This document shows positions 1 through 64,000 of a DNA stretch of 64,000 nt, one piece after another; positions within the stretch are counted from its first letter, which is position 1, and every line of letters starts with the position of its first letter. The stretch is from assembly GCF_030294945.1 (NCBI RefSeq), contig NZ_AP018448.1, positions 8,094,501 through 8,158,500 of the forward strand, read 5' to 3'. The notes beneath the pieces are model-generated. The model was given only the letters and a program-made list of their open reading frames with translations. It was not told where the DNA came from and made no database searches. This DNA comes from Streptomyces graminofaciens (GTDB taxonomy: Bacteria; Actinomycetota; Actinomycetes; Streptomycetales; Streptomycetaceae). Made by a program: the position numbers and the translations under genes.

Positions 1-74
1 TTCTGGGCATGGGGGATGTGAGCCGGGTCTTGCCTGACGGGTGAGGCCAGCGCGACAGACAGCGGGAGGCAGCG

Positions 75-1781
75 GTGAGGACAGCGGCACTGGGACCGGC
101 GCAGCGAGCCGAGTCACTGGCGGGTATGGCCGAGCGCGAGCTGGATGTGCTGGTCGTGGGTGCGGGAGTGGTCGGTGCGGGCACCGCGCTGGACGCGGTG
201 ACACGAGGCCTGTCCACGGGGCTGGTCGAGGCGCGCGACTGGGCCTCGGGCACCTCCAGCAGGTCGAGCAAGCTGATCCACGGCGGACTGCGCTATCTGG
301 AGATGCTCGACTTCGCCCTCGTACGGGAGGCGTTGAAGGAGCGCGGGCTGCTGCTGGAACGGCTCGCGCCGCACCTGGTGAAGCCGGTGCCGTTCCTGTA
401 CCCGTTGCAGCACAAGGGCTGGGAGCGGTTGTACGCCGGATCGGGCGTCGCGTTGTACGACGGGATGTCGATGGCCCGCGGCCACGGCCGGGGTCTGCCC
501 GTGCACCGTCATTTGTCGCGCCGTCGCGCCCTGCGCGTCGCGCCCTGTCTGAAGAAGGACTCGCTGGTCGGGGCCCTGCAGTACTACGACGCCCAGATGG
601 ACGACGCCCGCTATGTGGCGACCCTGGTGCGCACGGCGGCGTCGTACGGTGCCAAAGTCGCCAACCGTGCGCGCGTGACGGGTTTTCTGCGCGAGGGTGA
701 ACGCGTTGTCGGTGCCAGGGTGCAGGATGTCGAGGGGGGCGGGGAGTACGAGATCCGCGCCCGGCAGATCGTGAACGCCACTGGGGTGTGGACCGACGAC
801 ACCCAGGCGATGGTGGGCGAGCGGGGGCAGTTCCACGTACGGGCGTCCAAGGGCATCCATCTGGTCGTGCCCAAGGACCGCATCCACTCGACGACAGGGC
901 TGATCCTGCGCACCGAGAAGTCCGTGCTGTTCGTGATCCCCTGGGGCCGGCACTGGATCGTGGGGACCACGGACACCGACTGGGACCTCGACAAGGCGCA
1001 CCCGGCGGCGTCCAGCGCGGACATCGACTATCTGCTGGAGCATGTGAACTCGGTGCTCGCGGTGCCGCTGACGCGCGACGACGTGCAGGGCGTGTACGCG
1101 GGGCTCCGGCCGCTCCTCGCGGGGGAGTCCGACGCCACCAGCAAGCTCTCGCGCGAGCACACCGTCGCCCATCCCGTGCCGGGGCTCGTCGTCGTGGCCG
1201 GCGGCAAGTACACGACGTACCGGGTCATGGCCAAGGACGCCGTGGACGCGGCGGTGCACGGGCTCGACCAGCGGGTCGCCGAGTGCGTCACCGAGGACGT
1301 GCCGCTGCTCGGGGCGGAGGGATACCGGGCGCTGTGGAACGCGCGGGCGCGGATAGCCGCCCGCACCGGGCTCCATGTGGTGCGGGTGGAGCATCTGTTG
1401 AACCGGTACGGGGCGGCTGCCGAGGAACTGCTCGACCTGATCACGTCCGACCCCTCACTGGGCGAACCGCTTCAGGGCGCCGAGGACTATCTGCGGGCCG
1501 AGGTGGTGTACGCCGCCTCGCACGAGGGGGCGCGGCACCTCGACGACGTGCTGACCCGGCGGACGCGGATCTCGATCGAGACCTTCGACCGGGGGACACG
1601 CAGTGCGCGGGAGTCGGCGGAGCTGATGGCTCCCGTCCTCGGCTGGGACAAGGACCAGATCGAGCGGGAGGTCCAGCACTACAAGAAGCGGGTGGAGGCC
1701 GAGCGGGAGTCGCAGCGACAGCCGGACGATCTGACGGCCGACGCGGCGCGACTGGGGGCGCCGGACATCGTGCCGCTGTAG
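75..1781 (+). CDS. glpD: Glycerol-3-phosphate dehydrogenase (FAD)
   Basis: Membrane-associated flavoprotein of 568 residues that oxidises sn-glycerol 3-phosphate to dihydroxyacetone phosphate and passes electrons to quinone. The N-terminus carries an FAD-binding Rossmann motif (VVGAGVVGAG, about residues 27-36), followed by the family signature SRSSKLIHGGLRYLE, and the C-terminal third looks like the usual helical DAO_C domain. Length is normal for the family. The start is GTG at 75, six bases after a good GGGAGG ribosome site; a second possible start is the ATG at about 126. It is convergent with the serine hydrolase at 1916. The promoter is outside or at the very edge of the window. Confidence 0.95.
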   Translation: MRTAALGPAQRAESLAGMAERELDVLVVGAGVVGAGTALDAVTRGLSTGLVEARDWASGTSSRSSKLIHGGLRYLEMLDFALVREALKERGLLLERLAPHLVKPVPFLYPLQHKGWERLYAGSGVALYDGMSMARGHGRGLPVHRHLSRRRALRVAPCLKKDSLVGALQYYDAQMDDARYVATLVRTAASYGAKVANRARVTGFLREGERVVGARVQDVEGGGEYEIRARQIVNATGVWTDDTQAMVGERGQFHVRASKGIHLVVPKDRIHSTTGLILRTEKSVLFVIPWGRHWIVGTTDTDWDLDKAHPAASSADIDYLLEHVNSVLAVPLTRDDVQGVYAGLRPLLAGESDATSKLSREHTVAHPVPGLVVVAGGKYTTYRVMAKDAVDAAVHGLDQRVAECVTEDVPLLGAEGYRALWNARARIAARTGLHVVRVEHLLNRYGAAAEELLDLITSDPSLGEPLQGAEDYLRAEVVYAASHEGARHLDDVLTRRTRISIETFDRGTRSARESAELMAPVLGWDKDQIEREVQHYKKRVEAERESQRQPDDLTADAARLGAPDIVPL

Positions 1782-1915
1782 CCGGAGGCGATGGCTCTCG
1801 GCGGGTTGGTGTCGGCGCAGCTGGTGTCGTGCCGGTGGTGGAGATCTCCCGCAGTCGCCCGATATCACCCGAACGGGTGTAGTGGACTCGGATCTTTGCT
1901 CGGATCTCGGCCGTT

Positions 1916-3028
1916 TTACGAGGTGCGGGGGCAGAACTCGGCCGAGAGCAGGGCGGGTTCGAGGTCGGGGTCTGCCAGTCCGTCCGTGTTCACGCGGAAG
2001 GTGAGGACGCGACGGCCGTCGACGGTGGCTGCGGTGCGCACGTAGCTGCCGGAGATACGGCCGTTGTGGCCCCACACGGTGGTGCCGCACGGAAGCTTCA
2101 CGGGATAGAGGCCCATGCCGTACGTGCCGTGTGCGGTGCTGGTGTCGAGCATCTCGCGCAGTTGGCGGGGCGGCAGCAGGTCGCCGCGGAGCAGGGCCGC
2201 GTAGAAGCGGTTCAGGTCGGCGAGCGTGGTGACCAGCTCGCCCGCCGCGCCGGCCACACGAGGGTCGAGGTCGGTGACGTCGGATCCGTCGGCGGAGTAC
2301 GCGCGACCGTGCGGCTCGGGCAGGGAGGAGCGGGCGCCTGGGAACGAGGTGCCCCGCAACTGGAGGGGAGTGATGATGCGGCGTTCGGCCTCGGCGGCGT
2401 AGGAGCGGCCGGTGACCTGCTCGATGACCAGGCCGAGCAGGACGTAGTTGGTGTTCGAGTAGGAGAAGCGGCCGTGCGTGGCCGGAGGGTGGGTGAGCGC
2501 GATGAGCACGGCCTGACGCGGGGTCACGGGGACGGTCCCCTTGGTATCCGCGGTGAAGTCGGCGAGGCCGCTGGTGTGGGTGAGCAGGGCGCGCAGGGTG
2601 ATGGCGCGACCGTCGTTGCCCTCGCCATGGACCAGACCGGGCAGATGGTCCTCCACGGAGTCCGAGAGCGACAGCCGGTGTTCGGCGGCCAGTTCCAGTA
2701 CGACGGTGGCGATGAAGGTCTTGGTGATGCTGCCGGCGCGGAAGTGGTCGGCGCGGTGGATGGCTTCGGGGCGGGTCTCGGTGTGGGCGGCGGTGGCGCC
2801 CTGACCGCCGGTGCCGGTCGGGTCTGCCTTCGCGTGGGCGAAGCGGGTGCCTGACTCCTCGTCGGCGAGAAGAGCGGCGGCGGGAGCGTGGCCCCGGGTG
2901 ACCAGCAGCGGCAGGACCGAGTCCGTGGCAGGGGTGACCCGTGCCTGTGAACCGGCTGGGGCCAGGGCAAGGAGAAGCAGGGACACGGCGACGGTCAGCA
3001 GCGTCCTGGGTGTCCTCGTCGACGGCAT
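1916..3028 (-). CDS. Secreted serine hydrolase, beta-lactamase / D-Ala-D-Ala carboxypeptidase family
   Basis: Class C beta-lactamase-like (PF00144) enzyme of 370 residues, probably acting outside the membrane on peptidoglycan stem peptides or on a small ester or amide; the substrate cannot be read from sequence. The N-terminus is a signal peptide (basic start, hydrophobic core about residues 10-24, alanine-rich cleavage zone near 29). All three catalytic elements are present: SITK (Ser100, Lys103), YSN (190-192) and HNG (321-323). ATG at 3028 is preceded by a strong AGGAGGA site. The gene stands alone, convergent with glpD and divergent from the first kinase. Confidence 0.9.
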   Translation of the reverse strand: MPSTRTPRTLLTVAVSLLLLALAPAGSQARVTPATDSVLPLLVTRGHAPAAALLADEESGTRFAHAKADPTGTGGQGATAAHTETRPEAIHRADHFRAGSITKTFIATVVLELAAEHRLSLSDSVEDHLPGLVHGEGNDGRAITLRALLTHTSGLADFTADTKGTVPVTPRQAVLIALTHPPATHGRFSYSNTNYVLLGLVIEQVTGRSYAAEAERRIITPLQLRGTSFPGARSSLPEPHGRAYSADGSDVTDLDPRVAGAAGELVTTLADLNRFYAALLRGDLLPPRQLREMLDTSTAHGTYGMGLYPVKLPCGTTVWGHNGRISGSYVRTAATVDGRRVLTFRVNTDGLADPDLEPALLSAEFCPRTS

Positions 3029-3199
3029 GCCGGTCCTTCCTCCTCCTTTGCTGCGGCACATCATGCGGGACGGACCTGGCAGAGGGTTGGGCGGGGCCCG
3101 GCGGCCGGGATGCGCCGTTGAAGGGCCCCCAGGGCGAGGGGCGCTTGTCGGGTGGGGGACAATGGAAGCTCTGTCAGGGCGGGTTGTATGAGGGGACGC

Positions 3200-5284
3200 A
3201 TGTCGGAGGCGGATCGGGCTGGGGAATCCCGCCAGGACAAGAACGAACGTCTCCTCGCCGGGCGCTACCGGCTGGGAGGGGTGCTCGGCCGCGGCGGTAT
3301 GGGCACGGTGTGGCGGGCCAAGGACGAGACGCTCGGCCGTACGGTCGCGGTCAAGGAGTTGCGGTTCCCGTCGAGCATCGACGAGGACGAGAAGCGGCGC
3401 CTGATCACCCGTACGTTGCGGGAGGCCAAGGCGATCGCCCGGATCCGCAACAACGCCGCGGTGACGGTGTTCGACGTGGTCCACGAGGACGACCGGCCCT
3501 GGATCGTGATGGAGCTGGTCGAGGGCAAGTCGCTCGCCGAGGTCATCCGCGAGGACGGGCTGCTCGATCCGCGGCGCGCCGCCGAGGTGGGACTCGCGAT
3601 TCTCGACGTCCTGCGCGCCGCGCACCGCGAGGGCATCCTGCATCGCGACGTCAAGCCGTCGAACGTGCTGATCGACAAGCACGACGGCCGGGTCGTGCTC
3701 ACCGACTTCGGTATCGCACAGGTCGAGGGCGACCCGTCCATCACCTCGACCGGCATGCTCGTCGGTGCGCCCTCCTACATCTCGCCGGAGCGGGCGCGCG
3801 GCCACAAGCCCGGGCCCGCGGCCGACCTCTGGTCGCTCGGCGGTCTGCTCTACGCGGCGGTCGAGGGGGTGCCGCCGTACGACAAGGGTTCGGCCATAGC
3901 GACGTTGACCGCGGTGATGACCGAGCCGGTGCCGGAGCCCAAGAGCGCGGGGCCGCTGAAGGACGTCATCTTCGGGCTGCTCACCAAGGACCCCGCGCGG
4001 CGGCTCGACGACGCGGGCGCGCGTGTGATGCTCAACGCGGTGATCCACGGGCCCGACCCGAAGGAGGCGGAGCCGCTGGACGCGACGCGGGTCGTGCCGT
4101 TGCCGCCGGTGCCGGAGGAGCGTCCGAAGAAGGGCGGTTCGGGCGGTGCCAAGCGGAGTGACGAGGCCGGGGAGCGGCCTCGCGCGCCGCGCTGGTCCAT
4201 GCGCAAGGGCGCGGCCGGTGCCGGGACGGCGGCTGCCTCGGCCGGTGCTGCCTCGGCCGCGGCCATGGGCTCGGTGGGGATCGCCGGGCCCGCGAGCGCC
4301 GGTGCCCGGAGTGCGACGCCCGCTGCCGGGAGGGGCGTTGGGACGTCCGGGCCGGGTGCCGCAGAGAAGAGCGGGAGCGGTTCGGGGTACGCCGGTGCGG
4401 GCGGTGCCGCTGTGGGCGCCGGGGCCGGTGGTTCCGGTGTCGGCATGGGCGGTGTCGGTTCCCCGGGGCGGACTTCGGGGTGGCCGGAGATGCCGCCGCC
4501 GGATCTGCCGCCGAGGCCCGTGCCCAGGGCGCCGATCACCGATGTGGTGTCGCGGCGGACCCTCGCGGTCATCGCGGTGGCCGTGGTGCTCGCTGTGCTC
4601 GGGACCGTGCTCGCGCTCACCCTCGGCGACGACGGCAGCTCGGACAACAGCAAGAGCGGTGACACCAAGGCGGCCGCGTCCAGCGACGTGACCTCGGGGA
4701 ACAGCGGCAAGAACAAGGACGACGACAAGGGTTCCGCCCCCACCCCCGACGGCAACACGACGGAGGAGGCGAAGGAGTCGGACGGGGCGCAGGCCAACAC
4801 CCCGAGTACGAGCGCGTCGAGCGAGGCCGATGGCGCCGGAGGCTCGGGCGACATCGCCGAGAAGACGTACAAGAGCAGCCAGGGGTTCTCGATCGGGCTG
4901 CCCGACGGGTGGAAGTACCAGTCGACGAGCGCGGCCGGGGCCCGGTTCACCGGTCCCGACGGGCAGAAGCTGCTCGTGGGGTGGACGACCACGCCCAAGG
5001 ACGACCCGGTCGCGGACTGGAAGGACCAAGAGCAATACATGACGCGCTCGCAGTACAAGCGCGTCCGAATAGAGGCGGTGAACTACCGCGGCTGGAACAC
5101 CGCCGACTGGGAGTTCACCTATGTCGAGAGCGGCACGAAGTACCGGTCGATCGACCGCGGGTTCGTCGTGAACTCCGGCCTCGGATACGGGCTGATGTAC
5201 ACGGCGAAGTCGGCCGAGTGGAGCGGTGAGCTGCGCAAGGACACCTGGCGGACGTTCACGAAGACGTTCAAGCCGAAGTCCTGA
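3200..5284 (+). CDS. Transmembrane Ser/Thr protein kinase, PknB-like (kinase 1 of the cluster)
   Basis: A 694-residue receptor-type kinase. The catalytic domain has a glycine loop (LGRGGMGTVW, about 29-38), VAVKEL lysine, HRDVKPSN (His148, Asp150), DFG (Asp169) and an SPERARG loop, so it should be active. A long Ala/Gly/Ser linker follows, then one membrane helix at about 452-476, a Ser/Asp-rich spacer and an outside domain of about 140 residues that recurs in the neighbouring kinases. No PASTA repeats are seen. I chose ATG at 3200 because GAGGGG lies just upstream; ATG at 3188 or 3152 is possible. First of six same-strand paralogues. Confidence 0.93.
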   Translation: MSEADRAGESRQDKNERLLAGRYRLGGVLGRGGMGTVWRAKDETLGRTVAVKELRFPSSIDEDEKRRLITRTLREAKAIARIRNNAAVTVFDVVHEDDRPWIVMELVEGKSLAEVIREDGLLDPRRAAEVGLAILDVLRAAHREGILHRDVKPSNVLIDKHDGRVVLTDFGIAQVEGDPSITSTGMLVGAPSYISPERARGHKPGPAADLWSLGGLLYAAVEGVPPYDKGSAIATLTAVMTEPVPEPKSAGPLKDVIFGLLTKDPARRLDDAGARVMLNAVIHGPDPKEAEPLDATRVVPLPPVPEERPKKGGSGGAKRSDEAGERPRAPRWSMRKGAAGAGTAAASAGAASAAAMGSVGIAGPASAGARSATPAAGRGVGTSGPGAAEKSGSGSGYAGAGGAAVGAGAGGSGVGMGGVGSPGRTSGWPEMPPPDLPPRPVPRAPITDVVSRRTLAVIAVAVVLAVLGTVLALTLGDDGSSDNSKSGDTKAAASSDVTSGNSGKNKDDDKGSAPTPDGNTTEEAKESDGAQANTPSTSASSEADGAGGSGDIAEKTYKSSQGFSIGLPDGWKYQSTSAAGARFTGPDGQKLLVGWTTTPKDDPVADWKDQEQYMTRSQYKRVRIEAVNYRGWNTADWEFTYVESGTKYRSIDRGFVVNSGLGYGLMYTAKSAEWSGELRKDTWRTFTKTFKPKS

Positions 5285-5593
5285 GGGCGGCACGGGGGCG
5301 CGCGGCGGCGCGCGAAGTGGTGTGCGTCGGGCGTGAGGTGGCGTGCGGCGGGGTGGGGCTCGCTGTTGTGAACTCGGTTCCGGGAGTTCTCGGCGGTGCG
5401 TGAGTTCGCGGATGCGCGTTACGGGGAAGGTCGAGGGCGTTCGAGCACATTCGAGGCGTGCGAGATCTGGCATCCCCCCTTGGAGGGTTGCCTCCGGCAC
5501 GTATCGTGAGTGGCTGCGGACCGTACGAATTCAGAATGGAACGGGACGCAGGGCGAACGGATTCGACCGATCGGGCGGCCGGGGGAGGGCATC

Positions 5594-8275
5594 GTGGACG
5601 AATACGCGGGACGGGTACTCGCGGACCGCTACCGACTGCCGCTGCCGCCCTCCGACGAGTACGAACTCGCCGAGACCGTGGCCTTCGACACCTACAGCGG
5701 ACAAGAAGTCATGGTCCGTCAGGTGCCGTTGCCCGAGGTCGTCGAGGCGGAGGTGCTCGACGCCGACGGACTGCCCGACGGGTATGTGCCGAGGGACGGC
5801 GGAGCACGCCGGGCCGCGGCCCGTGCCACCCGCCGGCCCGCCGACCCGGGCGTGCAGCGGGCGATCGAGGCCGCGCAGGCCGCCGCGCAGATCCCCGACC
5901 ATCCTCGGCTCGACCAGGTCTTCGACGTGTTCGCCGAGGGCGGTTCGTTGTGGATAGTGAGCGAATGGGTGCCCGCGCGACCGCTCGCCGCCCTGCTCGC
6001 GGAGCAGCCGCTGACGCCGTATCGGGCGGCCGAGGTCGCCTCCGACGTGCTGACCGCGCTGCGCGCTCTGCATGCCCACGGCTGGGTGCACCGCAACATC
6101 ACCGCGCGCACGGTGCTTGTCTGTGACGACGGCCGGGTGATGCTGACCGGGCTCGCGGCCGGGGCCGCGGAGGAGGCGCTGTGCGGGTACGACCCGGTGC
6201 CGGTGCGGGAGTTCGACGGGTCTGGTGATGCCGGGGTGCCTCAGGGCCCGGGTACGACCGCGGGTTCGCCGGGGGGCGGCGGCTCGCCCCGGGGTGGCTT
6301 GGGAGCGGCCGGGGCCGTGGGGACGCGGGGTGCTGCGGCGCCCGGTGGCGCGCTCGGCGGGGCTCCGGCCGGCGGTGCCGCCGTGGATCCGGAGGCGGCG
6401 CGGCGGGCCGCGATCGAGGCGCGGGCAGGCAGCGGGGGGCCGGTTCCCGACCCCGCCGAGGGCCGACGCGCGCTGGAGGCCGGCGGGGACGTCAGAGCGG
6501 CTCGGGCGGGCGCGATCGCGGCGTACCGGGCGGGAGCGCGGGCTGCGGCGCGCGTACAGGAGGACCAGCGGGGCGGCGGCCAGGACGCGCAGTTGCCCGC
6601 GCAGCGGCCCCCGTCCGGGGCGGCGGGGGACGGCGCGGCACCGTCGGCCACCGGGTACCGGGGCGACGCACAGCCCGTTCCCGGGCAACTCGGCCAAGGG
6701 GCGGGCCCTGTGCCGCCCGGTCAGATCGCCGATCCGTACGGCGTCCGCTCCAACGGGGCCGGTACGACCGCCTGGCATGGAGCAGCGCCTCGCGGCGGCA
6801 CGCCCGCGCCCGGCACCGGCACCGGCACCGGCCAGGATCGGCCGGCGCTTCCGGCCGTCGACTACTCGGCCGGCGCGACGGGTCCGGCCGGCACCGGCAC
6901 ACGTGGCTTCGCCGACGCGGTCGGCGGCTCCGGCGCCGCCCCGGGCCCCGCGCGATGGGACCAGGTCGCCGTGGGCGGTGCCACCCCCCGCCGTGGACCG
7001 GCCACCGCGCTCGCCGCCGAGCGGGCACGGCAGGCGCGGATGGCCGTGGTCGGGCCGGTCACCGAGCGCTGGGCGCCCGAGCAGGCCGGGCCGGTGCACG
7101 AGAACTGGCAGTTGGCGGCGCCGATCGGGCCCGCGACGGATCTGTGGGCATTGGGCGCGCTGCTGTTCCGCGCCGTGCAGGGCCACGCGCCGTACCCGGA
7201 GGAGAACACCGCCGAGCTGGTGCAGCTGGTGTGCGCGGAGCCTCCCGCGTACGCCGAGGAGTGCGGGCCGCTGCGGCCGGTCGTGGAGTCCCTGCTGCGT
7301 CAGGACCCCACCGAGCGGCTGGACTTCGAGGAACTGCGTGGCTGGCTGCGCTCGCTCGTGCGTTCTGCGCCGGAGCCGGAGGCCGGGGCGCACGTCGTCC
7401 CCGCGCCGCCCGTGGACGCGCGCCGGCTGCCGATCGTGCGGCGCCGGGGCGAGCTGGTCCGCAGGCGTCGCGCCGGGCTGCCCGCCAACAGCCCGCACGC
7501 CCGCCACAAGCGGACCCGGCAGGAGCGGCCGCAGCAGCCACGCAAGCTGGGCCGGAACCTGCTTCTGTTGATACTGCTGGCGCTGGTCACGGCGGTCGCC
7601 TACGCCGTGATGTTCATGCCGAAGGCCCAGCCCAGCGACGGCGACAGCACGGGCGGTCGTACCGAAACCGCCGGGGACGTGAGTTCCGTGCCGGATGCGA
7701 GCAGTGAGCCCCGGCCCGACCAGAACTCGCCCGACGGCGGCGAGAAGGGCGAGGACGACAGCGAGGCGAGCCCTTCCAAGTCGTCCGGTTCGACGCAGAC
7801 GCAGACCGGTGATCCCGATGTCTCCCAGGGGTTCACCCTGCGCAAGGACACCGAGGGCTTCCAGGTCGCCGTGGCCAACGGATGGGACCGCAGCCCGAAG
7901 AACGGGCGCGGCCAGATCGTCTACTCCCAGGGCCGCTTCCAGCTGATCCTGGTTCCCGGACGGGACAGCACGAAGACGTACGGCAGCGATCCGCTGAAGT
8001 ACCAGCGGGAGGACGAGCGCGAGTTGCAGCCGTTCCGCGACTCGTCATGGGCGACGTCCGCCGGGATGCGGCAGATCGAGGTCGGCGGACTCACCATGGC
8101 TGAGGGGCAGTTCACCTGGCAGGACGCCGAGGGACGCGGGGTCTTCGTACGGAATCTGGCGATCCTGGTCGACGGGCGGTACCACGTGGTGCAGTTGCGT
8201 GGGCCGGAGGCCGAGCGGGATGAGGTCACACGGCTGTACGAGCAGGCGTCGGCGACCTATCGGGCCACGGACTGA
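5594..8275 (+). CDS. Transmembrane pseudokinase, Ser/Thr kinase paralogue without catalytic residues
   Basis: An 893-residue paralogue of the flanking kinases that has lost catalysis. The glycine loop is missing, the VAVK lysine position reads VMVRQ, HRD is HRN (Asn168) and DFG is replaced by TGLAAG. The C-lobe helix is still recognisable (ATDLWALGALLFRAV), but about 300 residues of low-complexity Gly/Ala/Pro sequence separate it from the N-lobe. One membrane helix lies at about 653-676, followed by an outside domain homologous to that of the other kinases. GTG at 5594 follows GGGGGAGGG. A scaffold or regulatory partner for a neighbouring kinase is an inference. The intact 2.7 kb frame argues against simple decay. 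Confidence 0.85.
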   Translation: MDEYAGRVLADRYRLPLPPSDEYELAETVAFDTYSGQEVMVRQVPLPEVVEAEVLDADGLPDGYVPRDGGARRAAARATRRPADPGVQRAIEAAQAAAQIPDHPRLDQVFDVFAEGGSLWIVSEWVPARPLAALLAEQPLTPYRAAEVASDVLTALRALHAHGWVHRNITARTVLVCDDGRVMLTGLAAGAAEEALCGYDPVPVREFDGSGDAGVPQGPGTTAGSPGGGGSPRGGLGAAGAVGTRGAAAPGGALGGAPAGGAAVDPEAARRAAIEARAGSGGPVPDPAEGRRALEAGGDVRAARAGAIAAYRAGARAAARVQEDQRGGGQDAQLPAQRPPSGAAGDGAAPSATGYRGDAQPVPGQLGQGAGPVPPGQIADPYGVRSNGAGTTAWHGAAPRGGTPAPGTGTGTGQDRPALPAVDYSAGATGPAGTGTRGFADAVGGSGAAPGPARWDQVAVGGATPRRGPATALAAERARQARMAVVGPVTERWAPEQAGPVHENWQLAAPIGPATDLWALGALLFRAVQGHAPYPEENTAELVQLVCAEPPAYAEECGPLRPVVESLLRQDPTERLDFEELRGWLRSLVRSAPEPEAGAHVVPAPPVDARRLPIVRRRGELVRRRRAGLPANSPHARHKRTRQERPQQPRKLGRNLLLLILLALVTAVAYAVMFMPKAQPSDGDSTGGRTETAGDVSSVPDASSEPRPDQNSPDGGEKGEDDSEASPSKSSGSTQTQTGDPDVSQGFTLRKDTEGFQVAVANGWDRSPKNGRGQIVYSQGRFQLILVPGRDSTKTYGSDPLKYQREDERELQPFRDSSWATSAGMRQIEVGGLTMAEGQFTWQDAEGRGVFVRNLAILVDGRYHVVQLRGPEAERDEVTRLYEQASATYRATD

Positions 8276-8404
8276 CACGACGTACGTCCATGGTCTGACG
8301 CGACATTGGGGTCACGAACGGTTCCCGTGCGGCGGTGGAAGCGATAACCGTCACAGTGCGGTCTCTGTACGGACCCGCCGCCTTCCCCGAGCGGTAGCCC
8401 CCTC

Positions 8405-8410
8405 TTTAAT
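8405..8410 (+). promoter_or_regulatory. Possible -10 element before kinase 3
   Basis: TTTAAT stands out in the GC-rich 165-base gap between the pseudokinase and kinase 3, about 30 bases before the GTG start at 8441. No convincing -35 partner is visible, so this is a weak call that kinase 3 has its own promoter. Confidence 0.3.
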
Positions 8411-8440
8411 CTGTGCCTGTCAAGAGCATTGCGGGGCAAC

Positions 8441-10267
8441 GTGAATCAGATGCAGGGCCTGCTCCTCGCGGGCCGCTACCGGCTCGTCGACATCCTGGGC
8501 AGTGGTGGGATGGGCCGGGTGTGGCGTGCGCACGACGAGGTGCTGCACCGGGCGGTCGCGATCAAGGAGTTGACCGCGGCACTCTACGTGTCGGAGAACG
8601 AGCAGACGGTACTGCTCAAGCGGACCCGCGCCGAGGCGCGCGCGGCCGCGCGGATCAACCACTCGGCCGTCGTCACCGTGCACGACGTGCTGGAGCACGA
8701 CGGCCGGCCGTGGATCGTCATGGAACTGGTCGAGGGACGCTCGCTGGCCGACGAGGTCAGGGACGCGGGGCGAGTCGAGGGGCGCGAGGCGGCGCGCATC
8801 GGCCTATGGGTGCTGCGCGCGCTGCGGGCCGCACACGACGCCGGGGTGCTGCACCGCGATGTGAAGCCGGGGAACGTGCTGCTCGCCGAGGACGGCCGGG
8901 TCATGCTGACCGACTTCGGCATCGCCCAGGTCGAGGGCGACACGACCATCACTCGCACCGGGGAGATCGTCGGTTCCGTCGACTACATCGCCCCCGAACG
9001 AGTGCGCGGGCACGAGCCGGGGCCCGGCTCCGACCTCTGGTCGCTGGGCGCCACGCTGTACACGGCGGTGGAGGGCAAGTCGCCGTTCCGGCGCACCACA
9101 CCGCTCACGACCATGCAGGCCGTCGTCGGCGAGGAGGCCGCCGAGCCGACGGCCGCGGGCCCGCTGGCGCCCGTCATCACCGCGCTGCTGTGCAAGGACC
9201 CCGCCGTACGGCCGGGAATCGCGGAGGCCGAGCAGATGCTCGCGGAGGCGGCGGAGGGCCGACGGCCGAGGGTGGCACAGGCACATGTGCCCACGCAGCG
9301 GCAGACGGGGGCGGAGGGAACGCCGAGTACCGCAGGGGCTGCGGGAACAGGGCGTACGGGCGACACGACGGGTACGGCCGCTACGACTGCCGCGGCGGGT
9401 TCGGCGGCTACGACTGCCGCGGCGGCGGGCACGTCCTCGGCGGGAGTCACTGTTCCGCGCGGCCCCCACGGCGGAGGGGCGTACCTGGCCGCCTACCACT
9501 CCGGGGCCGTCACACCCGCCACACCCATCCCACCTGTCGTCATGGCCCATCAGCCGTCCTCCGTCGGCGCGAAGCAGCGCGGCCGCGGTCGTAAGTTCGT
9601 GATCGTCATCCTGCTGGCCGCGCTCGTCGGAGGTGGTGGGGCCGCGGCGATGTACTTCGCGGACAAGTGGCGTCAGGAGGACTCCTCCAGTACGTCCGGG
9701 GAGTCCGGTGCGACGGGTGCGACGGGTGCGTCCAAATCAACCGGTACGCCGGACAAGGGGACCGACGACGAGCAGCGGACCGACGACGAGCAGCGGACCG
9801 TCGGCGGTGTACCCGACGGCTGGGTGCGTGTCGACGACCCGGCGGGTTTCGGCCTCGCCCTGCCCAAGGGCTGGAAGCGGCAGGTGGACGGCGCGCAGAT
9901 CGACTACACGCCCGACGGCGGTGAGCACTTCGTACGGGTCGCCGTCGACGACTCGCCGGACTTCGACAGCCCCTATCACCACCAGCTCGACCTCGAGGAG
10001 CAGTTGCAGCGGCTCAGCGGCTACCAGAGGGTGAGCCTGGAGGAGAACACCTACCGCGACCGGCCCGGCGCGCTGTGGGACTTCACCTGGACCGCGCTGG
10101 CGAAGGACACCGAGTTCCCCGGGCCGCGCCGGGCCGTCGAACAGACGTATCTCGACCGGGACGGCGTGGAGTACACGATCTACATGTCCGCGCCCGCGGC
10201 GGACTGGGCCACCGCGAAAGAGCAGTTCGACGCGGTGCTGCGCGGCTGGCGGCCTCCGCGGAACTGA
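8441..10267 (+). CDS. Transmembrane Ser/Thr protein kinase (kinase 3 of the cluster)
   Basis: A 608-residue receptor-type kinase with all catalytic signatures: LGSGGMGRVW, VAIKEL, HRDVKPGN (His138, Asp140), DFG (Asp158) and APERVRG. A Thr/Ala/Gly linker leads to one membrane helix at about 385-406. The juxtamembrane spacer contains an exact 18-base duplication encoding TDDEQR twice (9768-9803). The outside domain starts with GFGLALPKGWK and matches the domain of the sister kinases. GTG at 8441 follows GCGGGG closely; ATG at 8450 and TTG at 8429 are alternatives that change only a few residues. Confidence 0.93.
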   Translation: MNQMQGLLLAGRYRLVDILGSGGMGRVWRAHDEVLHRAVAIKELTAALYVSENEQTVLLKRTRAEARAAARINHSAVVTVHDVLEHDGRPWIVMELVEGRSLADEVRDAGRVEGREAARIGLWVLRALRAAHDAGVLHRDVKPGNVLLAEDGRVMLTDFGIAQVEGDTTITRTGEIVGSVDYIAPERVRGHEPGPGSDLWSLGATLYTAVEGKSPFRRTTPLTTMQAVVGEEAAEPTAAGPLAPVITALLCKDPAVRPGIAEAEQMLAEAAEGRRPRVAQAHVPTQRQTGAEGTPSTAGAAGTGRTGDTTGTAATTAAAGSAATTAAAAGTSSAGVTVPRGPHGGGAYLAAYHSGAVTPATPIPPVVMAHQPSSVGAKQRGRGRKFVIVILLAALVGGGGAAAMYFADKWRQEDSSSTSGESGATGATGASKSTGTPDKGTDDEQRTDDEQRTVGGVPDGWVRVDDPAGFGLALPKGWKRQVDGAQIDYTPDGGEHFVRVAVDDSPDFDSPYHHQLDLEEQLQRLSGYQRVSLEENTYRDRPGALWDFTWTALAKDTEFPGPRRAVEQTYLDRDGVEYTIYMSAPAADWATAKEQFDAVLRGWRPPRN

Positions 10268-10407
10268 CGGCAGGAGTTGCGGAAGTGGCGGGTGGGGCGG
10301 CCGTCGGACGCCGTTGAGCCCTCGGTGGGGGGCGTACGCGCGGCGCGCGTACGTCGCTTGTCGGCCAGGCCGGTGCCGGGCACCGGAGGGTTTCGGTCCG
10401 GTGCGGC

Positions 10408-12237
10408 ATGATGGGGCGCATGGGGACCGAGGGGGAGAGCGTCCGTGTCATAGCGGGCCGATACCGGCTGGAGGCCAGAATCGGCCGCGGCGGTATGGGC
10501 ATCGTATGGCGTGCCACCGACCAGCTCCTCGGACGGCGCGTGGCGGTCAAGGAGCTCGCCTTCGACCCCTCGCTCCCGCAGGAGGAGTCCCGGCAGCAGC
10601 GTGAGCGCACCCTGCGCGAGGCGCGGGCGGTCGCACGGCTGAGCCACCCCCACATCATCGTCGTGCACGACGTCGTCGAGGAGGACGAACGCCCGTACAT
10701 CGTGATGGAGCTGATCGACGGCGGTTCGCTCGCGGAGCGGATCGCGGCGCATGGCCCGGTGGACGCCCGCGAGGCCGCCCGGATCGGCATCGATCTGCTG
10801 GGCGCGTTGCGCCGGGCCCACGACGCCGGGGTTCTGCACCGGGATCTCAAGCCGGCGAACGTCCTGGTGGAGGCGGGTACCGACCGGGTCGTGCTCACCG
10901 ACTTCGGCATCGCCCAGGTCGCGGGCGCGACCACGCTCACCGAGAGCGGTGCCTTCGTCGGTTCGCCCGAGTACACGGCACCCGAGCGGATGTCCGGCGT
11001 CCGCACCGGGCCGGAGTCCGACCTGTGGTCGCTGGGCGCGCTGCTCTGCACGGTCCTGAGCGGTGAATCGCCGTTCCGGCGGGACTCGTTGGGCGGGGTC
11101 CTGCACGCCGTCGTCTTCGACGAGATCCGGCCACCGGCACAGGCCGCGCCCCTGCTCCCCGTCGTACGGGGCCTGCTGGAGCGCGACCCGGACCTACGGC
11201 TCGACGCGGCCGAGGCGGAGCGGTTGCTGCAGGCCTTCCGGGACACGGGCCGTACGCCGAAGCCGGCGACGGGGCACACACAGGGCAGGCACACGCACGG
11301 CAGGCACACTCCGGGCAGGCACACCCCCGGGCTTCATCTGCCTGGCCGGTACACACCGACCCGGCGGGACGTACCGCATCCGACACCGCCCCCGTCCCCG
11401 CCTCCGGTGCACGACGATGCCGGGGCCGGGCCCGAGCCCGCTGAGGGACCCGGTCCCTCGGAGGCAGCTCACCGCGAACAGCCCCTGCAGTCGCCACCGC
11501 AACAGCAGCCGCCGCGACCGCATTCCACGCGGAGTGTGCTGGTCGCGGCCGCGCTGGTGGCGGCCATGGCCGGTGCGGGCGTCTCGGCGGCGGCCCTGCT
11601 GCTGCGGGACGGGAGCGGCGAGGGGGTCGGTACGCCGACGAGTTCGGCTCCCCGTACGCCGGACGCATCGGAGCCGGCGGAAACGCAGGGAACAGGGGGA
11701 ACACCGACCACCCCGAGCGGTGGTTCCAGCTCGACCCCGTCGTCCGTGACGCCCTCGGCGACGAACACGCGCTCGGGGGCGGCCACCGCGCCCACCGTGC
11801 CCTCCGGGTACCGGCTCGCCGAGGACGAGCGGGGGTTCAGCCTCGCCGTGCCGGAGGACTTCACGCGGGTGCCGCAGGGGAAGCGGGTGTTCTACATGTC
11901 GCCGGGGGAGACCTTCCGCATCGGCATCAAACTCGCCGAGCCGGAGGAGGGCGGGCCACTCGGCGTGATGCGGCGCGCGCACGCGAAGGGGCCCTCCACG
12001 AACCCCGGGTACCACGACGGCCGGGTCACCGAGACCACGCACGACGGCCGGCCCGCCGCGCTCTGGGAGTTCACCTGGGACGGCTTCAGCGAGGCCGAGG
12101 GGGCGCGGCACACGTACGACCTCTGCTGGGAGCAGGACGGACGCCTGTACGACGTGTGGGTGTCGGCGCCGGTCGGGAACGTGAGCGAGGCGAAGGAGTA
12201 CTTCGACGTGGCGGTGGACACCTTCGTACGTAACTAA
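10408..12237 (+). CDS. Transmembrane Ser/Thr protein kinase with His/Gly-rich linker (kinase 4)
   Basis: A 609-residue kinase with IGRGGMGIVW, VAVKEL, HRDLKPAN (His144, Asp146), DFG (Asp165) and APERMSG. After the catalytic domain the linker has a repeated His/Gly/Arg/Thr motif (units like GRHTPGRHTPG, about residues 289-318) that could bind metal, which is inference. A single membrane helix lies at about 373-398, then a Thr/Ser-rich spacer and the shared outside domain (GFSLAVPEDF). ATG codons at 10408, 10411 and 10420 are all possible; none has a clear ribosome site, and the kinase fold begins about ten residues later in every case. Confidence 0.92.
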   Translation: MMGRMGTEGESVRVIAGRYRLEARIGRGGMGIVWRATDQLLGRRVAVKELAFDPSLPQEESRQQRERTLREARAVARLSHPHIIVVHDVVEEDERPYIVMELIDGGSLAERIAAHGPVDAREAARIGIDLLGALRRAHDAGVLHRDLKPANVLVEAGTDRVVLTDFGIAQVAGATTLTESGAFVGSPEYTAPERMSGVRTGPESDLWSLGALLCTVLSGESPFRRDSLGGVLHAVVFDEIRPPAQAAPLLPVVRGLLERDPDLRLDAAEAERLLQAFRDTGRTPKPATGHTQGRHTHGRHTPGRHTPGLHLPGRYTPTRRDVPHPTPPPSPPPVHDDAGAGPEPAEGPGPSEAAHREQPLQSPPQQQPPRPHSTRSVLVAAALVAAMAGAGVSAAALLLRDGSGEGVGTPTSSAPRTPDASEPAETQGTGGTPTTPSGGSSSTPSSVTPSATNTRSGAATAPTVPSGYRLAEDERGFSLAVPEDFTRVPQGKRVFYMSPGETFRIGIKLAEPEEGGPLGVMRRAHAKGPSTNPGYHDGRVTETTHDGRPAALWEFTWDGFSEAEGARHTYDLCWEQDGRLYDVWVSAPVGNVSEAKEYFDVAVDTFVRN

Positions 12238-12329
12238 AGCGGAGATAAGTGGCATCTCGCGTCACGGGTCTGTGACTGGAAAGCGACGAGAGTGGATGCA
12301 GAAGCGCTTGTCGCGATACAGATGAGCGT

Positions 12330-13985
12330 ATGAGCAGCAACGGGGGAGCCCCTTACGGGTCCGACGACACGACCAGTTTCGAACTGCAACCGCCGCAGCC
12401 GATCGTGCCGTATCCGGGGAACCCGTATGCGCAACCCGCGCAAGTGGCTCCCCAGTTGCCCCCGCCGTCGCTCCAGGACCCCGGTACCGGACGCCTCATC
12501 GCTGGTCGTTACCGGCTGCTCGCCAAGCTCGGGCACGGCGGTATGGGTACGGTCTGGCGGGCCAAGGACGAGACGGTGGACCGGGAGGTCGCCGTAAAGG
12601 AGCCCCGCGTACCGGACCATCTTTCCGAGCGTGAACGGGCCAACGCCTACGAGCGGATGCGGCGGGAGGCGCGCGCGGCGGCCCGGCTCGACCATCCGTC
12701 GGTCGTCAACGTGCACGACGTGGCCGTCGTGGACGGCCGGCCGTGGATCGTGATGGAGCTGGTGCGGGGCCGTTCGCTGGGCGCCGCGCTCCAGGAGGGC
12801 ACCCTCGGGGTGCGTGAAGCGGCGAGAATCGGCCTCGAGGTGCTGGGCGCGCTGGAGGCCGCGCACACGGCGGGCATCCTGCACCGCGACGTCAAGCCCG
12901 ACAACGTCCTCCTCGGCCGCCACGACCGGGTCGTCCTCACCGACTTCGGTATCGCCCAGATCGAGGGCGAGACCAATCTGACGGACACCGGCGGCTTCGT
13001 CGGCTCGCCCGAGTACATCGCGCCCGAGCGGGTTCTCGGCCAGCGCCCCGGCCCTGCCTCGGACCTCTGGTCGCTCGGGGTCGTCCTCTACGCGGCCACG
13101 GAGGGCGTCTCCCCGTTCCGCCGCAGCAACACCCCGGCGACCCTGCAGTCCGTGCTCAACTCCACGCCCGCTCCGCCCGCTTCGGCGAGCGGGCCGCTGG
13201 CCGAGGTCATCAACGGCCTGCTGGAGAAGGACCCCGCGCGCCGTCCGACCGCCGCCCGCGTCCGTGACCTGCTGGAACAGGCCGCGAACCCGCCGGCCCC
13301 GGCCCCCACCCAGGTCGTCCACCACACGGCCGCCCTGGCCGCCCCGGCCGTCGGCAAGGGCGTACGGCTCGGCCCCAAAACCCTCCTCGGCCTCGGCGCG
13401 GCGGTCGTCGCGGCGGCGGTGACGGCGTATCTGGTGGTCGCCGACCCGTTCGCGGGGCCGTTGCCGGACGGGTGGAAGCAGCGGGACCTCGGTACGAAGG
13501 TCGGCGTGAGCATCGGCATGCCCGCGGAGTTCACGAAGGACAAGATCGACCCGGAGGAGACGGACGGGACGATCGCGCAGTACAGCGACCCGAGCGGACT
13601 GATCCGGATCGCCGTGGACCGCGACATCAAGAAGGACGACGAGGAGGGCGAGATCCCGGAGACCGCGCTCGACAAGGCGTTCGAGGACTGGACCGGCCTC
13701 AAGGACGGCGAGTACACCATCGACATCGCCGACGAGCCCGCGCCCAAGGGCGGGCCGAAGGAGACCAAGTACCAGGGCCGCGACGCCGCCGAGAACACCG
13801 TCGTCTACACGACGACGGACTCGCGAGCCCCGCGCCTCCGCGAGGCCCGGTTCCTCTACTACAGGGCGACCGGCGGCGACATGTACCGGCTGTGGATCGA
13901 CTGCCCGGGCAAGGGCCACTTCACCGAGGAGGGCCGGGAGATCGCCAGGACGGTGGTCGAGACCTTGGAGATCGACAACCTGTAG
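12330..13985 (+). CDS. Transmembrane Ser/Thr protein kinase (kinase 5)
   Basis: A 551-residue kinase with a Pro/Gln-rich tail of about 55 residues before the catalytic domain. Motifs: LGHGGMGTVW, VAVKEP, HRDVKPDN (His185, Asp187), DFG (Asp205) and APERVLG, so activity is expected. The membrane helix is at about 346-368, and the outside domain is Asp/Glu/Lys-rich but still has the family ending (YRLWIDCPGKGHF). ATG at 12330 has no ribosome site. A GATACA element ends only nine bases before it, so a leaderless or nearly leaderless message is possible. Confidence 0.92.
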   Translation: MSSNGGAPYGSDDTTSFELQPPQPIVPYPGNPYAQPAQVAPQLPPPSLQDPGTGRLIAGRYRLLAKLGHGGMGTVWRAKDETVDREVAVKEPRVPDHLSERERANAYERMRREARAAARLDHPSVVNVHDVAVVDGRPWIVMELVRGRSLGAALQEGTLGVREAARIGLEVLGALEAAHTAGILHRDVKPDNVLLGRHDRVVLTDFGIAQIEGETNLTDTGGFVGSPEYIAPERVLGQRPGPASDLWSLGVVLYAATEGVSPFRRSNTPATLQSVLNSTPAPPASASGPLAEVINGLLEKDPARRPTAARVRDLLEQAANPPAPAPTQVVHHTAALAAPAVGKGVRLGPKTLLGLGAAVVAAAVTAYLVVADPFAGPLPDGWKQRDLGTKVGVSIGMPAEFTKDKIDPEETDGTIAQYSDPSGLIRIAVDRDIKKDDEEGEIPETALDKAFEDWTGLKDGEYTIDIADEPAPKGGPKETKYQGRDAAENTVVYTTTDSRAPRLREARFLYYRATGGDMYRLWIDCPGKGHFTEEGREIARTVVETLEIDNL

Positions 13986-14050
13986 CCGGCCGTGACCTCC
14001 GGCGCCCCTCCACCCCCTACGATGCCCGTGTCGCGTGCATGATCGGCGGA

Positions 14051-14105
14051 CGAGCGAGTTGAGCGGTCGAGCAAGTTGAGCGGTCGAGCGAGTTGAGCGG
14101 GTCGA
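14051..14105 (+). repeat. 17-base tandem repeat before the lipid kinase gene
   Basis: Three near-identical copies of CGAGCGAGTTGAGCGGT begin at 14051, 14068 and 14085, with one A/G variant in copy two and a final-base variant in copy three. A partial fourth copy follows. The array ends about 20 bases before the GTG start of the lipid kinase. Confidence 0.85.
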
Positions 14106-14124
14106 GCGGAAGAGGTGGACGGGC

Positions 14125-15516
14125 GTGGGCATCGAGCTTCTCGACGGGCGTGCTCACGCCAGACAGAGATGGGCCGCGAGGGGCGCGCTCGGCTGCGCGG
14201 GCCTCGCCGTACTGCTGCCGCTCGGCTACGCGCGGGAGGCGAGCCTGCTGCTCGTCGCCGGGGTCCTGATCGGCGTCGGCCTCACCCTGGCCTCGCTCTG
14301 GTGGGTACTGACCCGGCGCGGGATCGTCCGGGCGGCGGCGGGCGCGCTGGCCGTGGCCGCGCCGGTCGGCGTGATCTGGTGGTTCGCCGTTGTCAACCTG
14401 CTGTGGGTCGTGGTCGTGTCCATGGCCCTGTGGGGCGTGGCCGTCTGGTCCGGGAAGTTCGCGCTCAGCAGCACCAAGTCGCACCACGTGCACATCCCCG
14501 AGCATCATGCGCCCCCGCCCACGCGTCCCTTCCTCATCATGAACCCCAAGTCCGGGGGCGGGAAGGTCGATCGGTTCCGGCTGAAGGAGAAGGCCGAGCG
14601 GCTCGGGGCCACGGTCCATCTGCTCGATCCCGCGCACCACGAGGACGTCGCCGTGCTGGCGCGGGACGCCGTCAGGAACGGGGCCGACCTGCTCGGCGTC
14701 GCCGGTGGGGACGGCACCCAGGCCCAGGTGGCCGCGATCGCGGCGGCGTACGACGTACCCCTCCTCGTCATCTCCGCGGGCACCCGCAACCACTTCGCCA
14801 TGGACCTCGGGCTCGACCGCGGCGACCCGGCCGCCTGCCTCGACGCCCTCACCGACAAGGGCGTCGAACTGCATGTCGACCTCGGCTACGCGAGCGGCCA
14901 CCCCTTCGTCAACAACGCCTCGTTCGGCGCGTACGCCGCTGTCGTGCAGAGCCCGGCGTACCGCGACGACAAGGTCGGTACGACGCTGGAGCTGCTGCCG
15001 GAGCTGCTCACGCACCAGCGGGGGCCTCGGCTCACCGCCCGCATCGGGGACTCCGTGATCGACGCGCCGCAGGCGGTGCTCGTCAGCAACAACGTCTACC
15101 GCAGCGACGACCTCGTCGGGCTCGGCCGCCGGGAGCGGCTGGACGCCGGGGTGATGGGGGTCATCGGCGTCCGGGTCGACAGCGCCGCCGAGGCCGCCCA
15201 GCTGCTGCTCGGGGCGAACGCGCCCGGGATCAGCCTCCTCGTCGCCGACCAGGTCGTCGTGGACGCCGACCAGGACACCATCGAGGTCGGCATCGACGGA
15301 GAGGCACTCGTCCTGCCCACACCTGTCTCGTGCCGGATCGCGCCGGGCGCGCTGCGGGTACGGGTGCCGCGCGACCGGCCCGGCGTACCGGAGCCCAAAC
15401 CGCCACTGGACTGGCGCCGGTTGCGCAAGCTCGCGGCGGCGGTCGGCCGCACGGCCCTGCCGAAGCACCGGGAGCGGTACGGGTGGGCGCAGGACATGTG
15501 GAACCGGTGGCGCTGA
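14125..15516 (+). CDS. Diacylglycerol kinase-family lipid kinase, membrane-bound
   Basis: A 463-residue protein with three or four membrane helices in the first 115 residues, followed by a DAGK catalytic domain (PF00781). Nucleotide-binding motifs are clear: NPKSGGGK at 140-147 and GGDGT at 194-198. The family (DgkB, YegS and sphingosine kinase-like) phosphorylates diacylglycerol or related lipids with ATP; the actual lipid is not readable here. The membrane N-terminus is an addition compared with the roughly 300-residue DgkB type. The start is GTG at 14125. It sits between kinases 5 and 6 on the same strand. Confidence 0.88.
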   Translation: MGIELLDGRAHARQRWAARGALGCAGLAVLLPLGYAREASLLLVAGVLIGVGLTLASLWWVLTRRGIVRAAAGALAVAAPVGVIWWFAVVNLLWVVVVSMALWGVAVWSGKFALSSTKSHHVHIPEHHAPPPTRPFLIMNPKSGGGKVDRFRLKEKAERLGATVHLLDPAHHEDVAVLARDAVRNGADLLGVAGGDGTQAQVAAIAAAYDVPLLVISAGTRNHFAMDLGLDRGDPAACLDALTDKGVELHVDLGYASGHPFVNNASFGAYAAVVQSPAYRDDKVGTTLELLPELLTHQRGPRLTARIGDSVIDAPQAVLVSNNVYRSDDLVGLGRRERLDAGVMGVIGVRVDSAAEAAQLLLGANAPGISLLVADQVVVDADQDTIEVGIDGEALVLPTPVSCRIAPGALRVRVPRDRPGVPEPKPPLDWRRLRKLAAAVGRTALPKHRERYGWAQDMWNRWR

Positions 15517-15592
15517 ACTCCCCCGCCAGTGGGGGAGGGGCCGACCGAGTGGTACGTCGACAAGGTCCGTGCCCGCGCGGTAGTGATGGGGC

Positions 15593-17368
15593 ATGAGCGA
15601 GGGCGAACATTCGCGCGACGGACTTTCGTACGACGGATCGCGTGACGGATCGCGTGACGGATCGTACAGCGGGCTTTCGGGTGGCGAAGGTCTGCCGACC
15701 AGTCGGCTGATCGGCAACCGCTACCGCCTCACCGAACGCATCGGCTCCGGTGGCATGGGCACCGTGTGGAAGGCCGTCGACGGGCGCGTCGAGCGTGAAG
15801 TCGCCGTCAAACAACCCAGGCTGCCGCGCGACCCGGAGGACCCGGAGGGCGAGGCCCGCCGCCGGGCCGCCCACCGGCTCTACCGTGAGGCCCGGGCCGC
15901 CGCCCGCGTCGACCACCCGTCCGCCGTCACCATCCATGACGTGGTGAACGAGGACGGACTCCCGTGGATCGTCATGGAGTTGGTCCGTGGCGAGTCCCTC
16001 CAGGACGTGCTCCGGCGTGGCGCTCTCTCCCCCGCCGAGTCCGCCCGCATCGGCCTCGCCGTCGTCGGCGCGCTGCACGCCGCGCACAGCGTCGGCATCG
16101 TCCACCGTGACGTCAAGCCCGCCAACGTCCTCCTCGGACCGCACGGCCGCGTCGTCCTCACCGACTTCGGCATCGCCCACGTCCAGGGCGAGGAATCGCT
16201 GACCGTGAGTGGGGAGTTCGTCGGCTCGCTGGAGTTCGTCGCCCCCGAGCGCATGTCCGGGCACGGCACCGCGGGCCCGCCCTCCGACCTGTGGTCCCTG
16301 GGCGTCCTGCTGTACACGGCCGTCGAGGGCTGGTCCCCCTTCCGCCGCCCGGCCCTGGAGTCGACCCTCGCCGCGGTCCTCTCCGACGAGCCGCCGAAGC
16401 CCGAGCGGGCGGGCCCCCTCGCCCCGGTCGTCGTCCGTCTGCTGGCCAAGGACCCCGCGGAGCGGCCCGAGGCCGACGAGGTCGCCGCGATCCTGGAGGC
16501 GGTGGCGGCGGGCCGTGAGCCGGACGAGCCGGAGCTGGGCGCCCAGCGTCCGGCCGGGCTCCAGCAGTTGGGCGAGGACGTGGGCACGGTACGGCTCGGG
16601 GGTGCCCCTGCCCGGCCCTCTTCACGGGAGGACGCGCCGGAAGCCGTACGGGAAGAGCCCCCTGAAGACCTCCAGGCACAACTCCCGACAGAGCCCCCGG
16701 TCGTACGACACCGCCCCACCCCCCGCCCGCCCAGGCGCCGCTCGGGCCGGCTCCTCGTGGTCTCGGCGGTCACCGGCGCCCTGCTCGCCGCTGGAGGCGT
16801 CTGGTTCGGGACGTCCCTCGTCAAGGACGACGGCGGCGAGTTGGTCATGGGCAGCGGAACGCCCGGGGACGGGGGTGGTGACAGCCCCGTCGCGACCAGC
16901 CCCACCCCGGGCGCGCGGTGGGTCGAACACCGCGAGAAGGCCCTCGACGCCGTCCTCTCCCTCCCGAGCCCCTACGAACGGCTCCGCGCGCAGGGCGGCG
17001 AGGACGACCAGCCGCGCACGGTCACATACGAGGGCGAGGACGTCATCCGGGTCCGGCTCACGCTGTGGGACGAGGCGCCCGCCTCGCCCATGAAGCAGGC
17101 CAAGGACTCCACCGACATCGTGGGGAACGACGTGAAGTCCACCGCGCAGTACACCTCCACCAGCTTCCACGAGCAGGAGGCCGTCCTGGCCGACACCACC
17201 CACTACTTGGACGGCACGCCCACCCGCGTCATGGAGCTGATCGTCCGCACCGACGACGACCGGATGTACGAGCTGCGCGTGGACATGCCGAAGGGGACGG
17301 CGGACGAGAAGAAGGGCACCGCGGTTTTCAAGGGCGCCCGGGACCGCCTGAAGATCCCCACGACGTGA
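15593..17368 (+). CDS. Transmembrane Ser/Thr protein kinase (kinase 6)
   Basis: A 591-residue kinase. The first 35 residues are Ser/Asp/Gly-rich, with DGSRDGSRDGS encoded by a 12-base tandem repeat near 15637-15662. The catalytic domain has IGSGGMGTVW, VAVKQP, HRDVKPAN (His171, Asp173), DFG (Asp191) and APERMSG. A Pro/Arg-rich linker precedes one membrane helix at about 382-408. The outside domain is the most divergent of the group. ATG at 15593 follows GATGGGG. The last codons and the TGA stop fall inside the tandem-repeat array that follows. Confidence 0.92.
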   Translation: MSEGEHSRDGLSYDGSRDGSRDGSYSGLSGGEGLPTSRLIGNRYRLTERIGSGGMGTVWKAVDGRVEREVAVKQPRLPRDPEDPEGEARRRAAHRLYREARAAARVDHPSAVTIHDVVNEDGLPWIVMELVRGESLQDVLRRGALSPAESARIGLAVVGALHAAHSVGIVHRDVKPANVLLGPHGRVVLTDFGIAHVQGEESLTVSGEFVGSLEFVAPERMSGHGTAGPPSDLWSLGVLLYTAVEGWSPFRRPALESTLAAVLSDEPPKPERAGPLAPVVVRLLAKDPAERPEADEVAAILEAVAAGREPDEPELGAQRPAGLQQLGEDVGTVRLGGAPARPSSREDAPEAVREEPPEDLQAQLPTEPPVVRHRPTPRPPRRRSGRLLVVSAVTGALLAAGGVWFGTSLVKDDGGELVMGSGTPGDGGGDSPVATSPTPGARWVEHREKALDAVLSLPSPYERLRAQGGEDDQPRTVTYEGEDVIRVRLTLWDEAPASPMKQAKDSTDIVGNDVKSTAQYTSTSFHEQEAVLADTTHYLDGTPTRVMELIVRTDDDRMYELRVDMPKGTADEKKGTAVFKGARDRLKIPTT

Positions 17369-17515
17369 CCGGGGCAGATCCCCAGATGTGACCGGGACGG
17401 ATCCGCACGATGTGACCGGGGCCGGATCCCCACCACGTGACCGGGGCCCGATCCCCACCACGTGACCGAGACGGATCTCCACCACGTGGCCGAGACGGAT
17501 CTCCACGATGTGACC
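17350..17515 (+). repeat. 24-25-base tandem-repeat array starting at the kinase 6 stop codon
   Basis: About six degenerate units of the form TGACCGGGGCCGGATCCCC plus ACCACG run from the last codons of kinase 6 to 17515. The TGA of the first unit is the stop codon of the kinase gene. Most units contain GGGG and CCCC (or TCTCC) a few bases apart and could fold into small hairpins. A GTG within the array opens a frame into the downstream gene, but this is not the likely start. Confidence 0.85.
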
Positions 17516-17601
17516 AAGTCGCGACCGTGGGCGCCCAACGCGCTGATCAGCATATTCATGCCACTGATCACTGGCGCGATGGGCGGGGCCTGTGAAACCC
17601 T

Positions 17602-17617
17602 GTTACCGCCGGGTACC
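17602..17617. promoter_or_regulatory. Candidate operator, imperfect palindrome TTACCGCCGGGTAC
   Basis: GTTACCGCCGGGTACC lies 33 bases before the aldehyde dehydrogenase start. It resembles the palindromes bound by TetR-type regulators of fatty-acid and lipid genes in actinobacteria, which is inference. Thirteen of its bases recur at 46885-46898 in front of the M23 peptidase. Confidence 0.35.
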
Positions 17618-17650
17618 CAAAGTCGTCCGGTCCGGAATACCCTGCGCGTC

Positions 17651-19282
17651 ATGACGGACTCGCAGGCCCCCGAAAAGACCGGCACGGCACGGACGACCGG
17701 CACCAACCCCCTCGCGCCCGCCCCGCAGGGCGCCCGCACCGCCGCCGATGTGGTCACGCCGGAGCTGATAGCCCAGCTCACCAAGGGTGTGGTCGGCTCC
17801 GGCCGGACCGCCAACCACACGCCGTTCACCGGCGAGAAGCTCGCCGACCTGCCGGAGTCCACCCCCGAGGACGTGGAGAAGGCCTACGAGCGCGCCCGCG
17901 CCGCCCAGGCCGTCTGGGCCCAGGTGCCCGTTCATCAACGCGCCGCCGTGCTGCTCCGCTTCCACGACCTGGTCCTGGAACGCCAGGCCGAGGTGCTCGA
18001 CCTGATCCAGCTGGAGACCGGCAAGGCCCGGCTGCACGCCCACGAGGAGGTCCAGGCCGTCGCGGTCGCGGCCCGCCACTACGGGCGCAAGGCCCCCTCG
18101 TACCTGAAGCCGAAGCGGCACACCGGCGCCGTACCCACCCTCACGAAGGTCACCGAACTGCGTCACCCGCGCGGTGTGGTCGGCCAGATCGCCCCCTGGA
18201 ACTACCCGCTCGAACTCTCCGTCGGCGACGCGATCCCCGCCTTCGTCGCGGGCAACGCGGTCGTGATGAAGCCCGACACGGAAACCTGCCTGACCGCCCT
18301 GTGGGCCCGTGACCTGCTCATCGAGGCCGGTCTGCCCGCCGAGGTCTTCCAGGTCGTCCTCGGTGAGGGCCCGGTCGTCGGCCCGGAGGTCGTCAGGCAC
18401 GCCGACTACGTCTCCTTCACCGGATCCACCCGCACCGGCCGCGAGGTCGCCCGGGGCGCCGCGGACCGCCTGGTCGGCGTCTCCCTCGAACTCGGCGGCA
18501 AGAACGCCATGCTGGTCCTCAAGGACGCCGACATAGAGAAGGCGGCCGCCGGTGCCGTCCGGGCCTGCTTCAGCTCGGCCGGTCAGCTCTGCATCTCCAT
18601 CGAGCGGCTGTACGTCCACGAGTCGATCGCCGACGCCTTCCTGGAGCGCTTCGCCGCCCGCACGAAGGCCATGCGCCTGGGCAAGTCCCTCGCGTACGGC
18701 GCCGAGATGGGCTCCCTGGTCGGCGAGCGCCAGCTGGAGACCGTGACCCGGCATGTCGACGAGGCCGTGGCCAAGGGCGCGAAGGTGGTGGCCGGCGGCG
18801 TCGCCCGCCCCGACATCGGCCCCTACTTCTACGAGCCGACCATCCTCGACGGCGTCTCCGAACCCATGGCGGTGTGCGCCGAGGAGACCTTCGGCCCGGT
18901 CGTCTCCATCTACCGCTTCTCGGACGAGGACGCGGTGATCGAGGAGGCCAACTCCACGGCGTACGGCCTCAACGCGTCCGTCTGGACCAAGGACGGCCGC
19001 CGCGGCCGCGAGGTCGCCTCCCGCGTGCGCGCCGGCACGGTCAACGTCAACGAGGGCTACGCCTCCGCCTACGGCAGCGTCCAGTCCCCCATGGGCGGCA
19101 TGAAGGACTCCGGCCTCGGCCGCCGCCACGGCTCCGAGGGCATCCTCAAGTACACCGAGGCCCAGACGGTGGCCCAGCAGCGACTGCTGCCCATGGCCCC
19201 GTCGCTGGGTATGGACGACGAGAAGTACGCGCAGTTCATGAACCGCAGCCTCCGGGCGATGAAGGCACTGAGGCTCAGGTAG
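17651..19282 (+). CDS. Succinate-semialdehyde dehydrogenase-like aldehyde dehydrogenase
   Basis: An NAD(P)-dependent aldehyde dehydrogenase of 543 residues (PF00171). Catalytic residues are present: Glu280 in LELGGKN and Cys314 in SSAGQLCIS, with PWNYP and FTGSTRTG nucleotide-site motifs. The sequence is closest in feel to the GabD2-type succinate-semialdehyde dehydrogenases of actinobacteria, which make succinate; substrate assignment is moderate. An ATG at 17651 is chosen over the in-frame GTG at 17462 because the earlier part translates repeat-array DNA. It probably forms an operon with the GMC oxidoreductase 99 bases downstream. Confidence 0.9.
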   Translation: MTDSQAPEKTGTARTTGTNPLAPAPQGARTAADVVTPELIAQLTKGVVGSGRTANHTPFTGEKLADLPESTPEDVEKAYERARAAQAVWAQVPVHQRAAVLLRFHDLVLERQAEVLDLIQLETGKARLHAHEEVQAVAVAARHYGRKAPSYLKPKRHTGAVPTLTKVTELRHPRGVVGQIAPWNYPLELSVGDAIPAFVAGNAVVMKPDTETCLTALWARDLLIEAGLPAEVFQVVLGEGPVVGPEVVRHADYVSFTGSTRTGREVARGAADRLVGVSLELGGKNAMLVLKDADIEKAAAGAVRACFSSAGQLCISIERLYVHESIADAFLERFAARTKAMRLGKSLAYGAEMGSLVGERQLETVTRHVDEAVAKGAKVVAGGVARPDIGPYFYEPTILDGVSEPMAVCAEETFGPVVSIYRFSDEDAVIEEANSTAYGLNASVWTKDGRRGREVASRVRAGTVNVNEGYASAYGSVQSPMGGMKDSGLGRRHGSEGILKYTEAQTVAQQRLLPMAPSLGMDDEKYAQFMNRSLRAMKALRLR

Positions 19283-19381
19283 CGCTCGGTAGTGGGCGCG
19301 GGGCCGCATCGACATGCGGCTCCGCCGCGTGAGCGCGAGCAACCACATTCGACCCGCACGGACACTCGACGAGGAGCACAC

Positions 19382-21172
19382 GTGCCTCAGGACGCTTACG
19401 ACTACGACGTCATCGTCGTCGGCTCCGGCTTCGGCGGCAGCGTGACCGCGTTGCGTCTGACCGAGAAGGGCTACAAGGTCGGCGTCCTTGAGGCGGGTCG
19501 CCGCTTCACCCGCGCCACCCTCCCCAAGAACTCCTGGGACCTCAAGAACTACCTGTGGGCGCCCGGGCTCGGCCTGTACGGCATCCAGCGCATCCATCTG
19601 CTGGGCAACGTCATGGTCCTCGCCGGGGCCGGCGTGGGCGGCGGCTCGCTCAACTACGCCAACACCCTCTACGTCCCGCCCAAGCCGTTCTTCGACGACC
19701 CCCAGTGGAAGGACATCACCGACTGGCAGGAGGAGTTGAAGCCGTACTACGACCAGGCCCGCCGCATGCTCGGCGTACGGCTCAACCCGACCATGACCCC
19801 GTCCGACGTGCACCTCAAGGCCGCCGCCGAGCGGATGGGCGTCGGCGACAGCTTCCACATGGCGCCGGTCGGGGTCTTCTTCGGTGACGGCGAGGACGCC
19901 GACGGGACGGCGAAGGCCGCGCCCGGCGACCAGGTGGCGGACCCCTACTTCGGCGGCGCGGGCCCCGCCCGCAAGGCCTGCACCGAATGCGGCGAGTGCA
20001 TGACGGGCTGCCGCCACGGCGCGAAGAACACCCTGAACGAGAACTACCTCCACCTCGCCGAGAAGGCGGGCGCGGTCGTCCATCCGATGACGACGGTCGT
20101 CGCCCTCACCGAGGACTCGCAGGGCGGCTACGCCGTCACGACCCTCCCGACCGACCGGCGACGCAAGGGCGAGGGCCGAGTCCTCAAGGCCCGCCGGGTA
20201 GTCCTCGCGGCCGGCACCTACGGCACCCAGACCCTGCTGCACCGTATGAAGGCGAACGGCCAACTGCCCTACGTCTCCGACCGGCTGGGCATGCTGACCC
20301 GCACCAACTCCGAGGCCCTGGTCGGCGCCCAGACCGACAGCCGCCGCTACCGCAAGGCCCACGGCGCGCCGCAGGTCGACTTCACCCGCGGCGTCGCGAT
20401 CACGTCCTCGATCCACCCCGACGAGAACACGCACATCGAGCCGGTCCGCTACGGCAAGGGCTCGAACGCGATGGGCGGCCTGTCCATCCTCCAGGTCCCG
20501 TACGCGGGCGGCACCGCGTCGGGTGCCTCACGCGTCCTCGGCTGGCTGGCGCACGCGGCCAAGCACCCCCTCCTCGTGGCCCGTTCGCTCTCCAACCGTC
20601 GCTGGTCGGAGCGGACCATCATCGGCCTGGTCATGCAGTCCCTGGACAACTCCCTCACCACGTATCTGAAGCCGAAGGGCCCGGGCAAGGGCCTGTTGAC
20701 GGCACGCCAGGGCCACGGCGCGCCCAACCCCAAGCAGATCGAGGCCGCCTCCACCGCCGCGTCCACGATCGCCGCCGAGATCAACGGCTTCGCCGGCAGC
20801 AACGTGGGCGAACTGATGGGCACCCCGCTGACCGCACACTTCCTCGGCGGCTGCCCGATCGGCGCGACCGCGGACGCGGGCGTCATCGACCCGTACCACC
20901 GGCTGTACGGCCACCCCGGTATCTCGGTCGTCGACGGCGCCGCGGTCTCCGCAAACCTGGGCGTCAACCCGTCGCTGACCATCACCGCCCAGGCCGAGCG
21001 AGCGATGTCGTACTGGCCCAACAAGGACGAGCCCGACCCGCGCCCGGCCCCCGGAAAGGCGTACGAACGACTGCGCCCGGTGGAGCCGACGCACCCGGCG
21101 GTCCCGGCCGACGCGTTCGGCGCGCTGCGACTGCCGTTCGTTGCGGTGCCCACGGTGCCGCCGAAGAAGTAG
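19382..21172 (+). CDS. GMC-family FAD oxidoreductase (cholesterol oxidase-like)
   Basis: A 596-residue flavoprotein. The FAD motif VVGSGFGGS lies near residue 13 and the C-terminal GMC domain ends with GVNPSLTITAQAERA. A four-cysteine cluster (Cys200, 203, 206, 210; CxxCxxCxxxC) sits in the substrate-domain insertion, as in many bacterial GMC proteins annotated as cholesterol oxidase or choline dehydrogenase; it may hold an iron-sulfur centre. No secretion signal is seen. GTG at 19382 follows GAGGAG; the longer frame from 19292 lacks support. The stop codon is duplicated with the last six codons by a 23-base repeat. Confidence 0.88.
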   Translation: MPQDAYDYDVIVVGSGFGGSVTALRLTEKGYKVGVLEAGRRFTRATLPKNSWDLKNYLWAPGLGLYGIQRIHLLGNVMVLAGAGVGGGSLNYANTLYVPPKPFFDDPQWKDITDWQEELKPYYDQARRMLGVRLNPTMTPSDVHLKAAAERMGVGDSFHMAPVGVFFGDGEDADGTAKAAPGDQVADPYFGGAGPARKACTECGECMTGCRHGAKNTLNENYLHLAEKAGAVVHPMTTVVALTEDSQGGYAVTTLPTDRRRKGEGRVLKARRVVLAAGTYGTQTLLHRMKANGQLPYVSDRLGMLTRTNSEALVGAQTDSRRYRKAHGAPQVDFTRGVAITSSIHPDENTHIEPVRYGKGSNAMGGLSILQVPYAGGTASGASRVLGWLAHAAKHPLLVARSLSNRRWSERTIIGLVMQSLDNSLTTYLKPKGPGKGLLTARQGHGAPNPKQIEAASTAASTIAAEINGFAGSNVGELMGTPLTAHFLGGCPIGATADAGVIDPYHRLYGHPGISVVDGAAVSANLGVNPSLTITAQAERAMSYWPNKDEPDPRPAPGKAYERLRPVEPTHPAVPADAFGALRLPFVAVPTVPPKK

Positions 21173-21199
21173 CGACGGTGCCGCCGAAGAAGTAGCCGA
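21154..21199 (+). repeat. 23-base tandem duplication at the GMC gene stop codon
   Basis: The 23 bases at 21154-21176, which encode the last codons and TAG stop of the GMC oxidoreductase, are repeated at 21177-21199 with differences only at the end. The second copy lies in untranslated sequence and carries another TAG. Confidence 0.85.
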
Positions 21200-21217
21200 A
21201 GGAACCCGGGACAGAAG

Positions 21218-21251
21218 AAGGACCCGCACCCCCCTCCGAGTGCGGGTCCTT
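21218..21251 (+). terminator. Intrinsic terminator after the GMC oxidoreductase gene
   Basis: A perfect 12-base stem (AAGGACCCGCAC paired with GTGCGGGTCCTT) with a C-rich 10-base loop, followed by a short pyrimidine tract. Confidence 0.85.
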
Positions 21252-22026
21252 CTCCTTTGTGCGAGGCGAATGAACGCCTTTCGCAGTCTCAGGAGTCACA
21301 GGTGTGACTTCTTGCAGGTGTGACCGACGAGGAATACGAAGGGTTGCCCTCCGGATAACAGATTTTTCGTGTGACCTGAGTCACTCCGGGTGGGGGTGGT
21401 GGCGAGAACAAGGACGCGGGGAACGAGTCGGCCGCCGCCGTGGCGCGGGCCGCCTCCACGGCGCGGACCGCCGATAGGGAGAAGCCCGCCGACAAGGAGA
21501 AGCCGCGCCGACCGAGGCCCGGTCGGCGAAGCCGGAGAAGGTCACAAGGTCACGGCCCGATCGTCCCGTCCGGTCGTGGACGACATGACGAAGGGCCCCG
21601 CGGGACGGAAACCGCGGGGCCCTTCTTCGGTCAGCACCGACGTCAGGGCAGCGCCGGTGCCTCGGAGCGGCGCAGGGGGGTGCGCCGCGGGTCATGAGGT
21701 GAACGGATTCCGCCGGACGGCCCCGGGCGTCCCCGGAGCCGACCGTTCTTTTGAGTGGCCGGGCTGCTGTCCCCTGCCGTCCGGTCACCACCCTGGAGCG
21801 AGGTCCCACGGCGCACGGCACGATCCGTACGCCTCATCGCCCCAGCGGAGCCACGCGTGGTTCTATCGGGCCCGGACCTGGCTGGCCCGGACACCGCTAC
21901 CAACGAAGCGTGTCGCACGGCGGTCACGCGCCGTACGGGTGAGAGCGAGTGCGTACGTGCGTACGCCCCGCCGGTCGCGGTCGCGGTCGCGGTTGCGGTT
22001 GCGGTCGCGTCGCGGTGGTCGGACGC
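21252..22026. other. Intergenic stretch with a possible gene remnant
   Basis: No complete gene is visible. From about 21385 to 21590 the plus strand reads like the charged tail of a protein (ENKDAGNESAAAVARA, then KEKP), shifting frame near 21510 to continue ARSAKPEKV and a TGA near 21590, directly before a terminator. There is no start upstream, so it may be a decayed 3-prime end. The last 60 bases carry a GGTCGC/GGTTGC hexamer run (about 21972-22015). The rest looks non-coding. Confidence 0.4.
21591..21624 (+). terminator. Strong hairpin terminator
   Basis: A perfect 13-base stem (AAGGGCCCCGCGG and its complement at 21612-21624) with an 8-base loop and CTTCTT following. It has no intact gene directly upstream, which supports a lost or degraded gene before it. 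Confidence 0.8.
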
Positions 22027-22308
22027 TCAGATGCGGCCCCGGCACAGCTCCAGCAGGGTCATGGCGAGCGCGGTGCCGGGCTTGCCGAGGGCGTCGCTGT
22101 AGTGGGAGAGGACCTCCATCTCGCGGGAGAGGTTCACTCGGCGGCCGCCGGAGGCGATCCGGGCCTCCTGGATGACGGCGGAGACCGCCGTCCGTTCCTG
22201 GATCAGGCCGATGATCCGGTCGTCGAGCGCGTCGATACGCTCACGGGCGCCGGTGATCACGTCGGCGGCCTCGGTGGTGCGGGCGCCGGTCACGTCGATG
22301 GCGGTCAT
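22027..22308 (-). CDS. Chorismate mutase, AroQ class, small monofunctional
   Basis: A 93-residue all-helical protein (PF01817) that converts chorismate to prephenate, the first step toward phenylalanine and tyrosine. The first helix shows the typical ARERIDALDDRIIGLIQER pattern with conserved Arg residues, followed by QEARI and the second helix NLSREMEVLSHY. Length fits the single-domain form. ATG at 22308 has GAGGAG six bases upstream; the longer frame from 22347 is not supported. Just upstream on the same strand lie a strong terminator and a 23-codon reading frame with Phe and Tyr codons, suggesting attenuation. Confidence 0.88.
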   Translation of the reverse strand: MTAIDVTGARTTEAADVITGARERIDALDDRIIGLIQERTAVSAVIQEARIASGGRRVNLSREMEVLSHYSDALGKPGTALAMTLLELCRGRI

Positions 22309-22360
22309 GCGGGGCTCCTCGTCGGAAGGGGTGCCCCGGAGCGGCAAGGCCCCGAAAACG

Positions 22361-22397
22361 CCAGGCGCCCCGGACCTTGTCGGCCCGGGGCGCCTGG
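22361..22397 (-). terminator. Terminator in the chorismate mutase leader (candidate attenuator)
   Basis: A perfect 13-base stem (CCAGGCGCCCCGG with CCGGGGCGCCTGG) and an 11-base loop. Read on the minus strand it is followed by CGTTTTC, as in a Rho-independent terminator. It lies between the leader reading frame and the chorismate mutase start, so it would stop transcription before the gene. Confidence 0.75.
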
Positions 22398-22416
22398 GAA
22401 GTCGCTTGTCAGTTGC

Positions 22417-22488
22417 TCAAGCAGCACGACCATGGCAGCCGGTGGGCCGGTTGCCATAGGTAAAGAGGAAGGTCGGGTGCGTGAGCAT
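22417..22488 (-). CDS. Candidate leader peptide for chorismate mutase
   Basis: A 23-residue reading frame beginning [13 protein letters not shown] and ending at TGA 22419-22417. Two Phe and one Tyr codon are packed within five codons, the end products of the pathway that chorismate mutase feeds. CATACT lies six bases before the ATG, so the message would start at the ATG itself (leaderless), and no ribosome site is visible. GCTTG and CAAGC around the stop codon could form an alternative hairpin. The arrangement is like amino-acid attenuators; this is inferred from sequence only. Confidence 0.5.
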
Positions 22489-22494
22489 GGGGTC

Positions 22495-22500
22495 AGTATG
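22495..22500 (-). promoter_or_regulatory. Candidate -10 element of the leader transcript
   Basis: CATACT on the minus strand, exactly six bases before the leader ATG at 22488. This is the spacing expected for a leaderless start. The -35 region is GC-rich and not recognisable. Confidence 0.4.
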
Positions 22501-22591
22501 GCACGGCGCGTTTTCGTCCGGCCGAGGCGGGTGGTGGCCGGGGTCCGGGAGCGGAGCCCCCAGTGGCCCACTCGACGAGACGCCACCCCGG

Positions 22592-22597
22592 TAGACT
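22592..22597 (+). promoter_or_regulatory. Candidate -10 element of guaA
   Basis: TAGACT fits the actinobacterial TANNNT consensus and would start transcription near 22604, leaving a leader of about 34 bases before the GTG at 22638. No purine or guanine riboswitch is visible in that leader. Confidence 0.45.
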
Positions 22598-22637
22598 CGG
22601 CTGCACAGACCCCCGCCCAACCGCCGGAAGGCACCCC

Positions 22638-24212
22638 GTGTCATCAGCGACCCACGCCGCCCCCGACACCGTCCTGGTCGTCGACTTCGGCGCGCAGTAC
22701 GCCCAGCTCATCGCCCGTCGCGTCCGCGAGGCCCGGGTCTACAGCGAGATCGTCCCGAGCACCATGCCGGTCGCGGAGATGCTCGCCAAGAACCCGGCGG
22801 CGATCATCCTCTCCGGCGGCCCCTCCTCGGTGTACGCCGAGGGCGCCCCGACCGTCGACCGCGCGTTGTTCGAGGCCGGCGTCCCCGTCTTCGGCATGTG
22901 CTACGGCTTCCAGCTGATGGCCACGACCCTCGGCGGCACGGTCGACAACACGGGAGCGCGTGAGTACGGCCGTACGCCTCTGCATGTCTCCAAGGCCGGC
23001 TCCACCCTCTTCGAGGGCACCCCGGACGAGCAGTCGGTGTGGATGTCCCACGGCGACGCCTGCTCCGCCGCCCCCGAGGGCTTCGCGGTCACGGCCTCCA
23101 CGGACGTCGTACCCGTCGCCGCCTTCGAGAACGACGAGAAGAAGCTGTACGGCGTCCAGTACCACCCCGAGGTCATGCACTCCACGCACGGCCAGCAGGT
23201 GCTGGAGCACTTCCTGTACCGCGGCGCCGGGCTCACGCCTTCGTGGACCACGGGCAACGTCATCGAGGAGCAGGTCGCCGCGATCCGCGAGCAGGTCGGC
23301 GACAGGCGCGCGATCTGCGGACTGTCCGGCGGCGTGGACTCCGCGGTCGCCGCGGCCCTCGTCCAGAAGGCCATCGGCTCCCAGCTGACCTGCGTGTACG
23401 TCGACCACGGCCTGATGCGCAAGGGCGAGACCGAGCAGGTCGAGAAGGACTTCGTGGCCGCGACCGGCGTGCAGCTGAAGGTCGTGGACGCGGAGGAGCG
23501 GTTCCTCAAGGCACTCGCCGGGGTCTCCGACCCCGAGGAGAAGCGCAAGATCATCGGCCGCGAGTTCATCCGCGTCTTCGAGCAGGCGCAGGCCGAGATC
23601 ATCGCGGACGAGGGCCCGGCGGTGGAGTTCCTCGTCCAGGGCACCCTGTACCCCGACGTGGTCGAGTCCGGTGGCGGTACGGGCACGGCCAACATCAAGT
23701 CCCACCACAACGTCGGCGGCCTCCCCGAGGACCTCGAGTTCCAGCTCATCGAGCCGCTGCGCAAGCTGTTCAAGGACGAGGTCCGGATGGTCGGCCAGGA
23801 GCTGGGCCTGCCGGAGGAGATCGTCCAGCGCCAGCCGTTCCCCGGCCCCGGCCTGGGCATCCGCATCGTCGGCGAGGTCACCAAGGACCGCCTCGACCTG
23901 CTCCGCGAGGCCGACGCCATCGCCCGCGAGGAGCTGACGGCGGCCGGCCTCGACCGCGACATCTGGCAGTGCCCGGTGGTCCTGCTCGCGGACGTCCGCA
24001 GCGTCGGCGTCCAGGGAGACGGCCGGACGTACGGCCACCCGATCGTCCTTCGCCCGGTGTCCTCCGAGGACGCGATGACGGCCGACTGGTCGCGCCTGCC
24101 GTACGAGGTGCTCGCGAAGATCTCGACGCGCATCACCAACGAGGTGCGCGACGTCAACCGAGTCGTCCTCGACGTGACGTCGAAGCCGCCGGGCACGATC
24201 GAGTGGGAGTAG
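22638..24212 (+). CDS. guaA: GMP synthase (glutamine-hydrolysing)
   Basis: A 524-residue cytoplasmic enzyme that makes GMP from XMP, glutamine and ATP, the last step of guanine nucleotide synthesis. The N-terminal class I glutamine amidotransferase has the Cys nucleophile in GMCYG (near residue 88) and YHPEV (near 177). The ATP-pyrophosphatase domain has LSGGVDS (near 229), and the C-terminal dimerisation domain ends [11 protein letters not shown] as in all GuaA proteins. GTG at 22638 follows GGAAGG. It is divergent from chorismate mutase and convergent with the PPOX-like gene. Confidence 0.97.
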
Positions 24213-24259
24213 GCCTCCTGCTGGTTGGCCTTCTGTTGGTTGCTGGTTGTTGGTGAGGC

Positions 24260-24769
24260 TCAGGCGCGCTTGATCGTGCGCACGGGCTCGCCGGGCTTCC
24301 AGACCTGGACGACCAGGTACTTGTCGTCCTCGACGTAGGTCCGTACGACCTCCGTCAGCTCGGTACGGAAGAGGTGGAACGGCTCCGGCGGTTCCACCTC
24401 TTCGCCGTACGCGGCCTTGACGGCGGGATCGTCGACCTCGATCGCCCGCCCGCCGACCCGGACGTCTCCACCGCCCATCTCGGTGCCCGGTCCCGGGTTG
24501 GCCTGCAACGCGAACCGTGGATCGCGGCGCAGATCGAGCGCCTTGAGCGAGTCCGGCATCATCCCGAGCCACAGCTCACCGCCGACGAAGCGGACCTCCA
24601 GCCCGGTCGTACGCGGGGAACCGTCCCTGCGGAGGGTGGCGAGGACGTGGTGTGTGAAGGCGGCGAACCGCTCCTCGACGGTCCTGGCGAGCTCGGGCGC
24701 GGCGGCGACGAAGGCCGCCCAGTTCGACGAGGCCGCACGGCTCTCGCCGTTCTCAGGGTTGTCTGGCAT
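24260..24769 (-). CDS. Pyridoxamine 5-phosphate oxidase-like flavin protein
   Basis: A 169-residue protein with the split-barrel FMN-binding fold of the PPOX family (TLRRDGSPRTTGLEVRFVGG, then RRDPRFALQ). Members bind FMN, F420 or haem; the cofactor and substrate are not readable here, and it is not a true PdxH. ATG at 24769 is chosen because the conserved region begins soon after it; the longer frame from 25066 runs through promoter DNA. The 47-base gap to guaA holds an imperfect TGGTTG-type repeat. Confidence 0.8.
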   Translation of the reverse strand: MPDNPENGESRAASSNWAAFVAAAPELARTVEERFAAFTHHVLATLRRDGSPRTTGLEVRFVGGELWLGMMPDSLKALDLRRDPRFALQANPGPGTEMGGGDVRVGGRAIEVDDPAVKAAYGEEVEPPEPFHLFRTELTEVVRTYVEDDKYLVVQVWKPGEPVRTIKRA

Positions 24770-24990
24770 ACGCAAGAGTCTGACGCGGATACCCGACACC
24801 TTCTGTCCGGCTTTCCGGAGGAAAGCGGCTCCCAGCCCTGCATGAACGGAACGGGCGGAACACCCTTGTCTACTGATGCGCATCCGTGACTTGCGTAACG
24901 GTTGCGCACACTCTTCACCGGACGACCCTGTTCTGTTCGAGCGACCGACGGTAACTTCCGCTTCGTAAAGGAACCCAGCCTGGAGGACAC

Positions 24991-25785
24991 ATGCACGGGC
25001 CCACACCGCCCCTGCCCCTACCCACCGACCAGCTGCGGTTCGCCATGCCGCCGATGCACGAGTCACCGGCGGACGAACGGCGGCACCGCAAGGAACGGCT
25101 GGCCGGGGCCATCAGGATCTTCGGGCGGCTGGGGTTCGAGGACGGGGTCTCGGGGCACATCACCGCGCGCGACCCCGAGTTCAGCGACTGCTTCTGGGTC
25201 AACCCGTTCGGCATGCCGTTCAAGCACGTCACGGTGAGCGATCTGGTCCTCGCCAACGAGGACGGCCAGGTCATCGAGGGCAGCTACCACGTCAACCAGG
25301 CCGCGTTCACCGTCCACGCCCAGGTGCACGCCGCCCGCCCGGACGTCGTCGCGGTGGCCCACTGCCACTCGGTGCACGGGCGCGCGCTGGCCGCGCTCGG
25401 CGACCTGCTCGACCCGATCACCCAGGAGTCCTGCGCCTTCTACGAGGACCACGCGCTGTACGACAACTACACGGGCGTCGCCGTCGACACCGACGAGGGC
25501 CGCCGGATCGCCGCCGCGCTCGGCAGCCGCAAGGCGCTCGTGCTGCGCAACCACGGGATGCTGACCGTGGGCGACTCGGTGGATGCGGCCGCCTGGTGGT
25601 TCCTGTCGATGGAACGGTCGGCCCAGGTCCAGCTGACCGCCAGAGCGGCGGGCCGCCCGATCCTCATCGACCACCGGCTGGCCGTCGCCACCCGCGAACA
25701 GACCGGCGGCGACCTGGTGGCCTGGATCAACTACCAACCCCTGTGGCAGGACATCAGCCGCAGCGAACCGGACCTGTTGAGCTAG
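24991..25785 (+). CDS. Class II aldolase / adducin family protein
   Basis: A 264-residue member of PF00596, related to fuculose-phosphate aldolase and ribulose-phosphate 4-epimerase. Zinc-binding histidines are present in VAHCHSVHG and LRNHGML, together with SGHITARDP near the N-terminus. Many actinobacterial members of this size have no known substrate. ATG at 24991 has CTGGAGGAC upstream. No sugar kinase or isomerase lies nearby, so the role stays open. Confidence 0.85.
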   Translation: MHGPTPPLPLPTDQLRFAMPPMHESPADERRHRKERLAGAIRIFGRLGFEDGVSGHITARDPEFSDCFWVNPFGMPFKHVTVSDLVLANEDGQVIEGSYHVNQAAFTVHAQVHAARPDVVAVAHCHSVHGRALAALGDLLDPITQESCAFYEDHALYDNYTGVAVDTDEGRRIAAALGSRKALVLRNHGMLTVGDSVDAAAWWFLSMERSAQVQLTARAAGRPILIDHRLAVATREQTGGDLVAWINYQPLWQDISRSEPDLLS

Positions 25786-26492
25786 CGGGTGGACGGATGG
25801 GGGAGCCGGGCGGCGACGGCCATCGCGACGAGCGTCGTCACCGGATCGCGGCGGGTGCCGCCCCACAGGCCAAGGGCGAACGGGTCCTTCCCGGGCGGGA
25901 GCTTCGAGAGCACGGCCGCGCGAGCGACACAAAGGGCGGAAACCCGCCTTCATGACCACGCGAAGCCGCAGCTGAAGCGGTCCGCACCTGCTCTCGCGCT
26001 CGCGGACGACGCCGGACACCGCGTCCAGCGGCACCGGGATCTCCCCCTACGTCTGCCGGAACACCAGGACTCTCCCAGCCAGGTCAACACGGGGATCGGC
26101 ACTTCACCCCGCGCCCCGCTTGCGCGGAGTGCCCCTGCCGTACGCGGGCGGTGTCCAGTACGGCACAATTCGCTGTCATCACAGGGCAGTTGTACGGCCG
26201 CACGGTTGTGGGAGTGAGCGGACGTACGTACGACGCGTGCTGTCGGCGAGATGACGACGACGGTGGCGGCGATGGCGACGACGACCGTGACGACGACCGT
26301 GGTGATCACGACGTCCGTGGCGGTGCGGACGGCGATGACGGTGATGACGTCGCCGGTGGCGAAGGCGTGCATGACGTCGTCCTCGACGACGAGGGCTGTG
26401 ACGGCGAAGAACGAGATGAGCAGCGGCCGCGGAAGCGGACGCGGCGTGGGAAGGCGGGCTCGGGCGTGGCGGTACAGGAGGCGAGAGGGGGC
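25786..26492. other. Intergenic stretch with a low-complexity GAC/GTG-rich block
   Basis: No gene can be assigned. From 25786 to about 26245 I see nothing convincing. From about 26250 to 26420 the DNA is built of GAC, ACG and GTC triplets and is open on both strands. The plus frame from ATG 26251 reads Thr/Val-rich (MTTTVAAMATTTV). A minus-strand frame reads as a hydrophobic Val/Ile/Ala segment (SFFAVTALVVEDDVMHAFAT). Both have almost pure G or C third positions, so codon use cannot separate them. No ribosome site supports either. Confidence 0.4.
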
Positions 26493-27746
26493 ATGGGCGC
26501 GGGTCCCCATGACGGCGGGTGCACATGCGGGGACTGCCCGCACGGGGCGCGTGCGGGACACCGGCGCGCGGTCGCCGAGTTCCTGCTGAAACGTGAGGAG
26601 TTCGCGTCGGGGCAGGGCCTGCCCGCAGCGGTCGCACACTCCCCGTCCGCCTCCCGCCAGTGGGTCTCCGACGAACTCACCCAGTCCGCGGCAGTCGTCG
26701 CCGAGCGCGGCCGGATCGAGGGTGAGGCCTGGCTCGGCCGTCTGTGGCTGCGCACGGCGATCGTCGTCTGGGCCGCCGTCATCACCCTCCTCCTCGTCCA
26801 GGCACTCACCGCGATCGGCACGGGCTGGACGGTCGCGCGTACGGTCGGCCTGCTCGCCGCCCTGCTGGTGGGCGCGGCGCTGACCGGCGCCGGCTATCTG
26901 CACCGGGCCCGTGGCGGCACCCTCGCCCCGGTCATCGGCGAGGACAACCGTCTCTCCACCTCCCGCGCGATCGCGGCGAGCTGGGTGCTGTTCGTGGTCT
27001 TCGCCGTCCTCGTACTGGTGGGCCGCCTCGCCGCCGCCTCCGACCACCGCGAGCGCGAGGCACTCATCGCCGGACTCGAACTTGCCCGCGGCGCCGGCAT
27101 CGTGACCGTCCTGGCCGTCGTCTGCGGCATCGCGGTACTGGTCCGCCGCGTGGTCGGCCTCCGCGTCCTCGGCCAGCGACTGCAGAAGGTGCGGGCCCAT
27201 CGCCCGCGGGCCGCCGACCTGCTGACCGACGACTCCGGTCGAGGCAGCTTCACCGACATCCAGTACGTGATCATCTGCGCCGTCGCCCTGGCCTTCGCCG
27301 CGGTACGGCTGGCCCGCCGCCCCGACCAACTCCCCGACCTCCCCTGGGGCCTGGCCCTCCTCGTCTTGGTCTCGGCTGCCACCTACGTCGCCGGCAAGTA
27401 CGCCGAGGGCGGCCGCCCCGTCATCCTCTCCGTGGTCCGCTCCCGCGAGGCCGGCGACCTCGACGCCCCCATCCGCAACGGCGACGACATCGAGATCCGC
27501 GGCGCCGGCTTCGTCCCCCCGGGCGCCCAGTCCGCCGACCGCCTCTCCCGCATGGTCGTCCGCATCGGCCCCGTCCATGTCCACGTCCCCCTCGTCCCCG
27601 TCGCCGGCGGTTTCAACAACCCCACCGACGCCGTCCTCACCGTCCCCGTCCCCGCCGACGTGGAGCCCGGCAAGGTCGAGGTCCAGGTCGTCACCGCGGC
27701 CGGCGTGGAAACCAACCGCTACGCGATCGAGGTGTCGGCCGACTGA
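26493..27746 (+). CDS. Six-helix membrane protein with C-terminal IPT-like domain
   Basis: A 417-residue membrane protein of unknown function. The N-terminus has a Cys cluster (CTCGDCPHG). About six membrane helices lie between residues 85 and 315. The C-terminal hundred residues, starting PVILSVVRSREAGDL and including DIEIRGAGFVPPG, look like an IPT/TIG immunoglobulin-like fold, probably soluble. ATG at 26493 has GGAGG and GAGGGGG upstream; the in-frame extension to 26151 translates low-complexity DNA and has a poor third-position pattern. The gene stands alone. No name is offered. Confidence 0.75.
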   Translation: MGAGPHDGGCTCGDCPHGARAGHRRAVAEFLLKREEFASGQGLPAAVAHSPSASRQWVSDELTQSAAVVAERGRIEGEAWLGRLWLRTAIVVWAAVITLLLVQALTAIGTGWTVARTVGLLAALLVGAALTGAGYLHRARGGTLAPVIGEDNRLSTSRAIAASWVLFVVFAVLVLVGRLAAASDHREREALIAGLELARGAGIVTVLAVVCGIAVLVRRVVGLRVLGQRLQKVRAHRPRAADLLTDDSGRGSFTDIQYVIICAVALAFAAVRLARRPDQLPDLPWGLALLVLVSAATYVAGKYAEGGRPVILSVVRSREAGDLDAPIRNGDDIEIRGAGFVPPGAQSADRLSRMVVRIGPVHVHVPLVPVAGGFNNPTDAVLTVPVPADVEPGKVEVQVVTAAGVETNRYAIEVSAD

Positions 27747-28240
27747 GGGACGGAGCCGCGGCAGCGGGGGCATGGGACGCGGGCCTGGGATCGCGCGCCG
27801 AGAGTGGCCCTGGCAGGGCAGCGGTGGACACGGCACGCGGCCGGGAACGCGCTCCCCACAGGGCCCCGGTGCTGGGGCGAAGCGGGCTGCGGGGCTGCAC
27901 CGGATACGCGGCTCCATCGGACTGCCGGGCCACGGACTGCCGGGCCATCGGACATTCGGCTCGACCGCGCCGAGGATCAGCTGGCAGGCCCCCACAGGGA
28001 AGCAGCCCGGTGAGGCCTGGGGGCGACGGCCTCGGTTCAGGACGGGACGCACAGAGGCCCAGGCCGGGAGGGGCAAGAGCGGCGAAGGCAGCGGGGGCGA
28101 ACACAGTCACAAACACATCGCCCGCACCAGACGGCCACGAGCCAACAAAAAGGCCGACGCGGCATTGAGCGCCTCCACCCGTCCGAACGTATCGTTCGTC
28201 GAGGGGTCACGGCACAGCGGGCGAGAGGCGGCGCAGACTG
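27747..28240. other. Intergenic stretch upstream of the DoxX gene
   Basis: Nearly 500 bases without a convincing gene; open frames here are GC-rich shadows without start sites. The only clear structure is the palindrome at 28184-28198 before the DoxX start. Confidence 0.5.
28184..28198. promoter_or_regulatory. Candidate operator CGAACG-TAT-CGTTCG
   Basis: A perfect 6-base inverted repeat around a 3-base centre, 42 bases before the DoxX start. The size and position suit a dimeric repressor of TetR or MarR type, but no regulator gene is adjacent. Confidence 0.45.
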
Positions 28241-28771
28241 ATGACTCACAGCATTCGCACGAACACCCACGCCCCCTACGACGGCGGCGGCCGCGACTGG
28301 CGGGACACAGCCACCCGCTACGCCCTGCTACCCCTACGCGTCTTCCTCGGCGTCACCTTCATCTACGCCGGCCTGGACAAACTCACCGACAGCGCCTTCT
28401 TGTCCGACTCCGGCGCCGGCTCCATCGGCGACACGATGCGCGCGGCCCGCGACGCCTCCGCCATTCCGGCCCTCATCGACATGGCTCTCAAGAACCCCGT
28501 GGGGTTCGGCTATGCCATGGCCCTCGGCGAACTGGCCGTCGGTATCGGCACCCTCATCGGACTCTTCGCCCGCCTCGCCGCCGTCGGTGGCGCCCTGATC
28601 TCCCTCAGCCTGTGGCTGACGGTCAGCTGGGCCTCCGACCCCTACTACTACGGCAACGACCTCCCGTACCTCATGGCCTGGCTCCCCCTCATCCTCGCCG
28701 GAGCCTCGATCTTCTCGCTCGACGCGGTCATCCGCTCCCGCCGCAGACGACGACCAGCCGAATACCGCTGA
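28241..28771 (+). CDS. DoxX family membrane protein
   Basis: A 176-residue protein with four membrane helices and the DoxX pattern RVFLGVTFIYAGLDKLTD at the first helix and ALGELAVGIGTLIGLFARLAAVGGAL in the middle. Family members are linked to thiol or redox stress and quinone-dependent oxidation, mostly without a defined reaction. The end is a basic tail (RSRRRRRP). ATG at 28241 lies 42 bases after the palindrome, which may be its operator. Confidence 0.85.
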   Translation: MTHSIRTNTHAPYDGGGRDWRDTATRYALLPLRVFLGVTFIYAGLDKLTDSAFLSDSGAGSIGDTMRAARDASAIPALIDMALKNPVGFGYAMALGELAVGIGTLIGLFARLAAVGGALISLSLWLTVSWASDPYYYGNDLPYLMAWLPLILAGASIFSLDAVIRSRRRRRPAEYR

Positions 28772-29095
28772 GCTCTGGGGGTGGGGTGACCTCGCCCACT
28801 CACGACTCTGCGGCGACGGGCGGTGCTTGGGGTGCCAGGGGGCGTCGGCTGGACTACGAACGCCCCGGGGGAGCCGAAGGGGACCTCGTGGCCCGGAGGG
28901 GACCCCGTGGCACCCCCCACCGCGGGCCAGGGTCACCTCGCAATGCTGTCGCATTCGTCGGGGTCGCAGGATCTGGACGAACGTCCGCTGGGACATGGTT
29001 CGGTCATCACGCGGATGCGCTCTATGGCTCACTTTTCAGTTATTCGTCCATCCGGTGACACTGTGCGTGCTTCCCACCGGGTGGTGCCGCGTTGG
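28772..29095. other. Intergenic stretch between convergent DoxX and small membrane genes
   Basis: About 320 bases between two convergent genes. I see no coding frame with proper start and codon use and no strong terminator hairpin. Confidence 0.45.
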
Positions 29096-29425
29096 TCACC
29101 CCTGCACGCCCGCATCCGGCGGCCGTATGTCCTCCGCTTTCCTTCCCGGCTTGCCTGTCGCTCTTTCTGGTCCTCCCGGCTCTCCCACGCCTCCCGCTTC
29201 CGGTCCGCCCTGGCCGTTCGCCCGCCGGGACACGCGGTGACCGCGTATCGCGTGGTTCAGGAACGCCACCGCCCCCGCGAGGCAGAGCCCGGCGATGACG
29301 AGGGGGAACGCGATGAACCACGGGGTCTTCCAGGCGCCGCCCGCGTCACCCAGGTACAGGACCCCGGTGAGGGCGAGGAAGAAGCCGGCTGTGAGCTTGC
29401 CGGGCCGGACGTCATGACGCGGCAC
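29096..29425 (-). CDS. Small two-helix membrane protein coupled to the PspC/LiaF gene
   Basis: A 109-residue protein with two membrane helices (LTAGFFLALTGVLYLG and FIAFPLVIAGLCLAGAVAFL) and a charged Gly/Arg-rich tail. Its GTG start at 29425 overlaps the last 14 bases of the PspC/LiaF-like gene, which implies translational coupling and a shared job in envelope stress sensing. No domain is recognised. Confidence 0.7.
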   Translation of the reverse strand: MPRHDVRPGKLTAGFFLALTGVLYLGDAGGAWKTPWFIAFPLVIAGLCLAGAVAFLNHAIRGHRVSRRANGQGGPEAGGVGEPGGPERATGKPGRKAEDIRPPDAGVQG

Positions 29426-30941
29426 GGGTCACCTCCGCCTGTCCCACACCGACTTCGAGGTCGACAGTGATCGTGCCACTGTCTTTCAAGCCCTTCACCG
29501 GCGGCAACGTCAACTGCTTGGTCTTGTCCGGCGCCACGTCCACGTCCTCCTTCCCGTCGCCCGGCAACTGGATGTCGCCAAGTCCCACTTCGATGTCGAG
29601 CTTCACAGTGACGTCCGGCGGGACCACCACCTTCACCTTCCCCGCTCCCACCTCCACGCCGGTCGTCAGCGTCTGGCCCTTCGACAGCTTCAGCCGTGAC
29701 AGGTCCAGCGTGCCCACGCCCGTGCCCAACTCGTACCGGGCGGCCACATTCGCCGCCTTCCTCGGTGCCCACTCCGTACGGACCCAGTCGGAGCTGATGT
29801 TCGCAGGGAGCGCCGCCGAGCACGCCAGAAGCCCGGCGGTGACCACGGCCAGGAAGATCGACCCCGCTCCCGTCCTGCCCAGGAACGCGCTCACCGCTAT
29901 CCCCAGGCCGAACACGATCAGTGCGCAGGCCAGACCGGTCTGCAGCGCGGCGGCCGGCTCACGGTCCTCCCAGGTCGCCTTCGCGCTCACGACTCCGGCG
30001 AGCAGCGCGAGCAGGAAGACCCAGCTGCCTATCCAGCGCGGGCCGCGTGGCCTCGGCTCGCGTTCGGTGCGTATGTGCCGGTGCGGCAGCGCGCCCGGAG
30101 CGACCGTGACGGATTCCATGATGTCGCGCTCCCGTGACTCCCGCGGTCCCCACAGATAGCCCGTGCCCCCCACATGGGTGCCGTCCTTGACTATCGGGTC
30201 ACGCCACCAGGAGGGGTAGGAGATGGCGATGGGCGGCGCCTGGGGCTCCGGCGGAGCGTCGGCGGCGGCCTGCGCGGCGAGCGGATCGGGGTCTGGATCG
30301 CCGCGCTGCTGCGACCAGTACCCCGCGCCCGCCAGGAGCAGGGAAACGACGACGGCGAAGGCCAGGATCGTGCTGTTGTTGAGCAGCGTGAGGAACACTC
30401 CACAGCCGACCAGCGCGAAGAGCACGGCCGCCAGGGCATGGCCGTCGACCCGCCCGGTCAGCAACTTGCGAACTTCGTTCTCCTCTTCCTCGTCGTCGTA
30501 CGGCACGAACAGCCAGACGAAGCCGTAGAAGATGAGACCGAGGCCGCCGGTCGCGGACAACACCGCGAGGACGATCCGGAAGATCACCGGGTCCATGTCG
30601 CAGTGCCGCCCGAGCCCGGCGCAGACACCGCCCAGCATCTTGTACTGCCGGTTACGGCGGAACTTGGGTGGAGCGGCGGGAGTGTCGACCGGGTCGGTTG
30701 GATCGGCTCTGCTCCCGGAGGCCCTTTGTCCCGCCGGGCCGGCGGACGCCGTTCGATCCGCGGGTGTACCCGTGCCCGGATGCGTGCCTGTGCTCGCGTG
30801 CGAGTGTGCGGGCGCGCCCTCGTGCGCGCGCGGCTCCTTTGCCGTGCCCGGTGTGGGCGTGGCGTCCTGCGGCTGGGTGTCCGGCCGCTGGGGGGCCGAG
30901 CCGGGGCCCGGTTCCGGTGCCGCGTGCTGGTGATCCGTCAT
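29412..30941 (-). CDS. PspC-domain protein with LiaF-like C-terminus
   Basis: A 509-residue membrane protein. About 95 residues of Thr/Pro/Ala-rich sequence lead to a PspC domain (YKMLGGVCAGLGRHCDMDPVI), then several membrane helices, and a C-terminal beta domain of the LiaF or DUF4097 kind (DLSRLKLSKGQTLTTGVEVGAG). LiaF proteins hold the LiaRS two-component system in check in Gram-positives, and here the divergent neighbours are a PspC-containing histidine kinase and a LuxR-type regulator. ATG at 30941 is chosen because the upstream frame crosses the shared promoter region. Confidence 0.85.
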   Translation of the reverse strand: MTDHQHAAPEPGPGSAPQRPDTQPQDATPTPGTAKEPRAHEGAPAHSHASTGTHPGTGTPADRTASAGPAGQRASGSRADPTDPVDTPAAPPKFRRNRQYKMLGGVCAGLGRHCDMDPVIFRIVLAVLSATGGLGLIFYGFVWLFVPYDDEEEENEVRKLLTGRVDGHALAAVLFALVGCGVFLTLLNNSTILAFAVVVSLLLAGAGYWSQQRGDPDPDPLAAQAAADAPPEPQAPPIAISYPSWWRDPIVKDGTHVGGTGYLWGPRESRERDIMESVTVAPGALPHRHIRTEREPRPRGPRWIGSWVFLLALLAGVVSAKATWEDREPAAALQTGLACALIVFGLGIAVSAFLGRTGAGSIFLAVVTAGLLACSAALPANISSDWVRTEWAPRKAANVAARYELGTGVGTLDLSRLKLSKGQTLTTGVEVGAGKVKVVVPPDVTVKLDIEVGLGDIQLPGDGKEDVDVAPDKTKQLTLPPVKGLKDSGTITVDLEVGVGQAEVTRAAS

Positions 30942-30985
30942 GCGTCCATCGTGACCGGCGAGCCCGTCCGATGGCAGTCGGGATG

Positions 30986-31072
30986 ACCCTGGCCGAACCC
31001 TGATATCGCCCCGGGGATGCGTTCGATCACGGCCGGACCGAAGATCAGGGGCGTCTCGGGGGTCGACCCTGA
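30986..31072. promoter_or_regulatory. Repeated ACCCTGAT elements in the divergent PspC/LiaRS promoter
   Basis: ACCCTG at 30986 and ACCCTGAT at 30997 are spaced 11 bases apart, an inverted ATCAGGG lies at 31044, and another ACCCTGA at 31066. They may be binding sites for the adjacent response regulator, which is inference. Confidence 0.35.
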
Positions 31073-32397
31073 TGCCTCGGTCCGCCATGCGTGTGAACAT
31101 CGATGGCATGCCGGAAGCCGCAGCACTGCCACTCGACACCCCGCGGCCCCCGCGCAAGCTCTACCGCAGCAGCGACGGACGCTGGCTCGGTGGCGTGGCG
31201 CGAGGGCTCGCCGGGCATCTCGGGCTGCCTGTGACCTGGGTGCGGCTCGTGTTCGTCGGCCTGCTGATGGCAGACGGCCTCGGCGCGCTGTTGTATGCGG
31301 CGTTCTGGTTCTTCGTACCGCTCGGTATGGGCGGCGTGGGCAGCCAGCGACCGCCGACCATCACTTCCGACACCTCACCCGACGGCCGTCGCAGACTCGT
31401 GGCCCGCAAGCCGGACCGGGGCCAGATCGTCGCCCTCCTCCTCATGGTCGTCGTGGCGATGGTCTTCGTCGGCAATGTGAATCTGGGCGGGGGTGCCCGG
31501 GCGTATCTGTGGCCGACCGTGCTCGTCGGTGCAGGTGTCGCCCTGGTCTGGCGCCAGGCGGACAACGCGCGACGGGCCCGCTGGGCGGAGGTCGGACGCA
31601 GCAGGCGCACGATCACGCTGCTCCGCACGGTGGGCGGAGTGCTGCTGGTCGCCGCGGGCGTCTCCGGGATATTCGTCCTGCAGGGCTCCGCCGTCCATCT
31701 CAGCGCGGTGCTGCAGGCGGCGCTCGCGGTCCTCGTCGGCATAACGCTGCTCGCCGGCCCGTACCTCGTCCGCATGACCCAGGACCTCTCCGAGGAGCGC
31801 CTGATGCGCATCCGCGCCCAGGAACGTGCGGAGGTCGCGGCCCACGTCCACGACTCGGTGCTGCACACCCTGACACTGATACAGCGCAACGCGGACAACG
31901 CCAACGAGGTCCGCCGCCTGGCCCGAGCCCAGGAGCGAGACCTGCGCAACTGGCTGTACAAACCCGAGGGTACGGGCAAGGACGAGGACGACGAGCCGGG
32001 CACTCTCGCCGAGGCCGTGCGACGCAACGCAGCCGAGGTCGAGGACAAGCACGGCGTCCCCATTGAGGTGGTCGTGGTCGGGGACTGCCCACTCGACGAG
32101 GGCCTGGCCGCGCAGATGCAGGCCGCGCGGGAAGCGATGGTGAACGCCGCCAAGTACGGTGGCCAGGGCGGCGCCGTACAGGTCTACGCCGAAGTCGAGG
32201 GCAGGACGGTCTTCGTGTCCGTCCGCGACCGCGGCCCCGGCTTCGACCTCGACGCGATACCCGCCGACCGCATGGGCGTCAGAGAATCGATCATCGGCCG
32301 CATGGAGCGCAACGGGGGGACGGCACGGCTCCGCGCCGTACCGGACGGCGGTACGGAGGTCGAGCTGGAGATGGAGAGGGCGGAGACCACGTCATGA
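31072..32397 (+). CDS. Sensor histidine kinase with N-terminal PspC domain (LiaS-like)
   Basis: A 441-residue membrane sensor kinase. An N-terminal PspC domain (YRSSDGRWLGGVARGLAGHL) is followed by three to five membrane helices, a HisKA_3 helix with the phospho-acceptor in AAHVHDSVLHTL, and an HATPase domain (AREAMVNAAKYG as N box, then DRGPGFDLD). It should phosphorylate the regulator encoded next, whose ATG overlaps its TGA. The start is uncertain: ATG at 31072, 31087 or 31108 all lack a good ribosome site. It is divergent from the PspC/LiaF gene. Confidence 0.88.
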   Translation: MPRSAMRVNIDGMPEAAALPLDTPRPPRKLYRSSDGRWLGGVARGLAGHLGLPVTWVRLVFVGLLMADGLGALLYAAFWFFVPLGMGGVGSQRPPTITSDTSPDGRRRLVARKPDRGQIVALLLMVVVAMVFVGNVNLGGGARAYLWPTVLVGAGVALVWRQADNARRARWAEVGRSRRTITLLRTVGGVLLVAAGVSGIFVLQGSAVHLSAVLQAALAVLVGITLLAGPYLVRMTQDLSEERLMRIRAQERAEVAAHVHDSVLHTLTLIQRNADNANEVRRLARAQERDLRNWLYKPEGTGKDEDDEPGTLAEAVRRNAAEVEDKHGVPIEVVVVGDCPLDEGLAAQMQAAREAMVNAAKYGGQGGAVQVYAEVEGRTVFVSVRDRGPGFDLDAIPADRMGVRESIIGRMERNGGTARLRAVPDGGTEVELEMERAETTS

Positions 32398-33497
32398 GTG
32401 ACGCGAACGGGGAGAACGGAGCGAGCTGGGTGAACGGCCTTGCCGGTCAGGGTGTTTCGGCTGCCGCGCCGATCGGGGAGCCGGGGAGTCCGGCCGCGCG
32501 GAGCGGTGCGGTGCGACCGGGTGGGTCGGCTGTGGGGGACGCCTCGACCGGTGCGGGAGATTCGCCGGGGGTTGCCGTCCCGGGCGGGGGCGGGGCTGTT
32601 CCGGCAACCGCGTCCACGCAGCCAGCCGGGTCGAGTGCCGGCGAAGCCGCAGCATCTGGTGAGGTCCGTCCGTCTGCCGGAGTGAGCCCCTCCTCCGGAG
32701 GGAGCGTGCCCGACGACGTGAGTGCGTCCGATGAACGCGGTGCGTCCGGTGCGTCCGGTGCGCCTGATGTGGCCGGCGTGGCCGGCGTGGCTGGCGAAGC
32801 CGTGGACTCGGCCGGGGTGAGGGTTTCCCCGCCCGGGCGGCATGTTCGGGTTGTGCTGGTCGACGATCACCGTATGTTCCGTACGGGGGTGCGGGCCGAG
32901 ATCGGGCAGACGGAGCGTACGGGCGTCGAGGTCGTGGGGGAGGCGCCGGACGTCGATCAGGCGGTCTCGGTGATCACGAGCACGCGGCCCGAGGTGGTGC
33001 TGCTCGACGTCCACCTTCCCGGAGGCGGCGGTGTCGAGGTGCTGCGTCGTTGCTCGGCGTTGATGGCGGATGCCGAGCAGCCGGTTCGTTTCCTCGCCCT
33101 GTCCGTCTCGGACGCGGCGGAGGATGTGATCGGGGTGATTCGTGGCGGAGCTCGGGGCTATGTCACCAAGACGATCACGGGCACGGACCTCGTGAACTCC
33201 ATCTTCCGTGTGCAGGAGGGCGACGCGGTCTTCTCGCCGCGCCTGGCCGGCTTCGTTCTCGACGCCTTCGCTTCCACGGATGCGCCGCCGGTGGACGAGG
33301 ATCTGGACCGTCTGACCCAGCGCGAGCGTGAGGTGCTTCGTCTTATCGCCCGTGGCTATGCGTACAAGGAGATCGCCAAGCAGTTGTTCATCTCGGTGAA
33401 GACGGTGGAGTCCCATGTCTCCGCCGTGCTGCGGAAGTTGCAGCTTTCCAACCGACACGAGCTGACGAGATGGGCGACGGCACGCCGATTGGTCTGA
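32394..33497 (+). CDS. LuxR-family response regulator with long disordered N-terminus (LiaR-like)
   Basis: A 367-residue response regulator. The receiver domain has the acidic pair in VLVDDH (near 157), phospho-acceptor Asp205 in LLDVHLPG and Lys in YVTKTIT. The DNA-binding LuxR helix-turn-helix (LTQREREVLRLIARGY to about 350) is at the C-terminus. Unusually, about 150 residues of Gly/Ala/Ser/Pro-rich sequence with short repeats (such as VAGVAGVAGEA) precede the receiver. The start overlaps the kinase stop as ATGA, so the pair is translationally coupled. Confidence 0.92.
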   Translation: MSDANGENGASWVNGLAGQGVSAAAPIGEPGSPAARSGAVRPGGSAVGDASTGAGDSPGVAVPGGGGAVPATASTQPAGSSAGEAAASGEVRPSAGVSPSSGGSVPDDVSASDERGASGASGAPDVAGVAGVAGEAVDSAGVRVSPPGRHVRVVLVDDHRMFRTGVRAEIGQTERTGVEVVGEAPDVDQAVSVITSTRPEVVLLDVHLPGGGGVEVLRRCSALMADAEQPVRFLALSVSDAAEDVIGVIRGGARGYVTKTITGTDLVNSIFRVQEGDAVFSPRLAGFVLDAFASTDAPPVDEDLDRLTQREREVLRLIARGYAYKEIAKQLFISVKTVESHVSAVLRKLQLSNRHELTRWATARRLV

Positions 33498-33511
33498 TCG
33501 CCGGAGACTGC

Positions 33512-33540
33512 GGGCCGGGGCCGGGGCCGGGGCCGGGCGG
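33512..33540 (+). repeat. GGGGCC hexamer run (possible G-quadruplex)
   Basis: CGGGCC followed by GGGGCC three times and GGGCGG, 15 bases after the stop codon of the response regulator. Four or more G-runs on one strand could form a G-quadruplex or act as a structured 3-prime end. Confidence 0.7.
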
Positions 33541-33845
33541 CCCAGCCATCCCGAGCCCTGCCTCAACCGCCCTCCGCCTCAAGCTCGGCCCCAGCCTCGG
33601 CCCCAGCCCCCGACCTCGCTTGCCTTCCTTACTTGCGCTACTCGCCCTCCCCGATCGCCTGCTCACCCTCACCTGCTCCCGTTGCGTCCGCTCGCGCCCG
33701 ACCCCTGCCCCTGTTACTGAGTTCGCCTCGCTCTCGCGTTCGGGCCGACGACACCAGGCCCTGTCCTCGTCGCCGCGCTGCTGGCGACGAAGTCGGCCGG
33801 GGCGCACTACAGCGACCCCCGCGTCGTACCCCCGCTGCCCCGGGA

Positions 33846-33992
33846 ACGTACGACTGGACGGCCCGGCAATGCACGACGGGACGGCCCGCGGACGTACGAC
33901 GGGAGCCTGGCGGTGCACGACGGGAGAGCCTGGCGGACGTACGACGGGACAGCCTGGCGGTGCACGAAACGACAGGAAGGCCCGGCGGTGCG
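33846..33992 (+). repeat. 21-26-base degenerate tandem-repeat array
   Basis: Six or so units built on ACGACGGGA, then CGGCC or GCCTGGCGG, then TGC or ACGT, one after another and ending eight bases before the stop of the convergent NlpC/P60 gene. Two sub-types alternate (ending GGTGC and GGACGT), suggesting growth by double-unit duplication. Confidence 0.75.
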
Positions 33993-33999
33993 CGGTGGT

Positions 34000-35094
34000 T
34001 CACACGACCCGTGTGGCTCCCGCGAACGGCATTTCGTCGAGCGGGGCCACACGTACGGGTGCTCCCGGTCTCGGGGCGTGGACCATCTGGCCGTTCCCGA
34101 CATAGATGCCCACATGGCTGATGCCGGAGTAGAAGAACACCAGGTCGCCCGGGCGGAGTTCGGAGCGGGAGACGCGGTGGCCCGCGTTGATCTGGGCGTA
34201 GGTGGTGCGGGGCAGGGAGATGCCGGCGGCGCGGTACGCGGCTTGGGTGAGGCCCGAGCAGTCGAAGGCGTTGGGGCCGGTGGCGCCCCAGACGTAGGGG
34301 CTGCCGAGCTTCGAGTAGGCGTAGGAGACGGCGCTCGCGACACGGGAGTCGGGGGCCTGCATGCCCGCCGTCGAGGCCGTCCAGGCCGTGGCGGCCACCG
34401 GGGCCGGGCCGTCGGTCATGGTGTCGCGGCCGAAGGAGCGGGAGGCGTGGCCCGAGCCTCCCGCCGCGTCGAACCGGGCCCGTTCCGCGTCGCTGAGCCG
34501 GTCGAGGAGGCGTCGCGCCTCACCGAGCTTCGAAGTGATCGTCTTCTTCTGCTTCTTCAGCTCCGTCTGCTTGATCTTGAGCGAGGCCAGCTCGACCCGG
34601 GCGGCCCCGCGCAGTCGTTCGATCTCCCGCAGCTGCTTCCGTACGCCCGCCACGTCCGTCGCCTGCCGGTTGCCGACCCGGTCGGCGAGGGCGGCGCCGT
34701 CCAGGTACTGGTCGGGATCGCCGGAGAGTGCCAGCTGCCATGAGGGGGCCATGCCGCCGCTGCGGTACTGCGCGGCCGCCAGCGAACCGAGCTTGTCGCG
34801 CTCCGCGTTGAGCAGGTCCGTCCGGCGGGCCGCCTGGTCGCGCAGTTCCTCCAGGTTCTCCTGCGCCTTGTCGGCCTTCTCCTTCGTGCCGTTGTACTTC
34901 TCGGTGGCGACCTCCGCCTCCTCGTACAGCTTGTTCACCTTCGCCTTGACCTGCTCCGGTGTGAGCTGTGGGTCGGCGTACCCGGTGCCGTCGAACCCGG
35001 TCGCGGTCGCCGCGCCCGCGAGCGCGAGCGTGGCGGCGGTCCGAGCCGTGTGACCGCCGAGCGAGCGCTGTCTGGGCTTGCGGTGCGTTGCCAC
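34000..35094 (-). CDS. NlpC/P60 peptidoglycan endopeptidase with coiled coil (RipA-like)
   Basis: A 364-residue secreted protein. A signal peptide (basic start, hydrophobic core about 18-33) is followed by a coiled-coil region (about 45-205, LTPEQVKAKVNKLYEEA and later KKQKKTI). The C-terminal NlpC/P60 domain has Cys279 in DCSGL and His327 in HVGIY. It should cut peptide stems of peptidoglycan outside the membrane. It is a paralogue of the gene at 40872, but its leader shows no ydaO riboswitch. GTG at 35094. Confidence 0.9.
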   Translation of the reverse strand: MATHRKPRQRSLGGHTARTAATLALAGAATATGFDGTGYADPQLTPEQVKAKVNKLYEEAEVATEKYNGTKEKADKAQENLEELRDQAARRTDLLNAERDKLGSLAAAQYRSGGMAPSWQLALSGDPDQYLDGAALADRVGNRQATDVAGVRKQLREIERLRGAARVELASLKIKQTELKKQKKTITSKLGEARRLLDRLSDAERARFDAAGGSGHASRSFGRDTMTDGPAPVAATAWTASTAGMQAPDSRVASAVSYAYSKLGSPYVWGATGPNAFDCSGLTQAAYRAAGISLPRTTYAQINAGHRVSRSELRPGDLVFFYSGISHVGIYVGNGQMVHAPRPGAPVRVAPLDEMPFAGATRVV

Positions 35095-35531
35095 GTGGGG
35101 GCCACGTCCTCTCGTACGACCGCCGTCTGTCCGTACAGACCGCCTGGGGGAGCGGTTGCGCGTCCGGCGGCGGCCCGCACAGGGGGGAGCGGGGCGCCGC
35201 CGGACCTTCTCGGCGGTGGTGGCCGACTGCCGCCCCTGGCCCGGGCGGCGGTGGGGAGCCGGTCACCTGGGGGAGGACGCTAAACCTGAGTGTGACGGCG
35301 GGGTAACGCGTTGTGCGGAAGTGGCGTGGGTCGATCTGGAGTGACCGTATGTGACCGTGAGCCGGTGATGGCGCCGTCTTCTTCAGCGGGGCGATGACCG
35401 ATGAGGTGATTTCGATTCGGGCGGGGGCGGAGCGGTGCTATGGGTGCATATATGCGAGGTCAGTTGCCGGTCGCGGCGTCGGCCGGGCCCCGTGTCCTTC
35501 GGCGCGCGGGCCCGTCATTAGGCTCCGCCCC
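35095..35531. other. Divergent intergenic region with strong hairpins
   Basis: Between the NlpC/P60 gene (minus) and a small membrane gene (plus). On the minus side it holds a hairpin with a 9-base outer stem and GC-rich inner stem (35163-35204) and a perfect palindrome GTCTGT-CCGT-ACAGAC (35125-35140), 30 bases before the NlpC start. No known riboswitch core is recognisable. Confidence 0.5.
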
Positions 35532-35885
35532 ATGGACGTACTCATCCACCTCTTCGTCGCCCTGCACATCATCGGCATCGCCTCCCTCCTCGGTGGTTTC
35601 CTCACCCAGATGAAGGCGATGGGCCAGGGCACGGCCCGTTTCGTCCCCGCCATGCTCCATGGCGCCCTCACCATGCTGGTGACCGGCGTGATCCTCGTCG
35701 GCCTCAATCAGGCGGACGACCAGAGCGTCAACAACATCAAGATCGGCATCAAGCTGGCGCTGCTGATCGTGATTCTCGGACTGGTGTACGTGAAGCGGGA
35801 CGAGGAGACGGTGGAGAAGCCGCTCTTCGGCCTGGTCGGCCTGCTGACGACCGCGAACATCTTCATCGCGGTGTTGTGGACCTGA
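35532..35885 (+). CDS. Small four-helix membrane protein of unknown function
   Basis: A 117-residue membrane protein with four predicted helices (HLFVALHIIGIASLLGGF, MLHGALTMLVTGVILVG, IKLALLIVILGLVYV, LVGLLTTANIFIAVLW). No catalytic motif is seen. ATG at 35532 is preceded by only a weak ribosome site. Its TGA stop is the first part of a 37-base tandem-repeat array shared with the convergent TDT gene. Confidence 0.75.
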   Translation: MDVLIHLFVALHIIGIASLLGGFLTQMKAMGQGTARFVPAMLHGALTMLVTGVILVGLNQADDQSVNNIKIGIKLALLIVILGLVYVKRDEETVEKPLFGLVGLLTTANIFIAVLWT

Positions 35886-36017
35886 GAATCCAGGTCGGTG
35901 GCGGGCCGACGGCCGGACCTGAGAATCCAGGTCGGTGGCAGGCCGACGGCCGGACCTGAGAATCCAGGTCTGTGGCGGGCCGACGGCCGGACCTGAGAAT
36001 CTAGGTCCGTGGCGCGC
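35879..36017. repeat. 37-base tandem-repeat array holding the stops of two convergent genes
   Basis: Units start at 35879, 35916, 35953 and 35990 (last one partial). Each contains GACCTG-AGAATC-CAGGTC, a 6-base hairpin with a 6-base loop, followed by GGCGGGCCGACGGCCG. The TGA of the 117-residue protein lies in copy one. In copy four a C-to-T change (CCAGGTC to CTAGGTC) creates the TAG stop of the convergent TDT gene. Confidence 0.95.
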
Positions 36018-36963
36018 CGACCGCCCTCACCGCACCCCCCAAGACCACGAGCCACACCGCCACCGTGATCCACAGCAACACCTGCCCCGGCCCGCGCAGC
36101 CACGGCACGTCGGCCGCGGTGGCCACCGAGAGCGTCGCCGCCGCCGTCATCCCCATCGGGAAGACGGTGGACCAGCGGAGGGTGTCGTAGCGGGGCCGTC
36201 GCCACACGATTTCGGCCATCGCCAGCACGCAGTACCAGGCGAGATCGAGCACGAGGAGGGCGACGGTCGCGGTACGCAGTACGTCGTTGTCGTCGTCGTT
36301 CCACAGGTACGGTCCACCGTCCCCGGCCGCGGTGAGCAGCTTCGCCCCGGCCAGCGCGGAGATGGCGAGCGCACCGCCCGCGACCCACTGGTCCCCGGCG
36401 CCGACGGCCACCTGCCGCAGGTCGAAGTGGTAGAGCGCGACGGCGTAGAGCAAGAGCCCCAGCCAGAACAGCACGAGCGCCGCGTGCGCCGGCCACGCCA
36501 CGTCCTCGGCCGCCGCGAGCGTCGCTCCGAGCACGGCGATCCCCTGTGTGGCCACGCACGCCAGGAACACCGATCCGGACATGCGGCGCCGCCAATGCCG
36601 TACGACCACGAGGAGCAGCACCGGCCAGAGCGCGGCGGAGAGGGCGAGCAGCGCCTCGGCCGCGGTCTGCCGGCCGAGTGTGGAGACGCGGGTCCCGAGC
36701 ACGGTGGTCGCCGCGACGGCGGTCAGCGCGGCCGGGGTCCGTGCCTCGGCCCGCCACCGCGCCTGGTCACCCAACAGAAGGACCGCGAAGTCCACGGCCA
36801 GCACCGTCCAGACGACGGCCGCCAGGGCGAGGGTGATCCGGGACAGCAGTTCGTGGCCGGTCAGGTGCAGCCCGATCGAGATGATCCCGGTGGCCATGGA
36901 GCAGGCGCCGGCGGCGGGGGAGAGCTGGGTCCACCAGGGGGGTGCGGGTGGGGGAGAGGGCAT
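36001..36963 (-). CDS. TDT (TehA/SLAC1-like) transporter
   Basis: A 320-residue membrane protein with about ten helices and the family signature MATGIISIGLHL near residue 23. The tellurite-resistance/dicarboxylate transporter family moves C4-dicarboxylates, sulfite or other anions; the substrate is not readable. ATG at 36963 has GAGG nine bases upstream. The TAG stop lies in the last unit of the 37-base repeat array. It is divergent from the large NTPase gene, only 68 bases away. Confidence 0.85.
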   Translation of the reverse strand: MPSPPPAPPWWTQLSPAAGACSMATGIISIGLHLTGHELLSRITLALAAVVWTVLAVDFAVLLLGDQARWRAEARTPAALTAVAATTVLGTRVSTLGRQTAAEALLALSAALWPVLLLVVVRHWRRRMSGSVFLACVATQGIAVLGATLAAAEDVAWPAHAALVLFWLGLLLYAVALYHFDLRQVAVGAGDQWVAGGALAISALAGAKLLTAAGDGGPYLWNDDDNDVLRTATVALLVLDLAWYCVLAMAEIVWRRPRYDTLRWSTVFPMGMTAAATLSVATAADVPWLRGPGQVLLWITVAVWLVVLGGAVRAVGAPRT

Positions 36964-37031
36964 GGGGGTGGGCCTCGCTCGGCGGAAGGGGTGGCTCCGG
37001 TTGATGGTAGGAGCTGAGGGGCGTCGGATCC

Positions 37032-40000
37032 GTGACCTGGGGAATGTGGGGGAGGACCTGGGTGGTCGAACGGCTGCACGAGGAGTACGGCCTCCCCCGA
37101 GGGACGGCCGCCGCGCTGGTGGCGGCTCGGAGGGTACTGCCGGTCTTCGACGGTCTCGACGAACTCGCCGCATCCCACCAGGCGGCGTTCGTCGAGCAGT
37201 TGGCACGCGGTAGGTGGGCCTGGACGGGGGGCGGCGGGTATGTGCTGACCTGCCGTACGAACGTCGCCGAGGAGGACCATTTCGGGATCCGCGCGACCCG
37301 CCTCGGCCGGATCGTACGGATGCTGCCCCTGGACGCGCGCACGATTCTGTCCGGCGCGCGGTGGCGGAGCCCCGAGGACGAGGCACGCTGGCAGCCCGTG
37401 GCCCTGGCCATCGAGACCGACCCCGAGGGCCCGCTGGCCCAGGCCTTCTCCTCGCCCTGGATCCTCGTGCTGGCGCTGAGCGCTTACGAACGGCGTGACC
37501 CGGCCGAACTCCTCGATCGCGAACGGTTCCCGGGAGCCGAGGAGATCACCCGGCGCATCCTCGACACGGCCGACCCGACCGCGAACTTCGACCTCTGGCG
37601 TGACGCCGACCGGCGCCGCTGGCTGCGGGTCGCGACGCGAGCCATGGGCAGCGCCGACGACACCTTGCTGTTGTGGTGGCGGATGGCGGCGGCCTACCAG
37701 CCCATGTGGTCGGTGCCGGCCATGCGGACGCTGTCGCTGATCCTCTCGACGCTGCTCGCTCGCCTGGGCGGTTCGGACCCGTTGTTCGCCGGATCCCTTG
37801 TCGTCGCCGTCCTCCTGCAACTGTTTCTGGTGGTGTTCGACGGCGAGGCACCCAGGCGTATCGGCGGACGGGAACCGGGCGCACCGCGCATCCGGCGGAT
37901 CGCGCGCTCGCTCCTCGGGGGTCTGGCGGGCTGTGTCTCCGGGGCCCTGGCCGTGGCGCTCGCGGTGGGGTCCCGCCCGGACGGCCGGAGCGTGGAGCCG
38001 GCCGACCTGGCTGTGGTGTTCGTCTGTCTGTCCGCCGGCGTCGGCCTCGCCCTGGGATCCGGGGCGGCGCGTGGAACCGATGCCGTCCCGCCGTCCGACC
38101 ACCGCTTCGGCGACCTGGGGCAGGACAGGCGCGCGGCACTGCTGACGGCGTCCTCTCTCACGGCCCTCGTCGGCCTCCCGATGAGCTACGCGTGGTGGGG
38201 CGAACTGTCCGCGCGGGGCTGGACCGTCCTGGCGTCCGTCTGTGTGCTCTGGTTCGGCGTCGTGCTGCTGCTCGACAGCGCCTGGGGCCGCTACCGCCTG
38301 GTCCACGCCTGGCTGGCCGCTACGAAGGAACTGCCGTGGCGGCTGCAGAGCTTCCTCGACCGGGCGGCCGCGGAAGGGCTGCTGACCACCCCGGAGGGAT
38401 ACGGCGACGGCTGTCACGCCTTCCGGCACGACCTGGTGCGCGACGCGCTCGTGGCGCGCGGTGGCGACAACAACTCCCACCGGGACACCGTCCGACGCTT
38501 TCGACAGGAGGTCGTGGACGAGACCCTCGCGCTGCCGGAAGCCGTCGCCTACATCGCCTACACGTCCGACGGCGATCTGGCGGCCGAGCAGCGGGCTGCG
38601 GAGCACGTCGGTTCGTTGGCCGAGAGGGCGTTCGACGACGACCTGCCGACCATCGCCGAGGCCGGCGTCGAGGCGTACGAACGTTTCCGGCAGGCCCACC
38701 TGAGCATGGTCGCCGTGCAGCGGCGGCCGTGGTGGGCCGGACGCGCCCTCACGTTCGCGTACGGCGCGCTCGCCTATGCCGGCGGTATCGTCCTGTTCAA
38801 CGCCATGGGGTTGGTGAGGGTGGGCGGCGACGTCGTGCTCCTGGTGTGGGTGCCGACCATCGTCATAGGGCTCGTCGTCCGGCAGAGCGGCTTCCTGGTG
38901 GCCCGGCGCAAGAACTGGGCGACCCCGCTGTCGATGATCCTGGCCCCCTACGCCGGTCTGCTGGCGCTGACGCCCGTCCACCCCGGCCGCCTTCCCACCG
39001 TCGCCCTCGTGTCCGCCGCCCTCACAGCGCTCACCCTCCTCGCCTACCTCAACGCCCGCCCCCACGCCACCACCCACCGCGCCCTCCACTCGGAGGACCC
39101 GGCCCACTGGCCCGAGGTCCCCGCCACCCGGTCCCGCTACCGCGACGCCGCCCTCCAGGCCCGCCGTGACTGGCTGACCGCCCTCGCCCGCGACGGAGTG
39201 ATGCCTCTGCTCCGCAGCAGGCTGCGCGTGGCCCAGGACCCGCAGAACCTGACCTTCCCCACCATCGACCCCTCCCGCCTCACCGGAACCCGCCGCTTTG
39301 ACCAGTTCGTGGCCACGGAGGCGGCCCGTCAGACCGAGTACCACCTGAGGGAGCTGGAGAGCGCGAGCATCGGGGTGAGCGGGCCGCGCGGGGCGGGCAA
39401 GAGCAGCCTGATGCAGCGGTTCTGCGCCCCCGACATGTCCACCGCCCCTGACGACCTGCTCGTCCTCGTGCCCGCCCCGACGTCGTACGACCCCCGGGAG
39501 TTCCTGATCCACCTCTTCGCGGAGGTCTGCCGCAGGATCACCGGGCAGGACGCCTCCGCCGACGGGCGGCCGGGGCCCGAGCCGGGGCGGCGCGCGGTGC
39601 GGGCGCAGCGGATCGGGGCCGTGCTCGCCGTCGTCGTCGGGGTGCTCGCCACGATCGGCGCGATCCTGTGGCCCGATCTGTCGGGTCTCGGCCGGTGGTG
39701 GTCGAGGAATCCCCGCCTGCTCATAGGCACGGGCGGATACCTGCTCGCGATCGCCGGAATCGTCTGGGCGCTCGTCCTGTCCGGACGCGCCGGGCGCGAA
39801 CCCGAGCAGCGCACGGGCGGCGCGGAAGCCGCCGCCGTACGCCACCTCCGCACCCTTCACTACCAGCTGACCATCATGCGCTCCCGCACCAACCAGCTCG
39901 CGCTCCCCGCCGGGCTCCAGGTCGCCGACGCACAGCAGGTCCAGCACACCGAACAGGTGCTCACCTACCCCGAACTCGTCGCCCGCTTCCGGGCCTTGCT

Positions 40001-40868
40001 CGACCTCGTCGCGCTGGAGCGACGACCCCTCGGCGGCCGGGTCGTCATAGGCATCGACGAACTCGACAAGCTGGGCAGCGCGGAGGAGGCCGAGCGGTTC
40101 CTCAACGACCTCAAGGTCGTCTTCGGGATCCGGGGCTGTCACTTCCTCGTCGCCGTCTCCGAGGACGCGCTCACCGCCTTCGGACGGCACGTCCTCGACG
40201 TACGGACCGCGTTCGACAGTGCCTTCGACAAGGTGGTGGCGGTACCGCCGCTCGACCTGGCGCAGGCCCGCACCCTGCTGGAGCTACGGGGCGTGTGGCT
40301 TCCGGAGCCCTACCTCTGGCTGTGCCAGGTGCTCTCCGGCGGGCTGCCGCGCGATCTGCTGCGCGCGGTGATGAGCCTCGCCACGGCCAAGGCCCTGCGG
40401 AACATCAGCGAACTCGATGAACTGGCCAGGGAGCTGATCACCGAGGACGCGCACGCCGTACTCTCCGCCCAGTCCCGGCACGCCGCCACCCTGACCGGCG
40501 CCAACGCACCGGCGGCCGCCCGCTGGATCGCCGAGGCCTCGCAGGCGCCCCTCGACCTCACCGACTGGGAACAGCTGATCTACGCCGCGCCCACGGTTCC
40601 CCCTGACGAATTCGAGACCCGTCGTGCCGTGGAGCAGGTGCAGTCTTATCTCGCCCTCTGCACGACCCTCCTGCGCACGTTCGCGGAAGGCGGCCCCGCC
40701 GACCTGGCCCTGCGCTTCGACCGGCTGAACTCCGCGGGCCCCGGGCCCATCGACCGGCTCACCACCGCTCGCCCCAAGCTCGCGGCGGAACCCGACGCGG
40801 CATGGGCGGTGGTGAACCGGTATCGGCACGAGACGCCGCGGATGATGGAGCTGCCGCAGCGGCTCTGA
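37032..40868 (+). CDS. NACHT-remnant / KAP-type membrane NTPase fusion, 5-prime truncated
   Basis: A 1278-residue membrane protein with two NTPase units. Residues 10-80 read like the middle of an actinobacterial NACHT domain (VERLHEEYGLPRGTAAALV, Walker B VLPVFDGLDEL at 36-46, then LTCRTN), but the Walker A part is missing. An in-frame stop at 37008 and the divergent gene at 36963 leave no room for it. Membrane helices follow (about 240-470 and 570-670). The second unit has Walker A GPRGAGKSS (near 784), two membrane helices (near 862-880 and 896-916) and Walker B VVIGIDELDK (near 1003), the layout of KAP NTPases. Such proteins can act in defence or signalling; that is inference. Confidence 0.8.
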   Translation: MTWGMWGRTWVVERLHEEYGLPRGTAAALVAARRVLPVFDGLDELAASHQAAFVEQLARGRWAWTGGGGYVLTCRTNVAEEDHFGIRATRLGRIVRMLPLDARTILSGARWRSPEDEARWQPVALAIETDPEGPLAQAFSSPWILVLALSAYERRDPAELLDRERFPGAEEITRRILDTADPTANFDLWRDADRRRWLRVATRAMGSADDTLLLWWRMAAAYQPMWSVPAMRTLSLILSTLLARLGGSDPLFAGSLVVAVLLQLFLVVFDGEAPRRIGGREPGAPRIRRIARSLLGGLAGCVSGALAVALAVGSRPDGRSVEPADLAVVFVCLSAGVGLALGSGAARGTDAVPPSDHRFGDLGQDRRAALLTASSLTALVGLPMSYAWWGELSARGWTVLASVCVLWFGVVLLLDSAWGRYRLVHAWLAATKELPWRLQSFLDRAAAEGLLTTPEGYGDGCHAFRHDLVRDALVARGGDNNSHRDTVRRFRQEVVDETLALPEAVAYIAYTSDGDLAAEQRAAEHVGSLAERAFDDDLPTIAEAGVEAYERFRQAHLSMVAVQRRPWWAGRALTFAYGALAYAGGIVLFNAMGLVRVGGDVVLLVWVPTIVIGLVVRQSGFLVARRKNWATPLSMILAPYAGLLALTPVHPGRLPTVALVSAALTALTLLAYLNARPHATTHRALHSEDPAHWPEVPATRSRYRDAALQARRDWLTALARDGVMPLLRSRLRVAQDPQNLTFPTIDPSRLTGTRRFDQFVATEAARQTEYHLRELESASIGVSGPRGAGKSSLMQRFCAPDMSTAPDDLLVLVPAPTSYDPREFLIHLFAEVCRRITGQDASADGRPGPEPGRRAVRAQRIGAVLAVVVGVLATIGAILWPDLSGLGRWWSRNPRLLIGTGGYLLAIAGIVWALVLSGRAGREPEQRTGGAEAAAVRHLRTLHYQLTIMRSRTNQLALPAGLQVADAQQVQHTEQVLTYPELVARFRALLDLVALERRPLGGRVVIGIDELDKLGSAEEAERFLNDLKVVFGIRGCHFLVAVSEDALTAFGRHVLDVRTAFDSAFDKVVAVPPLDLAQARTLLELRGVWLPEPYLWLCQVLSGGLPRDLLRAVMSLATAKALRNISELDELARELITEDAHAVLSAQSRHAATLTGANAPAAARWIAEASQAPLDLTDWEQLIYAAPTVPPDEFETRRAVEQVQSYLALCTTLLRTFAEGGPADLALRFDRLNSAGPGPIDRLTTARPKLAAEPDAAWAVVNRYRHETPRMMELPQRL

Positions 40869-40871
40869 CTC

Positions 40872-42104
40872 CTACGCCGGCCGCACCACGCTGTGGATCG
40901 ACCCCTCGCCGTCGTAGAAGACCGACTCCTCGCGCACATACGCCCCCGGCTTCGGCGCGTGGATCATCATCCCGTTGCCGATGTAGATGCCGACGTGGCC
41001 GATGTTGTCGTAGAAGAAGATCAGGTCGCCGGGCTTCGCGGTGGAGAGGGAGACCGTCGTGCCGGCGTGCACCTGGTCGTACGTGGTGCGGGGGAGGTCG
41101 ACTCCGGCGGCCTTCCAGGCTGCCTGGGTGAGGCCGGAGCAGTCGTAGGAGCCGGGGCCGGTGGCGCCCCAGACGTACGGCTTGCCGATCTGTGAGCGGG
41201 CGAAGGTGAGGGCCCTCGCGGCTTTCGAGGCGTATGTGGAGTCCTCGACCGCGGTCGAGGTGTCCTCCTGGGGCTGGGTCTGCTGAGATCCCTGTGGCTG
41301 TGTGGTCTCCTGGGACTGCTGGGTCTCCTGTGGCTGTGGAGCCTGTGGAGCCTGTGGAGCCTGTGGAGCCTGTGGGGTCTCCTGTGCCTGCTGAGCTTCC
41401 TGTGCGGCCGCCGCCTGCTGCTGCGCCAGCTCCTCCGCCCTGCGGTCGGCCTCCTCCTGCTCCCGCTTCTCGATCGCGGCGAGCCGGGCCTTCTCCTCGG
41501 CCGTGAGTTCGGACAGCAGTTCGCGGGCCTGGGCGAGCTTCTTCTGGACCTTCGCCTTGCTGGTCTTCAGCGCGTTCTGCGAATCGGTGAGCTGTTCGAG
41601 GCCCTCGGTCGCCTCCTGCCGCTGCTTCGCCGCGTCGGCCTGCTGCGTGACGTAGTCGTCGACGGCCGTCTGCTGGCGGTCCGTCAGCCGGTCCATCAGC
41701 TGGTTCTGGGCGAAGTACTCCTCGGGGTTCTCCGCCAGCAGGAGCAGTGCCGCGTCGGGCGAGGCCGCGCCCGTGCGGTACTGGGCGGCCGCGAACTCGC
41801 CCAGTTCCTCGCGCGCCTCGTTCAGCTTCTCCGCGCGCTTGGCGACGTCGTCGAGAAGCGTGTCGACCTTCTTCTTCTGCTGGGAGGTCTGCTCCTTCAC
41901 CGAGTTGTACTTCTCGGTGGCCGTCTCCGCCCCGCGGTAGAGGTCGTCGACCTTCTTCTCGACCTCTTCGAGGCTCGGTTTGTCGTCGGCCGAGGGGGCC
42001 GCGTTGGCCGTCTGGGAGAGCAGGGCCACGGAGGTGAGGGCGGCGGTGGCGAGGGCGGGGGTGCGTATGCCCGGGCGCGCCGGACGAGGCTTTCGGTGCG
42101 CCAT
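40872..42104 (-). CDS. NlpC/P60 peptidoglycan endopeptidase under a c-di-AMP riboswitch
   Basis: A 410-residue secreted hydrolase paralogous to the one at 34000. A signal peptide (core about 18-33, ANAAPSA cleavage zone) is followed by a long coiled coil (about 45-240), a Gln/Pro-rich linker encoded partly by a 9-base DNA repeat (APQAPQAPQ), and an NlpC/P60 domain with Cys322 in DCSGL and His370 in HVGIY. It should cleave cell-wall peptides. The ydaO-type riboswitch in its leader ties expression to c-di-AMP. Its stop lies three bases from the stop of the convergent NTPase gene. Confidence 0.93.
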   Translation of the reverse strand: MAHRKPRPARPGIRTPALATAALTSVALLSQTANAAPSADDKPSLEEVEKKVDDLYRGAETATEKYNSVKEQTSQQKKKVDTLLDDVAKRAEKLNEAREELGEFAAAQYRTGAASPDAALLLLAENPEEYFAQNQLMDRLTDRQQTAVDDYVTQQADAAKQRQEATEGLEQLTDSQNALKTSKAKVQKKLAQARELLSELTAEEKARLAAIEKREQEEADRRAEELAQQQAAAAQEAQQAQETPQAPQAPQAPQAPQPQETQQSQETTQPQGSQQTQPQEDTSTAVEDSTYASKAARALTFARSQIGKPYVWGATGPGSYDCSGLTQAAWKAAGVDLPRTTYDQVHAGTTVSLSTAKPGDLIFFYDNIGHVGIYIGNGMMIHAPKPGAYVREESVFYDGEGSIHSVVRPA

Positions 42105-42112
42105 GGGTCGGC

Positions 42113-42290
42113 GACTCCTTCCGTTGTCCGCCTACCGAGTTAGCTGTCGGGTTCGGGCGCAAGCTTCGGAAGGTTTGCCCTACGGCCCTGCCGCGTGCGG
42201 CGACGCGGGCCGATTCACCCCAAGGTCGGTTTGGGTCCCCGGCTCCGGCTGCCCCAGGGGACGCACCGGACTCGGCGGAGGCCGAACGGC
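42113..42290 (-). promoter_or_regulatory. c-di-AMP riboswitch (ydaO-yuaA type)
   Basis: The minus-strand leader of the NlpC/P60 gene shows the conserved pieces of the ydaO aptamer in order: GGGGACCCAA, TTGGGGTGAATC, AGGGCAAACC, CCGAACCCGACAGCTAACTC, GGTAGGCG and CGGAAGGAG just before the start codon. In Streptomyces this class commonly controls resuscitation factors and NlpC/P60 hydrolases, turning them off when c-di-AMP is high. Boundaries are approximate. Confidence 0.85.
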
Positions 42291-42526
42291 CCGGCGACGT
42301 TCGCCGGTTGTGTCGTACGACCCAACCCAAAACGCTAGCCAACTCCTGTGGCCCCTGTGAAGGTTGATGTCCGATAGGCCCGATACGTTTTTGTGACCTT
42401 AGTACGGTGATCGCGATGAGTGAGATCAACAGTCACTATTCGTCCTTGAACGATCGCATCCGGTGGTCACCGTCCATATGGGAGCTCCGGAGATCGCCGG
42501 GGCGGACTTTCCGGGGCGGCCCATGG

Positions 42527-42549
42527 CTGTCAGTGGAGGCGCCTAGACT
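42527..42549 (+). promoter_or_regulatory. PafBC-type DNA-damage promoter of pcrA
   Basis: CTGTCAGTG, eight bases, TAGACT: a close match to the RecA-independent damage promoter of mycobacteria (TTGTCRGTG-N8-TANNNT), with one mismatch at the first base. The TAGACT ends nine bases before the ATG of the helicase, giving a very short leader. Confidence 0.7.
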
Positions 42550-42558
42550 CGGAGAGCG

Positions 42559-45147
42559 ATGAGCAGCCTCTTTGACGACAGCTTCCTGGCGGACCTCCAG
42601 GCCCCACGGGCCCACACCGAGGAACCTCCGCCACCGCCCGAGGACGATCACGTACCGGAGCCGATTCCGGACGATCTGTTCGGCGGGAAGTTCGACGCGC
42701 CCCCGGACCGGGACGCCTACTACCGCGACGGCGCCTCACGCCCGGTCATCGACCCGGCGGCCCTCCTCGACGGACTCAACGAGAACCAGCGTGCGGCCGT
42801 GGTCCATGCCGGTTCCCCTCTGCTCATCGTGGCCGGCGCCGGGTCCGGCAAGACCCGTGTGCTCACCCACCGCATCGCGCACCTGCTGGGCGAGCGGCAT
42901 GTCCACCCGGGCCAGATCCTCGCGATCACCTTCACCAACAAGGCCGCGGGCGAGATGAAGGAGCGTGTCGAGCAGCTCGTCGGGCCGCGCGCGAACGCGA
43001 TGTGGGTCATGACCTTCCACAGCGCGTGCGTCCGCATCCTGCGGCGCGAGAGCAAGAAGCTCGGCTTCACGTCGTCCTTCTCGATCTACGACGCCGCCGA
43101 CAGCAAGCGGCTGATGGCGCTGGTCTGCCGCGACCTGGACCTCGACCCCAAGCGCTTCCCGCCCAAGTCCTTCAGCGCCAAGATCTCGAACCTGAAGAAC
43201 GAGCTGATCGACGAGGAGGACTTCGCGGCCCAGGCCTCCGACGGCTTCGAGAAGACCCTCGCCCAGGCCTACGCCATGTACCAGTCGCGTCTGCGCGAGG
43301 CGAACGCCCTCGACTTCGACGACCTGATCATGACGACGGTCAATCTGCTGCGCGCCTTCCCGGACGTCGCCGAGCACTACCGCCGCCGCTTCCGCCATGT
43401 CCTCGTCGACGAGTACCAGGACACCAACCACGCGCAGTACGCCCTGGTCAGAGAGCTGGTCGGCACCTCCGAGCACCCGGTCGACGTACCGCCCAACGAG
43501 TGGGACGTACCCCCCGCCGAGCTCTGCGTCGTGGGTGACGCCGACCAGTCGATCTACGCCTTCCGCGGCGCGACCATCCGCAACATCCTCCAGTTCGAGG
43601 AGGACTACCCGGACGCGACGACGATCCTGCTGGAGCAGAACTACCGCTCCACCCAGACCATTCTGAGCGCGGCCAACGCGGTCATCGAGCGCAACGAGTC
43701 CCGGCGCCCCAAGAACCTGTGGACCAACGCGGGCGCGGGCGCGCAGATCACCGGCTATGTCGCCGACACCGAGCACGACGAGGCACAGTTCGTCGCCGAC
43801 GAGATAGACCGACTGACGGACGCGGGTGACGCGAAGGCGGGCGACGTCGCCGTCTTCTACCGCACGAACGCCCAGTCCCGCGTCTTCGAAGAGGTCTTCA
43901 TCCGCGTCGGCCTGCCCTACAAGGTCGTCGGCGGTGTCCGCTTCTACGAGCGCAAGGAGGTCCGGGACGTCCTCGCCTACCTGCGGGTCCTCGCCAACCC
44001 GGAGGACTCGGTCCCGCTGCGCCGCATTCTGAACGTGCCCAAGCGCGGCATCGGCGACCGCGCCGAGGCGATGATCGACGCGCTCTCCCAGCGCGAGAAG
44101 ATCAGCTTCCCGCAGGCGCTGAAGCGCGTCGACGAGGCGTACGGCATGGCGGCCCGGTCGACGAACGCCGTCAAACGGTTCAACACGCTGATGGAGGAGC
44201 TGCGCACGATCGTCGAGTCGGGCGCCGGTCCGGCGACGATCCTGGAGGCGGTCCTCGAACGCACCGGCTATCTGGCCGAGTTGCAGGCATCGACCGACCC
44301 GCAGGACGAGACCCGCATCGAGAACCTCCAGGAACTCGCCGCCGTGGCACTGGAGTTCGAGCAGGAGGCGGCTGCGGCCGAGGCTGCGGCTGCCGGGGGC
44401 GGCGAGGGCGCGGCCGAGGGCGAAGGCGCGGATGCCGGTGCGGATGCCGGTGCGGATGCGGATGCGGGCGCGGTTGCGGTCGCGGTGTCCGGTGGGCTCC
44501 CCGCCTTCCTGGAGCGCGTGGCCCTGGTGGCCGACTCCGACCAGATCCCGGACGAGGAGCAGGACGGCTCGGGTGTCATCACCCTCATGACCCTCCACAC
44601 CGCCAAGGGCCTGGAGTTCCCGGTCGTCTTCCTGACCGGCATGGAGGACGGCGTCTTTCCGCACATGCGCGCCCTCGGCCAGACCAAGGAACTGGAGGAG
44701 GAGAGGCGCCTCGCGTACGTCGGCATCACGCGCGCGCGGGAGCGGCTCTACCTCACGCGCGCTTCGCTGCGCAGCGCCTGGGGCCAGCCCTCGTACAACC
44801 CGCCGTCCCGTTTCCTGGAGGAGATCCCGGCCACCCACCTGGAGTGGAAGCGGAAGGGTGCCTCCGCGCCGGTGTCCTCGGGCCCGGCCGCCGGGATCGC
44901 GTCCTCGCTGTCGTCCGCCCGCTCCCGCTCCTCGGCCGCGGGTGCCTCGGGCTTCGCGACCCGCCGTACGTCCGAGAAGCCGGTGGTGTCCCTGGCCGTC
45001 GGCGACCGAGTCACCCACGACCAGTTCGGTCTCGGCACGGTCGTCGGAGTGAAGGGCACGGGCGCGAACGCGGAGGCCACGGTCGACTTCGGCGACACCA
45101 AGCCGAAGCGGTTGCTGCTGCGGTACGCGCCGGTGGAGAAGCTGTAG
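42559..45147 (+). CDS. pcrA: ATP-dependent DNA helicase PcrA/UvrD
   Basis: An 862-residue superfamily 1A 3-to-5 helicase for repair and removal of RecA or stalled complexes. Motifs are complete: AGAGSGKT (near 93), FTNKAAGEMKER, VDEYQDTN, VGDADQSIYAFRGA, LEQNYRST, TLHTAKGLEFPVVF and YVGITRARERL. A Glu/Gly/Ala/Asp low-complexity insert (about 605-640, GADAGADAGADADAG) interrupts domain 2B and is probably a flexible loop. The C-terminus has the Tudor-like VGDRVTHDQFGLGTVV region that binds RNA polymerase in related helicases. ATG at 42559 follows GGAGAG and a PafBC-type promoter. Confidence 0.96.
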   Translation: MSSLFDDSFLADLQAPRAHTEEPPPPPEDDHVPEPIPDDLFGGKFDAPPDRDAYYRDGASRPVIDPAALLDGLNENQRAAVVHAGSPLLIVAGAGSGKTRVLTHRIAHLLGERHVHPGQILAITFTNKAAGEMKERVEQLVGPRANAMWVMTFHSACVRILRRESKKLGFTSSFSIYDAADSKRLMALVCRDLDLDPKRFPPKSFSAKISNLKNELIDEEDFAAQASDGFEKTLAQAYAMYQSRLREANALDFDDLIMTTVNLLRAFPDVAEHYRRRFRHVLVDEYQDTNHAQYALVRELVGTSEHPVDVPPNEWDVPPAELCVVGDADQSIYAFRGATIRNILQFEEDYPDATTILLEQNYRSTQTILSAANAVIERNESRRPKNLWTNAGAGAQITGYVADTEHDEAQFVADEIDRLTDAGDAKAGDVAVFYRTNAQSRVFEEVFIRVGLPYKVVGGVRFYERKEVRDVLAYLRVLANPEDSVPLRRILNVPKRGIGDRAEAMIDALSQREKISFPQALKRVDEAYGMAARSTNAVKRFNTLMEELRTIVESGAGPATILEAVLERTGYLAELQASTDPQDETRIENLQELAAVALEFEQEAAAAEAAAAGGGEGAAEGEGADAGADAGADADAGAVAVAVSGGLPAFLERVALVADSDQIPDEEQDGSGVITLMTLHTAKGLEFPVVFLTGMEDGVFPHMRALGQTKELEEERRLAYVGITRARERLYLTRASLRSAWGQPSYNPPSRFLEEIPATHLEWKRKGASAPVSSGPAAGIASSLSSARSRSSAAGASGFATRRTSEKPVVSLAVGDRVTHDQFGLGTVVGVKGTGANAEATVDFGDTKPKRLLLRYAPVEKL

Positions 45148-45154
45148 AGCCGCA

Positions 45155-45201
45155 CATACGCGGAGGGCCCCTGCTCACCGAGCAGGGGCCCTCCGCGTAT
45201 G
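45155..45201. terminator. Bidirectional terminator between pcrA and the M23 peptidase gene
   Basis: A perfect 21-base inverted repeat (arms 45155-45175 and 45181-45201) with a 5-base loop, placed between two convergent genes. Confidence 0.9.
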
Positions 45202-45225
45202 CAAGCCGTTGACCGAGACCGGGGG

Positions 45226-46833
45226 TTACGTCGGGTCCAGCCCGTGGCTGCGCAGCCACGGCAGCGGGTCTATGGCCGAGCCGCCGCCGGGGCGTACCTC
45301 GAAGTGGAGGTGCGGGCCGGTCGAGTTGCCCGAGTTGCCCGAGAAGGCGATGGTGTCGCCGGCCTTGACCGTCGTACCCGAGGCGACCTTGTACGTGGAG
45401 AGGTGGCAGTACCAGGTCTCGGTGCCGTCCTTGGCCGTCACGATCACCATGTTGCCGTAGGCGCTGTTCCACTGCGTCCGGACGGTGCCGTCGGTCGCGG
45501 CCATCACCGCCGTGCCGTACGAGACGGGGAAGTCGATGCCGGTGTGCAGGGACATCCAGTTGACGCCGGACTGGCCGTAGTAGGCGCTGAGTCCGTGCGC
45601 GGCGACCGGCAGCGCGAACTTCGGGCGCAGTCGCTCCTTGCGGGCCGCCTCCGCCGCCGCCTTCTTCTGCTCCAGCTCCTGCTGTGCCTTGAGGTCGATG
45701 CGCTCCTGCGTACGGCTCGCCCGGTCGGCGAAGTCGTCCGCTCCGGCGGAGAGGCTTTCGAGCTGGGTGTCCAGCTTGTTGTTGGCGGTGGACGGTTTGA
45801 CCGCGGTGACGTCCGACTTGGTGGTCGCCGTCGTCTCCGTGTCGTCCACGCCGGTGCCGACCGAGGCGGCCGCGATGCCCGCGACACCCATGACGCACGC
45901 CGAGGGAACGGCGACGGTCAGCAGGGCGGAACGTTTGGCCGGAGCCTTGCGTCGCGAGCGCGAGGCGGCACGGGTGGCCGCGCGGCCACCGTTGCCCGCG
46001 CTCCCGCTCCTGGCCGAGCCGGGGGTGACCTCTTCCTCGTCGTCGAGGAGTGCGGCACGGCTGTCGCCGTCGGCCCCGAACTCGTCCTCCGCCGGGAGGG
46101 ATTGGGCCTCGCCGTACAGATCGACCTGCTCGAAGGTCGCGGTCGCCTGCTCGTGGAACGAGACGGTCGAGGGGCGCTCGTCCGACGTGTCCGTCGAAGG
46201 GTGCTCGTGGGCGTCGTAGGACTCGGGGGCACTGCCGCCGTGCTCGTCGTCGGCCGTCTGTGCGCCGTCGCCGTTCCACTGCGTGGCGTCGTACGCGCCG
46301 GTGTCGAAGTGCTGGGTGCCGACCCACTGCTGGGTCTGGTCGTTCTGCCCCAACTGATCGGCCCGGTCGAGCTGTTCGGCCTGGAGCCAGCCGTTCGCGT
46401 CCCACTGGCCGGTGTTGCCGTCGGGACCCGTCGACTGCGCGGGAACCTGGGCGAGGTTCTCGTAACCGGACGTCGTCCAGTCCGTGGTGTCGTAGCTGCC
46501 CGTGTCGTACGCGGCCTGGTGCTGCGCGGCGTACGGGTCGTAGTTCAGCGTCTGGTGGCTGCCCGTCGCCCACTGCGAGGCGTCGTACGAACCGGTGCCC
46601 GCACCGGAGTCGTTGCCCGGCATGTCGCCGAAGAGGGGGTCGACCGCGAAGGTCCCGGTGGCGGGCGTGTGCGCGCCGGTACCGGCGTCAAAACCCGTGG
46701 CGCCGTAGTCGCCGTACGTGGTGAAGTCGCCGTACGTGGCCTCCTGGTGGCCGTGCGACGCATAGGGCGCCGAGTCGGCATCGGAAGCCGGGGCCGGGGG
46801 TGTTGCGGTCCCCGACGGGTGACGATCGTTCAC
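45226..46833 (-). CDS. M23-family (LytM) cell-wall peptidase, membrane-anchored
   Basis: A 535-residue protein. The first 270 residues are acidic, Gln/Gly/Tyr/Thr-rich and probably disordered in the cytoplasm. A basic stretch and a membrane helix (SALLTVAVPSACVMGVAGIAAAS) lie near 300-325, then a coiled coil and a C-terminal LytM domain with the zinc ligands in HTGIDF, HLS and GPHLHFEV. It should hydrolyse peptidoglycan cross-links or, if degenerate elsewhere, regulate amidases. GTG at 46833 follows GAAAGAGAAG. It converges on pcrA. Confidence 0.88.
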   Translation of the reverse strand: MNDRHPSGTATPPAPASDADSAPYASHGHQEATYGDFTTYGDYGATGFDAGTGAHTPATGTFAVDPLFGDMPGNDSGAGTGSYDASQWATGSHQTLNYDPYAAQHQAAYDTGSYDTTDWTTSGYENLAQVPAQSTGPDGNTGQWDANGWLQAEQLDRADQLGQNDQTQQWVGTQHFDTGAYDATQWNGDGAQTADDEHGGSAPESYDAHEHPSTDTSDERPSTVSFHEQATATFEQVDLYGEAQSLPAEDEFGADGDSRAALLDDEEEVTPGSARSGSAGNGGRAATRAASRSRRKAPAKRSALLTVAVPSACVMGVAGIAAASVGTGVDDTETTATTKSDVTAVKPSTANNKLDTQLESLSAGADDFADRASRTQERIDLKAQQELEQKKAAAEAARKERLRPKFALPVAAHGLSAYYGQSGVNWMSLHTGIDFPVSYGTAVMAATDGTVRTQWNSAYGNMVIVTAKDGTETWYCHLSTYKVASGTTVKAGDTIAFSGNSGNSTGPHLHFEVRPGGGSAIDPLPWLRSHGLDPT

Positions 46834-47291
46834 CAACTTCTCTTTCGCCTCGACGACAGGGGCTGGCAGAGCAGTGCGGTGACTGTACCCGGCGGTACGC
46901 GGGCGCGACAATCTTCAACGGGTTTCACGGCTGTAGGAAACGGGCATTCGAGCGTCTTTCGGCGATCAGCGGGCAGGACTTTGGCCTGGGGTTCGAAATC
47001 CGTTCGATTGTGGGCGGCTGTGCCGGGGCTGTGAAACGGCCGTGCCGAGCCCCCGGGCCACCTCGGCGGGGTGTCGGAGCGGTTCCGGCGTGACTCCCGT
47101 GCGGCTGGGGTGGGCGTGGTGCGCGGGCGACGGGCGTGTTGTGGCTGTGGGGCGGGTGTCGCGGGCCGGGTGTGCGGCGGGGGCGTGCGGAGGTGACCGG
47201 GGTTTACCCCGTTTCGCGTGGTTTGGCGCGGTGGGGCTCGCGCTTTCAGGCCCTCGTGGTGTGGCCGGCGCCGGACCCTGGTGAGCAGGGC
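46834..47291. other. Intergenic region with M23 promoter
   Basis: About 460 bases between the lipase stop and the M23 start, both on the minus strand. TACAGT at about 46883-46888 (minus) is a reasonable -10 element for the peptidase gene. The palindrome GTACCGCCGGGTAC overlaps it at 46885-46898, shares 13 bases with the site at 17602 and could be an operator. No gene is seen. Confidence 0.45.
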
Positions 47292-48185
47292 CTACGCCAC
47301 GGTCAGACCTCCGGGGTGGCCGGTGGCGGGCAGGGCTCCGGTCTGCGAGGTGTCCAGGGCCTGGCGTATCCCGGCGGCGACGGCCGGGTGCACGGGCAGC
47401 GCGAGATGTCCGATGCCGGTGACCCTTGTGTTCTGCGCCATCAGATCGGGGTGATCGACGCAGGCGGTCTCCAGCGGGTCCATCAGGTGGTCGAGGTCGC
47501 TCCAGAACGCCACGAAGTGCGTACGGCAGCCCGGCGCCGGCTCGCGCAGCTCCTCGAGCACGTCCGAGCCCGGGCGCATCTGGCGGACGATCGGGTGCGC
47601 GTTCGCCAGCGGTGCGACCCGGGTGCCGGAGTGCGGGGTGCCGAGCGTGACGAGCGTACGGACGCGGAGATCGCCGCCCAGGCGCTGCACGTAGTACCGC
47701 GCGATCAGCCCGCCGAGGCTGTGTCCTACGACGTCCACCCGGTCGTGGCCGGTGCGCTCGCAGATGTCCTCTATATGCCGGCCGAGCAGCTCGGCGGCGG
47801 CGCGGATGTCGCAGGTCAGAGGAGAGTAGTTGAGGGACTCGATCTGGCGGCGGCCGTGCTGGGCCAGGGAGCGGCGCAGCAGGACGAAGACGGAACGGTT
47901 GTCGATGAAGCCGTGCAGCAGGACGACGGGCGGCTTCTCCTCGGTCGGCAGCTGAGCGGTCCGGTCGGGAAGATCCGGCGAGGGGTCGGACGGGGCGGTG
48001 GGGGCCGGACGGCGTTCCTGGACGAGCCCGGAGGGGTAGATCAACAGATGTCCGGCGAGGATCGCGAGCTCCAGCGCGGTCGCTTTCAGCAGGGCCATCG
48101 ACAGCCCTGTCAGCCTGGCGGGCAGCAACCGCTCGTAGAGCGGAAGCAAGGGCTGAACCGCCTTGGTGACCTTCGTCCCCGACAT
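47292..48185 (-). CDS. Alpha/beta-hydrolase, lipase family
   Basis: A 297-residue hydrolase. The oxyanion motif is LLHGF (residues 89-93) and the nucleophile is Ser156 in GHSLGG; the catalytic His is likely in GIGHLALP near the C-terminus. The layout fits bacterial triacylglycerol lipases or carboxylesterases (PF01674 or PGAP1-like). A hydrophobic segment at about 26-50 suggests membrane attachment rather than a cleaved signal. ATG at 48185 has AGGAGGT upstream. Confidence 0.85.
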   Translation of the reverse strand: MSGTKVTKAVQPLLPLYERLLPARLTGLSMALLKATALELAILAGHLLIYPSGLVQERRPAPTAPSDPSPDLPDRTAQLPTEEKPPVVLLHGFIDNRSVFVLLRRSLAQHGRRQIESLNYSPLTCDIRAAAELLGRHIEDICERTGHDRVDVVGHSLGGLIARYYVQRLGGDLRVRTLVTLGTPHSGTRVAPLANAHPIVRQMRPGSDVLEELREPAPGCRTHFVAFWSDLDHLMDPLETACVDHPDLMAQNTRVTGIGHLALPVHPAVAAGIRQALDTSQTGALPATGHPGGLTVA

Positions 48186-48453
48186 CCCCGACCTCCTGTC
48201 GGCACGCGGGTGGACGACTCTGTCCTCCCCCGTATGCCCTCATGGAGAGCTGTGACGGTGACCTGATCGCTCAGGGCGCTCCCCGTGTCCGTACTGCCGT
48301 GCGCTGCGAACGTATGTCCTGTCGTGTGATTTCCCCCTCGCCCTCCACTGTGAAACTGCCGGTTGCGGGATGCTGGAGATAACGTTCGTTCACTACCCCG
48401 GCGCGGGTGCGAGTGGCCGGACTGGTCGGTGTAGTCGTTTCATGGAGGCAGTG

Positions 48454-48870
48454 ATGGGTGTGGCAGCCGGTCCGATCCGCGTGGTGGTGGCCAAGCCGGG
48501 ACTCGACGGCCACGATCGCGGTGCCAAGGTGATCGCGCGGGCGCTGCGCGACGCCGGTATGGAGGTCATCTACACCGGCCTCCACCAGACGCCGGAGCAG
48601 ATCGTCGGCACCGCCATCCAGGAGGACGCGGACGCGATCGGTCTCTCCATCCTCTCCGGCGCCCACAACACGCTCTTCGCGGCCGTCATCGACCTGCTCG
48701 CCGAGCGTGATGCCGCCGACATCCTCGTGTTCGGCGGCGGCATCATTCCCGAGGCCGACATCCAGCCCCTCAAGGACAAGGGTGTCGCCGAGATCTTCAC
48801 GCCGGGCGCGACGACCGCGTCGATCGTGGACTGGGTGCGGGCGAACGTACGGCAGCCGGCCGGAGCGTAG
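48454..48870 (+). CDS. icmB: Isobutyryl-CoA mutase small subunit, B12-binding
   Basis: A 138-residue stand-alone cobalamin-binding protein with the DxHxxG motif (DGHDRG, 18-23; His20 is the lower cobalt ligand), LSILSGAHN and [11 protein letters not shown]. In Streptomyces the small subunit IcmB joins the separate large subunit IcmA to interconvert isobutyryl-CoA and butyryl-CoA, linking valine breakdown to fatty acid and polyketide precursors. Length matches IcmB. The large subunit is not in the window. ATG at 48454 follows GGAGG; GTG at 48451 is possible. Confidence 0.88.
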
Positions 48871-48969
48871 GCCTCCGGACGGGGCGGGTTGGTCGTGGCC
48901 GAGGTGGTGGGCCGGCTGTAGCCGGGCTCGAGTAGGGCAGGCGACGACGAGGACGGGACGCTTTCGGGG

Positions 48970-50574
48970 TCACGGCGGCGGTGTCAGTTCCGCTCGCATC
49001 GCCGCGCGCAACCGCAACGTGGTCGTCAGTCGCTGAAACGCCTCCGCCCAGTACCCCCCGGCCCCGGGCGAAGCGCCCTCCGTCTCCTCCGGCGTCGCCG
49101 CGAGCGGATCCAGCCGCACCGCCTCCGCCGGGTCCAGACAACGCTCGGCCAGCCCCATCACCCCACTGAAGCTCCACGGATAGCTCCCGGCGTCCCGGGC
49201 GATGTCGAGCGCGTCCACCACCGCCCGCCCCAACGGCGGCGCCCACGGCACGGCACACACCCCGAGCAGCTGGAACGCCTCCGACAGCCCGTGCGTCCCG
49301 ATGAACCCCGCCACCCACGCGGCCCGCTCGTCCGCCTCCAACGTCGCCAGCAACTTGGCCCGCTCGGCCGACGACACGGCCCCCGGCCCCCCTGCCTCGG
49401 GCGTCGACGGCGCCCCCAGCAACGCCCGCGACCACCCGGGATCCCGCTGCCGCACCGCCGCCCGGCACCACGCCGCGTGCAACTCGCCCTGCCAGTCGTC
49501 CGCGACCGGCAACGTCACGATCTCCTCCGGCGTACGCCCCCCGAACCGCCCCGACCACGCCCCGAGCGGTGTCGCCTCCACCAACTGGCCCAGCCACCAC
49601 GACCGTTCACCCCGTCCGGCGGGAGCCTTGGCCACCACACCGTCGCGCTCCATGCCGGCATCGCACGCGTGCGGTGCCTCGACCACCAGCGTGGGCGTGT
49701 CGCCCGTGTGGTCGACCGCCACGCAGGCCGTCGCCCGTACCGCCATCCGTCCCGCGAGCGCCGAGTCGGGCAGCGCGGACAGCAACTCCGCTGCCGTGGC
49801 CCGCACATTCCGGCTGCGGTCCGCCAACGCCCCCTCCAGGAAGGGCTCGTCCGCCGACTCCAGCCCCGTACGGAGCGTGTCGAGGAACATCAACCGGTCC
49901 TCGGCCCGCTCCGTCGCCCACGTCGACATCAGCAACTCACGGGCGGCCGCGGCCTCCTGGGCCCGTATCCCGGTGAGCAGAGCCACCCGCTCCGCGAACA
50001 GGCCCTCCTGCCAGAGCCGCCGCACCCGGTCCGGCTCGTCCGCCCCGGGCAGGGCCGAACCGCCGCCCGGCGCGGCGCGCAGCGCGAACCGCCAGTCGGA
50101 GTTGAGCCGGGCCAGCCACAGCGCGCGCGGGCCCGCGAAGGCCAGGGCGGCGGGGCGCAGGTCGGTACGCCCGCGCGCCGCGTCCAGCAGCGCGGGCAGC
50201 GCCTCCGGGGGCGCCGCGTAGCCGTACGCGTTCGCCAGGGCCAGCCACTGCGGCAGCAGTTCCATCAGATCGGGCGCCGTGCCCCTGCGGCCACCGCCCG
50301 TGCCGGGCCGGTCGGCCAGCAGCGTGGTGAGCCTGCGCGTCGCGGCGGGTGGCAGCGCCGCCCGCCGGTCCGCCGCCGCGGGTTCCGGCCGCGCCGCCGC
50401 CCGTACGGGCCGTATCCCCGCCCTGCGCCGCACGGTCTCCACCGCCGCCGCGTCCACCAGGGCCACCGGCGCCTGACGGCCGTGCACCGCCCCCACGGGC
50501 ATACGACGGTCCGTGCCGAGCAACGCCGTGGTGACGAGCTCCTCCCAGGCGCTCGCCGCCGAAGTGCCGGTCAT
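48970..50574 (-). CDS. DUF5691 family protein of the SWIM/MoxR/VWA system
   Basis: A 534-residue cytoplasmic protein, mostly helical and Ala/Leu/Arg-rich, with the start motif WEELVTTALLGTDRR typical of DUF5691. The middle looks HEAT-like (RNVRATAAELLSALPDSALAG). No enzyme motif is seen. It lies 68 bases after the SWIM gene on the same strand and both are probably expressed from the PafBC-type promoter at 52038-52060. ATG at 50574 follows AAAGGAA; the longer frame to 51369 is a shadow of the SWIM gene. Confidence 0.85.
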   Translation of the reverse strand: MTGTSAASAWEELVTTALLGTDRRMPVGAVHGRQAPVALVDAAAVETVRRRAGIRPVRAAARPEPAAADRRAALPPAATRRLTTLLADRPGTGGGRRGTAPDLMELLPQWLALANAYGYAAPPEALPALLDAARGRTDLRPAALAFAGPRALWLARLNSDWRFALRAAPGGGSALPGADEPDRVRRLWQEGLFAERVALLTGIRAQEAAAARELLMSTWATERAEDRLMFLDTLRTGLESADEPFLEGALADRSRNVRATAAELLSALPDSALAGRMAVRATACVAVDHTGDTPTLVVEAPHACDAGMERDGVVAKAPAGRGERSWWLGQLVEATPLGAWSGRFGGRTPEEIVTLPVADDWQGELHAAWCRAAVRQRDPGWSRALLGAPSTPEAGGPGAVSSAERAKLLATLEADERAAWVAGFIGTHGLSEAFQLLGVCAVPWAPPLGRAVVDALDIARDAGSYPWSFSGVMGLAERCLDPAEAVRLDPLAATPEETEGASPGAGGYWAEAFQRLTTTLRLRAAMRAELTPPP

Positions 50575-50642
50575 GAGGGTTCCTTTCGTACGGAGACGAT
50601 CGGTCGGGAACGCCGAGTCGGTCGGGTTCGCGCTGGTGGGCC

Positions 50643-52031
50643 TCAGCACAGCGTCACCATCCGCCCGGCCACGGCCCCGTCGGCCCCGTCGGCTCCACCG
50701 GTCCCTTCCGCCCAGGCCGTAAGTGGTGTGAAGCCCCGGTGGCCGCACTCGCCGAAGACCGTGACGGGGGTGCCGCCGGAGAGGGCGGCCAGGCGCCACA
50801 GGCCCGGGCGGGTGCCGGCGGACGGGGTCAGGGGCAGGGCCAGCTCGCCGGCGGGGTCCGTCAGCTGCCAGCCGTCGCCGTCCGGGGTCGGTATCACCCC
50901 GGCGAGCGTCACCGGGTACGAGTCCAGCCACGGGTCGTCCCGCAGGGCCTCGCCGTAGCGCGCCGCGGCCTCGGCCGGGGTCACACCCGGGGGCCGTATC
51001 GCCGCCGGCTCGGGGACGGTGAACCGCTCGCCCAAGGCGGCGCGCAGCTGCCCCGCGCCGGGGTACGACGACACCTCCGCCTCGAACGCCAGCCCGACCG
51101 GCAGTGACAGCTCGGGCGCGCGGCCGGCGGCGCCGTAGGAGAGGAGCAGTGCCGTACGGCCCGACTCGGCGCCGTGGACCCAGATGCGGCGGGTGGTGAG
51201 GCGGGTGTCCGCCGTGTCGTACTGGGCGAGGGCCAGCCAGCGGTCGCGGACCGGCGGGCCGTCCGGGGAGCCGGGCAGGCCGACCCGGGAGCGGACCGTC
51301 GCCGCGAGTCCCTCCGGGAGCCGTTCGCGACGCAGCCAGCCCTGGACGAGGAGGTGCAGAAGCGCGCACTCCTCAAGGAGCCGGACCGGCCAGCCGGGGC
51401 CCGAGCCCGGTATCGCACCCAATTCCCTTACACGGGCGGCCAGTCCGGGGGCCTGGGCGTCGACCATGCGGGCCGCCGTCTCCTCCCACAGCCCGTACCC
51501 CGCCCGCTCCGCGGCGGCCAGGCCGCCGCGGAGCAGATCGCCCAGGCGCTGCTCCAGCTCCGTCGCGCCCGCGGTGATGCGTTCGGCGCGGCGCTCCGCC
51601 CTGCGGAGCGCCGCCTCCGGGTCAGCGGACGTGGCCCCAGATGCCGCGCCCGTCCTCGTCGTCCTCTCCGCTGCGCGCGTGCGGCGCCCGGAGAGCCACT
51701 GCTCCGCCCAGTCCGGCGCCTGCCCATGCGGCACCGCACCGTCGTCGGCCGCCCAGAGCAGCAGCAGTCCCAGTGCGTGCTTGCACGGGAACTTGCGGCT
51801 CGGACAACTGCACTTGTACGCGGGCCCGGAGGGATCCGCGACGTCGACCACGGTCTGATACGGCTTGCTGCCACTGCCTTTGCACAGTCCCCACACCGTC
51901 CCCTCGTCCGAAGTGCCCGCCTGCGACCACGGTCCGGCCGCGGCGAGTTTGCTTCCGGCTTTGCGCGACGCTGCGTCAGGCGCCGATGCCAGCACCTGCT
52001 CAGCCGTCCAGCGCACCCCCTGCTGAGTCAT
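50643..52031 (-). CDS. SWIM zinc-finger protein of the MoxR/VWA system
   Basis: A 462-residue protein with a SWIM zinc finger near the N-terminus (Cys74, Cys76, Cys83, His85 in CSCPSRKFPCKH), a fold that binds DNA or proteins. A helical Ala/Arg-rich part and a beta-rich C-terminal half follow. It is the counterpart of E. coli YehQ in the yehL-M-P-Q layout. The PafBC-type promoter lies so close that transcription would start at or next to the ATG (six bases after TACCTT), giving a leaderless message. It is divergent from the MoxR gene. Confidence 0.9.
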   Translation of the reverse strand: MTQQGVRWTAEQVLASAPDAASRKAGSKLAAAGPWSQAGTSDEGTVWGLCKGSGSKPYQTVVDVADPSGPAYKCSCPSRKFPCKHALGLLLLWAADDGAVPHGQAPDWAEQWLSGRRTRAAERTTRTGAASGATSADPEAALRRAERRAERITAGATELEQRLGDLLRGGLAAAERAGYGLWEETAARMVDAQAPGLAARVRELGAIPGSGPGWPVRLLEECALLHLLVQGWLRRERLPEGLAATVRSRVGLPGSPDGPPVRDRWLALAQYDTADTRLTTRRIWVHGAESGRTALLLSYGAAGRAPELSLPVGLAFEAEVSSYPGAGQLRAALGERFTVPEPAAIRPPGVTPAEAAARYGEALRDDPWLDSYPVTLAGVIPTPDGDGWQLTDPAGELALPLTPSAGTRPGLWRLAALSGGTPVTVFGECGHRGFTPLTAWAEGTGGADGADGAVAGRMVTLC

Positions 52032-52037
52032 GTTCCG

Positions 52038-52060
52038 AAGGTAGATCCCACCACTGACAA
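52038..52060 (-). promoter_or_regulatory. PafBC-type DNA-damage promoter of the SWIM-DUF5691 genes
   Basis: On the minus strand: TTGTCAGTG (52060-52052), eight bases, TACCTT (52043-52038), then six bases to the ATG. This is an exact match to TTGTCRGTG-N8-TANNNT. Confidence 0.8.
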
Positions 52061-52098
52061 TTGGCTTGCGCCACTCGATTTTCGCAGGTCAGACTGGA

Positions 52099-52121
52099 TT
52101 GTCAGTGGCGTGGTGCAGTGT
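52099..52121 (+). promoter_or_regulatory. PafBC-type promoter of the MoxR-DUF5682-VWA genes
   Basis: On the plus strand: TTGTCAGTG (52099-52107), eight bases, CAGTGT (52116-52121). The upstream element is perfect; the -10 has C for T at its first position. Expected start near 52128, leaving about 37 bases before the ATG at 52165. With the minus-strand site it forms an 11-base inverted repeat (CCACTGACAAT and ATTGTCAGTGG). Confidence 0.7.
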
Positions 52122-52164
52122 GGTCAGCAGATCCGAACCGGCCGAGCTGGAGGGGGACTCAGCC

Positions 52165-53319
52165 ATGCCTGCGTCCATTGAAACGACCACTGTCGACCCG
52201 ACCCGCAACCAGTCCGCGCCCGCGAACGCGCGTACGAGCGGCGAGGTGCTGCGGGCGCATGCCGAGCACGCCTTCGCCGATGAACTGGCCGCGCTGGCCG
52301 CACAGGACGACCGGCCCCGCCCGGCCCGCTGGAAGCTGTCGCCGTGGGCCGTCGCGACCTATCTGCTCGGGGGCACGCTCCCGGACGGCACGGTGATCAC
52401 ACCGAAGTACGTCGGCCCGCGCCGCATCGTCGAGGTCGCCGTCACCACCCTCGCCACCGACCGAGCCCTGCTCCTGCTCGGCGTGCCCGGCACGGCGAAG
52501 ACATGGGTCTCCGAGCACCTGGCGGCGGCCGTCAGCGGCGACTCGACCCTGCTCGTGCAGGGTACGGCGGGCACACCCGAGGAGGCCATCCGTTATGGGT
52601 GGAACTACGCGCGGCTGCTCGCCCACGGCCCGAGCCGCGACGCCCTCGTGCCCAGCCCCGTCATGCGGGCCATGTCGGAGGGCATGACGGCCCGCGTCGA
52701 GGAGCTGACCCGCATCCCGGCCGACGTCCAGGACACACTGATCACGATCCTGTCCGAGAAGACCCTGCCGATACCGGAGTTGGGGCAGGAGGTGCAGGCC
52801 GTCCGCGGCTTCAACCTCATCGCCACGGCCAACGACCGCGACCGCGGGGTCAACGACCTGTCGAGCGCCCTGCGCCGCCGCTTCAACACGGTCGTGCTGC
52901 CGCTGCCGGAGAGCGCCGACGCCGAGGTCGACATCGTCTCGCGCCGCGTCGACCAGATCGGCCGCTCCCTCGACCTGCCGACCGCGCCCGACGGCATCGA
53001 CGAGATCCGCCGCGTCGTCACGGTCTTCCGCGAGCTGCGCGACGGCGTCACGACGGACGGCCGCACGAAGCTGAAGTCGCCCAGCGGCACGCTGTCGACG
53101 GCCGAGGCGATCTCCGTAGTCACCAACGGCCTCGCCCTGTCCGCCCACTTCGGCGACGGCGTCCTGCGCGCCTCCGACGTCGCCGCCGGCATCCTCGGCG
53201 CCGTCGTCCGCGACCCCGCCGCCGACCGCGTCATCTGGCAGGAGTATCTGGAGGCCGTCGTCCGCGAGCGCGACGGCTGGACGGACTTCTACCGCGCCTG
53301 CCGCGAGGTGAGCGCATGA
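52165..53319 (+). CDS. MoxR-family AAA+ ATPase
   Basis: A 384-residue AAA+ ATPase of the MoxR/YehL group, thought to remodel partner proteins together with a VWA protein. Walker A is GVPGTAKT (106-113), followed by the MoxR features GTAGTPEEAIRYGWN, RVEELTRIPADVQDTLITILSEK, ATANDRDRG (sensor 1) and SALRRRFN (arginine finger region). The usual DE of Walker B reads RVEE. ATG at 52165 follows GGAGGGGG. Its TGA overlaps the ATG of the DUF5682 gene, the first of three such overlaps. Confidence 0.92.
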   Translation: MPASIETTTVDPTRNQSAPANARTSGEVLRAHAEHAFADELAALAAQDDRPRPARWKLSPWAVATYLLGGTLPDGTVITPKYVGPRRIVEVAVTTLATDRALLLLGVPGTAKTWVSEHLAAAVSGDSTLLVQGTAGTPEEAIRYGWNYARLLAHGPSRDALVPSPVMRAMSEGMTARVEELTRIPADVQDTLITILSEKTLPIPELGQEVQAVRGFNLIATANDRDRGVNDLSSALRRRFNTVVLPLPESADAEVDIVSRRVDQIGRSLDLPTAPDGIDEIRRVVTVFRELRDGVTTDGRTKLKSPSGTLSTAEAISVVTNGLALSAHFGDGVLRASDVAAGILGAVVRDPAADRVIWQEYLEAVVRERDGWTDFYRACREVSA

Positions 53320-55832
53320 CCGCCCAGGAGGGGAGGGGAAGGACCTCCGGCGGCGGGCCGCTGCTGCTGGGCGTACGGCATCACGGGCCGGGGTCGGCCC
53401 GGGCGGTGCGGGCGGCGTTGGACGCGGCCCGGCCCCGGGTGGTGCTGATCGAGGGACCACCCGAAGCGGACGCTCTGGTTCCGCTGGCCGCCGAGGAGGG
53501 CATGCGACCCCCGGTCGCCCTGCTCGCCCACGCGGTGGACGAGCCGGGCCGCTCGGCGTTCTGGCCGCTCGCCGAGTTCTCCCCGGAGTGGATCGCCATC
53601 CGCTGGGCCCTGCACCACGGGGTCCCGGCCCGCTTCATCGACCTCCCGGCCACACACACGCTGGCCTGGGAGAAGGAGGAGACGGGGGCGGCGGGAGAGG
53701 GTTCCCCGGACGGGCGGGCCGAGGGCGGCGCCGATGGGTCGGACGAGGACGAGGAGACGGCTGAGGGTTCTCCCGAGCCGGTGTCTCCCGAGCCGGCGTC
53801 CCCTGAGGCCATGTCCTCCGAGTCGGTGTCCTCCGAGGCGTCGATCCGCGTCGATCCGCTCGCCGCGCTCGCCGAAGCCGCCGGGTACGACGATCCCGAG
53901 CGCTGGTGGGAGGACGTGGTCGAGCACCGGGGGACGGGTGGAGACGTCTTCGCGCCGTTCACCGCGCTGGAGGAGGCCATGAGCGCGCTGCGGGAGGCGT
54001 ACGGCAGCGGGGGGCACGACCGGGACCTGGTGCGCGAGGCGTACATGCGGCTTCAACTACGGGCCGCGCAGAAGGAGTTCGGGGACGGCGAGGTGGCTGT
54101 GGTGTGCGGGGCCTGGCATGTCCCCGCGCTGCGGGAGAGGCGAACCGTCGCCGCCGACCGGGCACTGCTGAAGGGGCTGCCCAAGGTCAAGGCCGACATG
54201 ACGTGGGTGCCGTGGACGCACCGGCGGCTCGCCCGGGCCAGCGGGTACGGCGCGGGCATCGACTCGCCGGGCTGGTACGGGCATCTGTTCGGCGCGCCCG
54301 ACCGTCCCGTGGAGCGTTGGCTGACCAAGGTCGCGGGGCTGTTGCGCGAGGAGGACCGGATCGTCTCCTCCGCGCACGTCATCGAGGCGGTACGGCTGGC
54401 CGAGACGCTCGCGGCGATGCGCGGGCGCCCGCTGCCCGGGCTGACCGAGACCACCGACGCCGTACGGGCGGTGATGTGCGAGGGCTCGGACGTACCGCTG
54501 TCGCTGGTGCACGACCGGCTGGTGGTCGGCGATGTGCTGGGCGAGGTGCCCGAGGCGGCGCCGGCGGTGCCCTTGCAGCGGGACCTCGCGCGGCAGCAGC
54601 GGCGGCTGCGGCTCAAGCCGGAGGCGCTGGAGCGGGAGCTGGAGCTCGACCTGCGCAAGGAGAACGACACCGAGCGCAGCCGTCTGCTGCACCGGCTGCG
54701 GCTGCTCGGCGTCGAGTGGGGCGAGCCGGCGGTCACGCGCGGCAGCACGGGGACGTTCCGGGAGGCCTGGCGGCTGCGCTGGGAGCCGGAGCTGTCGGTG
54801 CGGATCGCCGAGGCCGGGGTGTGGGGGACCACCGTGCTCGCGGCGGCGACCGCGAAGGCCGAGGCGGACGCCCTGGCCGCCCCGTCGCTCGCCGACATCA
54901 CCGGCCTCGCCGAGCGCTGCCTCCTCGCCGAACTCCCGGACGCCCTGCCGGTGGTGATGCGGGTGCTCGCCGACCGCGCCGCCCTCGACGCGGACGTCGG
55001 CCACCTCGCCCAGGCCCTCCCGGCACTGGTCCGCACCCTGCGCTACGGCGACGTCCGCGCCACGGACACCCGGGCCCTGGCCGGCGTCGCGGCCGGACTT
55101 GCCGAGCGCGTCTTCGTCGGCCTGCCGCCCGCCTGTGCGGCGCTCGACGCGGAGGCCGCACAGGAGTTGCGCGGCCATGTGGACGCCGTGCACGGGGCGG
55201 TGGGCCTCCTGGGGGACGCCGTCACGGCCGAGCGGGGCGACATACGGCATGGGCTTCCGGGCGACATACGCGGCCGCTGGCACTCCGTGCTCCGCGTGCT
55301 GAGCGCGCGAGACACCGTCCCGGGTGTCATCCGTGGGCGGTCCGTGCGACTCCTGCTGGACGAGGGCGAGTTGGCGCAGGACGAGGCGGCGCGGCTCATG
55401 GGGCTGGTGCTCTCGCCGGGCACGGCGCCGGCCGACGCGGCCGCGTGGATCGAGGGGTTCGTCGGCGGCGGCTCCGGCGGCGGAATGCTGCTGGTCCACG
55501 ACGAGCGGCTGCTCGGCTTGGTGGACGCGTGGCTGACCGGGGTGCCGGGGGACGCGTTCACCGACGTACTGCCGTTGCTGCGGCGGACGTTCTCGGCGTA
55601 CGAACCGGGGGTGCGCCGGACGCTCGGCGAGTTGGTGCGGCGTGGACCGGGGGCGAGGGTCGGTGCTGCGGTTTCCGGTGCCGGGATACCGGGCTTCGCC
55701 GCCGACCTGGACGACGCCCGTGCGGACGCGGTGCTGCCTGTGCTGCGGCTGCTGCTCGGCCTGGACGGCGACCAGGAGCACGTCGACGAAAACGACATTG
55801 ACGACAAGAACCTTGTGGGGGTGGCGGGATGA
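53316..55832 (+). CDS. DUF5682 family protein (YehM-like)
   Basis: An 838-residue protein starting with the family signature LLLGVRHHGPGSARAV and VVLIEGPPEADAL. The HHGPGS motif and the later CGAWHVPAL resemble the TraB/ChaN-like hydrolase fold, so a hidden enzymatic or binding site is possible, which is inference. An acidic Ser/Glu/Pro-rich insert (about 115-185) is probably a loop. E. coli YehM is the likely counterpart. The ATG overlaps the MoxR stop (ATGA), and its own TGA overlaps the next ATG. Confidence 0.88.
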   Translation: MTAQEGRGRTSGGGPLLLGVRHHGPGSARAVRAALDAARPRVVLIEGPPEADALVPLAAEEGMRPPVALLAHAVDEPGRSAFWPLAEFSPEWIAIRWALHHGVPARFIDLPATHTLAWEKEETGAAGEGSPDGRAEGGADGSDEDEETAEGSPEPVSPEPASPEAMSSESVSSEASIRVDPLAALAEAAGYDDPERWWEDVVEHRGTGGDVFAPFTALEEAMSALREAYGSGGHDRDLVREAYMRLQLRAAQKEFGDGEVAVVCGAWHVPALRERRTVAADRALLKGLPKVKADMTWVPWTHRRLARASGYGAGIDSPGWYGHLFGAPDRPVERWLTKVAGLLREEDRIVSSAHVIEAVRLAETLAAMRGRPLPGLTETTDAVRAVMCEGSDVPLSLVHDRLVVGDVLGEVPEAAPAVPLQRDLARQQRRLRLKPEALERELELDLRKENDTERSRLLHRLRLLGVEWGEPAVTRGSTGTFREAWRLRWEPELSVRIAEAGVWGTTVLAAATAKAEADALAAPSLADITGLAERCLLAELPDALPVVMRVLADRAALDADVGHLAQALPALVRTLRYGDVRATDTRALAGVAAGLAERVFVGLPPACAALDAEAAQELRGHVDAVHGAVGLLGDAVTAERGDIRHGLPGDIRGRWHSVLRVLSARDTVPGVIRGRSVRLLLDEGELAQDEAARLMGLVLSPGTAPADAAAWIEGFVGGGSGGGMLLVHDERLLGLVDAWLTGVPGDAFTDVLPLLRRTFSAYEPGVRRTLGELVRRGPGARVGAAVSGAGIPGFAADLDDARADAVLPVLRLLLGLDGDQEHVDENDIDDKNLVGVAG

Positions 55833-55990
55833 CGACCGACGGACTGAGGGAGCAGGGGCAGGCCGCCGAAGCGGTGGCCGCCGGGGACCGGCACGGGCAG
55901 GGGCGCGGGCTTCGCCCGGACGACCGCCCGGCGACGACCGTGCCGGTGATCCCCCTCTGGGACCGGCCTCGTACTGGGGTGCGCGGATGA
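55829..55990 (+). CDS. Small reading frame coupled between DUF5682 and VWA genes
   Basis: A 53-residue frame starting MTTDGLREQGQAAEAV and ending WDRPRTGVRG. Its ATG overlaps the DUF5682 stop (ATGA at 55829) and its TGA overlaps the ATG of the VWA gene (ATGA at 55987). Third codon positions are mostly G or C. The double overlap would keep ribosomes running through the operon, either as a real micro-protein or as a coupling device. No homologue is recognised. Confidence 0.55.
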   Translation: MTTDGLREQGQAAEAVAAGDRHGQGRGLRPDDRPATTVPVIPLWDRPRTGVRG

Positions 55991-57198
55991 CGACAGGGAC
56001 GACGGGGACGACGGGGACGACGGGGACGACGGGTACAGGGGGGCCGGCGGCGGAGGCGACCGGCGAGCGGTTGCGGCGCTGGCGGCTGGTGCTGGGCGGG
56101 GACGCGGCCGACGGCACCGGGTGCGCGCTCGGCGGGCGGGACGCGGCGATGGACCAGGCGCTGACCGCGCTGTACGGAAAGGGGGACAAACCGCAGAAGG
56201 GGAAGGACCGTTCGGCGGGGCTCGGGGCGTCGGCGCCGTCCGTGGCGCGCTGGCTCGGGGACATCCGGACGTACTTCCCGTCCTCCGTCGTGCAGGTCAT
56301 GCAGCGGGACGCCATCGACCGGCTCGGGCTGTCCACGCTGCTGCTGGAACCGGAGATGCTCGAGGCGGTGGAGGCCGACGTCCACCTCGTCGGTACCCTC
56401 CTCTCCCTCAACAAGGCCATGCCGGAGACGACGAAGGAGACCGCGCGGGCCGTCGTGCGGAAGGTCGTCGAGGACCTGGAGAAGAAGCTCGCCACCCGCA
56501 CGCGGGCCACCCTCACCGGCGCCCTCGACCGCAGCGCCCGGATCAACCGCCCGCGCCACCACGACATCGACTGGAACCGCACGATCGCGGCCAACCTGAA
56601 GAACTACCTCCCGGAGTACCGCACGGTCGTGCCCGAGCGGCTCATCGGGTACGGGCGGGCCTCGCAGTCGGTGAAGAAAGAGGTCGTCCTCTGCATCGAC
56701 CAGTCGGGGTCGATGGCGGCGTCCGTCGTCTACGCGTCGGTGTTCGGGGCCGTGCTGGCGTCGATGCGGTCCATCAGCACCCGGCTCGTCGTCTTCGACA
56801 CGGCCGTCGTGGACCTCACCGACCAGCTGGACGACCCGGTCGACGTCCTCTTCGGCACCCAGCTCGGCGGTGGCACGGACATCAACAGGGCGCTCGCGTA
56901 CTGCCAGTCGCAGATCACCCGGCCCGCGGAGACGGTGGTCGTGCTGATCAGCGACCTCTACGAGGGCGGGATACGCGACGAGATGCTGAAGCGGGTGGCG
57001 GCGATGAAGGCGTCGGGGGTGCAGTTTGTGACGCTGCTCGCGCTCTCCGACGAAGGGACGCCCGCGTACGACCGCGAGCACGCGGCGGCGCTCTCGGCCC
57101 TCGGCGCACCGGCGTTCGCCTGCACGCCCGACCTGTTCCCCGAGGTCATGGCGGCGGCGATCGAGAAGCGGCCGCTGCCGATACCGGAGGGCGTGTGA
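55987..57198 (+). CDS. VWA (MIDAS) protein partner of MoxR (YehP-like)
   Basis: A 403-residue protein with a C-terminal von Willebrand A domain whose metal site is complete: DQSGS (near 238-242), the Thr in GGGTDI and the Asp in LISDLYEG. A helical N-terminal half precedes it. VWA proteins of this kind recruit substrates for MoxR ATPases. The first residues, a run of TTG repeats, come from a 9-base DNA repeat (ACGACGGGG, 55988-56036). ATG at 55987 is coupled to the small frame upstream; a longer frame to 55642 is unlikely. Confidence 0.9.
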   Translation: MTTGTTGTTGTTGTTGTGGPAAEATGERLRRWRLVLGGDAADGTGCALGGRDAAMDQALTALYGKGDKPQKGKDRSAGLGASAPSVARWLGDIRTYFPSSVVQVMQRDAIDRLGLSTLLLEPEMLEAVEADVHLVGTLLSLNKAMPETTKETARAVVRKVVEDLEKKLATRTRATLTGALDRSARINRPRHHDIDWNRTIAANLKNYLPEYRTVVPERLIGYGRASQSVKKEVVLCIDQSGSMAASVVYASVFGAVLASMRSISTRLVVFDTAVVDLTDQLDDPVDVLFGTQLGGGTDINRALAYCQSQITRPAETVVVLISDLYEGGIRDEMLKRVAAMKASGVQFVTLLALSDEGTPAYDREHAAALSALGAPAFACTPDLFPEVMAAAIEKRPLPIPEGV

Positions 57199-57409
57199 GC
57201 CCGGGGACGAGTGACACGCGGTTGTGACGAGAGGGGGAAACAGGACAGGGGAGGTTGAAAAACGGACATGACCGCGCGTCGGTGACGGGGGGCTTGCGCG
57301 ACCGCGGGAGGGCCGTGCGAGGATCGGCAGCACTTCACAGCCTTCACACGGGTGTTCGCATCTTCGCCCCGTACTGCTTCGTTCCGCCGCACGGAGGGCT
57401 CTCCCCGCC

Positions 57410-58453
<1,044 letters not shown>

Positions 58454-58689
58454 GCGGGACTTCCCCTGCCGGACCTGTCGCACGGGGGCGGAACAGTTCG
58501 TGCCCGCCGCCCAGGCGTCTCCCCCCAAGCCCGGACGAAGGCCATCGGAGCCGGAATCGCGACCCCGTCGCCTCCACGATGCCGGTGACCGCGACCGCAG
58601 CCCCGGCCCATGGCCGCCGACGGACGTGCAGCCGTTCGGCAGGGCGTCGCCGGCTCGATCACCCTGCGCGACGTCCACCAGTGCCTCTG

Positions 58690-58983
58690 ACCGAAACCCG
58701 TAGCCGCAAATCCGTAGCCGAAAGCCGCAGCCGAACCCCCCAGCCGAAACCCGAAACCCGAAACCCGCAACCCGCAGCCGAAACCCGCAGCCCGCAGCCG
58801 AAACCCGCAACCCGCAGCCGCAGCCCGCAGCCGAAACCCGCAGCCGCAGCCCGCAGCCGAAACCCGCAACCCGCAGCCGCAGCCCGCAGCCGAAAGCCGC
58901 AACCCGCAGCCGCAGCCCGCAGCCGAAAGCCGCAACCCGCAGCCGAAAGCCGCAGCCCGCAGCCGCAGCCGAAACCCGCGGGC
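58690..58983 (+). repeat. Minisatellite of AGCCGC, AGCCGAA and ACCCGCA units
   Basis: Nearly 300 bases made of interleaved six- and seven-base units (AGCCGC, AGCCCGC, AGCCGAA, ACCCGCA). Larger repeats of about 40 to 50 bases are visible in its second half. The strand is strongly C over G, with purines mostly A. Confidence 0.85.
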
Positions 58984-59185
58984 GAAGCCAATGACCGTCA
59001 CCCGTTGCCGTGGACCGGCGGCGGAGTGATCGAACGACTCCGTCGGAGAAACCCGGACGGCCGAAAACCGTCGGACGGGTTCGGGTGGCACCCGGCGGAC
59101 GAGGCGGGCGGTCCCCATTGGGGTGGGGATCGACCGCCGTGAGCCCAGTAGGGGTGGGCCATTCGTGCCCCTACGGGCTGTTCAA

Positions 59186-59223
59186 GGGACCTCACCGGGT
59201 CAACCCCAGCCCGGTGAGGTCCC
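59186..59223. terminator. Perfect 14-base hairpin upstream of sucC
   Basis: GGGACCTCACCGGG and its complement (59210-59223) around a 10-base loop. No T-run follows on either side, so it could be a terminator for the minisatellite region or an RNA-processing structure. Confidence 0.6.
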
Positions 59224-59458
59224 GCACGTCCGGCACGCGGTGCCAGTGAGCGCGGCATCATGTGACAGGTATCACCGCTCAGGTGTGAGCTGCGATTTAG
59301 AGGCCCTCGGGAAGCAGCGATAGCCTGCGAGACGGACATGCCGCGCGCTCGGACACCGTGTGCGCCTCCTTTGTGACACACAGCGGACGTCACGTTGCCC
59401 TTCGCGGCACGCCCACGCATCCAACGAACCGCGAGATCACTGATAGGGACGGACGCGC

Positions 59459-60637
59459 GTGGACCTGTTCGAGTACCAGGCGAGGGACCTCTTCGCCAAG
59501 CACGGTGTACCGGTGCTGGCCGGTGAAGTCATCGACACGCCTGAGGCGGCGCGCGCGGCAACCGAGCGCCTGGGCGGCAAGTCGGTCGTCAAGGCACAGG
59601 TGAAGGTCGGTGGCCGCGGCAAGGCCGGCGGCGTGAAGCTGGCGGCGACCCCGGACGAGGCCGTCGCCCGCGCGACGGACATCCTCGGCATGGACATCAA
59701 GGGCCACACGGTCCACAAGGTGATGATCGCCGAGACGGCTCCGGAGATCGTGGAGGAGTACTACGTCTCCTTCCTCCTCGACCGCACCAACCGCACCTTC
59801 CTCTCCATCGCGTCCGTCGAGGGCGGCATGGAGATCGAGGAGGTGGCGGCCACCCGCCCCGAGGCCGTCGCCAAGACGCCGATCGACGCCAACGAGGGTG
59901 TGACCCCCGAGGTCGCGCGTGGGATCGTCGCGGCCGCGAAGTTCCCGGCCGAGGTCGCCGACCAGATCGCCGACATCCTCGTCACGCTGTGGAAGACCTT
60001 CGTCGCCGAGGACGCGCTCCTCGTCGAGGTCAACCCGCTGGCGAAGGTCGCCTCCGGCGCCGTCCTCGCCCTTGACGGCAAGGTCTCCCTGGACGAGAAC
60101 GCCGAGTTCCGTCAGCCGGAGCACGAGGCGCTGGTCGACCACGCCGCCGCCAACCCGCTCGAGGCCGCCGCCAAGGAGAAGGGCCTCAACTACGTCAAGC
60201 TCGACGGCGAGGTCGGCATCATCGGCAACGGCGCGGGTCTCGTCATGAGCACCCTGGACGTCGTCGCGTACGCCGGTGAGAACCACGGTGGCGTGAAGCC
60301 CGCCAACTTCCTCGACATCGGCGGTGGCGCCTCCGCCGCCGTCATGGCGAACGGCCTGGAGATCATCCTCGGCGACCCGGACGTCAAGTCCGTCTTCGTC
60401 AACGTCTTCGGTGGCATCACCGCCTGTGACGAGGTCGCCAACGGCATCGTGCAGGCGCTGCAGCTGCTCGCGGACAAGGGCGAGGAAGTCACCAAGCCCC
60501 TCGTCGTCCGCCTGGACGGCAACAACGCCGAGCTGGGTCGCAAGATCCTCTCCGACGCCAACCACCCGCTGGTCCAGCGCGTGGACACCATGGACGGCGC
60601 GGCCGACAAGGCCGCCGAGCTCGCGGCTGCGAAGTAA
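59459..60637 (+). CDS. sucC: Succinyl-CoA synthetase, beta subunit
   Basis: A 392-residue ATP-grasp subunit of the citric acid cycle enzyme that converts succinyl-CoA, ADP and phosphate to succinate, ATP and CoA. Family motifs: [19 protein letters not shown] at the start, [22 protein letters not shown] and [14 protein letters not shown] toward the C-terminus. Length is normal. GTG at 59459 is supported by AGGGAC and the conserved N-terminus. sucD follows after 18 bases, so they form one operon. Confidence 0.97.
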
Positions 60638-60655
60638 GGACGAGGGAAAACAGCC

Positions 60656-61540
60656 ATGGCTATCTTCCTCAACAAGGACTCCAAGGTCATCGTCCAGGGC
60701 ATGACCGGTGCCACGGGCATGAAGCACACCAAGCTCATGCTGGCCGACGGCACGAACATCGTCGGTGGCGTGAACCCCCGCAAGGCGGGCACGTCGGTCG
60801 ACATCGACGGCAACGACATCCCGGTCTTCGGCACGGTCGCCGAGGCGATCGAGAAGACGGGTGCGAACGTATCCGTCCTCTTCGTACCGCCGGCCTTCGC
60901 CAAGGCTGCCGTCGTCGAGGCCATCGACGCCGAGATCCCGCTCGCGGTCGTCATCACCGAGGGCATCGCCGTTCACGACTCGGCCGCGTTCTACGCGTAC
61001 GCCGTGTCCAAGGGCAACAAGACCCGCCTCATCGGCCCGAACTGCCCCGGTCTCATCACCCCGGGCCAGTCGAACGCCGGCATCATCCCGGGCGACATCA
61101 CCAAGCCGGGCCGCATCGGTCTGGTCTCGAAGTCCGGCACGCTGACGTACCAGATGATGTACGAGCTCCGTGACATCGGCTTCTCGTCGGCCGTCGGCAT
61201 CGGTGGCGACCCGGTCATCGGTACGACGCACATCGACGCGCTGGCGGCCTTCGAGGCCGACCCCGACACCGACCTGATCGTGATGATCGGTGAGATCGGT
61301 GGCGACGCGGAGGAGCGTGCGGCCGACTTCATCAAGGCGAACGTCACGAAGCCGGTCGTCGGCTACGTGGCCGGCTTCACCGCGCCCGAGGGCAAGACGA
61401 TGGGCCACGCCGGTGCCATCGTGTCCGGTTCCTCCGGTACGGCCGCCGCCAAGAAGGAGGCCCTCGAGGCCGCCGGCGTCAAGGTCGGCAAGACGCCGAC
61501 CGAGACGGCGAAGCTGGCGCGCGAGATTCTGGCCGGCTGA
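60656..61540 (+). CDS. sucD: Succinyl-CoA synthetase, alpha subunit
   Basis: A 294-residue subunit that binds CoA and carries the phosphohistidine intermediate. The CoA-binding Rossmann motif is [13 protein letters not shown]; the active-site His is in GHAGAIVSG (near 248). [10 protein letters not shown] is the family signature. Length is normal. ATG at 60656 follows GAGGG. Paired with sucC 18 bases upstream. Confidence 0.97.
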
Positions 61541-61564
61541 CGTTTGATCGGCTGAGCCTTTGGT

Positions 61565-61594
61565 GGGCCCGTATCCCTCGTGGGGTGCGGGCCC
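61565..61594 (+). terminator. Terminator hairpin after sucD
   Basis: GGGCCCG and CGGGCCC (61565-61571 and 61588-61594) around a 16-base loop that can pair further (TA/TG and CCC/GGG inside). It lies 25 bases after the sucD stop. Confidence 0.65.
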
Positions 61595-61676
61595 GTCGGC
61601 GTTTCCGGGCTCGGGCCGCTCGTTCGTTACAGGCCCTGGCGGCACGATCGCCCGCCGCAGTCAGAGGTGCGGAGGC

Positions 61677-62606
61677 TCACCGGGGTTCCGGGGACAGCTT
61701 CTCCGGGCCGTTGGCCGTCTCTGCCTTCAGTTTCTTGCGTAGCGACCGTTCCTTGTCGGAGAGGGGGCCGGGGGCCGCTCTCGGCGGGACGCCCTGGACG
61801 GGGGCGCCCGGGGGCACCGGGGGTTCGTAGTGGTCGGGGGCTGTGCGCAGGGTCAGGGCCGTGACGGTGAGGAGGAGGATCGTGCAGACGAAGGCCCAGT
61901 GGGTCCAGAGGCGGGCGCGGTACTCACCGCGGGCGCGGAGGGCGGTCGGCCGGGCGGTGCACAGGCGTCGGCCGGAGGCCAGGCCGGCCAGGTGGTCGTG
62001 CAGGGCCTCCGGGGACGACAGGTGGGGGAGGCGGTCGGCGATCGCCGCGCGGGCGTAGAGCAGACGGCCCGCCGCGGCCGGCGTGCTCGCCTCCGTCTCG
62101 GCGGCCGTGTCCGGGAGGTCGAGGCCCACGCCGTCGTAGAGGAGCAGGGTGCGGCGGTACACGGGCGGGAGTTTCAGGAGCGCGTCGCGGAGGGTGCGCT
62201 GCTCAGGGTCGGACGGCGGGGGGTCCGGGCGGCGCAGGCGCAGGCGTGGGCGCAGGGTGTGCCAGGGGGAGAGGGCGTACTCGTGTGCCGCCGCTCGCAG
62301 CCAGCCCGGCGGGTCCCGGTCGACCGCCACCTCCGGCCAGCGCTGCCAGGCCAGCTCGAAGGCGCGCTCCACCGATTCGAGGGCCAGTTCGTGCCGCCCG
62401 GTGAGCAGATATGTCTGCCGTACGAGGGTGTGGGCGCAGTGGGCGTGGAGGGCGTCGAAGGCCTGGGCCGGGGTGCGGGAGGGTTGTGCGGCGGCCCTGG
62501 GGTCGGCTTCCGCTTCCGCATCGGTGGAGAGGGGCTGCTGGTACCACTCGCCCTGGGCGTCCGCCTGGGCGTCCGCGGTGTTTCGGACGTCGTCCTGCGC
62601 GGTCAC
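61677..62606 (-). CDS. Sigma-70-like protein with C-terminal membrane helix
   Basis: A 309-residue protein. Residues about 45-115 look like sigma region 2 (FDALHAHCAHTLVRQTYLLTG, later ERAFELAWQRWPEV), and about 145-200 like region 4 (LRDALLKLPPVYRRTLLLYDGVGL, then GRLLYARAAIADRLPH). Region 3 is absent, as in ECF factors. A single membrane helix (HWAFVCTILLLTVTALTLR) near 250 and a Pro-rich then Lys/Glu-rich tail follow. It may be a membrane-held ECF-like factor or a degenerate relative. GTG at 62606 has GGAG eight bases upstream. Divergent from the DUF6350 gene. Confidence 0.7.
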   Translation of the reverse strand: MTAQDDVRNTADAQADAQGEWYQQPLSTDAEAEADPRAAAQPSRTPAQAFDALHAHCAHTLVRQTYLLTGRHELALESVERAFELAWQRWPEVAVDRDPPGWLRAAAHEYALSPWHTLRPRLRLRRPDPPPSDPEQRTLRDALLKLPPVYRRTLLLYDGVGLDLPDTAAETEASTPAAAGRLLYARAAIADRLPHLSSPEALHDHLAGLASGRRLCTARPTALRARGEYRARLWTHWAFVCTILLLTVTALTLRTAPDHYEPPVPPGAPVQGVPPRAAPGPLSDKERSLRKKLKAETANGPEKLSPEPR

Positions 62607-62717
62607 CGGATCGCTCCGCGCGTGACCGCTCCTCGTACGGAAAGACACATAAGCACATCTTGAGCGACACGTGCGCATTTCCTCCGTTGCGCCGGAAAGG
62701 AGCGTGTCGTTGGGAGC

Positions 62718-64000
62718 ATGGCGAGCGTGACGCATGCGACCGACTCGGACGGCTCGAACGCTTCGACTGCCTCGGGCTTCTCTCTCCCCTCGTACATTTC
62801 GAGCGCTTCGGCCTCGGTGGTGCCGCCGTTGTCGGCGAGGTTCTCGCGTGGCCGTCGGTCGTCCGGGCTGGTCGCCGGGTTGCTCGGTGGTGCGCTGGCG
62901 GCGGGGCTCGGGCTCGGGGCGTTCGCCGTGCTGGTGATGCTGCTGTGGATCACTTCGCCGTACCCGGACAGCGGGCCGGGCGGGGCGCTGCATGTGGCGG
63001 CGGCGTTGTGGCTGCTGTCCCACGGTGTCGAACTCGTCCGCGTCGACACGCTCTCCGGTGTCCCCGCGCCGGTCGGTGTCACCCCGCTGCTGCTGCTCGC
63101 GCTGCCGGTGTGGCTGGTGCGGCGGGCGGCGCGCGACGCGGTGGACCGGGCGGGGGGCGCGGTCCGTACGGCGTGGGCCGCGTGCGCCGGTGTCGTCATC
63201 GGGTACGCGGCGGTCGGCGGCGTGGCTGCGGTGTACGCAGCCGGGGGCGCGTTGCGGCCCTCGTGGGTGTGGGTCGCGGTGTGTGTGCCGGTGGTGGCGG
63301 CGCTCGCGGCGGGGGTGGGGGCGTGGGCGGCGTGCGGGCGCCCGGTACTTCTCTCGGGCGCCCTGGGGGTGGAGCGGCGGCGGGAGTTGGGGGTTGCCGG
63401 GCGGGCTGCCGGGGCCGGGGTGTTGGTGCTGGTCGGCGGGGGCGCCTTGCTGGTGGCCGGGGCCCTGGTGTGGCACGGCGGGGCGGCTCGGGAGTCGTTC
63501 GCGCAGCTCACCGAGGGGTGGTCGGGGAGGTTCGCGGTGTTGTTGCTGTGTCTGGCGCTGGTGCCGAACGCGGTGGTGTGGGGGGCGGCGTACGGGGTGG
63601 GGCCCGGGTTTGTGCTGGGGGCGGGGCAGGTGGTCGGGCCGTTGACCGGGGGTGGGGCGCGGGCCGGGGTGGAGGCGGTGTTGTTGCCGCCGTTTCCGTT
63701 GCTGGCGGCGGTGCCGGGTGGGGGCGGGGCGTGGGGGCTGGTGGCGGGGGTGGTGCCGGTGGGGGTCGGGGTGGCCGTGGGGTGGTTCGTGGGAGGGCGG
63801 GCCGGTGGGGTGTGGTCCGGGTGGCGGACTGCGGGAGTGACGTCGTTGGCGGGCGTGCTGTGCGGGTTGGGCGCGGCCGGGTTGGCGAAGCTTGCGGGTG
63901 GGCCGTTGGGGGGTGCGGCGTTGGCTCACTTCGGGCCGGTGTGGTGGCAGGTGGGGGGTGCGGTGGTGCTTTGGGTGGGGGCGGTGGGGGTGCCTGTGGG
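62718..64000 (+). CDS. DUF6350-type multi-pass membrane protein (runs past window end)
   Basis: An open frame from ATG 62718 (after TGGGAG) with no stop before the window end, so at least 427 residues. A Ser-rich, probably cytoplasmic start of about 50 residues is followed by many membrane helices ([32 protein letters not shown] and others to the end). The gene order next to sucCD matches the DUF6350 membrane protein of Streptomyces that precedes purN and purH; this is from memory. Function unknown. Confidence 0.8.

Follow-up and report, generated by a model that had tools for sequence, protein, structure and literature searches.

The five-gene system at the locus

The window, that is, the whole 64-kb stretch of Streptomyces graminofaciens DNA that was analysed, contains five genes arranged in two divergent groups. 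The ATG of a SWIM zinc-finger gene (52031, minus strand) and the ATG of a MoxR-type ATPase gene (52165, plus strand) are separated by 133 bases, and each of these genes is followed by further members of the system:

48970..50649, minus strand: DUF5691 protein (PF18944, 574.9 bits); its GTG start overlaps the SWIM stop
50643..52031, minus strand: SWIM zinc-finger protein, 462 aa (PF04434, 27.1 bits, cut-off 19.6)
52165..53319, plus strand: MoxR-type AAA+ ATPase, 384 aa (PF07728 AAA_5, 127.6 bits)
53316..55832, plus strand: DUF5682 protein, 838 aa; ATGA overlap with the MoxR stop
55813..57198, plus strand: VWA (CoxE-like) protein (PF05762, 207.1 bits); start codon uncertain

The overlaps of stop and start codons in both halves (SWIM/DUF5691, MoxR/DUF5682, and DUF5682/VWA) point to a pair of coupled operons. 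MoxR–VWA pairs act by remodelling partner proteins; midasin and NorQ are the sequence relatives that this MoxR has in the PDB. For DUF5682, a comparison with solved structures gave no match below E 0.1, and the AlphaFold2 model of the protein (mean pLDDT 48.3) was too poor for use. Its N-terminus (window 53316-54200) carries the conserved stretches GVRHHGPGSA, VVLIEGPPE, and CGAWHVP. The GxxH-like motifs of this part are reminiscent of the TraB/TIKI/EreA hydrolases; such a hydrolase fold was rejected, being without Pfam support even at E 10.

The plan of a MoxR ATPase with a vWA partner and further components is common to this system and the MoxR–vWA ternary systems (VMAP and others; PMC7159879). 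Unlike in VMAP, the third component is DUF5682, accompanied by SWIM and DUF5691, and the VMAP (MoxR–vWA–beta-propeller) assignment was discarded, as bpMoxR reached 23.1 bits, under the Pfam cut-off of 27. A known anti-phage defence system was likewise set aside, since the five proteins and one protein of a paralogous operon matched 0 PADLOC families. In E. coli, the yehL-yehM-yehP-yehQ cluster together with yehI presumably represents a related arrangement of MoxR, VWA, SWIM, and DUF4132 partners. DUF5682 was found in the E. coli control genome as well and is thus common to both systems; to our knowledge, there is no PafBC in E. coli.

Two predicted PafBC-type promoters in the gap

The gap between the two operons contains the following elements:

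52038..52043, minus strand: TACCTT, -10 of the SWIM-side promoter, 6 nt before the SWIM ATG
52052..52060, minus strand: TTGTCAGTG, PafBC-type -26 region element of the SWIM-side promoter (exact 9-mer)
52076..52091, plus strand: CGATTTTCGCAGGTCA, conserved accessory element between the promoters (recurring in gaps as GCAG[G/C]TC)
52099..52107, plus strand: TTGTCAGTG, PafBC-type element of the MoxR-side promoter (exact 9-mer)
52116..52121, plus strand: CAGTGT, variant -10 of the MoxR-side promoter (CAnnnT)

Both copies of TTGTCAGTG point outwards, and each is followed by 8 bases and a hexamer. On the minus strand the order is TTGTCAGTG (52060-52052), GTGGGATC, TACCTT (52043-52038), CGGAAC, and the SWIM ATG; on the plus strand, TTGTCAGTG is followed by GCGTGGTG, CAGTGT, the ribosome-site-like stretch GGAGGGGGA, and the MoxR ATG. 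The initial annotation had described TTGTCAGTG-N8-TACCTT on the minus strand and TTGTCAGTG-N8-CAGTGT on the plus strand within a 133-base gap, and all of this is exact in the sequence. It had also assigned the PafBC layout to both sides, and here the outcome differs between them. The consensus given for PafBC-dependent promoters, also called RecA-NDp, is tTGTCRgtg-8nt-TannnT (PMC5656591). The SWIM-side site matches it in full, whereas on the MoxR side the 9-mer and the 8-nt spacer fit and the -10 has C in place of the first T. Because of this CAnnnT variant, the putative membership of the MoxR-side site in the PafBC/RecA-NDp class is less certain than that of the SWIM-side site. An SOS box (GAAC-N4-GTTC-like) was absent from the gap of the window, and since such a box was found in just one of 74 Streptomyces gaps, LexA/SOS control was rejected.

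The same 9-mer and 8-base spacer, and on the SWIM side also the TAnnnT hexamer, are found in mycobacterial RecA-NDp/PafBC promoters (recA P1 and others). Unlike those promoters, the two described here face each other, the MoxR-side -10 is CAnnnT, and there is an extra GCAGGTCAG element. A further difference is that the target genes have not been reported as damage-induced in the literature found, and no paper linking the MoxR–DUF5682–VWA/SWIM cluster to DNA damage was encountered in a search that was thin on subscription journals.

The motif in the window and in the host genome

The exact 9-mer occurs twice in the 64-kb window, both times in the gap. First-order Markov resampling (100 trials) produced 0.16 copies per window on average and never more than 2, so that the bare 9-mers are by themselves just slightly unusual and not decisive. 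The strength of the case comes from spacing, -10, position, and conservation taken together. When spacer and -10 were included, TTGTCRGTG-N8-TANNNT gave 41 strict sites in the 11.6-Mb host genome vs. 0 for the reversed pattern, and the looser TTGTCAGTG-N8-NANNNT gave 63 vs. 2. In the search of the host genome with the loosened -10, C as the first -10 base was not rare by chance, which counts against the MoxR side. Predicted PafBC-type promoters are abundant in the S. graminofaciens genome. Another divergent TTGTCAGTG pair lies at G000:C1:11425124-11425191, and such pairs occur at other loci in several Streptomyces genomes.

For each of the 41 strict sites, the best-looking downstream reading frame was taken by a simple rule, and 39 of these first genes were scanned against Pfam; those at L012 (the second site of recA) and L028 (the site of SWIM) were already known and therefore omitted. 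The sites precede recA (two tandem sites), uvrB, ruvC, genes for UDG and dnaX, an AlkZ-like gene, and a RecD2-like (HHH_RecD2) helicase gene. Two DEAD-box helicases, two sigma factors, ribosomal protein S6, and a DUF4132 protein are encoded by further first genes, among which there are also transporters and other genes; 9 of the 39 are without any Pfam family. The genome also has, in tandem downstream of pafA, genes for a WYL+WCX protein and an HTH_PafC+WYL+WCX protein, which by domain and position are of PafB/PafC type; the first of the tandem was called PafB from its position. In having PafB/PafC-type genes and the motif before repair genes, the host is again similar to mycobacterial PafBC systems.

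With its -10 ending 6 nt before the ATG, the SWIM message had been suggested to be leaderless, and the strict sites make this geometry plausible. An ATG or GTG located 5-11 nt past the -10 and opening a frame of at least 60 codons was found at 21 of the 41 sites, as compared with 10, 3, and 8 of 41 when the same test was made at three shifted offsets. Starts of leaderless geometry are accordingly frequent at promoters of this set, and SWIM has one of them.

Conservation across Streptomyces

The first set of orthologous loci consisted of 74 loci, 56 from a genus sample of 61 genomes, in 56 of which a close MoxR orthologue is present, and 18 from a class sample. The patterns scored were T/CTGTCRGTG-N8-TAnnnT on the SWIM side and the same with C/TAnnnT as -10 on the MoxR side. 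A SWIM-side site was found in 73 loci, a MoxR-side site in 70, and both in 69. The SWIM-side -10 is TAnnnT and the MoxR-side -10 is CAnnnT in all 69 tabulated sites of each kind, CACGGT being the commonest of the latter (40/69). The first start-like codon lies 6-7 nt past the -10 in 46 of the 73 SWIM-side sites, and the leaderless geometry is therefore not universal. At five loci one motif is missing, four times on the MoxR side and once on the SWIM side (L087, L138, L145, L147, L132). The second set comprised the best 80 of more matches in another Streptomyces collection, in which species may overlap with the first set; here, the counts were 78/80 for the SWIM side, 79/80 for the MoxR side, and 77/80 for both. 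When both strands of these best 80 loci (1,377,397 bases) were searched, 157 of 157 sites fell within -900 to +80 of the MoxR match, and conservation peaked on the two 9-mers and the -10s, while most of the sequence between them varies. When the genus was searched by pattern, 251 of 392 genomes had a divergent pair with a gap of 20-50 bases, and the reversed control gave 0 among the matches listed; this number is indicative only, as it includes a few pairs at other loci and leaves longer gaps uncounted. Lack of conservation in orthologues, which the initial annotation had named as an argument against its own proposal, thus did not occur across Streptomyces. Given the strict conservation of both promoters, the five-gene system probably belongs to the DNA-damage response.

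It could be argued that the sites are kept for another reason, as housekeeping promoters or remnants, without a damage response in Streptomyces. In favour of this, PMC9380542 describes an initial search in which the M. smegmatis motif did not prove to be conserved in S. venezuelae. For the genus, in samples not chosen for S. venezuelae, the counts obtained here do not agree with that result. RecA-NDp promoters are, moreover, already known in Streptomyces: such a promoter was described before the macrodomain gene SCO6735 of S. coelicolor, where a five-fold UV induction was measured (PMC5087735). That case is similar to the present one in genus and in the non-classical function of the gene, and it differs in having a single promoter, a single gene, and measured induction (PMC5087735). 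Considering also that the host carries the motif before recA, uvrB, and ruvC, retention without a damage response appears very improbable.

Spacing and the inverted repeat

The initial annotation had pointed to an 11-base inverted repeat formed by the two upstream elements; it exists and corresponds to CCACTGACAAT/ATTGTCAGTGG. A dimeric repressor or activator might bind this repeat as one palindromic operator and control both genes, and it is true that the 9-mers face each other in most Streptomyces and that their spacings fall into few classes. Among 120 distinct gaps shorter than 130 bases, the distance from 9-mer to 9-mer was 35-36 bases in 6, 45-47 in 77, 58 in 21, 69-70 in 13, and 93, 101, and 129 in one each. 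In 20 further Streptomyces loci, however, the distance was 173-728 or 196-626 bases, and every 9-mer has an N8 and a -10 to itself. Before recA and other genes, the motif occurs as single, non-palindromic copies, the PafBC motif itself was described as non-palindromic (PMC6789036), and its direction was reported to matter for function (PMC8151990). Since its arms lie anywhere between 35 and 728 bases apart, the inverted repeat amounts to a pair of predicted promoters and not to one operator, and control of both genes through a single palindrome has hardly any probability left. The spacing classes lie about 10-12 bases apart, and a FastTree tree made from SWIM coding DNA (120 rows) implies at least 22 changes of class. 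Helical phasing of both promoters was considered and rejected, since the class steps fit 10.5 bp poorly.

The accessory element and other possible regulators

Between the promoters, GCAG[G/C]TC with a T-run ahead of it was found in 106 of the 120 distinct gaps, directed towards MoxR in 85 and towards SWIM in 21; the remaining 14 gaps are without it. It usually lies 14-15 bases before one 9-mer. The element resembles GCGTTTTnGCWGGTCAG placed 12-15 bases before TTGTCAGTG in either direction, and a near match to it was seen before an MFS gene (L023 and L064 being the loci concerned). The composite pattern has one further site in the host genome, a strict one before a DUF2797 gene.

This recurrence, in the gaps and at the one other strict host site, can be taken to favour a view in which the RecA-independent damage promoter is real and control of this locus lies mainly with ClgR, or with another factor acting at GCAGGTCAG. 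Recognition of the same P1 promoter by ClgR has been reported (PMC5656591). Against this view, exact CAGGTC was found upstream of the SWIM site and of none of the remaining 40 strict host sites, and the core at this locus is in common with the repair-gene set. In addition, the PafB HTH was shown to contact the promoter motif in the M. smegmatis complex (PMC11804915). Main control by ClgR or a further factor is therefore considered unlikely, though it deserves more weight than the two alternatives discussed above, and direct action of PafBC on both promoters is preferred.

Paralogous operons and other genera

The host has a second MoxR–DUF5682/VWA operon, in which a DUF4132 gene comes first; the start of this gene as called is 84 nt downstream of a strict site. 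The upstream regions of 15 loci among roughly 70 paralogue matches listed were checked. In Streptomyces, a site was present upstream in 4 of 4 loci examined of the X–Y–VWA–MoxR type and in 6 of 8 of the DUF4132 type, host included, giving a strict PafBC-type site at the operon start in 10 of the 12 Streptomyces loci examined. In other genera, the site was absent from the 3 paralogue loci examined. Among these paralogous operons (L072 at G000:C1:1220000-1238000, and L148-L158), one contains DUF4132 and has DUF5682 fused to VWA.

Elsewhere in the class, in 20 loci of genera other than Streptomyces, the five-gene system is co-directional, with the order SWIM–DUF5691–MoxR–DUF5682–VWA; all five were found in 19, and DUF5691 was not found in the remaining one (L172). 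The strict motif is absent from these 20 loci. The M. tuberculosis PafBC core, TGTC(GG/AG/AC)-N10-TA-N3-T (PMC8151990), was found just before SWIM in 9 of the 20, vs. 0.02 expected from base shuffles, with 13 occurrences over the whole 20 x 18 kb. A GTG or ATG lies 7-8 nt past the -10 there, a geometry like that in the window. The SWIM-side site is the only one traceable outside Streptomyces. The co-directional gene order, taken as the ancestral one, and the nine cores suggest that the origin of the SWIM-side promoter probably predates Streptomyces, and that the MoxR-side promoter probably appeared when the operon split into divergent halves. The link between promoter and operon is not universal outside Streptomyces: 11 of the 20 operons are without the core at the SWIM start. 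Strict sites number 64 in the 20 genomes, as compared with 1 for the reversed control; six of the 11 core-less genomes have 4 to 12 of them elsewhere (12 in G165), and four genomes with the SWIM core (G229, G168, G281, G129) have no strict site anywhere.

A proposed damage-response module

The explanation that we propose, with a probability of roughly 80%, is that two independent, divergent PafBC (RecA-NDp) promoters co-induce one AAA+/VWA damage-response module. Structural work in mycobacteria showed that PafBC, when bound to ssDNA, takes up a position between the promoter and domain 4 of sigma-A, and in the M. smegmatis complex the -26 promoter motif is read by the PafB HTH (PMC11804915). 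By analogy, single-stranded DNA arising from damage would activate PafBC, which would enable the housekeeping RNA polymerase to use the TTGTCAGTG element at either promoter, and both promoters would fire at once. The SWIM–DUF5691 message, read in one direction, would probably be leaderless, and the MoxR–DUF5682–VWA message, read in the other, would start with a short leader. Cells would in this way produce all five proteins at the same time, and these would act in the response to DNA damage as a single remodelling module of the AAA+/VWA kind. The sequence analysis establishes the motifs and their conservation, the PafB/PafC-type genes of the host, its repair-rich set of sites, the ancestral order of the genes, and the sites ahead of paralogous operons; PafBC binding, the start sites, induction, joint action, and the remodelling target are inferred. 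In a pafBC mutant, a von Willebrand protein (MSMEG_5511) and MoxR1/2, alike by name to the proteins considered here, were reported to be reduced (PMC5656591).

Our guess as to the remodelling target is a protein–DNA complex. Somewhat more speculatively than the proposal for the locus itself, the MoxR–DUF5682–VWA system and related modules might constitute an unrecognised arm of the actinobacterial damage response, in which several paralogous Streptomyces operons have a PafBC promoter at their start, the link to PafBC preceded the operon split, the two promoters of the divergent gap are kept at preferred distances and have an accessory element in common, and the two halves are made together for protein–DNA remodelling; we regard this wider idea as tentative and give it slightly less than even odds. 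If it is true, the remodelled protein–DNA complexes could be RecA-like filaments or crosslinked proteins. Predicted PafBC-type promoters are kept at the SWIM/MoxR locus genus-wide, contrary to the published impression from S. venezuelae, and an uncharacterised AAA+/VWA family, that of E. coli included, would gain a specific physiological setting, the response to DNA damage.
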